From a virus, in the IMG/VR virus record IMGVR_UViG_3300033148_003950, positions 1 to 36,218 of that record: a stretch of DNA of 36,218 bases; one strand, given 5' to 3'. The notes beneath the pieces were generated by a model that worked only from the letters and a program-made list of their open reading frames with translations, searched no databases and was not told the DNA's origin. The position numbers and the translations under genes were made by a program. This document shows, piece by piece, positions 1 to 36,218 of this stretch (positions within the stretch are counted from its first letter, which is position 1; every line of letters begins with the position of its first letter).

Positions 1-53
1 GGTGTCGTAGACCTTGTCGAACCCGCCAATAAGGATCTTCTGCCCAAGTATAG
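1..53 (-). CDS. Partial host gene interrupted by the prophage, possibly glutaredoxin/thioredoxin-like
   Basis: The first 53 bases lie outside the left phage repeat. On the minus strand they have an open frame reading TILGQKILIGGFDKVYDT. This resembles the end of a glutaredoxin/NrdH-type fold, where a 'VPVTxxGxxxxxGFD' strand-turn is typical. Only 18 residues are visible, so the family is a guess. If correct, the prophage sits in the second half of a small redox gene whose N-terminal part lies beyond the right end of the window. Confidence 0.3.
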
Positions 54-57
54 TCAC

Positions 58-96
58 GCAGATGGTTTAAGAAATTTTTGCAAATGGTTTGAGAAA
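58..96. repeat. Left prophage end: two MuA-type transposase binding repeats
   Basis: GCAGATGGTTTAAGAAA (58-74) and GCAAATGGTTTGAGAAA (80-96) are near-identical 17-mers spaced 22 bp apart, two helical turns. Perfect or near-perfect inverted copies occur at the other end of the window (36055-36071 and 36193-36209). Paired end repeats in inverted orientation, with a MuA homologue in between, are what is expected of transposase end-binding sites. The exact terminal base is not resolved. From 97 to 236 I see no gene. Confidence 0.85.
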
Positions 97-236
97 AAAT
101 AAGCGGATTTTTTAGCCAGAATCGCAGGGCGCAAAAAACCTGCTCGATCCGGCGTGTGCCCATCGACAGGTTGATTTTGGCGAGATCTTTGGGTTAAAAA
201 ATGGCAAATACAGCGTCTTTTTCAACCAATCACGCC

Positions 237-995
237 TCAGAAATTACTTATTAAAAGCTCCTTCCCGACCGTATTCTGGTCTTTTGCTACCGAATATTTA
301 AGCGTAACGGGCTTGATTTTAAACTCCTTAAACGTCTCCCGCATCTCGGGGAGATCGTTGATGCTCAGTATAAATTTAACCTTCAGACCGCCTAAAATAT
401 CGGCCATCTCCTTGTAATCCTCCAGGCCCAGGTTATGATCGTAATAGGGCGCCAGATAATACGGTGGATCGATATAATAAAACGTCCGTTTCCGGTCATA
501 ACGCCTCATGAAATCCTGCCAGGGAAGGTTCTCAATGGTCGCATTCGTCAATCGCAGGTGGACCTCGGAGAGTTCCTCCTCTATGCGAATCAGGTTGATC
601 CTGGGCCTCCTGAGCGGGCCTGCGCCGAACGTCCTGGCCCTTACGCGGCCCCCGAATGACAGGCGTTGCAGATAATAATACCTGGCCGCGCGCTGGATAT
701 CCGTCAGACCGCCCGCCTCCTGCTGAGCCTTCCAGTCCCGGAACCACTCTCTCGATGCGATCAGCCATTTGAATTGCCTTAAAAACTCCTCAATGTGATT
801 CTGGAGGACCCTGTAAAACGTAACCAGGTCGCTGTCCAGGTCGTTAATTATCTCGTATCTTGATGGCTCTTTCCGGAAAAACACCCAGGCCGCGCCCGCG
901 AAAACCTCGCAGTACGCCTGGTGTTCCGGCATCATTTCAATGATCGTTTCGGCTAATTTGCTCTTGCCTCCGATATAAGGAATCGGGCTTTTCAT
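237..995 (-). CDS. D12-class adenine-N6 DNA methyltransferase (Dam-like)
   Basis: The 252-residue protein transfers a methyl group from S-adenosylmethionine to adenine in DNA. It starts with the N-terminal AdoMet motif PIPYIGGKSKL and has an EVFAGAA segment near residue 30. The catalytic motif DPPYY lies near residues 176-180, matching the D12/Dam family in order and length. I chose ATG 995 because GAGAGGG precedes it; a TTG 18 bases upstream is in frame but less likely. It is the last gene of the late/tail side, at the phage end where Mu carries its modification gene mom. A likely role is protecting phage DNA from restriction. The target sequence cannot be read from the protein. Confidence 0.9.
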   Translation of the reverse strand: MKSPIPYIGGKSKLAETIIEMMPEHQAYCEVFAGAAWVFFRKEPSRYEIINDLDSDLVTFYRVLQNHIEEFLRQFKWLIASREWFRDWKAQQEAGGLTDIQRAARYYYLQRLSFGGRVRARTFGAGPLRRPRINLIRIEEELSEVHLRLTNATIENLPWQDFMRRYDRKRTFYYIDPPYYLAPYYDHNLGLEDYKEMADILGGLKVKFILSINDLPEMRETFKEFKIKPVTLKYSVAKDQNTVGKELLISNF

Positions 996-1013
996 AGCAC
1001 CCTCTCTTTTCAA

Positions 1014-1136
1014 TCGCCTCCGGATCTGCTACACTTTTCCCGCCCTATAGGGCACGGGAGCAGTTCTGGAAACAGATTGGGCCGCATCTGCTAATGCGGG
1101 TCAGTGGGGAGGGTGCGATCCTCCTCGCCTGCTCCT
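1014..1136. other. Intergenic gap with a short palindrome
   Basis: This 123-base gap lies between the tail gene and the methyltransferase. It contains the 12-base palindrome GCCCTATAGGGC near 1043. No T-run follows it on the minus strand, so it is not a convincing terminator. The gap could carry a separate promoter for the methyltransferase, but I see no consensus boxes. Confidence 0.4.
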
Positions 1137-1580
1137 TTAGCCTCCAAACACCGCTTTTGCGAGGATGTCGAGCTTTACCTCTAAGGTTTTGGCCGCCTGG
1201 TAGTCCACGACAGGCGGATGCTGACGGTCAAAAGGGACTTTCTCAATCACCTTCTCCGGCTCCGCGACAATCTCCTTTCCGGTTACCGGGTCCTTCTCTT
1301 TTTTAGCAGGGTTCCTGCATCCTTCCGTTATCCATCGCTCCATCGCCTGGAGCTCTGTATCATTTTCTCTGCCCTTAAATTTCGCCCCAGGATACATGTC
1401 TTTCATGATATCGAGCTTATATCGGTCCTCACGGGCATCAACATATTTCTGGAGGTCCGGGCCGGAGAGGCCCGCAGGGGCCGTATGATTAAATTTGCAT
1501 TCTTCTCCGCCCACCCTCACGGTCATAAAAACCGTCTGCTTGCCCTTATTAATCTTTTGAGTGCCGTCTACCTGTACCAT
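1137..1580 (-). CDS. Hypothetical protein following the tail fibre-like gene
   Basis: A 147-residue soluble protein without signal peptide or membrane segment. I do not recognise a family. It has a lysine- and glutamate-rich middle and an MVQVDGTQKINKGKQ start that looks like a short beta-rich N-terminus. It is 9 bases downstream of the fibre-like gene and is the last gene of the late structural operon. A chaperone or small accessory protein for the fibre is plausible from position only. The start ATG at 1580 is preceded by GGAGGAGAC, a good ribosome site. Confidence 0.6.
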   Translation of the reverse strand: MVQVDGTQKINKGKQTVFMTVRVGGEECKFNHTAPAGLSGPDLQKYVDAREDRYKLDIMKDMYPGAKFKGRENDTELQAMERWITEGCRNPAKKEKDPVTGKEIVAEPEKVIEKVPFDRQHPPVVDYQAAKTLEVKLDILAKAVFGG

Positions 1581-1589
1581 TGTCTCCTC

Positions 1590-3203
1590 CTATCTTATCT
1601 CAACCCCTAACACCTTGATGGTAACGGTGAAGGTATCATCCCTCTCGATATATATATCCCCGTTAGCATCACACGGACACCAGCCCACAACTGTGTGATT
1701 CTTGTTTGCGACCACGGTGTCCTCGATTCGCGGGCCTTGAGATCCGCCGCTTTCTGCCAGCAGGGCCACGTATTTATCAGCATTCGCACACTGGCCCATC
1801 AGCTCGCAATATACAGCTTTAGCTCCTTTCGGGATTTTTCCGCTGGACTGTTCCTCCAACTTTATACTGGCATTCGCCGACACTGTCGCAGCGTTATAGT
1901 CAGTTAATGTTATCGGGCTCTCCAACCAGAGGGTCTCCCCAGGTGGCTGGATGTAGTTGCCGTCGCCTATTGAATTCCCGAAAATAAGCATGGGCTGGCA
2001 AACGTAAGCAACCTCCGTTCCAGCGACGCCTAAACAACTTACCGTAAAACTCAAACTCGTAGTTATAGTCGAGGGTATCTCTTTAGTAACCTCCATCCAT
2101 TCCCAGGAGCTACCCCCTGAATGATATGATGAGTAGGCTTGTATTAATCCAGAATAGTTTATTTCTAATCGAGCAGAGTTTGCTGTATTGCTTTTAACCC
2201 ATGCTCCAAAAGTAACAGTTCTGCCCTCGAATTTTTGCATAAATTGCCTTGTTGTTGTTAAAACGGAAGTTTCAGGCCAATACACCCAACTGTTTGTTCC
2301 CTTTGCACATATCTTTAAGGCATAGAAAAAACCGTTTCTCCCTTCCTGCTCTCTGTATAAATCAGGATGTGTTGGTCCCCCTTTAGTCCACCCATCCGGC
2401 CCCACGTCATTTACTGCCACACAAGCAGGTACACACTCGGAAAGCGAAAAGTTGTCGAAGTATGCGTTGTCAGTGTTGGCGACCGCCCTAAGGATGATCT
2501 TCCAGTCCGTCTGAGTCGAGGGGCATTCAATAATTAAATCGTAAGTGTCCCATGTGCCCGCGCCTTGCCCTGCGATAGAACCGGACTGATAAACATAGCC
2601 GTAAGTTGCCGAATGTAATTCTACTCTGTAATTGTCTCCAATGTCTGCGCCCGCTTTACCCTTTAAATGATACAATTTCCCCTGTGTTAAGGAGTTCTGT
2701 GATGCTTCCAGCGCAGCGCCTTCCACCCCAGTTGCCGCAACCTTAAGCCTATTCCCTGTCACCCCTCCGGCCTCACTCGTCAGAGTGGCCTTGCTTGCGT
2801 TCCACCCAGTCGTATTATCCTGATCATCATCAGGATCAGTGCAACACGCTGTCGGATGCAGCTTTGAAAACCCTGTGTTAGGGTCCGAGTAATCCGCAAC
2901 CGTGCCGTTGCTCCAGAGCCCAAATCCTGAGTTGGTCAGGAGGTTAATACCCGGCGTATCCATGTCCCAGACTTCCTGTTCGTACCAGACACCCTGGGAC
3001 GAATAGTCGTCCGGACGGATTTTATATGGATGAAAAGCGGCCTGTTCCGCGTCCGTGGCTGTTGCCTGGAACTCAAAAAAGATCGCCTCGTTTTCGTCGG
3101 TAAACACTATGGCCCGCGCACCGTTCACCAGGTCGTCCACGGATATCCCGTCAAGATTTCTGGCCGCCCCTCCGGTCAACCCGTTGCAGTGATATATCTT
3201 CAT
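1590..3203 (-). CDS. Tail fibre/receptor-binding-like protein with lectin-type modules
   Basis: A 537-residue protein at the distal end of the tail cluster. The N-terminus (about 1-75) looks like a particle-attachment region. Residues around 85-245 and 260-400 look like two successive beta-sandwich carbohydrate-binding modules: each begins near a 'LLTNSGF' or 'GPDGWTKGG' segment, and the first ends in 'NAYFDNFSLSE', typical of CBM-like jelly rolls. The C-terminal ~110 residues form another beta-rich domain. No enzymatic motif is visible. The second module region (about 1980-2350) is more AT-rich than its flanks, suggesting module exchange. Likely role: binding host surface glycans. The assignment rests on fold-like patterns and position. 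Confidence 0.65.
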   Translation of the reverse strand: MKIYHCNGLTGGAARNLDGISVDDLVNGARAIVFTDENEAIFFEFQATATDAEQAAFHPYKIRPDDYSSQGVWYEQEVWDMDTPGINLLTNSGFGLWSNGTVADYSDPNTGFSKLHPTACCTDPDDDQDNTTGWNASKATLTSEAGGVTGNRLKVAATGVEGAALEASQNSLTQGKLYHLKGKAGADIGDNYRVELHSATYGYVYQSGSIAGQGAGTWDTYDLIIECPSTQTDWKIILRAVANTDNAYFDNFSLSECVPACVAVNDVGPDGWTKGGPTHPDLYREQEGRNGFFYALKICAKGTNSWVYWPETSVLTTTRQFMQKFEGRTVTFGAWVKSNTANSARLEINYSGLIQAYSSYHSGGSSWEWMEVTKEIPSTITTSLSFTVSCLGVAGTEVAYVCQPMLIFGNSIGDGNYIQPPGETLWLESPITLTDYNAATVSANASIKLEEQSSGKIPKGAKAVYCELMGQCANADKYVALLAESGGSQGPRIEDTVVANKNHTVVGWCPCDANGDIYIERDDTFTVTIKVLGVEIR

Positions 3204-3212
3204 CTCAGCCTC

Positions 3213-5555
3213 CTAACACGCAACCATCTTTATTTGCTCTTTGAAATTGGGTAGGTATTTTTTGTCAAGCACGCGGAATTTTGATGCAGCTAAAACAAGG
3301 CCAAGCAGGGCATCGTTAAGCTGACTTTCGTCCACATCAAAACTCACGACATCTCCCCGCTCTATTTTTAAAAACGACACATCCCCTATCAGGTTGATCA
3401 GCAGCCTGGGCTCATCCAGATCGTCCCTAATCCACTCCAGGATAACCGTGGCCATCGCAGATGCCCCGATATACGGAAATGACAGGGCCATCCGCAGGTG
3501 CCCATATTTTGCGATTGATGCCGCTGCCGAGGCGTCCACGATTGAACGCTCGCTATCAACGTCCTGAGAATAACCGCTCCAGTATTTATTGAACGTTGCC
3601 GTGAAGTCGTTCCGGATATCCGTGCGTAGGGTATGATCGAGCCAGACCTGGTTGAGGTCAATGCGATGGCCGGAAAGTGTCTCATCCACGGATGGCGTTG
3701 CCTCTAAATATTTCAGATGATGTACACCGGCTTCCCAGAATTGGAGAGACCGGCATTGCCTGGCGGCCTCGGCCATAAGATCGAGTACTTTGGGCGGTTC
3801 GGTTAAACATATTGTTAGCTCAAAAGAATTAGAGCTATACGCAGACCCGCTGGCATTGTAGGATGCGCTGTCAATCTCCGAATCCGACAACCCCAACATA
3901 ACCTTGAGCCAGTGTTTAAAAACATGATCCGGCCTCTCGATCAGGGCGTTCGGCGTGCCCGTATAGGTCCCTGAACCGTCATCCCTGTATCCACTTACAT
4001 CACAGGCAACCGCCGTGCCGATCACCGTGTCCGCGACGCTGTTGCCTGTCAGCGCGACCCCCGATGCAGGCCCTGAATTTATAGTAGGGGTATATTTGAA
4101 TTCAACCCATGCCTCCGCAATCTGGTTATTTAAGCTGCTTCCCACGACCTCAAGCAGGCCCATAGCAGCGTTCCATTCTTCCCATGTATCTTCTGAAGCT
4201 GCAACCTCCGCCCAACTGCTCCTGACCGTGCTGTCGTCATTAGCATCTGTGACAGACAGCTCTTCGGTTAAAAATGAAAACTTGACTGTCCCGACAATGT
4301 TTTTGCAGACTAAAACCAGTCTGAGATTCTCCGGCGGCCCGGGATGGTCCTCATATTCTCCTTTGTGGAGTCCGATCTGGTCGTTCTCGTCTAACGGGCT
4401 GCTCGTATCATAATCGCCGTCAATCACATTATTCATGTTAGTCGGGAACCCGCCCTCGTCAGACGTGTAATCAAACTTCCATGCGCCAATCGTCTGGCTG
4501 CCCGTATGCCCGTGCGAACCCTCATCAACGTCCTGGTTAGTCTCGTGCTGGATAACAGGCTTGACCGTAAATTTCAGGCACGCTTTGCCAGGATAACTTG
4601 CATGCTCATTCCCGCTCTGGCCCGTATATGCCGTGTAACCGCCTTCCTGCCTCACCCACTCGCCGTTAGGGGCCCGGATATACACCGCGTCAATCGACTT
4701 GACCGCATGGCCCATAATATAGAAATATTCGCTCTGGACCTCGAAAACCGCAGCGCCTAAATTGTGGGCCGTCGCCGTGGTAGCGTTTGCGCCTCTTGTG
4801 CATCCTGTCAGTTCATTCTCACCTTTAGCGGTATAAGTGATCTGCTCCTCATCGATCTGGATGGTCCCTGACGCCGGCAGCAACGCGAATTTGGCGGCAT
4901 CGCCTATCGTTACCGTTGTTTCGCTGGCATCCAGGTCCTCACCTATGGTTGTCAGCACACCCGCGTCCACGGCAGCGAAAGGCACACGCTTGCACTCTCC
5001 CCACACCTGGGGCAGCATCTTGCCCACGTCGTCCGGGTCTGCCCCGGAATAATCGTCCGTGGTAACAATAATATATGGCCACTTATTTACATGGCCCAGC
5101 GCGATATCGGATATCCGGAGCGATACCTGGGAGCGATCCATTTTTTCAGGGGCCTCGATCTGCCCCTTAAAAACGTCAACCTCATCATCGGGCGCCGTAG
5201 CGCCTTCATGTATCTGACTGATAAGCACGGTCGCATATGCCGCGTCATAGGCACCCAACAGTTCGGAAAACTTAGCGTGTCCGCCGATGGGCGTGTTGTT
5301 GTCAATATGAAGGGACATCTCGCCCGGCCTGGTGGCATATCTTATGGGGTCTATCTCGCCCAGGCGGATCGGGGACCACCCGTTAATGAGAGGATCATAT
5401 ACATGGCCGTCAAACGTGTTTCTCGGAAAAAAGGGCCGCGAGCACAGATACAGGGTGAGGTTAGATGGCGAGGTGAACGCTATCTCAAAGAGTAGGATAG
5501 GGGCCGGATCAGGCGAGTCTATTATTAGGGCAGTATTTGCGCTTACGCTTTTCAC
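3213..5555 (-). CDS. Tail tip/hub protein of siphovirus type
   Basis: A 780-residue protein, the largest product in the window. The N-terminal 200 residues (ILLFEIAF, YDPLINGWSPIRLGEIDP, VDVFKGQIEAPEK) resemble the hub domain of Mu-like siphophage tail proteins. Residues about 205-275 form an inserted beta domain (TIGEDLDASETTVTIGD, ending in CTRGANATTATAH) that recurs in environmental phage tail proteins. The C-terminal third (KFRVLDKKYLPNFKEQIKMVAC) is again hub-like. It overlaps the upstream gene by 4 bases (ATGA), implying translational coupling. It probably forms the tail tip that joins tube and fibre. The name of the exact family is uncertain. Confidence 0.7.
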   Translation of the reverse strand: MKSVSANTALIIDSPDPAPILLFEIAFTSPSNLTLYLCSRPFFPRNTFDGHVYDPLINGWSPIRLGEIDPIRYATRPGEMSLHIDNNTPIGGHAKFSELLGAYDAAYATVLISQIHEGATAPDDEVDVFKGQIEAPEKMDRSQVSLRISDIALGHVNKWPYIIVTTDDYSGADPDDVGKMLPQVWGECKRVPFAAVDAGVLTTIGEDLDASETTVTIGDAAKFALLPASGTIQIDEEQITYTAKGENELTGCTRGANATTATAHNLGAAVFEVQSEYFYIMGHAVKSIDAVYIRAPNGEWVRQEGGYTAYTGQSGNEHASYPGKACLKFTVKPVIQHETNQDVDEGSHGHTGSQTIGAWKFDYTSDEGGFPTNMNNVIDGDYDTSSPLDENDQIGLHKGEYEDHPGPPENLRLVLVCKNIVGTVKFSFLTEELSVTDANDDSTVRSSWAEVAASEDTWEEWNAAMGLLEVVGSSLNNQIAEAWVEFKYTPTINSGPASGVALTGNSVADTVIGTAVACDVSGYRDDGSGTYTGTPNALIERPDHVFKHWLKVMLGLSDSEIDSASYNASGSAYSSNSFELTICLTEPPKVLDLMAEAARQCRSLQFWEAGVHHLKYLEATPSVDETLSGHRIDLNQVWLDHTLRTDIRNDFTATFNKYWSGYSQDVDSERSIVDASAAASIAKYGHLRMALSFPYIGASAMATVILEWIRDDLDEPRLLINLIGDVSFLKIERGDVVSFDVDESQLNDALLGLVLAASKFRVLDKKYLPNFKEQIKMVAC

Positions 5556-6346
5556 AATATCTCCAGGAGATCCAGGTCTACATATTTCCTGTAGGGCGGA
5601 TCATACTCAATCGCAGGATCGGCCATGATCTCGGCAAACAGATAATTCCCGTTCATATCCTTGATAACCAGGCTTTTGAAACGGCCGTCAAGATCATCCA
5701 GCACGCTTTTTAACCTGGTCAGTTCCGCTGCGCTGTTCAGCCGGATATTATAAGACCAGCCCTTGCGTACATCGCCTGTCTTGATTTTTCGCACCATCCC
5801 GCCGATTGATTCGTTGCGGGAGAACTTTGACCTTTCGCGCTCCACGGGTCGCGGCTTGCTCAAGATGGTAAATTCCCGGCCCGGCCCCATGAATATTTCG
5901 TCACACATCGGGTTCACGACATTCAGGACCCTGAGCCTCCACCACTCGTGTGATGCTGCATTAGTTATGACCTTGACAATCGGGTCGTTATCGTCCTGAT
6001 ACCATTCGGCCTGTTGCGTCCAGTTCGACCCGTCATCGCTGTATTCCCAATAGCATAGATATCCGGCGAAATTGTGGCCCGCCACATACAGAAGATCAAC
6101 AGCGGACCCGACAAAACCGAACTCATCATCAAACCCGAATTCGTCATCAAATCCGAACTCATCGCTTGGCAGGTAGACCTGGAATGTATAATCGGCGGCA
6201 GCCGCCGTGACTTTCCAGAACAGAGAAACGGCCCGATCATACAACCGGGCCTCCGGGTATCCGGTATCGGGACTGCCGGTAATGGTGACTTCGCCGTTCT
6301 CAAACAGGTTGTAAGGATATAGCGTAACAACGCCCGGCATAATCAA
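5552..6346 (-). CDS. Distal tail-like protein with a triplicated DEFGFD repeat
   Basis: A 264-residue tail protein between tape measure and hub, where siphophages place the distal tail adaptor. It is beta-rich with a GREFTILSKPRPVERERSKF linker and a C-terminal domain (YNIRLNSAAELTRLKSVLDDLD). Residues about 62-78 hold an uninterrupted triplication of DEFGFD, encoded by three 18-base units around 6118-6171. The repeat is acidic and aromatic and sits between two strands. The gene overlaps the tape measure gene by 4 bases and the hub gene by 4 bases. I do not recognise a named family. Confidence 0.6.
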   Translation of the reverse strand: MIMPGVVTLYPYNLFENGEVTITGSPDTGYPEARLYDRAVSLFWKVTAAAADYTFQVYLPSDEFGFDDEFGFDDEFGFVGSAVDLLYVAGHNFAGYLCYWEYSDDGSNWTQQAEWYQDDNDPIVKVITNAASHEWWRLRVLNVVNPMCDEIFMGPGREFTILSKPRPVERERSKFSRNESIGGMVRKIKTGDVRKGWSYNIRLNSAAELTRLKSVLDDLDGRFKSLVIKDMNGNYLFAEIMADPAIEYDPPYRKYVDLDLLEIL

Positions 6347-7965
6347 ATCCCCATCGCATCAAGTTTTACCAGTTCACGCCTTACCTGCCTGGCGACCTCT
6401 TCCGGGTTTTGCAAGGCCGCCTCAGCTCCATTTACGTTAATATTATAAACAGAGCCCTCTCGCCGGACAGATCCGCCTGCTGCACTTCCGGCTGATGCCT
6501 GCGCCGCCTGTTGTGCAAAGGCTTGAGCCCCTGCCGATGCGCCAGGTGGCTTTACCGAAGCCGCTCCGCCAGGAGTTGTTTCCGGGGCTTTCTTAGCTCC
6601 CCCGAAACCCAAAAGCGAACCGATTTTACTCGACCCGAATTTTTCTATAAAAGTGACAATCTTGGCCGTTGCAATGCCGATAGCCTTACCAACCATATTA
6701 AAAGCCTTTGCAATTCCTTTCACAACCACCCAGGCACCCTTCAGAACAGGAATGAACGACTTAAAATTGTCATGCCCCCACTTGACGGCCTGCGCGAATT
6801 TGGTGGCAAACTCCACGATCTTCGTCTTTATCAGGCCCTGATTCTCGTTGATCCATTTTGACAGAGACTCGATAACCTGCTTAATAGAGGGCGCAAGTTT
6901 CTCGCCTAAAATAATCGCCTGTTTGCCGACCGTGTTTTTAAAGGTCTCCCACAGTGCGTGCAGGGTACTTTGCTGTTTGGCAAATGCCGTATCGACCGCG
7001 CCCGCGGAATTGCCGATCTCGCCCAAAATAACCTTGAATTCCTCGGACTGTTTCCCGGTCAGCGCTAACATTACGGACAGGGATTCCATGCCGCCAAAGA
7101 GCTGCGCCATTTTTTCGATATTCCCGCCCGTGGCCACCTTCACTGAATCAAGAAATCCAGCTAATCCCTTGGCCTTTAGGGCGGCGGCGCTGAACTCAAG
7201 CCCTACCTCTGCCGAAAGTTCTGCTGCCTCCTTGCTCGGTTTGACGATTGCGCCTAATGCGGTTGTCATACGGGCCACAGCCTCGGAAGTGGCAAAACCT
7301 CCTTTGGTAAGGGTAGCGATAGCCGCGAACATTTCTTCTGTTTTCAGCGATGCAGCGGAAGCAACAGGGGCGAGCTTTCCTATAGAGCCGGACAGCGCTT
7401 CAAATGTAGTCTTGCCCTGCTCAACCGTCTTAAACATCTGGTCGAATATCATTCCGGCATGTTCAGATTGTATGCCGAATGCGTTCAAGACCGTGGTCCC
7501 CGCATCAACCGCCGTAAATGTATCCGTAAGCCCCGCCCTGGCCGCCCTGGCCGCCTCTGCTACGAACTTAACCGCCTTGGCCGGTTCAATGCCTGCACTC
7601 AGGGCCTGGTAAAGACCCTCGGCGTTTTCCGTGGCTGAGCCCAACTCCGCAGGCAGCGCCATTATCTCTTTCTTGAGGCCCACCATAGACGTCTTTGAGG
7701 TGTCCACCAGGGTGGAGACATTGATCATTGCCTTTTCAAAATCAGCGAACTGGCCGATAGACGCCTTGATTATCTTGGCCCCGACAGCGCCAAGAGCGGC
7801 GGTCATGGCCGCCCCGATCTTACCCACGGTAAGGGCGACCTTACCCGCTAATTTGCCGATTTTCTTAAAGCCCTTTGTAAATCCTTTTTCGAATTTCTTG
7901 ATTTTGGCCGATCCTTTGTCGTCCACGACCAGTTCTAATTTTATTGTTCCTGCATTCGCAGCCAT
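6343..7965 (-). CDS. Tail tape measure protein
   Basis: A 540-residue protein that sets tail length and is ejected with the DNA. The region from about 65 to 290 matches the conserved core of TP901-type tape measures (FADFEKAMINVSTLVD, AEGLYQALSAGIEPAKAV, FAAIATLTKGGFATSEAVAR). Around 35-65 a hydrophobic Gly/Ala-rich stretch is a likely membrane-inserting segment, with another near 410-450. The C-terminus ends in a small domain (VYNINVNGAEAALQNPEEVARQVRREL). At 540 residues it is short for the family, predicting a tail of roughly 80 nm at about 1.5 angstrom per residue. It directly follows the frameshifting chaperone pair, as expected. Confidence 0.9.
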   Translation of the reverse strand: MAANAGTIKLELVVDDKGSAKIKKFEKGFTKGFKKIGKLAGKVALTVGKIGAAMTAALGAVGAKIIKASIGQFADFEKAMINVSTLVDTSKTSMVGLKKEIMALPAELGSATENAEGLYQALSAGIEPAKAVKFVAEAARAARAGLTDTFTAVDAGTTVLNAFGIQSEHAGMIFDQMFKTVEQGKTTFEALSGSIGKLAPVASAASLKTEEMFAAIATLTKGGFATSEAVARMTTALGAIVKPSKEAAELSAEVGLEFSAAALKAKGLAGFLDSVKVATGGNIEKMAQLFGGMESLSVMLALTGKQSEEFKVILGEIGNSAGAVDTAFAKQQSTLHALWETFKNTVGKQAIILGEKLAPSIKQVIESLSKWINENQGLIKTKIVEFATKFAQAVKWGHDNFKSFIPVLKGAWVVVKGIAKAFNMVGKAIGIATAKIVTFIEKFGSSKIGSLLGFGGAKKAPETTPGGAASVKPPGASAGAQAFAQQAAQASAGSAAGGSVRREGSVYNINVNGAEAALQNPEEVARQVRRELVKLDAMGI

Positions 7966-8207
7966 TGTTCAATCCTGCCTAAATCCAGCCATTCCTCATA
8001 TGTAAGATCGTTTGCCCTCAACGGATATCCGGCCATTCTGAGTGTGCGCATCTTAAGGAGCTTGACAGTGTATTCGCTCAGGTCCTCTTCCCGTGTCTTT
8101 GGGCAGTTCGCGCATGTCCAGGCTAATTTGTCGCCGAATTCATTCCTGCATTTTTCCTCTTCGGTCTCATCACAGATCCCCGCGGCCAGGGCCCGGAGAT
8201 CTTCCAT
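7941..8207 (-). CDS. Tail assembly chaperone, T-like partner, probably made as a -1 frameshift fusion
   Basis: An 88-residue frame directly upstream of the tape measure gene and overlapping it by 25 bases. It corresponds to the T part of lambda G-GT-type chaperones. Its ATG overlaps the stop of the upstream frame (TGATG), but the main product is probably a fusion produced by -1 slippage at 8210-8216. The N-terminal half has four cysteines (CDETEEEKC and CANC) that could bind a metal. The C-terminus is helical (YEEWLDLGRIEQWLRMQEQ). The role is inferred from position and from the slippery site; sequence similarity is not obvious. Confidence 0.7.
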   Translation of the reverse strand: MEDLRALAAGICDETEEEKCRNEFGDKLAWTCANCPKTREEDLSEYTVKLLKMRTLRMAGYPLRANDLTYEEWLDLGRIEQWLRMQEQ

Positions 8208-8692
8208 CAGTTTTTTTCCGGGTCCTCCGCGTCGTCAAGATGTAAAACCAGGTCCGGCGGCTCTTCCGCTTCATCTCCAGGTGCTTGCGGTTCTCCCTCG
8301 GTATCTTCCGGTTCTATGTCTTCCTCTGCAGGAGATTCAAACACGCGAATCGCTAACAGCTCAATGAGATCCGGTGCATGCTTTTTGATGGTCTCTTTCC
8401 AGTCCTGAACATAATATTCCGATTGCGGATCGCTCGCGATGGGCACATATTTGTCGCCTTTTTTTACTTCAAAATCGCCTGTCCTGATACCCTGCAGGAT
8501 AATGAAACCATATTTCTGCCGGGTCTCACCTAATCGAGACACGATCCGGTTCCTCTGGCGCACGGTAATTTCGTTCGTATATCGCACCGTCTCCTGCGTA
8601 GTCGGCATCCGGTAATAAAGGACGATGGTACTGCCGGAAATATTGTCCTGAAACCTGAGCTCGTTTAGCTCATCACCTAATCGTCTGGGCAT
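8207..8692 (-). CDS. Tail assembly chaperone, G-like
   Basis: A 161-residue protein after the tail tube gene, where siphophages encode the abundant chaperone that coats the tape measure before tube assembly. The first 120 residues are mixed alpha/beta. The last 40 are strongly acidic (EDIEPEDTEGEPQAPGDEAEE), followed by the heptamer AAAAAAC that begins in the GAA codon just before the last two sense codons. The frame ends at TGA immediately after it, and the -1 frame leads into the 88-residue partner. The start at 8692 (MPRRLGDELNELRF) follows a GGAAGGAG site. No catalytic motif is visible. Confidence 0.75.
   Translation of the reverse strand: MPRRLGDELNELRFQDNISGSTIVLYYRMPTTQETVRYTNEITVRQRNRIVSRLGETRQKYGFIILQGIRTGDFEVKKGDKYVPIASDPQSEYYVQDWKETIKKHAPDLIELLAIRVFESPAEEDIEPEDTEGEPQAPGDEAEEPPDLVLHLDDAEDPEKN
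8210..8216 (-). other. Slippery heptamer A AAA AAC for -1 ribosomal frameshifting
   Basis: On the minus strand the codons read GAA AAA AAC TGA. The heptamer A-AAA-AAC is a classic bacterial -1 slip site. After slipping, the ribosome reads CTG ATG GAA GAT, exactly the frame of the 88-residue downstream partner. Location before the tape measure gene matches the conserved G-GT arrangement of long-tailed phages. Confidence 0.8.
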
Positions 8693-8708
8693 TGTTTGCT
8701 CCTTCCTT

Positions 8709-8754
8709 AAGCGGCAAAGCCGCGCTTTATAAAATTTGTGTCAGCAAATTTTAT
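8709..8754. repeat. Twin-hairpin interspersed repeat, copy 1
   Basis: Contains GCGGC-AAA-GCCGC (8711-8723) and a perfect 10-bp stem ATAAAATTTG / CAAATTTTAT (8729-8738 with 8745-8754). A second copy with the same architecture is at 16181-16224. The inner edge supplies the TAA stop codon of the tail tube gene (8751-8753). No T-run follows, so it is not a standard terminator. Confidence 0.85.
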
Positions 8755-10028
8755 GCTGCATATGTGCTCTGCAAATTCTTAACCTTTGCAATCACGCTGC
8801 CATAAGTGTCGTCCTCTAAAACAATCAGGTCCCCGGCCTCGGCCATACGTTTTCCGTCCACGGAAAGGGGCGCATCTAACACGGCAACAGCCGGGAAAAT
8901 AACCTCCACCTGATATTTGTGCGGCGAGTCGTAAACGGCCCCCTCGCAGAGGATATAAAGTCCTAACTCGTCATTGTCGTCAATGTGCTGCTGGAGAATA
9001 TACTCGCGGAACTCCCGGTCTACCTTGATTGTCTGGGTCCTGCCTCCCCTCACGTACCTGCCCGCATAAGCATCGCCCGCGCCGGGTACAAATTCACATT
9101 CGCCGTTATTCGCAAATGCCCACTCTATCTGGCTCAACTCGGCTTTAAGTTGACGTCCGCCCTCAAACGCGCTGCCCGACCACTTGCCGCCTAACTTCAG
9201 GGTCATCTGTGCAACCCTGAGAGGCGTCTCCGTGACCCTTGCCGGAAACGTCATCCAGCCGGATTCGGTCGGGATATAGAGCACCTTGTAAGTCTTGCTG
9301 TCCCCGGCACCGCCCGCACTCGTGATGGTGATCACGGCAGGAGTTGCATCAGACACTGCCGAATAAGCCACCTCGGTCCAAACACCCGACGAGAGCTCAA
9401 TACGGATGCGCTGGACGTTATTAAGCCTTGCCGCGGCCGTGGCTCCCTCCACGCCGTTGGCTGCTAACGTCAACGACTCGGCATTGTCCAGGGCGCTGAT
9501 ATCTTCCTCGGTAATATTATCCGCGACCTTACCCGTGCCTTTCAGCTCGCCGGCAATTTTGACCCATTCGTCCTTCGCAAAAGTCGCGGTGAATGCGTCC
9601 ACAAACATCGAGGCAAACCGGCGTTTCAGCACGGTCTTCCCGAATCGCTGCGCAGCCGTGAACGAGGGATTTGACATATCCTCACCTTCATCACCGTTAA
9701 TGGGCGTGATAGTATGCTCGTAGCCTGATCCGGCTGCCGAGGTGGAGATCGCGCCCAGGGCATACGCCAACAGGAACGCAAAGTGTTGTGGCTGTGCCTT
9801 TTCCGCGTTCAGCGTGGCAAGGGCTTTTTTCCCTAAGTCATAAACGAGATCCGGCTCCTCGTATCCCGTGGCCTCGTCCTCGTTGGGTTCCCGCCTGGGT
9901 TCCAGGTTTATTATATCGCCCAACGCCCAGAGAATTGTGGTATCCAGGGTCTGCTCCGTGTTGATGGCCGTCTCCTTATTGTTGGCAGAGACCGCTATCA
10001 GATTATGGGTTGCCATTATGTTGCGCAT
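8751..10028 (-). CDS. Major tail tube protein
   Basis: A 425-residue structural protein. The N-terminus (MATHNLIAVSANNKETAINT) and the segments VYDLGKKALATLNAEKAQPQH and GEDMSNPSFTAAQRFGKT resemble tube proteins of Mu-like siphophages, where the gene lies between the head-tail connector genes and the chaperone pair. The middle (about 160-260) is a probable inserted Ig-like or decoration domain. ATG 10028 follows AAGGAGCACACC; an internal ATG four codons later is an alternative. Its stop codon lies in a repeat also found at the end of the portal gene. Confidence 0.75.
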   Translation of the reverse strand: MRNIMATHNLIAVSANNKETAINTEQTLDTTILWALGDIINLEPRREPNEDEATGYEEPDLVYDLGKKALATLNAEKAQPQHFAFLLAYALGAISTSAAGSGYEHTITPINGDEGEDMSNPSFTAAQRFGKTVLKRRFASMFVDAFTATFAKDEWVKIAGELKGTGKVADNITEEDISALDNAESLTLAANGVEGATAAARLNNVQRIRIELSSGVWTEVAYSAVSDATPAVITITSAGGAGDSKTYKVLYIPTESGWMTFPARVTETPLRVAQMTLKLGGKWSGSAFEGGRQLKAELSQIEWAFANNGECEFVPGAGDAYAGRYVRGGRTQTIKVDREFREYILQQHIDDNDELGLYILCEGAVYDSPHKYQVEVIFPAVAVLDAPLSVDGKRMAEAGDLIVLEDDTYGSVIAKVKNLQSTYAA

Positions 10029-10056
10029 GGTGTGCTCCTTTCAGTCGCAGAGGATC

Positions 10057-10077
10057 AAGGCTGAAGGCTGAAGGCTT
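10057..10077. repeat. Heptamer-period array (GGCTGAA)
   Basis: Tandem AAGGCTGAAGGCTGAAGGC with a 7-base period, in the gap between the tail tube gene and the small upstream gene. It is one of at least ten arrays with this period in the window. Confidence 0.8.
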
Positions 10078-10261
10078 AAAGCTTTTCTTTTCCGGCCTTC
10101 GGCTTAGGCGTTGCCCCTGTCTCCTTTTTAACCTTCTCAAATTTTTTAGCCTCTTCGGGCGGGATCTCCGCGTATTCTTTGCCTTTCTCAAACTTCCTGC
10201 CCGCGAACAGCCCGTCCACCACCTGAAAACTCTCGATGCCTTTCTTGAGTTTGTATGCCAT
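10076..10261 (-). CDS. Small lysine-rich hypothetical protein of the head-tail region
   Basis: A 61-residue protein starting MAYKLKKGIESFQVVDG, with EGKEYAEIPPEE-like content and a lysine-rich tail (KPKAGKEKL). I chose ATG 10261 because GGGGG precedes it at good distance. The longer frame starting at 10291 begins inside a palindromic repeat and would add a repeat-derived MADKRLGEKE extension. The short N-terminal domain is reminiscent of small Mu-like proteins of the gp35/gp38 region, which have a similar 'G-x-x-F-x-x-G-x-x-Y' pattern. Function unknown. Confidence 0.6.
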   Translation of the reverse strand: MAYKLKKGIESFQVVDGLFAGRKFEKGKEYAEIPPEEAKKFEKVKKETGATPKPKAGKEKL

Positions 10262-10281
10262 TTCTTTTTCCCCCAATCTCT

Positions 10282-10322
10282 TGTCCGCCATAGTCCCGCT
10301 TTAAGGCGGGACGGCGGCGGAT
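10282..10322. repeat. Palindromic repeat, TGTCCGCC...GGCGGA type
   Basis: Nested stems: outer TCCGCC (10284-10289) with GGCGGA (10316-10321), and inner GTCCCGC (10293-10299) with GCGGGAC (10306-10312). The TGTCCGCCATAG edge recurs at 27025 and, slightly changed, at 28923. It provides a false upstream start for the neighbouring small gene. Confidence 0.8.
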
Positions 10323-10327
10323 CAATC

Positions 10328-10777
10328 CTATGCCCGATCCTCCTCCTTCACATACTGATACGTAACAATCTTTCTCTGCAGGGCTTCCTTTTCATCACCA
10401 AACATCTCGCTCTCGTTTTCCGAGGGGCTGAACGCCTCGATCATGCCGGTGATCCCTAATAAATTCTCGTCCAGCGAGATATGGATATCGTCAACAATAT
10501 CCAGCACGCCCTTTTTGCCCGCGGCCGAGTCGCCCATGACGCTGGCCTCCTCTTTAGCTAATTGCACGTAAACGATTAGCTTGGTCACGAGAGTGACCTC
10601 CCACATACCGCCCGGCAACTCCGTGCGCGTTATTCCGCCGTCCTTGATCCCCACGCATGCCGATTTAATGGCATGCGGTATATAATTCTCATGCGGCGTC
10701 ACGTAGATATCCCTGTCACGGATATATGTGAGATCGGTCTGCAATTGAGCTTTTATGGCATTCAGGAGTTCTTTCAT
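10328..10777 (-). CDS. Tail terminator/completion-like protein (gp37-like position)
   Basis: A 149-residue protein directly following the DUF1320/gp36 homologue, overlapping it by one base (ATG and stop share 10777). Mu and related phages encode gp37 (DUF1834) here. The pattern MKELLNAIKAQLQTDLTYIRDRDIYVTP, then a strand-rich part (WEVTLVTKLIVYVQ) and a 'GVLDIVDDIHISLDENLLGI' helix, matches tail-completion/minor tail proteins of this group. It would cap the tail at the head side. The exact family is inferred mainly from order. Confidence 0.6.
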   Translation of the reverse strand: MKELLNAIKAQLQTDLTYIRDRDIYVTPHENYIPHAIKSACVGIKDGGITRTELPGGMWEVTLVTKLIVYVQLAKEEASVMGDSAAGKKGVLDIVDDIHISLDENLLGITGMIEAFSPSENESEMFGDEKEALQRKIVTYQYVKEEDRA

Positions 10778-11226
10778 TAGTAGTTATCCAGGGTCCCCGT
10801 GCTTGAATCCGAATCACGGCCAACTGAAAATATGCGGTCAGATTTTTTAGTGGTTACCTCGGGTCCTGAGTCATCATCAGTTGAGGGCGCATCGCCCCCC
10901 AAAGTAGCAAGGCCCTTGGAAACGCCTTTCAGGAACGATACGGCATCATCATAACGCTCTTTGCGGTCCTCGGGTGCTCCCTTCCGCCTTGCGTAGAGAT
11001 TATAAATTGCGATATCCACGGAAACCTTGCGGATCATCACAGGGACAGACGAAAAAGGAACATCATATCTGGTTCCACAATAGCTATCGATTTCCGCATC
11101 GGCGTCCGCGATGGCGCGCGTCACCACGTCATCATCCACCGCCCCGACGTCATCATCATCCGTCAACTGGATGAGAACGTCCTCATCCAGTTGCTCTAAG
11201 ATGTCGCTCTTTGCGCAATAACTCAT
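10777..11226 (-). CDS. DUF1320 protein, Mu gp36-like head-tail connector
   Basis: A 149-residue protein with the typical opening MSYCAKSDILEQLDEDVLIQLTDDD, followed by VVTRAIADADAEIDSYCGTRYDVPF and IAIYNLYARRKGAPEDRKERYDDAVSFL. This is the all-helical gp36/DUF1320 pattern of Mu-like phages, related to gp6-type connector proteins that join portal and tail. The C-terminal 30 residues (DDDSGPEVTTKKSDRIFS) are a usual flexible tail. It sits between the gp35-like gene and the gp37-like gene, the normal order. Confidence 0.85.
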   Translation of the reverse strand: MSYCAKSDILEQLDEDVLIQLTDDDDVGAVDDDVVTRAIADADAEIDSYCGTRYDVPFSSVPVMIRKVSVDIAIYNLYARRKGAPEDRKERYDDAVSFLKGVSKGLATLGGDAPSTDDDSGPEVTTKKSDRIFSVGRDSDSSTGTLDNY

Positions 11227-11247
11227 CCCTCACTCCGCTCGCAGATA

Positions 11248-11694
11248 TCAGCCCTCTGACTTCTGGATTTCTTCCCATGCCTGGTCGCGCTCCTGTGCCG
11301 TTATGTCTTTGCCCAGGATGGTCTCAATGGCCTCGACTGTTGGCTTGCCATCCTTGGTCACATGACCGGCCTTGAGGGCTTTCTTAGCAGCCTCCAGGAT
11401 CGGATCTTTCTCTTCAGGCTTCTGCCTTTCGACCAGCTTCAGACTTGCCTCATCCTCTTTCTTGAACCCTGTTTCAGCTTGCCCGCCGTCAGTCTGGCGG
11501 GCTTTTGCCTTTGCCTCCGCTTTAGCCTTATCGCTGTCCGACTTGCCGGGCACAGCCTCAAACTCCTGCTTTTTGGCGGTTGCCAGCAGCTCCTCTCCCG
11601 CCTCTTTGGGATAGTCCTTGACCTTGCCCTTGTAGTGGGGTCCGTATCCGCCAACGTTTACGAACGGTGACGGCCCTAAGTATTTAATTTGCAT
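11248..11694 (-). CDS. gp35-like head-region protein with repeat insertion
   Basis: A 148-residue protein. The N-terminal ~45 residues (MQIKYLGPSPFVNVGGYGPHYKGKVKDYP) form a small beta domain like those of Mu-like gp35/HI1506-type proteins. A charged Ala/Lys linker follows, then a C-terminal helical domain (KALKAGHVTKDGKPTVEAIETILGKDITAQERDQAW). The linker is partly made of a palindromic repeat, GCCCGCC/GGCGGGC at 11481-11502, translated as part of KARQTDGGQAET. It lies just after the capsid gene. Function unknown. Confidence 0.6.
   Translation of the reverse strand: MQIKYLGPSPFVNVGGYGPHYKGKVKDYPKEAGEELLATAKKQEFEAVPGKSDSDKAKAEAKAKARQTDGGQAETGFKKEDEASLKLVERQKPEEKDPILEAAKKALKAGHVTKDGKPTVEAIETILGKDITAQERDQAWEEIQKSEG
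11481..11502. repeat. Palindromic repeat inside the gp35-like gene
   Basis: GCCCGCC (11481-11487) pairs with GGCGGGC (11496-11502). It lies in frame within a linker and is one of several GCCCGCC/GGCGGGC palindromes in the window. Confidence 0.75.
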
Positions 11695-11720
11695 AACCTT
11701 GCTCCTTCCCTGGTTTTATG

Positions 11721-11763
11721 ATTGATGATTGTCTTTTCAATCGACAATCATCAATCATCAATT
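11721..11763. repeat. Hairpin with heptamer-period arm between capsid and gp35-like genes
   Basis: Perfect 13-bp inverted repeat: ATTGATGATTGTC (11721-11733) and GACAATCATCAAT (11743-11755), loop 9. The right arm continues as AATCATC units of period 7. On the minus strand no T-run follows. It might trim or pause the abundant capsid mRNA, but that is inference. Confidence 0.75.
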
Positions 11764-12744
11764 TTAGGTTGCGTATGTATCTTTCCAGAGATACCCGCAG
11801 TCCGCAGCGACCTGTACGATATCGGTCTCTTCCGCCACTTCGTACACGTCTTGATGCTCTGCGTTTTCCCTCCAGGTACTTGTGCGTCTGGCCAGGCCGT
11901 TTTCGTATGCGATACGAACCTGCAGGCCCGCAGTGGGAGTTTTGAGCCCGATCTTTTTGGGCCTGTAGTACAAGAACCCCATGCCTTTGCCCGCGTTCAC
12001 TTCCCATATGTCGACAGCGGTAAAGTCATCACCGGCTGCCGTCTCTTCAGCAGTGCTTTTGACGGCCTTGCCTACCAGCACCTCGTCCAGCTCAAGCAGG
12101 GCGGCCAGCAGGGCGGCTCCAAACACGCCCTTCTGCGTATACTTGATCTTTTCCAGGATGTCGTCGGCCTCCTTTAGCGCCAGGTAGGTCGCGAAGTCGA
12201 TGAGCAGCCCATTGGCGATGACGCCGCATTCCTTGATCTTTTTCTTGCCTGTGGCAATGTCCGCCAAAAAGGTATTGGTATCGCCAGCAGGCGACCACAA
12301 TCCCTCAGCGTCCTCGCCGCCCGCGTTGCCGTCCGCCCAGGTGCCGGAGGTAATGAGTTCGGCTACTCGGATTTCCTTTTTCAGGTCCACCTTATCTGCG
12401 GCAAACTCGAGAGCGTCCTGGTCCGGGTTAAGCACGGGTGCTCCCTGGGACTTTGCAAAACGCCTGTCCTCGTCCGTAACCTCCTTCGCAAACGCATATT
12501 CATTTGTGGATACGGAAACCGAGGTCAGCGGATATCCGCCCCTCTTTGCCCTTGTGCCTGCGGCCCTGATCCCGGCCTCATCCCTGAACCATGCACCTTT
12601 CCGGTACTTGGTTATTTTCGCCTTGGGATCGGCCCCGTCCAAAATCGGGAAAACCCTGTCAGCGATATATTCCAGGTTGCGATATGCAACGGATACGTTC
12701 GCCAGGGGTCCCGCGATAATTTCACTTTTAACGTCCGGTTTCAT
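11764..12744 (-). CDS. Major capsid protein
   Basis: A 326-residue protein placed after the protease/scaffold and decoration genes, the usual capsid position in Mu-like siphophages. The opening (IAGPLANVSVAYRNLEYIADRVFPILDGADPKAKI) and FAFAKEVTDEDRRFAKSQGAPVLN-like region, followed by TYLALKEADDILEKIKYTQKGVFG, are typical of HK97-fold coat proteins of this group. The end (EVAEETDIVQVAADCGYLWKDTYAT) is the terminal beta strand region. ATG 12744 is preceded by GGGAGGATATTACA. It would be the most abundant product of the late operon. Confidence 0.8.
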   Translation of the reverse strand: MKPDVKSEIIAGPLANVSVAYRNLEYIADRVFPILDGADPKAKITKYRKGAWFRDEAGIRAAGTRAKRGGYPLTSVSVSTNEYAFAKEVTDEDRRFAKSQGAPVLNPDQDALEFAADKVDLKKEIRVAELITSGTWADGNAGGEDAEGLWSPAGDTNTFLADIATGKKKIKECGVIANGLLIDFATYLALKEADDILEKIKYTQKGVFGAALLAALLELDEVLVGKAVKSTAEETAAGDDFTAVDIWEVNAGKGMGFLYYRPKKIGLKTPTAGLQVRIAYENGLARRTSTWRENAEHQDVYEVAEETDIVQVAADCGYLWKDTYAT

Positions 12745-12758
12745 TGTAATATCCTCCC

Positions 12759-12779
12759 TTATTCGTTATTTGTTATTCG
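12759..12779. repeat. Heptamer-period array (TTATTCG)
   Basis: TTATTCG, TTATTTG, TTATTCG in tandem upstream of the capsid gene. Next to it, CCGCC (12797-12801) and GGCGG (12810-12814) form a hairpin just after the stop of the decoration-like gene. Confidence 0.75.
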
Positions 12780-12819
12780 TCCTTCAGCCTTTTTATCCGC
12801 CGTCCTTTTGGCGGGCGGC

Positions 12820-13563
12820 CTAATGAACCACCGTTCCCAGGCTGTACACGTCGTAGGTCGCGGCTGCCGTCATGATGAGCAGAAACCGCTTGGTATTGTT
12901 CTGCGCAATGGTCATTGTTCCCTTTGCCGTGCCGTCAGCTCCGGCTGCAACCGTTATGGCATGGGCGCCTCCTGCGGAGTTTTTAATCGTAAACTCCACG
13001 GCATTGCCGATCCCGACCTGGTTGAGCGCGGCGCCCATCAAGGTTGCCGTTGGAAGGGTGTACGTTGCCGCCTCCGTTGGGGTGCCGTCTATAAATCCAC
13101 CTAAGACCTCGGCTGCGGTAATAGTAACCGTGCCGACTTGTGCGGTCACCGTCATCTGTTTTACCATGCCGCCTTTCGTCCTTGCGAACGGGTCTATCAG
13201 CCAGACCGAGCAAAGGTCGTCCTCTGCGCCTGCGGCCTCTACGACCATACCCCTTGTCGTATCCCACCATGAGCCCGCGTCTTTGCCCTTTCCGGCGTCC
13301 GCAGCGTCCACGTATTCGGGATTGACGAATGTGCCCACGGTGAGGGCAGCATTTGCCACAAGCTTCGATTTCCCTATGATCATGACTATCGCTGCCTCGC
13401 CGCTTGCCGGGGCGTTTTGCAGGATGCCGATTGGCACTTCATCTTTCGAGTCCGGCCGCCTGACCTTGCCGCTTGAATTCAGGACCATAAAGCGGTACTG
13501 ATCGTTAGACAGGTCCTCCGCCGCCTCAAAAGATTCTCGCCATATTGCCTGTTCTGTTGCCAT
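12820..13563 (-). CDS. Capsid decoration-like protein (DUF2190-like N-terminus)
   Basis: A 247-residue protein between scaffold and capsid genes. The N-terminal ~110 residues (YRFMVLNSSGKVRRPDSKDEVPIGIL, LVANAALTVGTFVNPEYVDAADAG) match the beta-rich DUF2190-type decoration proteins. The C-terminal ~115 residues (MVKQMTVTAQVGTVTITAAEVLGGFIDG) add a beta domain resembling a head fibre or Ig-like extension. ATG 13563 is preceded by AAGGAGGATTAAGC; an earlier in-frame start at 13587 is not used on this evidence. Likely it binds the outside of the capsid. Confidence 0.65.
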   Translation of the reverse strand: MATEQAIWRESFEAAEDLSNDQYRFMVLNSSGKVRRPDSKDEVPIGILQNAPASGEAAIVMIIGKSKLVANAALTVGTFVNPEYVDAADAGKGKDAGSWWDTTRGMVVEAAGAEDDLCSVWLIDPFARTKGGMVKQMTVTAQVGTVTITAAEVLGGFIDGTPTEAATYTLPTATLMGAALNQVGIGNAVEFTIKNSAGGAHAITVAAGADGTAKGTMTIAQNNTKRFLLIMTAAATYDVYSLGTVVH

Positions 13564-13583
13564 GCTTAATCCTCCTTGTTTGT

Positions 13584-13642
13584 TCAATTTTCAGTTTTCA
13601 ATGCCCGCCAAACAAACGGCGGGTTAACTCGCCTCTGGCGGG
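13584..13642. repeat. Heptamer array followed by two GC palindromes
   Basis: TCAATTT, TCAGTTT, TCAATGC (period 7, 13584-13604), then CCCGCC (13604-13609) with GGCGGG (13618-13623), then CGCC (13630-13633) with GGCG (13637-13640). This fills the gap between the protease/scaffold gene and the decoration gene. Confidence 0.7.
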
Positions 13643-13649
13643 ATCAATC

Positions 13650-14252
13650 TTAACCCTTCGTCATTTCCTGCTGGTATTCCGTTGCCAGGTCAGGATGCTC
13701 CTTCTGAACCTCCGAGAACGCCGCCGTATAGTCGAGATCCTTATTCTCCGCCATCTTTTTCCTGGTCATCTTCTCCAGCTTTTGTGCGGCATCTCCGGTC
13801 TGAACGTCATCGTCCCTTGTCGCGATCTCCTTGAACTCCACCAGTTTAGGCAGATCCTCCATGAAGCCCTTGAACCAATCCAGCCGAGAAGTCTTTTTGC
13901 CTTCGGAGAATTCCATGACTTCCTCGCCGTCCAGGCTTTCCATGAACTCCTTGATCCCCATATCGATCCATCGCGGAACCACCTTCTTTTTCTCAGGATC
14001 GCAAAACTCGGAGATCTCCTTTTCCCGCGCGTCTTTGCGTTTCTTCTGCTCTTTTTCAGCGTACTCAGCGTCTACCTCTCTCTTGGCCTCGGCCTTGGCT
14101 TCGGTCCTGGCCTTCTCCAGATCCGCTTCAGTAAAGCCGTCCGGTGATGTTCCTTCCGGCGCACTGTCCGGCAGGGCATCATCCGGCACCTTGCTCATGT
14201 CCACGCCCATGAAGCCCAGAAAGTTTTTGAGTTTCTCTTTAAAATTGCTCAT
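13650..14252 (-). CDS. Nested scaffold protein from internal start
   Basis: ATG 14252 is in frame within the protease/scaffold gene and is preceded by AGGAGGAGAAAAAA, a near-perfect Shine-Dalgarno with normal spacing. It would yield a 200-residue protein beginning MSNFKEKLKNFLGFMGVDMS and consisting of the scaffold part only. Mu produces its scaffold Z from inside gene I in the same way. The Glu/Lys-rich middle (KARTEAKAEAKREVDAEYAEKEQKK) is coiled-coil-like. Confidence 0.75.
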   Translation of the reverse strand: MSNFKEKLKNFLGFMGVDMSKVPDDALPDSAPEGTSPDGFTEADLEKARTEAKAEAKREVDAEYAEKEQKKRKDAREKEISEFCDPEKKKVVPRWIDMGIKEFMESLDGEEVMEFSEGKKTSRLDWFKGFMEDLPKLVEFKEIATRDDDVQTGDAAQKLEKMTRKKMAENKDLDYTAAFSEVQKEHPDLATEYQQEMTKG

Positions 14253-14909
14253 TTTTTTCTCCTCCTGTGTTGTGGCTGGTTTCCTGTCATCAATACCGTC
14301 TTTAACGGCACTGAACGCCGGAACGTCGCCGGTTATTGTTTCTTTCTTATTGGCCTCCTCCCGTATATATTCCACATCCCAATCCGGGATGATTGCATCC
14401 GCCTGGTCCTTTCCCTCTTTCTCGATCAGCCAGTCTCGCAGCCTCCTGAAAATGCCGCCTATAACGCTCAAGCCCTCATCTGAAAAATCAAACGTTATGG
14501 CCTCTTCGCTATCTTCAAATTTGAGATCGGCTAATCCTTTTACAGCCGGAGGCGCAGCGCCTAAAAACCCCACATGTCTGAGCCTGCCGTCCGGGTAGAA
14601 ACTGGCAGAGCGCTTTTTGTAGCGGCCCTGCTTTACCATCTCCTCAAACTCGGGAACCACTTGTTTAGCCCTGGCTAAAAGGACCTTTACGCCGTCTTTA
14701 ACGGTCGTTTTTAGGGCCTCGACCCAGCCGAAAGAAGGGGCGTTTTCTTTGGGGTGTCCCACTACAAGCGGCGGTTCATGCTCTGCCGCATCAAACGTTG
14801 CGACCGCCTTATCTATGATCTCGTCGCCTTCGTGTTCCCGGCCTGCGCTGTCCACCTGTTTCCCGCCCCTGAAAATTTCAATCCAGCCATCAAAACCTTT
14901 GAATTTCAT
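13650..14909 (-). CDS. Head maturation protease and scaffold (Mu gpI-like)
   Basis: A 419-residue protein. The N-terminal ~130 residues are the phage-I protease type: GWIEIFRGGKQVDSAG, then ATFDAAEHEPPLVVGHPKENAPSFGWVEAL, where the GHP motif carries the likely catalytic His, and KKRSASFYPDG with the likely catalytic Ser. The C-terminal half is a charged, coiled-coil scaffold (about 220-419) ending DLATEYQQEMTKG. An internal start with its own strong ribosome site allows the scaffold to be made alone. It lies between the gpG-like and decoration genes, as expected. Confidence 0.85.
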   Translation of the reverse strand: MKFKGFDGWIEIFRGGKQVDSAGREHEGDEIIDKAVATFDAAEHEPPLVVGHPKENAPSFGWVEALKTTVKDGVKVLLARAKQVVPEFEEMVKQGRYKKRSASFYPDGRLRHVGFLGAAPPAVKGLADLKFEDSEEAITFDFSDEGLSVIGGIFRRLRDWLIEKEGKDQADAIIPDWDVEYIREEANKKETITGDVPAFSAVKDGIDDRKPATTQEEKKMSNFKEKLKNFLGFMGVDMSKVPDDALPDSAPEGTSPDGFTEADLEKARTEAKAEAKREVDAEYAEKEQKKRKDAREKEISEFCDPEKKKVVPRWIDMGIKEFMESLDGEEVMEFSEGKKTSRLDWFKGFMEDLPKLVEFKEIATRDDDVQTGDAAQKLEKMTRKKMAENKDLDYTAAFSEVQKEHPDLATEYQQEMTKG

Positions 14910-14925
14910 AACGTCCTCCCATGTC

Positions 14926-15381
14926 CTAAGTCTTCGCGTAGATAATAAAATCGTTAAGCGCGGCCTTCATTTCCTCCCAGTCCTCATCCTGGATCATCAT
15001 GTATGGCCTGGCCGGGATCTTTACCTTGCGGCCCCGTCCCGCCATGCCGCCTAAATGATGTATGGCCGCGTAGACTTTTTTTGCAGACAACACGACCTTG
15101 TCTTTAAACGCCTTGTAATTAACCGCGCCCATAAGACCGCCCGCGAAACCCTGGTTTACCAGGATTTTGCTGCCCTTTTTCCTTTTGAGTGTTTCCGGAG
15201 ACAGCTTTTTCCACTTATCCGGCCTGCCACCCTTCTCGAAGTTGCGCACGATGGACGTCCTGCCGATCTCGCCCATGATTTTCATTGCTGGCTTCGGATC
15301 TCCCATGCGTTTCAAGATACCGCCCAGGTACTTTTTCGCGTCCCGATCATCATATTTTACGCTGACTGCTATCCCGCCCAT
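14926..15381 (-). CDS. Virion morphogenesis protein (gpG/Phage_tail_S-like)
   Basis: A 151-residue basic protein with the conserved pattern VRNFEKGGRPDKWKKLSPETLKRKKGSKIL, then an 'L-x-x-Q/G' turn and IHHLGGMAGRGRKVKIPARPYMMIQDEDWEEM. This is the family of Mu gpG/P2 S-like morphogenesis proteins, in which 'IPARP(F/Y)' near the C-terminus is a hallmark. It follows the gpF homologue and precedes the protease gene. It acts in joining head and tail or in head completion. ATG 15381 overlaps no other gene. Confidence 0.85.
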   Translation of the reverse strand: MGGIAVSVKYDDRDAKKYLGGILKRMGDPKPAMKIMGEIGRTSIVRNFEKGGRPDKWKKLSPETLKRKKGSKILVNQGFAGGLMGAVNYKAFKDKVVLSAKKVYAAIHHLGGMAGRGRKVKIPARPYMMIQDEDWEEMKAALNDFIIYAKT

Positions 15382-15416
15382 CCCCTAAGTCCTCCAGCTT
15401 TTTAATTTCCTCTCTC

Positions 15417-15444
15417 CTGTGAGCTGTGAGCTGTCAGCTATGAG
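15417..15444. repeat. Heptamer-period array (CTGTGAG)
   Basis: Four units: CTGTGAG, CTGTGAG, CTGTCAG, CTATGAG. The array overlaps the end of the gpF homologue and supplies its final Ser codon and the TAG stop. Confidence 0.85.
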
Positions 15445-16157
15445 CTTCTTTTAAATCCTTCCCTGCCCACATGGTAATCCCAGCCCGGATCAATGCCTTT
15501 CGGTATTTTGTGGATCTCGCCCGTGGCCTTATCCACCCACTCATAGCGTTCAATCTTTGGCGCCCTGGTTTTAATACGATGCGGCCCGTCCGCTTCCTCT
15601 TTTTTCAGTCTTTCCACCTCACGGGCGGATGCGCTCACCACGCCTCACTTTCAACCCCAGCCGTTTGGCGGGTAATGCGTATTCCAAAAGGGATCATCCG
15701 CCGGAAGCACCAGGTTGTACCATTGCATGTGCTCCTCTCTGGGGTTTGCCGAACTGGAGCCGACATACCGTAGAAAGGGTCTGACCTTTAATACGACAGG
15801 GTCTACCATTTGGGTGTAATGCCCGACCGCATAGGCTGTGCTCAGGTTGGTATTGAGAATTACAGCCGTTCTCCATGCCTTGCCGCCCTTGTATTGCCAA
15901 CCGTAGCGCTGAACAGTCTTATCGAAATCCTTACGGAACTCCGCTAACGTGGTTCCCTCTGAAAGCGCCTTGTCCACGGCGGCCCGCAGATCCTCTAAAA
16001 GCTCTGTTTTCATGGCCCCTGCCACGGAAAATGCACGGGCATGCATGGCTTTCCAGAGGTCCTTCCAGGTCTTTGTGGGCATGTTGATCTTTCGCCGGAA
16101 ATAATCAATCGCCTCCTGAAACGGAAGGCTCATATATTCAGCGCTCGGTGTCGTCAT
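15438..16157 (-). CDS. Minor head protein, Mu gpF-like, with in-frame UGA-x-UGA replacing Cys-x-Cys: candidate selenoprotein
   Basis: Read through two UGA codons this frame is 239 residues. Residues 30-168 show the gpF/head morphogenesis domain: TAVILNTNLSTAYAVGHYTQM, then REEHMQWYNLVLPADDPFW and HYPPNGWG. In this family the next residues are Cys-x-Cys. Here they are UGA (169), AAG, UGA (171), after which the frame continues VVSASAREVERLKK to a normal C-terminus with KGIDPGWDYHVGRE. Each UGA is one third-base change from a Cys codon (TGC or TGT). Hairpins resembling bSECIS follow. Neighbours are portal (upstream) and gpG-like (downstream). Selenocysteine insertion is the favoured reading; a double nonsense mutation is the alternative. 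The start has no clear ribosome site; ATG 16133 is possible. Confidence 0.75.
15613..15653 (-). promoter_or_regulatory. Candidate bSECIS-like hairpins after the two UGA codons
   Basis: After UGA-AAG-UGA the RNA can fold in two exclusive ways. Form A: GGCG, a bulged U, GGUG, loop AGCG, CAUC, CGCC (15644-15624), 8 bp with a 5' bulged U; its loop begins 16 bases after the first UGA. Form B: UCCGCC, loop CGUGA, GGUGGA (15629-15613); its loop begins 28 bases after the first UGA and 22 after the second. Both loops have G in the first two positions, as bacterial SECIS loops do. Folding was done by eye. Confidence 0.5.
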
Positions 16158-16180
16158 TGTCTGGTATAACCATTATTTAG

Positions 16181-16224
16181 AGCGGCAAAGCCGCGTTTCA
16201 TAAAATCTGCGCAGCAGATTTTAT
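16181..16224. repeat. Twin-hairpin interspersed repeat, copy 2
   Basis: Same architecture as 8709-8754: GCGGC-AAA-GCCGC (16182-16194), then ATAAAATCTGC (16200-16210) with GCAGATTTTAT (16214-16224), 11 bp. It overlaps the TAA stop of the portal gene (16221-16223), exactly as copy 1 overlaps the tail tube stop. Compensatory base changes between copies keep the second stem paired. Confidence 0.85.
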
Positions 16225-17744
16225 ACATCGAACCTCCCTGCCAGCTCAGCTACTGTCAGGGCTCGTTGCATCAGATCACCTAATGCCGATTCGTCCATAT
16301 CGCTGTAGAGATCCAGCAGCCCGTCCCGGAATTCCTCCAGAGTGGAAGCCGAACCCAGGAGCTTCTCCACAGGGGCCATCAAATCGCCAAAATCGGCCTG
16401 TGTGAGCGTTTTGTCTCCCAGGGCGTCCAAAGTTACGCCAGGGGACTCGTCCTCGCCACGTGCGCCTGGTTTGGCGTTTTCCTCGTCGAATTCTGCCCCT
16501 CCTCCGCCTTGATCGAATGGCTTTCCGGTGGCGGTCACAACCACCTCTTCGTTTTCTTCCGGCTCCGGAATCGCATACGTCTCATAAAAATAACGTTTTC
16601 CGATCGGGAGCCCGATTTCCGCCGCCAGGACCTTGTCTCTTTCCGCCAATGGTCTGAGATCTTTCTCCGCTTCAGTCCGTGTTTGAAGCTTGGGGTAGGC
16701 GGTTACGCCTGTGAAGTTGAAATCCACGATCCATCTGACAATAGAGCCGTTAAGACACTCGTCAAGCAATCCTGCATCGGCCACAAGGATATCCTGTTTC
16801 GTCTCTTCCTGGGCCTCTTCCTTTCCTAACTTACCGGGCGTTCCCTCAGTAGAGGCCGTCTGCCCCAACACGGCCTTGCTGATCTGCTTATCCATGTATT
16901 CACACAGGCTCGCATAGGTCACCTTTCCGCCTCTTGTGGCCTCCAGGAGCTCGATTTCCATTGAGTCAGGGATTTTAACGCCGGTTTCGTTCTGTAACGC
17001 ATCAATAGCATCCAACAGGGCCTGTTGCTGTTTCGGTTCCGTGCCCGGTTCATATTTTCCGACTGCCGTGGGCATGCCGTATTTCTCTAAAAAAATCAGC
17101 CAGAACTTGATGCCGTTTTTCTTGAACCATACCGGCCACCAGAGCTTCTGTCCTAACCCCTTGCCATATGGGTTATCACTCGATCCGTAAGTAAAACGGA
17201 TGAATTTGCGGTCCGGCACCGGCTCCCCGTCAATCATGTTTTGAGGCGTCAATAGCCGCAGCTCGCGGTCCATCGTGAAGGAGAAACGTCTCGGGTGCTT
17301 GGCGCGTATTCTCTGCGGGACAATACTTCCGTCTCTGATTTCCCAGAGCACCTCACCCACATAAAAACCATACAAAACCGCCTGCAGCAGCTCCTGCCTG
17401 GCCTGATCGAAATTTGTATTTAAAAGTGTTTGTTTTACGAAGTCCGCGATCTTCTGCGCCCGTGTCACTGTGGCGGGCCTGCCTTTTGCGCTTGACTCCT
17501 CACCCGGTAGCACCCCCCATTCCTTGCTTATTACGCTGAGATACCTTGTTTGGAGCACAGCGCCTGCATGCGGGTCCCGATCCACCTCGTCATAGAGCTT
17601 CAGGCCCTTACCCTGGGACTCCGTCCGGAGCGTAGGATCAGGGTTTTCCAGCCGGTTCAGCCAGCCGGAAAAAATATCCAGGTCCTTGGATGCGGTTGCG
17701 ACTTCGTCCTTAATGGGCTGCTTTGTTTTCTCGTCTTCAGCCAT
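16221..17744 (-). CDS. Portal protein (DUF935, Mu gp29-like)
   Basis: A 507-residue portal. Recognisable segments: DIFSGWLNRLENPDPTLR near the start, YDEVDRDPHAGAVLQTRYLSVI, ELLQAVLYGFYVGEVLW, FTYGSSDNPYGKGLGQKLWWPVWFKKNG, FLEKYGMPTAVGKYEPG and VLGQTASTEGTPGKLGK. These are hallmarks of the DUF935 portal family of Mu-like phages. The portal ring forms the DNA entry vertex and docks the terminase. ATG 17744 follows AAGGATCTCAAT; the frame is open 60 bases further upstream through a heptamer array but without a good start. The C-terminal ~110 residues are acidic and helical. Confidence 0.92.
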   Translation of the reverse strand: MAEDEKTKQPIKDEVATASKDLDIFSGWLNRLENPDPTLRTESQGKGLKLYDEVDRDPHAGAVLQTRYLSVISKEWGVLPGEESSAKGRPATVTRAQKIADFVKQTLLNTNFDQARQELLQAVLYGFYVGEVLWEIRDGSIVPQRIRAKHPRRFSFTMDRELRLLTPQNMIDGEPVPDRKFIRFTYGSSDNPYGKGLGQKLWWPVWFKKNGIKFWLIFLEKYGMPTAVGKYEPGTEPKQQQALLDAIDALQNETGVKIPDSMEIELLEATRGGKVTYASLCEYMDKQISKAVLGQTASTEGTPGKLGKEEAQEETKQDILVADAGLLDECLNGSIVRWIVDFNFTGVTAYPKLQTRTEAEKDLRPLAERDKVLAAEIGLPIGKRYFYETYAIPEPEENEEVVVTATGKPFDQGGGGAEFDEENAKPGARGEDESPGVTLDALGDKTLTQADFGDLMAPVEKLLGSASTLEEFRDGLLDLYSDMDESALGDLMQRALTVAELAGRFDV

Positions 17745-17780
17745 ATTGAGATCCTTCTGATTGATTTGCTTTCTGTCTTT

Positions 17781-17815
17781 CAATCGGCAATCGGCAATCG
17801 GCAATCGACAATCCC
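17781..17815. repeat. Heptamer-period array (CAATCGG)
   Basis: Three CAATCGG units, then CAATCGA and CAATCCC: five units with a 7-base period between the terminase large subunit stop and the portal start. It is the longest and cleanest such array in the window. Confidence 0.9.
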
Positions 17816-19429
17816 TTATCTCCCCATGAAATTAGACATCCGCGTATATGCTCGCCGTTTTCCCGTGGTTTCGTATTCAATCGGCCCTGAATTCATGTTC
17901 ACAGAGGCAAACCATCCTAAGGCCAATGCAATGGCAGCGTCCCCATGCCGCTTGAATTCCGCGTCCTTGGTGTCTTTCACCCTCAGTTTCGGCAATTTAA
18001 TAATGCCGTCTATCAGCTCCAGGGTACGAAGGTCGTTTTTGACATCGGCATCCCTGGGCAGGTCAATGGTCTGATCCACAAAAGCATCCTGAAAGCTCGT
18101 CATGTTTTCCCGGTACCAGGAATCATTAAGCATGACTTGCTCGATTAGATTGTGCCCGTACTTATCCGCCGTGTACTCCGCCAGAGTTGCACCGTTGCCT
18201 GTGGCGTCCATCGCGCCTCCACGAAATCGGGGAAGCCGGTCTATGATGTGCCAGAGGATTTGTTCCTGCTGCCTGGTCGGCACGTTGTGCATCTCAATTA
18301 AGAAAGGGCATTTGCGGAGAAGGTTCTGCTCAATGCTTAAAGGTGCGATAACAGCGAAATCGGCATACCTCGCGTAATCCTCCCCGAACACATGGTCTCT
18401 ATCCTTATCCAGGCCATCCAGCAGCGGATCAAGATGCTGCCTGATCCATTCCTCAGCCCACGACTTCCTGTATGCCTCCCCTTTGAGCGCGAACTCATTA
18501 TCAAGAGACAGCCGCAGTATCAGTCTCTCTTCCTTCATGCATGCTTCGATCAGGATACCAGGTATAGCCACACCCGAACCTTCACGCGGTATGCAGTCCA
18601 GCTCCTCCCGCATCGCGGCCTTGTTTGCGCCGTACGCTCCCCGGACACGTTTGTACCACTCCTTCTTGCCTTCAGGCGTGGGAGTCCAACCCTTGACGAG
18701 ACACACTCGTTCATACAGCCCGTTCGCCACTGCGTCATCAAAGGTCACGTAGAATATCTTGAACTCGTACAGCCCCGCACGTGTGTCGCGAATAAGCTGG
18801 TTAAACGGGTTCTTTGCGCCGTTATGAGTACTGATAATCCGAATCTTGCCACCCCATATAATCAGGGCGGTCGCGGCATCAATCACGGCCTGGACGTTTT
18901 TATGGAATGCCGCCTCGTCTATGTTTACGATCCCCTGGAGCCCGCGAATATTTGCAGGGTTGCTCGAGAGGGCGACAATCTCAAACCCTGAAGCAAACCG
19001 GATACGGTAGGCCATGATGTCTTTAGACGAACCATCCGGTTGCTGGTCTTCGAACAGAAACACCTCTATGCCCCGCCACCCCTCGGCCATCGCCGAGGCC
19101 ATGACTTGTGCCATATGTGCGCAGTAGCCTATGTACTCCAAACCTTTTTCTTTGGTGTCGCCAACGTAATAACAATTGTCGCCTCCGGCCTTCCTTGAGC
19201 TTGACGCGGTTATGGTATCGTCCTTGGCCGTTGCGTAAGTTATGCCTGTGCGACGACCTTTTTCAGCGATGTTCAGGTGGTATTCGTGGAGAGACTTGAT
19301 CCATTCGCCCTGGTGTTTCATGAGCACGCCTTCAGCCAGGGGATCGTGCCCGTCGGAGATTGACGGCACGCTCGGCGGAAGTTCTTCCGGATCAAGTATG
19401 CGAATTACATCTCCAGGAAGTTTCCCCAT
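17816..19429 (-). CDS. Terminase large subunit (Mu gp28-like)
   Basis: A 537-residue packaging ATPase-nuclease. The P-loop is a terminase-type variant near 56-66 (EKGRRTGITYA), with Walker B IVNIDEAAF at about 168-175 and a coupling region IRIISTHNGAKNPFNQL. The nuclease part has Asp-bearing segments ARYADFAVIAP, GAMDATGNGATLAEY and a C-terminal HGDAAIALALGW, matching the RNase H-like domain. It starts exactly at the stop of the small subunit gene (ATG and stop share 19429). In the phage it cuts and pumps DNA into the head, taking flanking host DNA as Mu does. Confidence 0.93.
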   Translation of the reverse strand: MGKLPGDVIRILDPEELPPSVPSISDGHDPLAEGVLMKHQGEWIKSLHEYHLNIAEKGRRTGITYATAKDDTITASSSRKAGGDNCYYVGDTKEKGLEYIGYCAHMAQVMASAMAEGWRGIEVFLFEDQQPDGSSKDIMAYRIRFASGFEIVALSSNPANIRGLQGIVNIDEAAFHKNVQAVIDAATALIIWGGKIRIISTHNGAKNPFNQLIRDTRAGLYEFKIFYVTFDDAVANGLYERVCLVKGWTPTPEGKKEWYKRVRGAYGANKAAMREELDCIPREGSGVAIPGILIEACMKEERLILRLSLDNEFALKGEAYRKSWAEEWIRQHLDPLLDGLDKDRDHVFGEDYARYADFAVIAPLSIEQNLLRKCPFLIEMHNVPTRQQEQILWHIIDRLPRFRGGAMDATGNGATLAEYTADKYGHNLIEQVMLNDSWYRENMTSFQDAFVDQTIDLPRDADVKNDLRTLELIDGIIKLPKLRVKDTKDAEFKRHGDAAIALALGWFASVNMNSGPIEYETTGKRRAYTRMSNFMGR

Positions 19430-19998
19430 TAATTCACTCCTAAAACTTTCTCGCGCCAGAACTTAGCCTGCTCTTCATCGAGCGCCTTTAGCTTGGTCGT
19501 TTCAGGTTTGTCGGCATATTTTGACCTTATCTCGTCCATCAAACCCATAGCCCCTTTCATGTCTTTCATGGCCTTGAGTGAAATTTCTCCCGGCTGTGCC
19601 AGCATCAGGTTAAGTTTGCGCTCCAGCGCCTCCTGCAGCGCATCCACGGCATCCTGTGCTGTCCGGATCTCGCGCATTTCTCCGGCCATATTGCTTGCCT
19701 GCCGTATTTGTGGCTGGCTCGCCACTGCCTCAAGGCGCGCGAACGCATATACATGCTGAGGGTCCAGGCTGTTCATGGCTTGGGTGACCAGTTTTTTCCG
19801 GAGCAGTACTGTCTTTCGCTTGATGTCACCTAATGCCTGCCGGTATTCTCTCCGGGCCTCTTTCCACCCGTTTTCTGCGGACCATTTCTCGATGGTATGC
19901 GGCGATGCTCCGACCGCCTTCGCCACCTGGTCTAAGGTCAGGCCGTCAACGATATATAGCTCCTCGGCCCGCTCATAAACTTCGAAGTCTTTGGCCAC
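19429..19998 (-). CDS. Terminase small subunit (DUF1804/Mu gp27-like)
   Basis: A 189-residue DNA-recognition subunit. The N-terminal helix-turn-helix is visible as AEELYIVDGLTLDQVAKAVGASPHTIEKWSAENGWKEARREY, the classical DUF1804 pattern. The rest is helical with a conserved basic region (KRKTVLLRKKLVTQAMNSLDPQHVYAFARLEA). It precedes the large subunit gene and overlaps it by one base, so the two are probably translationally coupled. It would choose the packaging start at the phage end. Confidence 0.88.
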   Translation of the reverse strand: MAKDFEVYERAEELYIVDGLTLDQVAKAVGASPHTIEKWSAENGWKEARREYRQALGDIKRKTVLLRKKLVTQAMNSLDPQHVYAFARLEAVASQPQIRQASNMAGEMREIRTAQDAVDALQEALERKLNLMLAQPGEISLKAMKDMKGAMGLMDEIRSKYADKPETTKLKALDEEQAKFWREKVLGVN

Positions 19999-20001
19999 GG
20001 C

Positions 20002-20247
20002 TTAGTCCCTTCCAAGTGCTTTTTTAATGGCCTTGATTTCGTCTAAGACGTCCTTCAAATCCACTTGCAAACTGGCCATTTCAAGGGCCTGCTCTGCCAC
20101 GACCTCGCAATTGAGTTCGGCAACGTCCTCAAACGGATCAAGCAACTCACGAATTGAACTCCTCAACCCCTCAAGTCGAAGCCGGAGTTTTTTCGCTTCA
20201 AGCTCTTTTTCTGTCAGCCGCCCCTGGAATTTCAATCTCTCGTTCAT
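20002..20247 (-). CDS. Small coiled-coil protein of the gp25-gp27 region
   Basis: An 81-residue, almost entirely helical protein (MNERLKFQGRLTEKELEAKKLRLRLEGL, then VVAEQALEMASLQVDLKDVLDEIKAIKKALG). Mu-like phages carry a small protein of this style just before the small terminase (gp26 position). ATG 20247 follows AAGGAGTGCCCAC and overlaps the TGA of the upstream gene (ATGA), so coupled translation is likely. No membrane segment. Function in packaging or lysis is not established. Confidence 0.7.
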   Translation of the reverse strand: MNERLKFQGRLTEKELEAKKLRLRLEGLRSSIRELLDPFEDVAELNCEVVAEQALEMASLQVDLKDVLDEIKAIKKALGRD

Positions 20248-20567
20248 GTGGGCACTCCTTGCACTTTTTTCTCTAATCTCACCATCGGACAAAACTGATT
20301 TTTCTCGATGTCATCGCATATCTTCGTCATAGCCTGGGTGTTCATGATGACAACGTCCTGTAGGTCGGTTGCGACTTTTTCGTATTTTTCAACCAGCCGT
20401 ACATTGCTCTCGTACATCTGGCGCATTTCAGCCATGTCTCTTTTGTAGCAATCTAACACCTTGCGCAGGCTTTTGGCATCCACCCACCAGATCACTAACA
20501 ATATCCCGAATGGACCAAAACTCCTGAGCACTTCAACTAAACCAACCAGGCTGAATGTCTCCATCAT
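20244..20567 (-). CDS. Single-span membrane protein with coiled coil, lysis-region
   Basis: A 107-residue protein with one N-terminal membrane segment (about 15-30: FGPFGILLVIWWVDA) followed by a long coiled coil (KRDMAEMRQMYESNVRLVEKYEKVATDLQDVV). This topology suits an inner-membrane spanin-like protein or a DUF2730/gp25-like protein of Mu-type phages. It lies between lysis genes and terminase. The lipoprotein at 21008-21442 could be its outer-membrane partner. Which of these roles applies cannot be decided from the sequence. Confidence 0.65.
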   Translation of the reverse strand: MMETFSLVGLVEVLRSFGPFGILLVIWWVDAKSLRKVLDCYKRDMAEMRQMYESNVRLVEKYEKVATDLQDVVIMNTQAMTKICDDIEKNQFCPMVRLEKKVQGVPT

Positions 20568-20591
20568 CTACCTCGTTTGCCCCCTTCTTTA

Positions 20592-20777
20592 TTATGATTC
20601 GATCGCCTTTTCCTTCGGCCTAACAGCCCGGAACATATTACCCAACAACGTCACGATCTTATCATCCGTGGTTCCTGGAGTGAGCTTGGCGATCACCTTC
20701 AATGTTGCCAGGCCAAGGCCGATTGTCACCGGGTTCTTTGTGACAAACTCGATAATGTACGGATCTATTGCAATCAT
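20592..20777 (-). CDS. Small protein of the lysis cassette
   Basis: A 61-residue protein beginning MIAIDPYIIEFVTKNPVTIGLGLATLKVIAKLTPGTTDDKIV. The first half is hydrophobic and contains a possible membrane segment (NPVTIGLGLATLKVIA). Proteins with the 'TPGTTDDKI' motif are common next to phage lysis genes in environmental prophages. It overlaps the upstream small gene by four bases. A holin-associated role is a position-based guess. Confidence 0.6.
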   Translation of the reverse strand: MIAIDPYIIEFVTKNPVTIGLGLATLKVIAKLTPGTTDDKIVTLLGNMFRAVRPKEKAIES

Positions 20778-20959
20778 TCCCCTGCCTCCTCAAAATAACT
20801 CTCCGGGTCTTTCACCAGAACATCCAGGGCCTCTATTTCCGCCAATGTCGGATCGCCCTTGTCAGCCAACTCTGTGATTACAAGCTGCGCTGCCTTCAAT
20901 CCTTTTGTGGCCATGAAATTCAAAGCGCTTCCTATAAACGCCAATGTCACCGGGTCCAT
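20774..20959 (-). CDS. Small hypothetical protein of the lysis cassette
   Basis: A 61-residue protein starting MDPVTLAFIGSALNFMATKGLKAAQ, a moderately hydrophobic helix, followed by an acidic C-terminal half (DKGDPTLAEIEALDVLVKDPESYFEEAGE). ATG 20959 is preceded by AAGGAGGGAGAT, an excellent ribosome site; a longer frame from 20983 is unlikely. It sits between lipoprotein and the next small gene. I do not recognise the family. Confidence 0.6.
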   Translation of the reverse strand: MDPVTLAFIGSALNFMATKGLKAAQLVITELADKGDPTLAEIEALDVLVKDPESYFEEAGE

Positions 20960-20984
20960 ATCTCCCTCCTTCCGCGAGTTCAAA

Positions 20985-21032
20985 GGTTAACCTTGGGCTG
21001 CAATTTGTTAACTTTGGTTAACCTTGGGCTGC
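20985..21032. repeat. Short direct duplication GGTTAACCTTGGGCTGC
   Basis: Two identical 17-mers (20985-21001 and 21016-21032) with a period of 31. The copy nearer the gene encodes the C-terminal QPKVN of the lipoprotein and the other lies past its stop, consistent with a recent local duplication. Confidence 0.8.
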
Positions 21033-21442
21033 CATCTAATCTCTGACTGTTTTGCGCAGGACTGAATGTAAAGCGCCAATACGTCTTGCGCGCCCTCAAC
21101 TAAATCCAGCGCCGTTGCCAGGGCCGCCTCAGCCTTGCTCATTTCGGCCTCGTCTTTCCGTAGCTGTGCCAGTTTGTATGTCTTTAGGGCCTCCTTCCCC
21201 GACTTGACCGCCAACTTATATTTCCACGCCAGTTTGATAATGCGGTCTTTCTGCGCCTCGCTGATCCGTCCGGCCCGGTACTCATCCCCTGCGTAGCTCA
21301 TAGCAGCGTCATAGGTCATTGCCGCGCTGTAGAGCACGTCATATGCCTTACCAGCAGGCGTCGTCGCGCACCCCTGGGACATAAGTATGCAAGCGGCAAT
21401 CATGACCGCCACACATGCCGATGCAATTATTCTCTTTTTCAT
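21008..21442 (-). CDS. Lipoprotein of the lysis cassette, possible outer-membrane spanin
   Basis: A 144-residue protein with a clear type II signal peptide: MKKR, a hydrophobic core (IIASACVAVMIAACILM), then the lipobox MSQGC with Cys25 as the likely lipidated residue. The mature part is helical and charged (AYDVLYSAAMTYDAAMSYAG, then KAEAALATALDLVEGAQDVL). It lies between the endolysin and small membrane proteins, so an outer-membrane spanin-like role is plausible. It is larger than typical Rz1 and has no Pro-rich region, so it could be another accessory lipoprotein. Confidence 0.75.
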   Translation of the reverse strand: MKKRIIASACVAVMIAACILMSQGCATTPAGKAYDVLYSAAMTYDAAMSYAGDEYRAGRISEAQKDRIIKLAWKYKLAVKSGKEALKTYKLAQLRKDEAEMSKAEAALATALDLVEGAQDVLALYIQSCAKQSEIRWQPKVNQS

Positions 21443-21461
21443 GTTCTCCTCCTCCTCTTGC

Positions 21462-21485
21462 CTTCAACCTTCAGTCTTCAGCCTT
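21462..21485. repeat. Heptamer-period array (CTTCARY)
   Basis: CTTCAAC, CTTCAGT, CTTCAGC in tandem between the endolysin and the lipoprotein gene, period 7. Confidence 0.8.
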
Positions 21486-21487
21486 AT

Positions 21488-21967
21488 TCACGCCAACGCC
21501 CTCTTTATCCAACCCGTCAAAAACCTTGGATTCCCAAGATTCACATAATGCTTAATAGCCAGCAGCCTAAGCCTCGCTAATAAAAACCGCCGAGCTGGAT
21601 GACTGTTCATGGCCGCAATCGTCTTAGGACCTATAATGCCGTCCGCATGGATCTTTTCGCCACCCGTGAGGATAACTGCCACCTGCAAAAAGCCGTGTGC
21701 CGTGCGAGGCCCCATGTTCACCGCCAGGTCGAAAACCTTTTCAGCTAACCGGTCATATTCGATCAGGCCATATCCATACTTCTCCCACCAGTCTCGGCGG
21801 TAGATCTCTATGGCCTCGTCCTCGGTCAAATTGGCTATGTCCACGTCCGGATAGGAGCGCTTGCTGATTCCGAACTTGGTCTCCCCGCCCGGATCTTTCG
21901 GGTCATTTACGTACCCGCCTTCTAATTTGAGCAGCTTCTCCACTGCCTTATTGAATTTGTCGTCCAT
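21488..21967 (-). CDS. Endolysin, glycoside hydrolase family 108 type
   Basis: A 159-residue muramidase-type lysin that cuts peptidoglycan glycan strands at the end of the lytic cycle. The catalytic motif LEGGYVNDPKDPGGETKFGIS spans about 15-35, with Glu16 the likely catalytic acid. DWWEKYGYG and FDLAVNMGPRTAHGFLQ follow, then the C-terminal peptidoglycan-binding half (DGIIGPKTIAAMN). The length matches the family. There is no signal peptide, so a holin or the neighbouring membrane proteins must release it. ATG 21967 is preceded by GAGAGGG. It is the first gene of the late operon after the strong terminator. Confidence 0.92.
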   Translation of the reverse strand: MDDKFNKAVEKLLKLEGGYVNDPKDPGGETKFGISKRSYPDVDIANLTEDEAIEIYRRDWWEKYGYGLIEYDRLAEKVFDLAVNMGPRTAHGFLQVAVILTGGEKIHADGIIGPKTIAAMNSHPARRFLLARLRLLAIKHYVNLGNPRFLTGWIKRALA

Positions 21968-21991
21968 TGCTTTGACCCTCTCGCTCGCTCC

Positions 21992-22038
21992 AAAAAAAAC
22001 GGCCCGAGCCTTCGGAAAAATTCCGAAAACCCGGGCCG
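21992..22038 (-). terminator. Strong intrinsic terminator at the early/late boundary
   Basis: For leftward transcripts: CGGCCCG (22032-22038) pairs with CGGGCCG (22000-22006), inner stem TTCGGAA/TTCCGAA, then eight Ts (21992-21999). The rightward strand has no T-run, so it acts on the minus-strand transcript. It ends the early/moron half just 25 bases before the endolysin start. Confidence 0.92.
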
Positions 22039-22123
22039 TGAAGACCGCTCGTAAATTTTATTGGCGGGCGCGCCGCGCTAAATAACTACGAAAAGCATGG
22101 TACAAAAACCGGAATGCTTAATA
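22039..22123. other. Short gap between moron gene and terminator
   Basis: The gap contains a GC-rich run (GGCGGGCGCGCCGCGC, near 22062) and no frame of note. It is the 3' untranslated part of the upstream gene. No clear late promoter is visible here. Confidence 0.4.
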
Positions 22124-22795
22124 CTATGGGCTCAAGAGATTCGATGTGATACCAATAACAATAGCAATCAGTATGGCGAATAAGAGTTTTTTTACCCAGC
22201 CGATATCAGTCGCCATTTGACCTGTTTTTGTTGTTAATTCGTCTACTGTGGATTCAAGTGTCCCAACAGATGTTACAACGTCTGCTAATGTCGGTGCTTT
22301 CATTTTTAGCATCCTTTCAACATCTTCTTCTGGAAAAGTATAATTCTGTTGAAATTTCCCAGAATAGGGTTTACTTGCCTTTTCCCTCAACGCGTGAAAA
22401 ATAACAGTACAAAACGGCTCACCATATTCAATCTCAAAAATTTCAGAAGTTGGATTAAATAGTGAAACAAATATCCGCCCTCCATATCCTGGATCAATTT
22501 GTGGCCCGCCGAACCAATCAATTCCGCGTCGCGTTACACTTGAACGTATTCCATATGTGGCAGCATAGGACTCTGACAGCTTGATGCTCTCAAGTGTTTC
22601 TATTTCCGCCCAATCTCCAGTTCGCAAAACAACCTTTTCTTTTTTGGGGTCAACAATTCCTTTCCCAGCCAATAAAACTCTGCCAACCTTAAAATCATAG
22701 CTTGCGGGTTCAAGAGCTCCTGAGTCAAAGGGTTTGATTTCTATGTCATGAGAATCAATTGCTTTTTGTATCTCAATGTCGCTTAACATACTCAT
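22124..22795 (-). CDS. dCTP deaminase/dUTPase-fold protein with C-terminal membrane anchor (moron)
   Basis: A 223-residue protein. Residues about 1-155 follow the dCTP deaminase/dUTPase fold (SDIEIQKAIDSHDIEIKPF, LEPASYDFKVGRVLL, TYGIRSSVTRRGI, QIDPGYGGRIFVSLFNPTSE). At the position of the deaminase catalytic Glu (usual 'GxxxLEF') it has Ser (FVSLF), as in dUTPases, while the Asp of IDPG is kept. No dUTPase C-terminal Gly-rich motif is seen. Then comes a coiled coil (VGTLESTVDELTTKTGQMATD) and a single membrane segment (LLFAILIAIVIGITSNLL). ATG 22795 lies at the predicted transcription start of a consensus promoter. It is AT-richer than its neighbours, a sign of transfer. Activity is uncertain. 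Confidence 0.75.
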   Translation of the reverse strand: MSMLSDIEIQKAIDSHDIEIKPFDSGALEPASYDFKVGRVLLAGKGIVDPKKEKVVLRTGDWAEIETLESIKLSESYAATYGIRSSVTRRGIDWFGGPQIDPGYGGRIFVSLFNPTSEIFEIEYGEPFCTVIFHALREKASKPYSGKFQQNYTFPEEDVERMLKMKAPTLADVVTSVGTLESTVDELTTKTGQMATDIGWVKKLLFAILIAIVIGITSNLLSP

Positions 22796-22831
22796 GTTAA
22801 TATTATATCTATCCAAATATCCAAATGTCAA
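22795..22831 (-). promoter_or_regulatory. Consensus sigma70 promoter giving a possibly leaderless mRNA
   Basis: TTGACA (22826-22831), an 18-base spacer, and TATAAT (22802-22807) on the minus strand, both boxes perfect. Start of transcription is expected at about 22795, which is the ATG of the dUTPase-fold gene. No Shine-Dalgarno precedes that ATG. This suggests constitutive expression from the lysogen. Confidence 0.88.
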
Positions 22832-22833
22832 TT

Positions 22834-23007
22834 CTAATGTTTTTTCCGAAAAAATATCCATCTGCCACAATGCTTGCACCGGGTGTATATTTTTTCCGCC
22901 TGAGCCTCCATAAGAGGCTTTTTGCACTTTGGACACCGAATCACCGGGCCTGCATCAACCTCAAAACGCTCTTCTCTAACCTTGGCGCTGTATCCCGGGT
23001 TAAGCAT
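22834..23007 (-). CDS. com: Com-like zinc finger protein
   Basis: A 57-residue protein with the pattern IRCPKCKKPLMEAQAEKIYTRCKHCGRWIFF: two CxxC pairs, as in Mu Com, a zinc-finger protein that binds mRNA and switches on translation of the adjacent mom gene. ATG 23007 follows AGAAGGACAATA. In Mu, com overlaps mom. Here the next gene is the dUTPase-fold moron, whose frame is open across the com end, and no Mom homologue is seen. Either Com has a new target or it is a relic. The AT-rich last part (RWIFFRKKH) runs into the moron promoter. Confidence 0.8.
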   Translation of the reverse strand: MLNPGYSAKVREERFEVDAGPVIRCPKCKKPLMEAQAEKIYTRCKHCGRWIFFRKKH

Positions 23008-23020
23008 TATTGTCCTTCTG

Positions 23021-23470
23021 CTACCACTTCGGCTTTTTCCCGCCATCATACGACTTTGCCATGCCCGCCTCCAGGAGCATCCGGGCCAGCGACTTTCCGT
23101 CCACATAAACGTCTGCCACAATGCGGAAATACTTACCCCGCCTCATGTTCCGCAACTCAATCCTTTTAGCGGCCCTCAATTTACCGACCGTAAACATCTT
23201 GGCCTGCCGGGCCAGCTCCCGGATCTCCGGACGCGAGTCTCTCATCTCCGGTGTATCAATCCCGTTGATCCTGATCCCGATCCTGTGGCCTATAATCGGC
23301 GGCCATCCCGCGATATTGCATCGAAACGTGTCCCCGTCATAGACAGACGTGACCTGCTCGACAACAGCATCGCCATAAGTTTTCTTTGATCCTGCCTCCG
23401 CAATCCCGCAGAAAAGCACTGCTAAAACAGCGATAAGCCAATAACCTGCTCGTCTATATTTTTTTGACAT
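23021..23470 (-). CDS. Secreted staphylococcal-nuclease-like (thermonuclease) protein
   Basis: A 149-residue protein with an N-terminal signal peptide (MSKKYRRAGYWLIAVLAVLFCGIAEAG). The SNase motifs follow: VYDGDTFRCN, IRINGIDTPEMRDSRPEI (Arg and Asp/Glu of the active site), AKMFTVGKLRAAKRIEL and RIVADVYVDGKSLARMLLEAGMA. All key parts appear present, so it is probably an active nuclease exported to the periplasm or outside. ATG 23470 has AGGAT upstream and overlaps the previous gene by 17 bases. It sits in the early/middle operon. It may degrade competing or infecting DNA. Confidence 0.85.
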   Translation of the reverse strand: MSKKYRRAGYWLIAVLAVLFCGIAEAGSKKTYGDAVVEQVTSVYDGDTFRCNIAGWPPIIGHRIGIRINGIDTPEMRDSRPEIRELARQAKMFTVGKLRAAKRIELRNMRRGKYFRIVADVYVDGKSLARMLLEAGMAKSYDGGKKPKW

Positions 23471-23636
23471 CAGATATCCTGTACGCCACATTATACGACC
23501 TCCCATGATAATTCACGCGAACCATGCAAAACGGCGGTTTTATTATAGTGATTTTTCCCTGGTTTGTCTTCCATCTATGATGCCTCGATTTCGGCACCTC
23601 CACCCAGTCCCCGGTTTTCAATTCCTGATCATTCAT
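23454..23636 (-). CDS. Small SH3-like hypothetical protein
   Basis: A 60-residue protein (MNDQELKTGDWVEVPKSRHHRWKTNQGKITIIKPPFCMVRVNYHGRS). Alternating strands and the pattern 'GDWVEV...GKITII...VRVNY' suggest a small SH3- or KOW-like beta barrel, seen in nucleic-acid-associated proteins. It lies one base after GemA's stop and overlaps the nuclease gene. Family not recognised, function unknown. Confidence 0.65.
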   Translation of the reverse strand: MNDQELKTGDWVEVPKSRHHRWKTNQGKITIIKPPFCMVRVNYHGRSYNVAYRISDVKKI

Positions 23637-24095
23637 TCAACCTCCCTGCTTGCCCTCCGTCAGGCCCTGAGCCCGTCGAAGGGCTATCTTCTTTATCGCT
23701 TCTATCACACCCTGGGCCTGCTCAAAAGTCAAAAAATTCTCATGGTCCACCCGGAACCGCTTTTTCAGAAAGCCCCTTAGTGCCTTCAGCTCTTTTCCGT
23801 GCTCATAATAACTGCCGCCAAGCGACCACCAGCTCGCGTATATCTTCCGTATCATTTTGTTTGTCGCCATTCCCGGCCTATGTTCCAACTTTGAACCCCT
23901 GAACCGTGAACTTTGAACCTTGAACCCACATTTTTCAAAATGCTTCATCACCGCCTTGAACCCCTCGTAATCCAGGTCTTTGGCAGACCGCACTCCTGCA
24001 TTGGCTTCCAGCGCGTCCCGGTACATGTCGTCATCCAAAGCCAACTGGCCCTTGGCTACATGCAGCACCGCAATCTTTTTCTTGCCTATTCCCAT
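23637..24095 (-). CDS. gemA: GemA-like regulator (DUF1018, Mu gp16)
   Basis: A 152-residue protein. The N-terminal part KIAVLHVAKGQLALDDDMYRDALEANAGVRSAKDLDYEGFKAVMKHFEKCGFK and the C-terminal part IRKIYASWWSLGG, FLKKRFRVDHENFLTFEQAQGVIEAIKKIALRR are characteristic of the GemA/gp16 family. In Mu it modulates host gene expression and DNA supercoiling early in infection. The linker between the two parts (VQSSRFRGSKLEHRP) is encoded by a TGAACYY heptamer array. The end (RAQGLTEGKQGG) is encoded by a REP-like repeat. ATG 24095 overlaps the upstream stop. Confidence 0.88.
   Translation of the reverse strand: MGIGKKKIAVLHVAKGQLALDDDMYRDALEANAGVRSAKDLDYEGFKAVMKHFEKCGFKVQSSRFRGSKLEHRPGMATNKMIRKIYASWWSLGGSYYEHGKELKALRGFLKKRFRVDHENFLTFEQAQGVIEAIKKIALRRAQGLTEGKQGG
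23661..23684. repeat. REP-like palindrome at the end of gemA
   Basis: GCCCTGAG (23664-23671) and TCGAAGGGC (23676-23684) form a palindrome. Motifs like 'GCCCTTCGAC..GCTCAGGGC' are very widespread in bacterial genomes. A partial copy (GTCAGGCCCTGAGCTTGCC) is near 24996-25014. It is translated as the C-terminal extension of GemA. Confidence 0.7.
23900..23927. repeat. Heptamer-period array inside gemA
   Basis: TGAACCG, TGAACTT, TGAACCT, TGAACCC: four 7-base units inside the coding region, in the linker between the two conserved parts of the protein. The 28-base array keeps the frame open. Confidence 0.85.
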
Positions 24096-24775
24096 TAGCC
24101 CCCCAGGCTCTTAACCAGGACCTCTAACTCGGACACCCTGGACTGGATCATGTGCAACCTCTCTTTCGGCAGCAAAACCGATCCGTATTTTGCCCCGATT
24201 TTTCTCAAACCATCTGCAAATTTATCCGGGTTTTCAAGCATTCGCTCCATAAATGAGTCAACCACTTCGATGGGTGTCGGCAGCCCGGCCTTTGGCCTGA
24301 TCCTTAGCGTGTGATCGGTCTTATCTACCAGCTCCTCAAACTCAAAGGAAAGCTGCGCTACCATATCGACCATCGCGCTCTGTTTACCTCGAGACGCCTT
24401 AACCAGACCGGTGAGCCCGCGTTTACGGAACGTGTCATAAAATTCCGCTGCCTCCTCCTCGTTCTCCGCGATCCAGTAACCTCCTTCGGAACCGGCCTTG
24501 GACAGCACGGGAACGCTTGTGTGATCCCGAAGCAGGTGATTGTGCATCTGCCGGACCCACCGTTTCCAGCGATTTAGAGGCTTCAGCATATCCCTCATAA
24601 TGTAGCGACCTTTAAACTCCCGCGCAAACTTGATGGCCAGATCATCAGCCGAAATCTTATGGTTCTCTCCCACATGTTTGGTCCAGAGTATCCCTAAAAA
24701 TTTACTCTCGGCGCGAGTTAATGTCTTATCATGGTACCCGGTCCGCAAATCAATTCCGAGATCCTCAGCTTTCAT
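24095..24775 (-). CDS. Hypothetical early-region protein, possibly DNA-binding
   Basis: A 226-residue protein. The N-terminal ~130 residues (LTRAESKFLGILWTKHVGENHKISADDLAIKF, RWVRQMHNHLLRDHTSVPVLSKAGSEGGYWIA) look like a winged-helix domain of the kind seen in phage regulators: helices, then a hairpin with a Gly-Gly turn. The C-terminal ~60 residues form a likely coiled coil (RLHMIQSRVSELEVLVKSLGG). It lies just before gemA, overlapping it by one base. It might be an operon regulator, but no family is recognised. Confidence 0.65.
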   Translation of the reverse strand: MKAEDLGIDLRTGYHDKTLTRAESKFLGILWTKHVGENHKISADDLAIKFAREFKGRYIMRDMLKPLNRWKRWVRQMHNHLLRDHTSVPVLSKAGSEGGYWIAENEEEAAEFYDTFRKRGLTGLVKASRGKQSAMVDMVAQLSFEFEELVDKTDHTLRIRPKAGLPTPIEVVDSFMERMLENPDKFADGLRKIGAKYGSVLLPKERLHMIQSRVSELEVLVKSLGG

Positions 24776-24784
24776 GATATCCTC

Positions 24785-24940
24785 CTACGCATTACCAGTG
24801 CGTATAGCCTCGATATATTCCGGATCTAAATATTCTCTCAGACAAAGGCCCGAATATTGGCCCTTTCGCCTCCACCATGTCCAAAATTTAACAGAGTGAT
24901 ACCAGTACCTAATATGCCTGACCCCCCATATTCGTTTCAT
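24785..24940 (-). CDS. Small Trp/Tyr-rich basic protein
   Basis: A 51-residue protein (MKRIWGVRHIRYWYHSVKFW, then RREYLDPEYIEAIRTGNA-like end). It is linked by an ATGA overlap (24937-24940) to the upstream gene and ends 9 bases before the next start. The aromatic, basic N-terminal half is unusual and may associate with membrane or RNA. I do not recognise it. Its support is the coupled start and the tight fit between genes. Confidence 0.6.
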   Translation of the reverse strand: MKRIWGVRHIRYWYHSVKFWTWWRRKGQYSGLCLREYLDPEYIEAIRTGNA

Positions 24941-25437
24941 GGCATCCCCCTTCTCGCAAAATCCCCATAAGCCACCGGCGCCAGGCCCCTGCCGTCAGGC
25001 CCTGAGCTTGCCCGCCGCTTATCTTCCCGCTTCTGTTCCTCGCGCGCGGTCAACCCCTCGGCGCTGATACGCTCCGCCCCGTTGAGCAGTATCTTTTTGA
25101 GATACTTATGATTTTGAAATCCGTATTTTTCCAGGTTACACACGGTTGCGAGCGCCTCCACGATCTGTCGCTTATCAGTCCGGTACCTTTTGCCCTGCAC
25201 CTCAAACTCACCAGTCTCCCAAAGCCTGACCAGGCCCCTAAGATGCCTTGCCCGCTTTTTCAGCGTGATCCGGCTGCCCTGTTTCTGCCGGAATGAGTCC
25301 AGGTATTCGTTTGCCAGCGTCCAGGCCGTTCCGAGCCTGGCAGCTAATTCATTCCGCTCCCGGAACAGATCAGCCATCTCTACCTGGTCAAGGTCGAATG
25401 ATTTTTCACAATATGGGCATGTCAGCTTTTCAGTCAT
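24937..25437 (-). CDS. Zinc-ribbon early protein
   Basis: A 166-residue protein starting MTEKLTCPYCEKSFDLDQVEM: one CxxC near the N-terminus, so a zinc site would need ligands from elsewhere or a dimer. The middle (RARHLRGLVRLWETGEFEVQGKRYRTDKRQIVEALATV) is basic and helical, and the C-terminal end is Arg-rich (REEQKREDKRRASSGPDGRG), partly encoded by a GC-rich repeat. The start at 25437 overlaps the stop of the HD-like gene (TAATG). Function unknown. Confidence 0.65.
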   Translation of the reverse strand: MTEKLTCPYCEKSFDLDQVEMADLFRERNELAARLGTAWTLANEYLDSFRQKQGSRITLKKRARHLRGLVRLWETGEFEVQGKRYRTDKRQIVEALATVCNLEKYGFQNHKYLKKILLNGAERISAEGLTAREEQKREDKRRASSGPDGRGLAPVAYGDFARRGMP

Positions 25438-26105
25438 TACTCTTTTTTTAGATCCCTCAACGTATTGTCCACCCACGTCAAATCAACCTCCAACACATCC
25501 AGATCGAACTGATTATCCTTACCGTAATATCCAGTCCGCGCATTTTCGGCCAGCTCAAGCAATATTTCATGCGCCTTCTTTTGTAGGCTCATCAGATCAG
25601 GCGGCTCAGTTGTTTTTTTATTTATTAAATAAAGATCGTGACCATTAAGAGGGTTCGCTTTTTTCAGATTCTCTTTAACTATCCTCTCCCACTCTGGCGG
25701 CTTCGCCGCGTCGCTGTTGAAATCTTCAATCCAGTATGATAGCCAGCCCCACCATCGAGGCCGCACAAGGTTGGATATTTTATCTGCCCAAAAAAGATCA
25801 CTCCTCGGCAGGCCGGATTCCGTTGTATGCCCTGCACAAAACCACCAGGATTTCCAGGCCAATGACGGGAAGCCTAAGCGCAAGAAAAACCCTTGCGCAA
25901 TCTTTGCTCCCAATTCCCAATGTCCGTTTTTATCCCCTGAAAGGTAATCCCTGCCACAGATCCCGATATCATGCAGAACTATGCATATGATTTGCCATAA
26001 TTTCGGCCATCTCTTAAAATGAATTCTCCAGGCCAGGAGAACCCACAGAGGGTGCAAAAAGAACTGATGGCAGCCGATCAAATATGATTTTGTCCCTTCG
26101 GTCAT
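25437..26105 (-). CDS. HD-domain-like hydrolase of the early region
   Basis: A 222-residue protein with features of HD-superfamily phosphohydrolases: VLHDIG (His45-Asp46), HWELGAKIAQ near 62-71, FCAGHTTE (about 89-96) and RSDLFWADKISNLV (Asp103 and Asp108). HD proteins hydrolyse nucleotides or phosphate esters. The rest is Trp-rich (SLAWKSWWF, RPRWWGWLSYWIEDF), suggesting peripheral membrane contact. It overlaps the neighbouring genes at both ends. A role in nucleotide metabolism during replication, or in countering defence signals, is inference. Confidence 0.65.
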   Translation of the reverse strand: MTEGTKSYLIGCHQFFLHPLWVLLAWRIHFKRWPKLWQIICIVLHDIGICGRDYLSGDKNGHWELGAKIAQGFFLRLGFPSLAWKSWWFCAGHTTESGLPRSDLFWADKISNLVRPRWWGWLSYWIEDFNSDAAKPPEWERIVKENLKKANPLNGHDLYLINKKTTEPPDLMSLQKKAHEILLELAENARTGYYGKDNQFDLDVLEVDLTWVDNTLRDLKKE

Positions 26106-26301
26106 TACGCTGCTTTCCTCTCAAGCCGTCCCAGCCAGCGCTTGCCCGCCTGCGGGTTAAGCCAGTACCACACATAAGACCAGGCCGTGCCCCCGCACTT
26201 TGGACATGTGCTGGACCCCTCAAAGAACTCTTTGCAATCATGACAATACTTTCTCCCTTCGGTCTTCAGCCTTCAACCTTCAGGCTTGTCTTCCTCACCA
26301 T
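26105..26301 (-). pseudogene. Zinc-ribbon gene out of frame with its start across a heptamer array
   Basis: The frame ending at TAA 26105 encodes KYCHDCKEFF, STCPKCGGTAW and WYWLNPQAGKRWLGRLERKAA: two CxxC pairs forming a compact zinc ribbon. It has no ATG, GTG or TTG start after its upstream stop. ATG 26301, next to the upstream gene's stop, begins a frame that ends after 11 codons within the array GTTGAAG, GCTGAAG, ACCGAAG. Adding one 7-base unit or losing two would fuse the start to the zinc ribbon. So it is a broken or switchable gene. The reading frames were checked by eye. Confidence 0.6.
26254..26283. repeat. Heptamer-period array in the zinc-ribbon gene
   Basis: On the plus strand: GGTCTTC, AGCCTTC, AACCTTC, then AGGC, period 7. 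It separates the likely start codon from the zinc-ribbon frame. Confidence 0.8.
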
Positions 26302-26513
26302 ACATTCTCCTCCAGGTACCTAACCGCCGCCTCAAACGCCTCCTCGTATCCCTCGCCTATGCGGCGATATAAATCTCGCTGCATATCCCGAGGCAGGGCC
26401 TTATAACACCGATAGCAAAACGATTTTCCTCTTGCCTTCGATCTCTCGCAAAGGCATTGCTCGCTATCAAGTTCCTTGATGTACCACTCTAAGTCTTTTT
26501 CAGCCTGTCTCAT
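26295..26513 (-). CDS. Small Cys-rich protein
   Basis: A 72-residue protein with four cysteines: QCLCERSK and FCYRCYKALPRDMQ, a CxC plus CxxC arrangement suited to one zinc ion. The rest is helical and acidic (RRIGEGYEEAFEAAVRYLEENVW). It overlaps the upstream gene by 14 bases. Small zinc proteins with 'CYRCYxxLP' occur in Mu-like and other prophage early regions. Function unknown. Confidence 0.7.
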   Translation of the reverse strand: MRQAEKDLEWYIKELDSEQCLCERSKARGKSFCYRCYKALPRDMQRDLYRRIGEGYEEAFEAAVRYLEENVW

Positions 26514-26742
26514 CCTTCATATCCTCTTGCAGCGTATACAGCAGATCCATCACCTGTGTGCCCATCTTTTCCCGTGCCTGTAGGTATAGTTTTACAGCGG
26601 TGTGCAGCGCCCGGCTCACATCGTTCTCCTCCGGATCAGGAAAACAAATATCAATAAATGTTATAAGATTTCCATTGGCGCTGCGTTCATCATGCACATG
26701 ATTGTAAACCATCTCAAAACACTGCTTCTGCTTATCGTTCAT
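26500..26742 (-). CDS. Small helical hypothetical protein
   Basis: An 80-residue acidic protein (MNDKQKQCFEMVYNHVHDERSANGNLITF, then DVSRALHTAVKLYLQAREKMGTQVMDLLYTLQ). It appears all-helical. It lies between the 57-residue gene and the Cys-rich gene in a tight operon. There is no signal peptide and no recognised family. Confidence 0.65.
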   Translation of the reverse strand: MNDKQKQCFEMVYNHVHDERSANGNLITFIDICFPDPEENDVSRALHTAVKLYLQAREKMGTQVMDLLYTLQEDMKDETG

Positions 26743-26778
26743 TGTTTGCCTTCCCTCCCGTCCGTTTCAGGTGGGCGG

Positions 26779-26952
26779 TTAGCCATCGCTTGCCCAAAGA
26801 CTTAACTCTTCGTCTGCTGCATCTTCTGGGTTGTCAGTGTAATCATGGCAGCTCGTTCCTGCATTTAGTATATCTATGGCCTCTTGGTGGGTACAATTGC
26901 CGCGCTCTCTCAACCGCTCCATATATCGTTCACGCCATTTCTCTTTGTTCAT
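26779..26952 (-). CDS. Small acidic hypothetical protein
   Basis: A 57-residue frame (MNKEKWRERYMERLRERGNC, followed by a helix and the acidic end DNPEDAADEELSLWASDG). ATG 26952 shares the context GGCAAACAATGAA with the start of the 80-residue gene downstream (26742), which suggests a real, repeated translation start. It fills an otherwise empty gap in the operon. No family recognised. Confidence 0.6.
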   Translation of the reverse strand: MNKEKWRERYMERLRERGNCTHQEAIDILNAGTSCHDYTDNPEDAADEELSLWASDG

Positions 26953-27001
26953 TGTTTGCCTCTGTGCCTCTGTGTGCTCTGTGAGAGACTGTTTTTTCCT
27001 T

Positions 27002-27316
27002 TCAGCTTTGAGCCTTGAGCTGCTTGTCCGCCATAGTTTTAACGAAGGCGGATGAGCTCTCCTCCCTGGTCATCACACTCACCGCCACATTCTTTTTCTC
27101 ATCCACTTTAATAATGATATTGAGATCCCTGATCCAATACAGTGCTAACACGCGATACTTCCTGCCCCTGGTAGTATAAAGATCGCGGCATTTCTGGAGG
27201 AATTTAGTGTCAAGCCGGTTCACCATTTTCTCAATCTCCTCCGGAGGTGGTACCGGTCCGCCGACCCGCTCCTCCCATCGCTCGCGAAAATGCCGAGACA
27301 ACTCCAACATGGACAC
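27002..27316 (-). CDS. Hypothetical protein with repeat-derived C-terminus
   Basis: A 104-residue protein. Residues 1-85 look folded: MLELSRHFRERWEERVGGPVPPPEEIEKMVN, then TRGRKYRVLALYWIRDLNIIIKVDEKKNVAVSVMTRE, an 'ERW..R' start and strands that resemble small phage barrel/RelE-like domains ('hFxxRWxeRvg' occurs in many prophage proteins). The last ~15 residues (FVKTMADKQLKAQS) are encoded by a palindromic repeat (27025-27053) and a heptamer array (27006-27022). Toxin-like function is only a guess. Confidence 0.65.
   Translation of the reverse strand: MSMLELSRHFRERWEERVGGPVPPPEEIEKMVNRLDTKFLQKCRDLYTTRGRKYRVLALYWIRDLNIIIKVDEKKNVAVSVMTREESSSAFVKTMADKQLKAQS
27006..27053. repeat. Heptamer array plus TGTCCGCC palindrome at a gene end
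   Basis: CTTTGAG, CCTTGAG (27006-27019), then TCCGCC (27027-27032) with GGCGGA (27047-27052). The TGTCCGCCATAG edge is the same as at 10282. The element is translated as the C-terminal end of the upstream gene. Confidence 0.75.
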
Positions 27317-27330
27317 ACCAAGTTCCCGTC

Positions 27331-27352
27331 ATTCCGGCCCCCGAGCCGGAAT
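27331..27352. repeat. REP/NEMIS-like palindrome
   Basis: ATTCCGGC (27331-27338) with GCCGGAAT (27345-27352), flanked by CGTC and CCAG. The pattern 'CGTCATTCC...GGAATCCAG' is a widespread bacterial intergenic repeat, here between two early genes of the phage. Confidence 0.75.
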
Positions 27353-27357
27353 CCAGT

Positions 27358-27465
27358 TCACAACCCTGCGTACCTTGTAACCCGCCTTATTCTCCGACCC
27401 TTAAGCAGGCCGTAAACTCCATATCCGATAAGCCCTAAGCCTAAAACCAAAGCAACCCAGATCAT
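27358..27465 (-). CDS. Tiny single-span membrane protein
   Basis: A 35-residue frame: MIWVALVLGLGLIGYGVYGLL followed by the basic tail KGRRIRRVTRYAGL (read as two adjoining parts). It has one clear transmembrane segment with positive charges on the inside. ATG 27465 is preceded by GAGGGGATTAG, a good ribosome site, 10 bases after the upstream gene. Its size and topology fit small phage membrane effectors. Confidence 0.65.
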   Translation of the reverse strand: MIWVALVLGLGLIGYGVYGLLKGRRIRRVTRYAGL

Positions 27466-27474
27466 CTAATCCCC

Positions 27475-27690
27475 TCAAATCTCAACGGTATCAATTGTTT
27501 TCGGATTACGCGGTGGGTCGGGCTTTAATTCATATTTTGCGTTTTTGATACAGCCGTCCGGTGTATCGCTGCCAGACAGCGTTACGCGATTCCATATGCA
27601 AAATATTCCCAACCGGCTTAATAACCCTGATCGATAAGCAAAGTATCGCTCTCCATGCTTGTACGTTTCTCTTATTATCAAAATTTTCAT
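27475..27690 (-). CDS. Small hypothetical protein
   Basis: A 71-residue protein (MKILIIRETYKHGERYFAYR, later SRLGIFCIWNRVTLSGSDTPDG and KYELKPDPPRN). Strand-rich, without a membrane segment. ATG 27690 follows AGGGAGGCAAT; a longer frame from 27714 is less likely. No family recognised. Confidence 0.6.
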   Translation of the reverse strand: MKILIIRETYKHGERYFAYRSGLLSRLGIFCIWNRVTLSGSDTPDGCIKNAKYELKPDPPRNPKTIDTVEI

Positions 27691-27700
27691 ATTGCCTCCC

Positions 27701-27895
27701 TTAAGCCTTCTCAAACTGTTTACATGCTGGATGATAGATATAAATCACATGGCCGAAATGATCCGATTCAAAATTCTCACAAAGCCCTATATCATCACGA
27801 CCTTCAGCCCTTACTTTAGAAATATGAGCGCATTCCCTGCATTCCTCGGTAATCCTCTTCTCAACTCCCCGTTCCATATATTTCAGGCATGTCAT
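27701..27895 (-). CDS. Small Cys-rich protein, copy 2 of a duplicated pair
   Basis: A 64-residue protein, MTCLKYMERGVEKRITEECRECAHI, then LCENFESDHFGHVIYIYHPACKQFEKA. Cys3, Cys19 and Cys22 (CxxC), a Cys near 40 and the final PACKQF Cys could bind zinc. It is clearly paralogous to the gene at 28697-28906, and the first 43 bases around both starts are identical. Its ATG overlaps the TGA of the 267-residue gene (ATGA). Function unknown. Confidence 0.75.
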   Translation of the reverse strand: MTCLKYMERGVEKRITEECRECAHISKVRAEGRDDIGLCENFESDHFGHVIYIYHPACKQFEKA

Positions 27896-27903
27896 GCGCT
27901 CGC
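27861..27903. repeat. 43-bp exact direct repeat, copy 2
   Basis: Identical to 28872-28914. It covers the last codons of the upstream gene, the ATGA junction and the first 11 codons of the Cys-rich gene. Confidence 0.9.
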
Positions 27904-28695
27904 CACCAGGGTATAATCCTTCATCACTATCCCCTTTTGGTTTTGACCTCTCACGTGTGCGTCCCACCAATACAGCCCGTCAAATTTACCGAATAAAGGT
28001 TTTTCCTTTGTGAATTCTTTGAAATGCCCTCGGCATAAATGCAATCTGTTATGGTTCCCGTTTGCGGTCGTGCTTGCCCCGGATTTTCCTGGTACTTTAA
28101 TTTTTAGGACATGATAATCGAAGATCTCGGTAAGCCCTTTCAGGCCGCGTTTTTTATTGAGCTTGGTCGGTGCTGTTAATTTTTCTGTCTCAATGTTTTT
28201 GCAATTCAATAAAATAAGAAAGACCCAGGCATCTAAAAACATATAGTAAGCATCGTTAATTATTTGATGCCCCAACTGGTCTGGCATTGCCGAGCTCATG
28301 GAATTTAAAAGGTAGGCTTTTGGCTCTACAATGTTTTCTTCAACCTTCCAATATACACCGCCAAGCCACTGATGGGCTTCCTGTGTTTTAGCAAACGAAA
28401 AAATCCAACAGACATTTTCAATCTGTTGCATTAAAAACCCCGCCTTAACTGGCCTGCCTGTTTCTTCACCCTGGCGCCGGTAATCAAACCAGCAGACCTT
28501 GTAAGGTAATTTGGCATATACTTTGGCAAGTGGTTTTATTTCGTGTGCGCTGCTCTGAGATAATGGTAATGGTTCAATGTCTCCCATGTGAAATTTTTGT
28601 GATAAATTAATATTCTTTAGAAAAAAATCTCCCGCGTCATCACCATAAATTACTTTATATTTTAATATGTCTTCTATCACCTGATGCGCATACAT
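27892..28695 (-). CDS. Unknown phage protein with C-terminal RGHF...YWW..HVRG motif
   Basis: A 267-residue protein starting MYAHQVIEDILKYKVIYGDD; ATG 28695 follows GAGAGGGCTTAAA. The N-terminal two-thirds are mixed helix/strand. The C-terminal ~55 residues hold HNRLHLCRGHFKEF, KPLFGKFDGLYWWDAHVRG and IVMKDY. I have seen this RGHF/YWW/HVRG pattern at the ends of hypothetical phage proteins but cannot name a family. The gene sits between two copies of a duplicated Cys-rich gene, so it may have been inserted or exchanged. The longer frame to 28770 overlaps the upstream gene and is not favoured. Confidence 0.65.
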   Translation of the reverse strand: MYAHQVIEDILKYKVIYGDDAGDFFLKNINLSQKFHMGDIEPLPLSQSSAHEIKPLAKVYAKLPYKVCWFDYRRQGEETGRPVKAGFLMQQIENVCWIFSFAKTQEAHQWLGGVYWKVEENIVEPKAYLLNSMSSAMPDQLGHQIINDAYYMFLDAWVFLILLNCKNIETEKLTAPTKLNKKRGLKGLTEIFDYHVLKIKVPGKSGASTTANGNHNRLHLCRGHFKEFTKEKPLFGKFDGLYWWDAHVRGQNQKGIVMKDYTLVASA

Positions 28696-28696
28696 T

Positions 28697-28906
28697 TTAA
28701 GCCCTCTCGAACTGCTTACATGCCGGATGAAAAAAGCTAAACATATGCAGGTAATGATTTGACTTGTCATTGCGGCAAATGCCGATGCTTAACCTTTTTA
28801 GTGGCAATGGTCGGTCCATCACCCATCCCGAAAAGCTGTCGCAGTGCCCACATATATCCTCAATCTCCTTATCAACTCCCCGTTCCATATATTTCAGGCA
28901 TGTCAT
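28697..28906 (-). CDS. Small Cys-rich protein, copy 1 of a duplicated pair
   Basis: A 69-residue protein, MTCLKYMERGVDKEIEDICGHCDSF, later IGICRNDKSNHYLHMFSFFHPACKQFERA. It keeps the same Cys spacing as its paralogue at 27701-27895 (CxxC, C, PACKQF). The start is an ATGA overlap with the upstream gene, in the same 43-base context as the paralogue. The middle differs strongly while both ends are conserved. It is probably a small zinc-binding protein. Confidence 0.75.
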   Translation of the reverse strand: MTCLKYMERGVDKEIEDICGHCDSFSGWVMDRPLPLKRLSIGICRNDKSNHYLHMFSFFHPACKQFERA

Positions 28907-28914
28907 GCGCTCGC
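28872..28914. repeat. 43-bp exact direct repeat, copy 1
   Basis: Identical to 27861-27903, about 1.0 kb apart. It brings the same upstream stop context ('ASA' codons then ATGA) and start of the Cys-rich gene. Confidence 0.9.
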
Positions 28915-29313
28915 AGCCTCTCTATCCGCCATAGCCTTGGCGGCGGCGGACGCAACTTCCATCTCCTCTAATATCCGGCGTCTCTTTCTGGTCCGCGCCC
29001 ACATCTCCCGGACATGCCTCGGACAGCTCCCATGTGAATTCGGCACAGTTGACCAGTTCACGACCGTGCGGATACCCTCCCTCTCGCACCCCGCACACAG
29101 CACAGGAAACAATTCCTCTTTATTTTCGATCTCGTTCATCCTGTCGATCCCGCCTGTCCGCCGTTTTTCTGGCGGATCTAATTCTTTTAAAAACCCTGAG
29201 ACAATTTTGGCAGCGCCTATCCCCTGAAACAAAGATAACTCGTTGCCATATCGGAGGAGGGCGCCTGCCACAAAGAGGCCGCTCGCCCCCCCCCCCCCGC
29301 TAACAAATGGCAT
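28903..29313 (-). CDS. Zinc-motif protein with poly-G tract near its start
   Basis: A 136-residue frame. Residues about 70-105 have the zinc-type motif LFPVLCAGCEREGIRTVVNW, then NSHGSCPRHVREMW. This resembles the 'CxxC...SHGxCPxC' tail of many delta-proteobacterial sensor proteins, with His in place of the last Cys. The C-terminal MADREAASA is encoded by a palindromic repeat. The first 57 residues follow a 13-G tract (29286-29298) and include VSGGGGASGLFVAGALL. The true start may be ATG 29142, although ATG 29313 has the better ribosome site (AAAGGA). Confidence 0.55.
   Translation of the reverse strand: MPFVSGGGGASGLFVAGALLRYGNELSLFQGIGAAKIVSGFLKELDPPEKRRTGGIDRMNEIENKEELFPVLCAGCEREGIRTVVNWSTVPNSHGSCPRHVREMWARTRKRRRILEEMEVASAAAKAMADREAASA
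28925..28950. repeat. Palindromic repeat at a gene end
   Basis: TCCGCC (28925-28930) with GGCGGA (28945-28950), and the CCATAG core shared with 10282 and 27025. Translated as AKAMADREA. A further TCCGCC/GGCGGA pair is at 29157-29176, 230 bases upstream. Confidence 0.7.
29286..29298. repeat. 13-base C homopolymer (G on the coding strand)
   Basis: Thirteen Cs in a row, five codons after ATG 29313 of a minus-strand frame. Only lengths of 10, 13, 16 and so on keep the frame open into the zinc-motif protein. Confidence 0.9.
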
Positions 29314-29363
29314 TTAAGACCGATCCTTTCCTGTACGTCTTCCATTAGCCTGACTTTTGTCTC

Positions 29364-30011
29364 CTACTTCTTATTGTTTTCGGAGAGCGCCTCTTCAATT
29401 ATATCCACCATGCCCTGCATATATCCCGATGCCCATCTCAGGCTCTCCCTGGTACCCACAACTTCTCTGGCCACACGGAAAGCCAATGCCTTGACTCTGG
29501 CAACGGCCTCATCTAATTCCGATGTTTTTGCCCGCCTTCGCATAGCAGGCCATTCATCATTCAACCGCTCTTCAACGCCTAAATAGGCTGCGGCCTTACT
29601 GTTTTTTGGTCCGGTTCGCGTATAACCAACCCGTTCCAGGTATCCGCTTTTAAGAAGAAAAGAAATATACCGTTTTGCCCAATCCAGGCTGCACCCCGAC
29701 AGTTCCGAAAGTATGCGGGCCGTGAATGCTTCGTGCCGCCTTGTACGGATACGGACAATCCTGACCATTCGTTTTTGGGCCTGGCTGTAATCAAGATCCC
29801 TGGGACCGCGAACGAATTTATATGTGGCCGGGCTGGTGCGCTTTATATAGCCCGCCCGAACAAGATCCTGCGTAGCATGTGAGATCCGCGCATAACCTTT
29901 GGAACCCGGCAGGCCCAATGCCTCCTGAAGGCCCCTAATGGTTATCTCTCCCGCCGCCTTGATAGCTTCGAAGGTCCGCGCTTGAGTGCTGCCCTCCTGT
30001 TGCCTTCTCAT
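29364..30011 (-). CDS. Winged-helix DNA-binding protein next to MuB
   Basis: A 215-residue protein with two likely winged-helix units: residues about 10-70 (RTFEAIKAAGEITIRGLQEALGL, ISHATQDLVRAGYIKR) and 80-145 (RMVRIVRIRTRRHEAFTARILSELSG, WAKRYISFLLKSGYLERVG). The C-terminal part (EAVARVKALAFRVAREVVG) is helical. It starts in overlap with the MuB-like gene (ATGA, 30008-30011). In many Mu-like phages a winged-helix protein follows B. It may regulate early genes or assist transposition. Confidence 0.75.
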   Translation of the reverse strand: MRRQQEGSTQARTFEAIKAAGEITIRGLQEALGLPGSKGYARISHATQDLVRAGYIKRTSPATYKFVRGPRDLDYSQAQKRMVRIVRIRTRRHEAFTARILSELSGCSLDWAKRYISFLLKSGYLERVGYTRTGPKNSKAAAYLGVEERLNDEWPAMRRRAKTSELDEAVARVKALAFRVAREVVGTRESLRWASGYMQGMVDIIEEALSENNKK

Positions 30012-30787
30012 ACGGCTTTTCTCCCTGCTATACGAAGCCGTTTTACGTCAGTACTCCTGAACCGATCAGAGATGTCTTTTTTGGTTGCCATCTTTTTTAG
30101 GAGCGCCTCTACCATAAGCTGCGATATCTCGCGCGTCTTATTAACGGCGCACGCCTTTTCGAGCTCCAGGAGATATCCGACAACATAACGAAAATCCCCC
30201 TCCGTAAAACGGCATATGATTTCCGCAGCTTCGGGCGCAATCTCCAGATCGCACCATTCCTTGGTGATGAGGCTCATCTCCGGAGGCAGGAGAGGCTTGA
30301 ATTCAACGATACCCGCGGGCAGGATTCTGCTCCAGAATTGACCAAACTTCCCGAGCTTGCCGCAGATCTCCTCCATGCCCACAAGAATGATTGGAACCCT
30401 TGTCGTGTCGTGGATATCCCGCAGCACATCCAGCATCATGCTGTGTTTGAATACATAATCGGCCTCGTCAATAAACAAAGGTTCGCCTCGCCGCCGTATC
30501 TCCTTACAAACCTGCTTAAAGCAATCAACAGTGCGATATTCCGGGTAGATCTTGTACTCCTCACAGATCCCGTCCCTGAGCAGATCCCTGACCCTCCAGG
30601 TCCGCATTACGCGCACATAGTAGATGTTCGACTCGCCATAATAATGTTCAATGGCCTCGGTTTTCCCCAGGCCCCACCTGCCATAAATCAAGCCCAGGCC
30701 GGGCAGGCTTGGATCTCGGTTTTTCAAGGCATCAATGGCCTTGACCAGGACGTGGTAATTATTGGTCGGGAAAAATGTCTTTTTCAT
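30008..30787 (-). CDS. Transposition ATPase, MuB-like
   Basis: A 259-residue AAA+ ATPase. Walker A is IYGRWGLGKTEA (Gly36-Thr43), Walker B LFIDEAD (Asp107-Glu108), with VPIILVGMEE as the sensor-1 region and a C-terminal helical lid (EAAEIICRFTEGDFRYVVGYLLELEKA). This matches MuB/ExeA-type target-selection ATPases, here without the N-terminal HTH domain of Mu B. MuB binds target DNA and delivers it to the transposase. The gene overlaps the transposase gene by four bases (30784-30787). Confidence 0.93.
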   Translation of the reverse strand: MKKTFFPTNNYHVLVKAIDALKNRDPSLPGLGLIYGRWGLGKTEAIEHYYGESNIYYVRVMRTWRVRDLLRDGICEEYKIYPEYRTVDCFKQVCKEIRRRGEPLFIDEADYVFKHSMMLDVLRDIHDTTRVPIILVGMEEICGKLGKFGQFWSRILPAGIVEFKPLLPPEMSLITKEWCDLEIAPEAAEIICRFTEGDFRYVVGYLLELEKACAVNKTREISQLMVEALLKKMATKKDISDRFRSTDVKRLRIAGRKAV

Positions 30788-33003
30788 ACAGCCTCCTTTG
30801 CGAATTGGTGTTTCATATACCTCAGCTCGGCCTCATATAGCTGCCGCATATTCCTGTATTCATCGGTCTGCTCGTATTCGTCCCGCCACTCCCGGTCTGT
30901 CCCGGAGAGCGTCTCTCCGGACGCCTCTTTACGGAGGATCAACCGGTACCGTTCCTCTTCGGTCATAGGAATCGGATCATGGGAAACAGCCGGTGCTTTT
31001 CCTGCCTCTTGCTGCCGCTCCTCTCCCCCTGTTGTCAGCGCCAACAATGCCTCGGCCTCCTGATAGCCCAGCTCCGGAGGCCCTGCCTTGGCGATGTGCT
31101 CTATTGCCTCTTTGTTTAACCGCCTCTGATAAGCCTGGAGTTTGATCTTTTCCTGCATGACAGGGTCATCAGGCCGGATTTGGGATGTCCGGCGAAGCGG
31201 TCTTCCCATACACATAAAAACCCCGTCAACGTATACGCGGACCGTTTTGTAGTCCGGGTCGTACAGGATCGTTGCGTAATGATTGATAGTTTTATTGAGG
31301 ATCGCCGCGCCGGACAGGTCCGGCGGGACGTCTAATTCGAACTTCTCGCCTAAAAGGTTGAAGCCCCAATTATGGATTTTTACTTGCTCTTTTTTGAGTA
31401 GGGCGAATGCCAGCATTTCGGGATCAACTAACTCGGGGACACCGAATGCTAAGAAAGCCTGGTCAGGAGACCGGCCCTCCATGCCGTGCCCGGTGTGTGG
31501 CGATTTGTGATAGCAATTGACCACCCACTGGTAAAAACGTTCGCAGAATTCCGGGTAGCTCAATAAAAGCCCGCGTTTTATCTCCCAGGTGAGTTTTTCC
31601 GGCCGCTGCTCGTGACCGGAACCGCACCATCCGGGCTGCTGCCTGGAAAACTGCTGAACTACGTTTCGAAATGCCCGCTCAATAGGCTTTGACCAGGGGT
31701 GATACGCAATCGCATATCGCTGGTGTATGTTAAGCCGGGCGTAAACCCCGCCAACGCGGATGCTTCTCACGGTCAGGTTTTGCCTGCCTCGCTTTTTTAC
31801 CCATGCCTTCTCGTGAGGGTCGTATGTAAGGTCAATATAAAAGGGATCAATCCCCAGGGCCGCAAAACGCTCTATAATCTCCGGATAGTCGATCTGTCCG
31901 ATCTTGATTTCCTCACCATTTAGGTATTTGCTGCGGTAGTCCTTACCGTTGTCGATGTATACGGATGAGGGTACGCCGTGCTGCGGAAAGTTTTTATCTT
32001 CCTTCCTGGCTATGCCGTGGGCCAGGGCCAGGGCGATGGTGCGCGAGTTTGGCGCAAACGATATACACCAACCCATGAAAGACCGGCTGGCCATATCCAT
32101 CCAGGCCGTAAGCCAGGGCCGCAGCACCTTGCCGCCAGGGGCCTTCACAAACACATCGAATATATGATGGTCCCCGCACCACATGAAGTTTGGCCAGATC
32201 TCTCTGTAATCCCGGAGGATCTTCAACTCGCAGTCGGCCTGGTAGCGTTTAGCCCCCTTGCGTGCCAGGGTCTTGAGGTTTGCGTCCATTTCTTTATTGA
32301 TGCTGCGCTTCAGGGTGTCGTAAGATCCTAACTTCCAACCCTGAATTAAGCCTTCGTTGACTGTATTTTGATATACATCGGAAAGATTGAGGTGGGCCTG
32401 CGAAGCATAAAGCTTCTTTGCATAATCAATCGCCTCGCGCGAAAACACATGGCACGCCCCCAGGTTGTTTCCATAGTCCGGTGTGAGCGCCAGGATTTGC
32501 GCCATAATGGCATCCCTGCCTTCCGATTGAGCATCTTTCAGCGCCTTGTCTGCATCCTTTAGGTATTTATATAAGGAGGGTAGACTCACGCCCTGGGATT
32601 GGGCATATCGTTTAAGGGCCTTTGTTTTGGTCTTTTTGTTACGAGCTTTGATGGATCTGGCTTTGTTGACCAGGCCAAGGCGCTTTCGCGCCTCCTCCCG
32701 GCAGGATTCCGGACGGGCTTGCCATTCTTGCAAGGCGAGATCGGATGAAAAAAGGGTAATGTCCGTGGTTTTTTCACCCGATTGCTCCTTATTATATATA
32801 GCAGGTAATACATCCTCGGCCTGTGATGACATTATCGCCGCCCTCACATCCTCGGGAAGCTTCGCCACAACGAACCGCTTCGCTCGGTTCTTGCCGTTCT
32901 CGTGTAGCCACTTCTCCTTTTTTGCTCTTATTTGGATGCTTCTTATATTTAACCCTTTTACCTCTGCTATTTCCGCTATGGTCGCAAGCACATCCGGTCC
33001 CAT
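30784..33003 (-). CDS. DDE transposase, MuA-like
   Basis: A 739-residue transposase that integrates and replicates the phage. The N-terminal DNA-binding part is visible (IAEIAEVKGLNIRSIQIRAK, then a second helical region to about 220). The RNase H-like core carries the DDE triad: WCGDHHIFDVF (Asp278, or Asp283), VYIDNGKDYRS (Asp351) and SKPIERAFRNV (Glu442). After it come the beta-barrel domain (FELDVPPDLSGAAILNK, TVRVYVDGVFMCMG) and a C-terminal helical tail that in Mu contacts MuB. It overlaps the MuB-like gene. The repeats at both window ends are its likely binding sites. Confidence 0.95.
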   Translation of the reverse strand: MGPDVLATIAEIAEVKGLNIRSIQIRAKKEKWLHENGKNRAKRFVVAKLPEDVRAAIMSSQAEDVLPAIYNKEQSGEKTTDITLFSSDLALQEWQARPESCREEARKRLGLVNKARSIKARNKKTKTKALKRYAQSQGVSLPSLYKYLKDADKALKDAQSEGRDAIMAQILALTPDYGNNLGACHVFSREAIDYAKKLYASQAHLNLSDVYQNTVNEGLIQGWKLGSYDTLKRSINKEMDANLKTLARKGAKRYQADCELKILRDYREIWPNFMWCGDHHIFDVFVKAPGGKVLRPWLTAWMDMASRSFMGWCISFAPNSRTIALALAHGIARKEDKNFPQHGVPSSVYIDNGKDYRSKYLNGEEIKIGQIDYPEIIERFAALGIDPFYIDLTYDPHEKAWVKKRGRQNLTVRSIRVGGVYARLNIHQRYAIAYHPWSKPIERAFRNVVQQFSRQQPGWCGSGHEQRPEKLTWEIKRGLLLSYPEFCERFYQWVVNCYHKSPHTGHGMEGRSPDQAFLAFGVPELVDPEMLAFALLKKEQVKIHNWGFNLLGEKFELDVPPDLSGAAILNKTINHYATILYDPDYKTVRVYVDGVFMCMGRPLRRTSQIRPDDPVMQEKIKLQAYQRRLNKEAIEHIAKAGPPELGYQEAEALLALTTGGEERQQEAGKAPAVSHDPIPMTEEERYRLILRKEASGETLSGTDREWRDEYEQTDEYRNMRQLYEAELRYMKHQFAKEAV

Positions 33004-33006
33004 GTT

Positions 33007-33372
33007 TCAACCCCAAACCTTTACGCCTAAAATCGTTTCAATCTCAGCCCTGATTCTTTCGCTCGCCGCGCCATATATAGTTATATGAACTGCCTGCCGT
33101 GAGACATTGAGTTTTCTGGCTATTTTGGAAGGTGACGACCCTTTGGAATAGAGCCGTTCTATTATCCGTACCGGGTGATTTTTAAGTTCCGTTGTCCTTT
33201 GAATCCTTTTGGCTTCCTTTAGGTCTTTACGCAACCTTGCAATTTTATCCTTATATTTTTGAATGCTTTTCCTGTATCGATACTTGCTTTGTCTCTCCCT
33301 CTTAATGGCCTTCTTTAGGAGCTTTGCATGTTTCTCTTCAATCAGTTCATCCTTTACCCTATCCAATGCCAT
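33007..33372 (-). CDS. Coiled-coil HTH protein of the early operon
   Basis: A 121-residue basic protein. Residues about 10-65 form a long coiled coil (KRERQSKYRYRKSIQKYKDK, then ARLRKDLKEAKR). A helix-turn-helix follows (IIERLYSKGSSPSKIARKLNVSRQAVHITIYG), resembling resolvase-type or Ner-like HTHs. It ends AEIETILGVKVWG, a motif also found in its neighbour (GQEFWGQ). It lies directly before the transposase gene, in the Ner position of Mu. Probably a transcription regulator of the early promoter. Confidence 0.75.
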   Translation of the reverse strand: MALDRVKDELIEEKHAKLLKKAIKRERQSKYRYRKSIQKYKDKIARLRKDLKEAKRIQRTTELKNHPVRIIERLYSKGSSPSKIARKLNVSRQAVHITIYGAASERIRAEIETILGVKVWG

Positions 33373-33375
33373 ATC

Positions 33376-33660
33376 TTACCTCCCTTCATTATTTTCCTGG
33401 CCCCAAAACTCCTGCCCTATGCGCTCTTCAATATATCGCCTGATCCTCTGCGTTTCCCGCCTTCCTTCCACCACGTGATATATAGCCTGTCGCGAGACGC
33501 CCAACTCTCTGGCCCAGCCCGCCATGTTTTCCCCCTGCATCATGGCCAGAACTTTAATTCTCCTGGCAAGCAGCTTCCGTTGGATCTCATCGGGCGTTTC
33601 CGAATCTTCCACGTACAGGGTGTAAGTCACTTTTGATTTTTTCAGTTCTGCTTTGCTCAT
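33376..33660 (-). CDS. Ner-like small HTH protein
   Basis: A 94-residue protein with a clear helix-turn-helix: KVLAMMQGENMAGWARELGVSRQAIYHVVEGRRETQRIRRYIEERIG. This 'GWARELGVSRQAIYHVVEGRR' pattern is common in Mu-like phages of environmental bacteria, where it takes the place of Ner. It would shut off early transcription or the repressor promoter. It overlaps the upstream gene by four bases (33657-33660). The neighbour at 33007 has a related HTH and C-terminus, suggesting duplication. Confidence 0.8.
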   Translation of the reverse strand: MSKAELKKSKVTYTLYVEDSETPDEIQRKLLARRIKVLAMMQGENMAGWARELGVSRQAIYHVVEGRRETQRIRRYIEERIGQEFWGQENNEGR

Positions 33661-34118
33661 TTATCAATATCCGCCAACAGTTTTTCGATGGCTTTTTTGC
33701 GCTCCTTCAGTTGAGCCTCGATCTCCTTGATTTTCCCCATCTCCACATGAAGGATCTCTTTGCCTTTGGCAAAATGGCCTCCGCACATGCGACATGCCTC
33801 TATGATCAAGGTCCAGCTTTCCGTGGCGTTCACGAATAAAGGAAGGTACTCGAGGGGAAATCGATGTGAGTTTTTCGATTCAGCAGTCCAGGCATCTAAT
33901 TGTGCCTGGGTAATTTCCACGCCCAATTGCTCGCTCATTCGATTGGCGATCTGGATTCTGCTGTAATCGGACTCCTTAATGGATTGGGCAATAAGCTTTT
34001 TAATGCGATGGCCACAGATGAGACTGGCCTCATCCGGTTGGATTTCCCTTTTAAGTTGATCCAGGTAATCAAAAAGGTTGGCTTGTCTGGGGTCTGATCT
34101 TTTTCTTGCTTTAGACAT
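33657..34118 (-). CDS. First early gene, probable DNA-binding regulator
   Basis: A 153-residue protein. Residues about 30-100 look like an HTH (SLICGHRIKKLIAQSIKESDYSRIQIANRMSEQLGVEITQAQLDAWTAES), followed by FPLEYLPLFVNATESW, reminiscent of phage CII-like or regulatory proteins with 'P.xxxxxF..at'. A coiled coil ends it (MGKIKEIEAQLKERKKAIEKLL). It is the first gene behind the early promoter, about 40 bases after the predicted transcript start. Probably involved in the lysis-lysogeny decision. Confidence 0.7.
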   Translation of the reverse strand: MSKARKRSDPRQANLFDYLDQLKREIQPDEASLICGHRIKKLIAQSIKESDYSRIQIANRMSEQLGVEITQAQLDAWTAESKNSHRFPLEYLPLFVNATESWTLIIEACRMCGGHFAKGKEILHVEMGKIKEIEAQLKERKKAIEKLLADIDK

Positions 34119-34165
34119 TTACAACCCCCGTTTTGATGTGTATTATTCCTGTAACCATGACAAGC

Positions 34166-34194
34166 AGGATATTCGTTAATTAACTACTTGTCAA
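34166..34194 (-). promoter_or_regulatory. Early leftward promoter with operator palindrome
   Basis: On the minus strand TTGACA (34189-34194), 17 bases, TATCCT (34166-34171). The perfect palindrome GTTAATTAAC (34175-34184) lies between the boxes. TGACAAG (34158-34164) and CTTGTCA (34187-34193) form an inverted pair around the -10 region. This fits a repressor-controlled early promoter reading into the first early gene. Confidence 0.8.
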
Positions 34195-34202
34195 GGGAAA
34201 AA

Positions 34203-34234
34203 GTCGTTTTTTACCGTTTCGTTTGTCGTTTTTT
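34203..34234. promoter_or_regulatory. Direct repeat GTCGTTTTTT, 22 bp apart
   Basis: Identical decamers at 34203-34212 and 34225-34234, two DNA turns apart, between the early promoter and the repressor gene. They are candidate sites for the repressor or for the Ner-like protein. Confidence 0.6.
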
Positions 34235-34255
34235 GCGGAAATAAGGCAGGTGGCT

Positions 34256-34317
34256 GATATTATTAACAATATCGGCTGTTTTTGCCATTTCGTCAGCATT
34301 TCGCACAAGTGCGAAAT
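34256..34317. promoter_or_regulatory. Two palindromes upstream of the repressor gene
   Basis: GATATT-ATTAAC-AATATC (34256-34273) and ATTTCGCAC-AA-GTGCGAAAT (34298-34317), the latter with perfect 9-bp arms ending 9 bases before ATG 34327. The first contains TATTAT, a possible rightward -10 box. They look like operators for repressor autoregulation. Confidence 0.65.
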
Positions 34318-34326
34318 CTAAAGGGC

Positions 34327-34833
34327 ATGGAATATTTAGAAAGATTAAGTTATATTATCAACCTGTCAAAAGACTCTGTGGAGGTTTTTGCCGACAAGTG
34401 CGGTAAACATAAAAGCCAAATCTATACTTACTTAAAGGGCAAACAGCTTCCGGGGATGGAATTTTTTACGAAAATGAAAAAGTCATATCCGTGGGTGCCG
34501 TTGGAATGGTTGATCAGCGAAATAGGCGAGCCTCCCGTAAATGAATCACGCGATCCCCAGGAGGTCCTGGAAGATTTTGAGGGCCTTCCGGTAGCCCACC
34601 AGGTCGACCCGGCCCCACGAAAGAACAAAAATGACGAAATAGGTGTGATGTTTCAAGGTAAAGATAAGTCTTTAAGTATAGATGTGTTTTTACATTATGT
34701 AGAAGAGCTTGGGAAGCTCAAAGAGCGTATAAGATTAATAGAAGCCGAATTAAAGAGCCATGAACCACCTAACGGGATTGAGAGGCGTAGCGCCTGGCAA
34801 AAATTTGATAAAATATTTTTTGATATTCACTAA
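34327..34833 (+). CDS. Phage repressor (HTH, CI-type without peptidase domain)
   Basis: A 168-residue protein on the opposite strand to the early operon. The N-terminal HTH is of the CI/XRE kind (LSYIINLSKDSVEVFADKCGKHKSQIYTYLKGKQLP), ending in PWVPLEWLISEIGEPP, which is typical of phage repressors. The C-terminus is a coiled coil (VEELGKLKERIRLIEAELKSHEP), probably for oligomerisation. There is no S24 peptidase domain, so induction would not be by LexA-type self-cleavage. ATG 34327 is conventional; a TTG at 34282 and a GTG at 34309 are in frame. It should maintain lysogeny. Confidence 0.85.
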   Translation: MEYLERLSYIINLSKDSVEVFADKCGKHKSQIYTYLKGKQLPGMEFFTKMKKSYPWVPLEWLISEIGEPPVNESRDPQEVLEDFEGLPVAHQVDPAPRKNKNDEIGVMFQGKDKSLSIDVFLHYVEELGKLKERIRLIEAELKSHEPPNGIERRSAWQKFDKIFFDIH

Positions 34834-34895
34834 AAAGTTCTGCACAACATATGCCAAATTGAGTTCGCTTTAAAAAACTGTTTAAATGGCGGGAA

Positions 34896-34924
34896 TTGTG
34901 GTATATTTCCGGGACGGTTATATT
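34896..34924 (+). promoter_or_regulatory. Possible rightward promoter of the first cargo gene
   Basis: TTGTGG (34896-34901), 17 bases, TATATT (34919-34924). The transcript would begin near 34931 and carry the nested inverted repeat in its leader. Moderate match only. Confidence 0.4.
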
Positions 34925-34949
34925 TGGCTGGTGCTATATAAAAGGAGAC

Positions 34950-34992
34950 AATGCACATTTTTCAGTGCACCGTGCACATAAAACTGTGCATT
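34950..34992. promoter_or_regulatory. Nested, exactly symmetric inverted repeat built of GTGCAC
   Basis: AATGCACA (34950-34957), GTGCAC (34965-34970), a central C at 34971, GTGCAC (34972-34977), TGTGCATT (34985-34992). All elements are symmetric about base 34971, with 7-base spacers. It lies between a possible promoter and the zinc/membrane cargo gene. It could be an operator for a tetramer or an RNA hairpin. Confidence 0.7.
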
Positions 34993-35003
34993 GCGAGTTT
35001 GTC

Positions 35004-35315
35004 GTGGCCAAAAAAGAAAAAATGTTATGTAATAATTGTGGGTATCAGGGGCTCCCAGAAATACATGTACCCGGATACTTCTTCCTTGAGCTTATCCTTT
35101 GGTTTTTAGTCATCATTCCGGGCCTATGTTATACTCTATGGCGGGTTTCGAATAAATACACTGCATGCCCAACATGTGGTCAAAGGAACATGATCCCTCT
35201 GGATAGCCCAATCGCCAAGCAAATATTACCCGATACCCGAAAACCACAAGAGCCTCAACCTACTGCCCCGCCCGATCAACCCGAAGCTCAAAACAAGGTG
35301 TGGGTGATTGATTGA
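35004..35315 (+). CDS. Zinc-ribbon membrane protein (moron)
   Basis: A 103-residue protein. CNNCGYQG near the start and CPTCGQRNMIPLDSPIAKQ after the membrane segment give two CxxC halves of a zinc ribbon separated by one hydrophobic segment (FFLELILWFLVIIPGLCYTLW). This arrangement, with 'HVPGYFFLELILW' and 'PGLxYxxWR', recurs in small bacterial membrane proteins of unknown function. The tail is Pro-rich. The start is unclear: GTG 35004 or ATG 35022, neither with a strong ribosome site. Located between repressor and phage end, it is probably cargo expressed in the lysogen. Confidence 0.65.
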   Translation: MAKKEKMLCNNCGYQGLPEIHVPGYFFLELILWFLVIIPGLCYTLWRVSNKYTACPTCGQRNMIPLDSPIAKQILPDTRKPQEPQPTAPPDQPEAQNKVWVID

Positions 35316-35437
35316 AGTTGTGGAATAAAATAGAGTGCTTTTATTTTGGAGCCGTGAGGCTGTAATAATCACCTTCTCCAAATAAAGCGCAAAGCCAGAA
35401 TAATCCCATTTCCTCGGCAATTATAAAGAAGTCCACG

Positions 35438-35917
35438 ATGAACAAGAAATATATAGTCAATTCCATAACTGCTCTCGCAATCGTTCTGTTTGCAGCAACG
35501 GGTTTCGCTGGGTCAGAGCGATATCTAAAGAAGGGTTATGTCCAGAACGATAACGGTGATAAATGCTGGTATACACAAAAAATCGATCCTGAAAGCACAT
35601 ATTTTTATGAAACATCAAAAAGTCACGTTGGAATTATCACTTTTAACGATCCATGCTGTATGTCTGATAGAGGGCTTGGTTTAAACATTAACAAGGAACT
35701 GATAAACAAGATGATCTCACGTTGGTACTCCCACAGTGACGCCAATTTTCAGACACGTATCCCTGAAATGTTTAAGGGTAGTCTTATGCAGAAAAAGGGG
35801 AAGTGTGTTCAATCTAAGACATACCCTCTTATGGGTATTATGGTTGACTACATCATTGAAGACAACTGTATTATCCAGGTCATCCACGGCAGCAGTTTTC
35901 AAGGCTGTAAAAACTGA
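35438..35917 (+). CDS. Secreted protein of unknown function (moron)
   Basis: A 159-residue protein with a clear signal peptide (MNKKYIVNSITALAIVLFAATGFAGSE), so it is periplasmic or secreted. The mature part has six cysteines (DKCWY, DPCCM, GKCVQ, DNCII and FQGCKN), suggesting disulphides. I do not recognise a family. The gene is AT-rich relative to the structural genes and lies next to the right end, typical of lysogenic conversion cargo. ATG 35438 has AAGAAG upstream. It is preceded by a 120-base gap with an AT-rich stem (AATAAAA/TTTTATT) that may end the previous gene. Confidence 0.7.
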   Translation: MNKKYIVNSITALAIVLFAATGFAGSERYLKKGYVQNDNGDKCWYTQKIDPESTYFYETSKSHVGIITFNDPCCMSDRGLGLNINKELINKMISRWYSHSDANFQTRIPEMFKGSLMQKKGKCVQSKTYPLMGIMVDYIIEDNCIIQVIHGSSFQGCKN

Positions 35918-36054
35918 AAGTTAATAACAAGCACAACCTACGTATGGATTACATCATCAAAACAGGAGAACGCACCATCCAAACCAAAACCCTCCATTAA
36001 TAAATCAAGGACATTGGTGGGACAAGTATAGACGAAGTGTGCACCGTCTAATTT
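35918..36054. other. Gene-free stretch before the right end
   Basis: I see no credible gene or promoter here. It separates the secreted cargo gene from the transposase-site region. Confidence 0.5.
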
Positions 36055-36214
36055 TTTCTCAAACCATCTGCAAAAAACTGCCCGAAATCGCCCAAAATTC
36101 TTAAATTAAAAAATCGCCAAAAAATCGCCATTTTTCGGAAAATTGTTGTATCAATTCAGTATGTTAATTAGACACAACCTTAGTAATATCAATTTCTTAA
36201 ACCATCTGCCCCCC
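36055..36214. repeat. Right prophage end: transposase-binding repeats
   Basis: TTTCTCAAACCATCTGC (36055-36071) and TTTCTTAAACCATCTGC (36193-36209) are the inverted counterparts of the left-end 17-mers; the outer one matches the left outer copy perfectly. Between them AAATCGCC occurs three times (36085, 36111, 36122) in AT-rich DNA. The spacing of the two sites differs strongly from the left end (22 bp there, 138 here), an asymmetry that Mu ends also show. The final TATA (36215-36218) may be host duplication. Confidence 0.85.
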
Positions 36215-36218
36215 TATA

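Follow-up and report, generated by a model that had tools for sequence, protein, structure and literature searches.

Can a structural protein of a bacterial virus contain selenocysteine (Sec)? The question is raised by a gene for a gpF-type minor head protein in a 36,218-base IMG/VR virus record, the whole of which is called the window below. Selenoproteins catalogued so far are cellular and mostly redox enzymes, and the accepted viral selenoprotein, the glutathione peroxidase of an animal poxvirus, is an enzyme and not a head protein. An initial annotation of the window, made from the sequence alone, described a single frame from position 16157 to 15438 that is broken only by two UGA codons, lies without obvious decay beyond them, and carries them after PPNGWG, where the gpF family has Cys-x-Cys (C-x-C). 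On this basis it proposed a candidate selenoprotein with a Sec-x-Sec motif.

The gpF gene and its genomic context

When TGA is written as U, the minus-strand frame gives 239 residues, ends in TAG and contains exactly two TGA codons, in the context PPNGWG-U-K-U-GVV, so re-translation returned the two codons originally pointed out (Table 1). The read-through protein matches PF04233 (Phage_Mu_F) with an E-value of 6e-13 (49.9 bits, against a curated cut-off of 29.6) and PHROG 220, "minor head protein and DNA pilot", with an E-value of 1e-86. In the alignment, Cys-type relatives have TGC or TGT in both UGA columns, which places the two codons at the C-x-C of the family as described. An in-frame UGA that is aligned with Cys inside a conserved frame, one of the criteria for bacterial selenoproteins, is therefore present. 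Furthermore, a second contig (L079/L001), which is 99.98% identical to the window over 6123 bases, keeps both TGAs and differs inside gpF by one base, a synonymous change. The gene is thus confirmed as an intact member of the Mu gpF / Phage_Mu_F minor head protein family with TGA in both Cys-x-Cys positions. As had also been noted initially, UGA is still a normal stop in this phage: it ends 17 of 43 minus-strand genes, chosen by hand.

The gene is part of a minus-strand late cluster of the Mu-like type that consists of portal, gpF, virion morphogenesis protein, head protease, scaffold and major head protein genes; the late-gene context next to the portal is that expected of Phage_Mu_F / gpF. 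Besides the MuA-type transposase, an AAA/TniB-like ATPase is encoded in the window. The gap between the portal and gpF genes (16158-16220) contains two small inverted repeats (AAATCTGCTGCGCAGATTT and GCGGCTTTGCCGC), and no clear ribosome-binding site was seen in this gap ahead of the ATG at 16157. Elsewhere in the window, a tail-region protein (5552-6346) contains a short in-frame repeat (FGFDDEFGFDDEFGF).

Table 1. Features of the window discussed in the text
Feature	Position	Strand	Remark
Major head protein	11764..12744	-	
Head maturation protease	13650..14909	-	
Phage_tail_S / virion morphogenesis (neck) protein	14926..15381	-	directly downstream of gpF
gpF-type minor head protein gene	15438..16157	-	239 residues when read through; 168 if the first UGA terminates
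Predicted bSECIS hairpin, UCCGCC-CGUGA-GGUGGA	15613..15629	-	6 bp, 5-nt loop, G in second place
UGA codon, residue 171	15645..15647	-	Cys-x-Cys position 2 of the gpF family
UGA codon, residue 169	15651..15653	-	Cys-x-Cys position 1 of the gpF family
His161 codon	15675..15677	-	His in 30/31 UGA forms and 102/140 Cys forms (132/171)
His143 codon	15729..15731	-	invariant with CxC in 171/171 aligned homologues; possible metal or redox partner
Mu-type portal protein	16221..17804	-	directly upstream of gpF
MuA-type transposase	30784..33003	-	marks a Mu-like transposable phage

UGA and cysteine forms among gpF relatives

Relatives were retrieved using six peptide patterns, none of which spans the CxC motif, and 73 loci were obtained. 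In the aligned parts of these loci, in-frame stops consist of TGA in the two Cys columns only, in five loci. Of these five, L001, from the population of the window itself, has U-K-U, and L007-L010 (65% identity) have C-K-U. The remaining closest loci among the 73, L002-L006 (73-83%), have C-K-C. By this distribution, deeply diverged relatives share UGA, which shifts between the two Cys columns.

In IMG/VR DNA, 16 contigs match PPNGWG-(C/U)-x-UGA, and each of them carries an in-frame gpF gene. With UGA placed at the first Cys instead, the scan retrieved 31 contigs: 22 new gpF genes of the U-x-C form, the two known U-x-U genes, and seven chance matches outside gpF. Two control scans of the same database returned no gpF gene, namely one with TAA or TAG in place of the second Cys (one unrelated match) and one with the neighbouring Trp replaced by TGA (two unrelated matches). 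In view of these controls and of the ordinary UGA stops of the window, a reassignment of the genetic code was rejected.

In total, TGA-form gpF genes were found on 39 IMG/VR contigs, including the window, and on two contigs of bacterial metagenome-assembled genomes (MAGs). They encode 31 distinct proteins, of which 21 are U-x-C, eight C-x-U and two U-x-U, and none has another stop. The proposed check for UGA in either Cys column of other gpF homologues thus gave a positive answer, and UGA homologues in other genomes, a further criterion for bacterial selenoproteins, do exist. Note that U-x-C is the commonest UGA form and that the U-x-U form of the window is rare, while C-x-C gpF is commoner than the UGA forms (at least 120 contigs in IMG/VR). 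UGA occurs both in short gpF proteins of about 235 residues, like that of the window, and in long ones of about 400 residues, which have an additional C-terminal part (observed among L090-L118).

UGA-form gpF is rare in sequenced cellular genomes. A scan with the C-x-U pattern found none in 395 genomes of the phylum of the Desulfobacteraceae MAG, one of the two MAGs above, and among 389 genomes of its class a TGA-bearing gpF occurs in the seed genome only; of the 13 pattern matches in genomes, 11 lay outside gpF and arose by chance. In INPHARED, three tblastn queries each found 282-311 records with gpF relatives, all below 60% identity.

Several other matches were noted. The TAG-bearing prophage gpF of a Nitrospirota genome (L176, genome G785) was rejected as ordinary decay, the TAG lying early in a gene whose CRC motif is intact. 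Four near-identical sequences outside gpF (L092, L095, L097 and L099) match the U-first pattern by chance (PPNGWYUDU / PPNGWCUDU) and represent some other widespread conserved element. An int-alpA RNA (RF02996) lies at 2234-2304 of L086, downstream of a C-x-U gpF gene. When the rest of these phages was scanned for additional Sec/Cys pairs, antisense-frame matches swamped the output.

State changes and selection

A maximum-likelihood tree of 85 proteins was calculated after masking of the UGA positions; it requires a minimum of 13 switches between Cys and UGA in the first column and of seven in the second. The window pairs with L082, a C-x-U protein of 83% identity (96% SH-aLRT), beside C-x-C proteins. 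The initial annotation had named, as a sign against a selenoprotein, a pattern in which all close relatives have Cys and the window copy alone carries both UGAs together with other damage; with a C-x-U protein as the nearest relative, this pattern is absent.

After the UGA, Nei-Gojobori dN/dS lies between 0.07 and 0.23 in most UGA-UGA pairs that allow its calculation (for example, 0.08 for the window and L082, 0.10 for L110 and L111, and 0.07 for L108 and L117), and values before the UGA are of the same order. An exception is the pair L101 and L114, with 1.06 in a fast C-terminal tail. Judged from these substitution patterns, the C-terminal part past the UGA is under purifying selection, in agreement with the initial impression of no obvious decay there.

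A bSECIS-type hairpin after the UGA codons

The bSECIS search that had been suggested was based on a published model quoted in PMC13188914, which asks for a loop of 3-9 nt, a stem of at least 4 bp, a G in one of the first two loop positions, a distance of 16-37 nt from the UGA and an energy of -7.5 kcal/mol or lower. A hairpin that satisfies this model was found in the window, with an energy of -7.7 kcal/mol and a loop G 28 nt after the first UGA and 22 nt after the second. Because of this spacing, one hairpin could serve both UGAs. Taken alone, the window hairpin is weak (p 0.14 against synonymous recodings), and the support is comparative.

With the geometry of the model imposed, the best hairpin has a median energy of -7.9 kcal/mol among 30 UGA genes and of 0 among 54 Cys homologues (Mann-Whitney p 7e-14), and the median z-score against synonymous recodings that keep the protein is -2.2 in UGA genes versus +0.28 in Cys homologues (p 3e-12), where the p-values ignore shared ancestry and are to be read as strong, not exact. 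When the Cys controls are matched for PPNGWG, a hairpin of -7.5 kcal/mol or lower is present in 25 of 32 UGA sequences, or 25 of 30 without L131 and L134, which are chance matches outside gpF, versus 25 of 145 Cys sequences. One UGA member, L116, has no good bSECIS by the criteria used.

The hairpin also covaries among relatives. In the 15 members with a CGUGA or CGGGA loop, all six pairs are kept, that is, all 90 pair cells hold standard pairs, versus 31-49% paired in controls with a slid alignment. Two-sided changes occur in three of the six pairs, a number that none of 500 shuffles reached. In L115 and L127, both codons affected by the two-sided change keep their amino acid (Ser TCC/TCG/TCT and Val GTG/GTC/GTA); protein conservation therefore does not account for it. 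No SECIS family and no tRNA-Sec family of Rfam was matched in the window and 12 related loci.

A hairpin resembling a bSECIS was also seen downstream of a C-x-C gpF gene (L163) in genome G177, from the class of the Desulfobacteraceae MAG; it has 8 bp, a GUC loop, a distance of 20 nt and an energy of -9.3 kcal/mol, and is possibly a fossil of a reversion from Sec to Cys.

Host genomes and selenocysteine machinery

In GTDB-species genomes, the U-x-C form was found on two contigs, one in the Desulfobacteraceae MAG (L127) and one in a Nitrospirae MAG (L133), so the cellular sample consists of two genomes, both MAGs. The search for selA, selB, selC and selD that the initial annotation had called for was positive in both: selA, selB, selD and tRNA-Sec score above the curated cut-offs. 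In each MAG, selD contains one in-frame TGA, a sign that UGA is read as Sec there.

In the Nitrospirae MAG, a single contig of 72,419 bases (G002:C85; L183, L184) carries selB (28636-30519) and, about 18 kb away, the U-x-C gpF of a Mu-like prophage (48475-49274). Transposition-type genes of the prophage lie near 33.6 kb and gpF at 48.5 kb, and the flanks on both sides contain host-type genes, whose names were assigned by visual inspection of the N-termini. At 34.5 kb, the Desulfobacteraceae contig appears to be phage alone, with a gene order like that of the window, and its link to a host therefore rests on binning.

Judging from the likeness to L127 (74% for gpF), the host of the window is probably a Sec-using bacterium of the sulphate-reducing type. 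A search of the window returned no tRNA gene, and no tRNA-Sec was found in the 12 related loci. No Sec gene was found in the window phage itself.

Reading of the UGA codons

The exchange of Cys and UGA in two columns, the covarying hairpin, the purifying selection and the Sec machinery in both MAGs support the Sec-x-Sec candidate, and both UGAs of gpF very probably encode Sec. The host SelB would bind the bSECIS hairpin inside the reading frame just past the UGAs and, guided by this one hairpin, would deliver Sec-tRNA(Sec) to one or two UGAs, so that selenium would be inserted at these codons. The full-length protein would then join the head near the portal, as its counterparts do in Mu and SPP1.

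Among the other readings, the one that survives best, although we regard it as very improbable, is a programmed stop with partial read-through, in which most of the product is a gpF of 168 residues and the long form has a minor or regulatory part. Sec decoding in bacteria is known to compete with termination, and the short product retains the N-terminal two thirds of gpF. However, forms with Cys and no stop are commoner in the family, which indicates that the full-length protein is the functional one, and UGA, which moves from one Cys column to the other, was in no case seen at the Trp beside them.

Decoding of the UGAs as Cys, by a tRNA-Cys with a UCA anticodon or an unusual route without SelA, would restore the family motif as well, since the columns are Cys in relatives. 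This reading has slightly less in its favour still: the same phage ends ordinary genes with UGA, the covarying SelB-type hairpin is specific to UGA forms, both host genomes have complete Sec machinery including a selD with in-frame TGA, and, as mentioned above, no tRNA gene was found in the window and no tRNA-Sec in the 12 related loci. Finally, two stops two codons apart would normally suggest a pseudogene or a sequencing error, but 41 contigs with UGA in exactly two columns, the selection past the UGA, the near-identical second assembly and the intact late-gene cluster around gpF make this explanation hardly credible.

Possible role of the motif

Arg140, His143, Trp158 and PPNGW-CxC are essentially invariant in gpF homologues, although the CxC motif was itself part of the pattern by which the 171 homologues were selected. 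In L079 and L083, the core contains no Cys and, with UGA read as Sec, two Sec only. An AlphaFold model of gpF is of moderate quality (pLDDT 69.7), and a Foldseek search using it gave no significant match to a solved structure; the family profile, searched against PDB sequences, hit only a repeat protein by chance.

As our less certain best guess, the CxC, UxC or UxU motif and the invariant His143 may form a redox-active thiol/selenol pair or a metal site. In anaerobic hosts that use Sec, it might lock or switch gpF while the head is assembled or DNA is delivered; Sec might keep the site reactive and repairable there, and Cys might be slower or become over-oxidised. If gpF is a selenoprotein, a mainly structural metal site made of CxC and His143, perhaps with His161, in which Sec is an unusual ligand, is a serious but less favoured possibility. 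The conservation of His143 and both Cys (CxC being in the selection pattern), and of His161 in most homologues, agrees with it, and a His/His/Cys/Cys set would suit zinc. On the other hand, Sec has been gained repeatedly in each of the two columns, which suggests a reactive chalcogen, and structural zinc sites are not known to prefer Sec. As a matter of judgement only, we favour a redox pair, in the form of a selenenylsulfide or diselenide.

Considered as a whole, gpF is likely to be a structural virion selenoprotein and the first selenoprotein family to be recognised in bacterial viruses, with repeated exchange of Sec and Cys at either or both positions, up to U-x-U in a Cys-free core, and with head assembly dependent on the selenium status of the host. 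If so, some phages need host selenium and SelB to complete a head protein, and the Sec trait of the host would limit phage host range and burst. In addition, C-x-C, U-x-C, C-x-U and U-x-U at one site constitute a rare natural series on what Sec adds over Cys. UGA-form gpF genes are probably misannotated, because standard gene callers would truncate them at the UGA.

Comparison with known systems

A 2026 review of prokaryotic selenoproteins lists 119 families and subfamilies (PMC13188914), and its text does not mention a phage or viral protein, capsid, morphogenesis or UxU. None of the selenoprotein models in NCBIfam of June 2026 matches gpF. The full-text literature that was searched yielded claims of phage tRNA-Sec only and no phage selenoprotein; some recent papers on selenoprotein families lie outside its coverage, and this absence is not proof of novelty. 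With this scope, gpF is to our knowledge a new selenoprotein family and the first in a phage structural protein.

A link between phages and selenocysteine has been claimed for Basilisk-like and huge wastewater phages, in which tRNA-Sec genes are reported (PMC6145125, PMC10747093). The passages concerned describe tRNA genes and name no phage selenoprotein; the present case is the reverse, with a candidate selenoprotein and no phage tRNA-Sec found. Closer parallels are the bacterial U-x-C and C-x-U selenoproteins, such as thioredoxin-like Sec.1/Sec.2 and the SO_0444 Cu/Zn efflux transporter (PMC13188914), which likewise have UGA at a Cys of a C-x-C-type motif, a downstream bSECIS, Cys homologues and Sec-using hosts. 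However, these are cellular proteins, whereas gpF is, judging from its genes, a phage structural protein, and its forms include U-x-U.

The nearest known system is the Mu gpF (gp30) / SPP1 gp7 family itself (PF04233, TIGR01641, PHROG 220), which has the same conserved C-x-C and the same gene position, between the portal and the protease and major head genes. Mu gp30 and SPP1 gp7 are structural parts of the head (PMC5512222), and by analogy with them gpF would be a virion selenoprotein located in the head near the portal. The known members of the family have Cys in both positions, whereas in the genes described here one or both are UGA, accompanied by a bSECIS hairpin.
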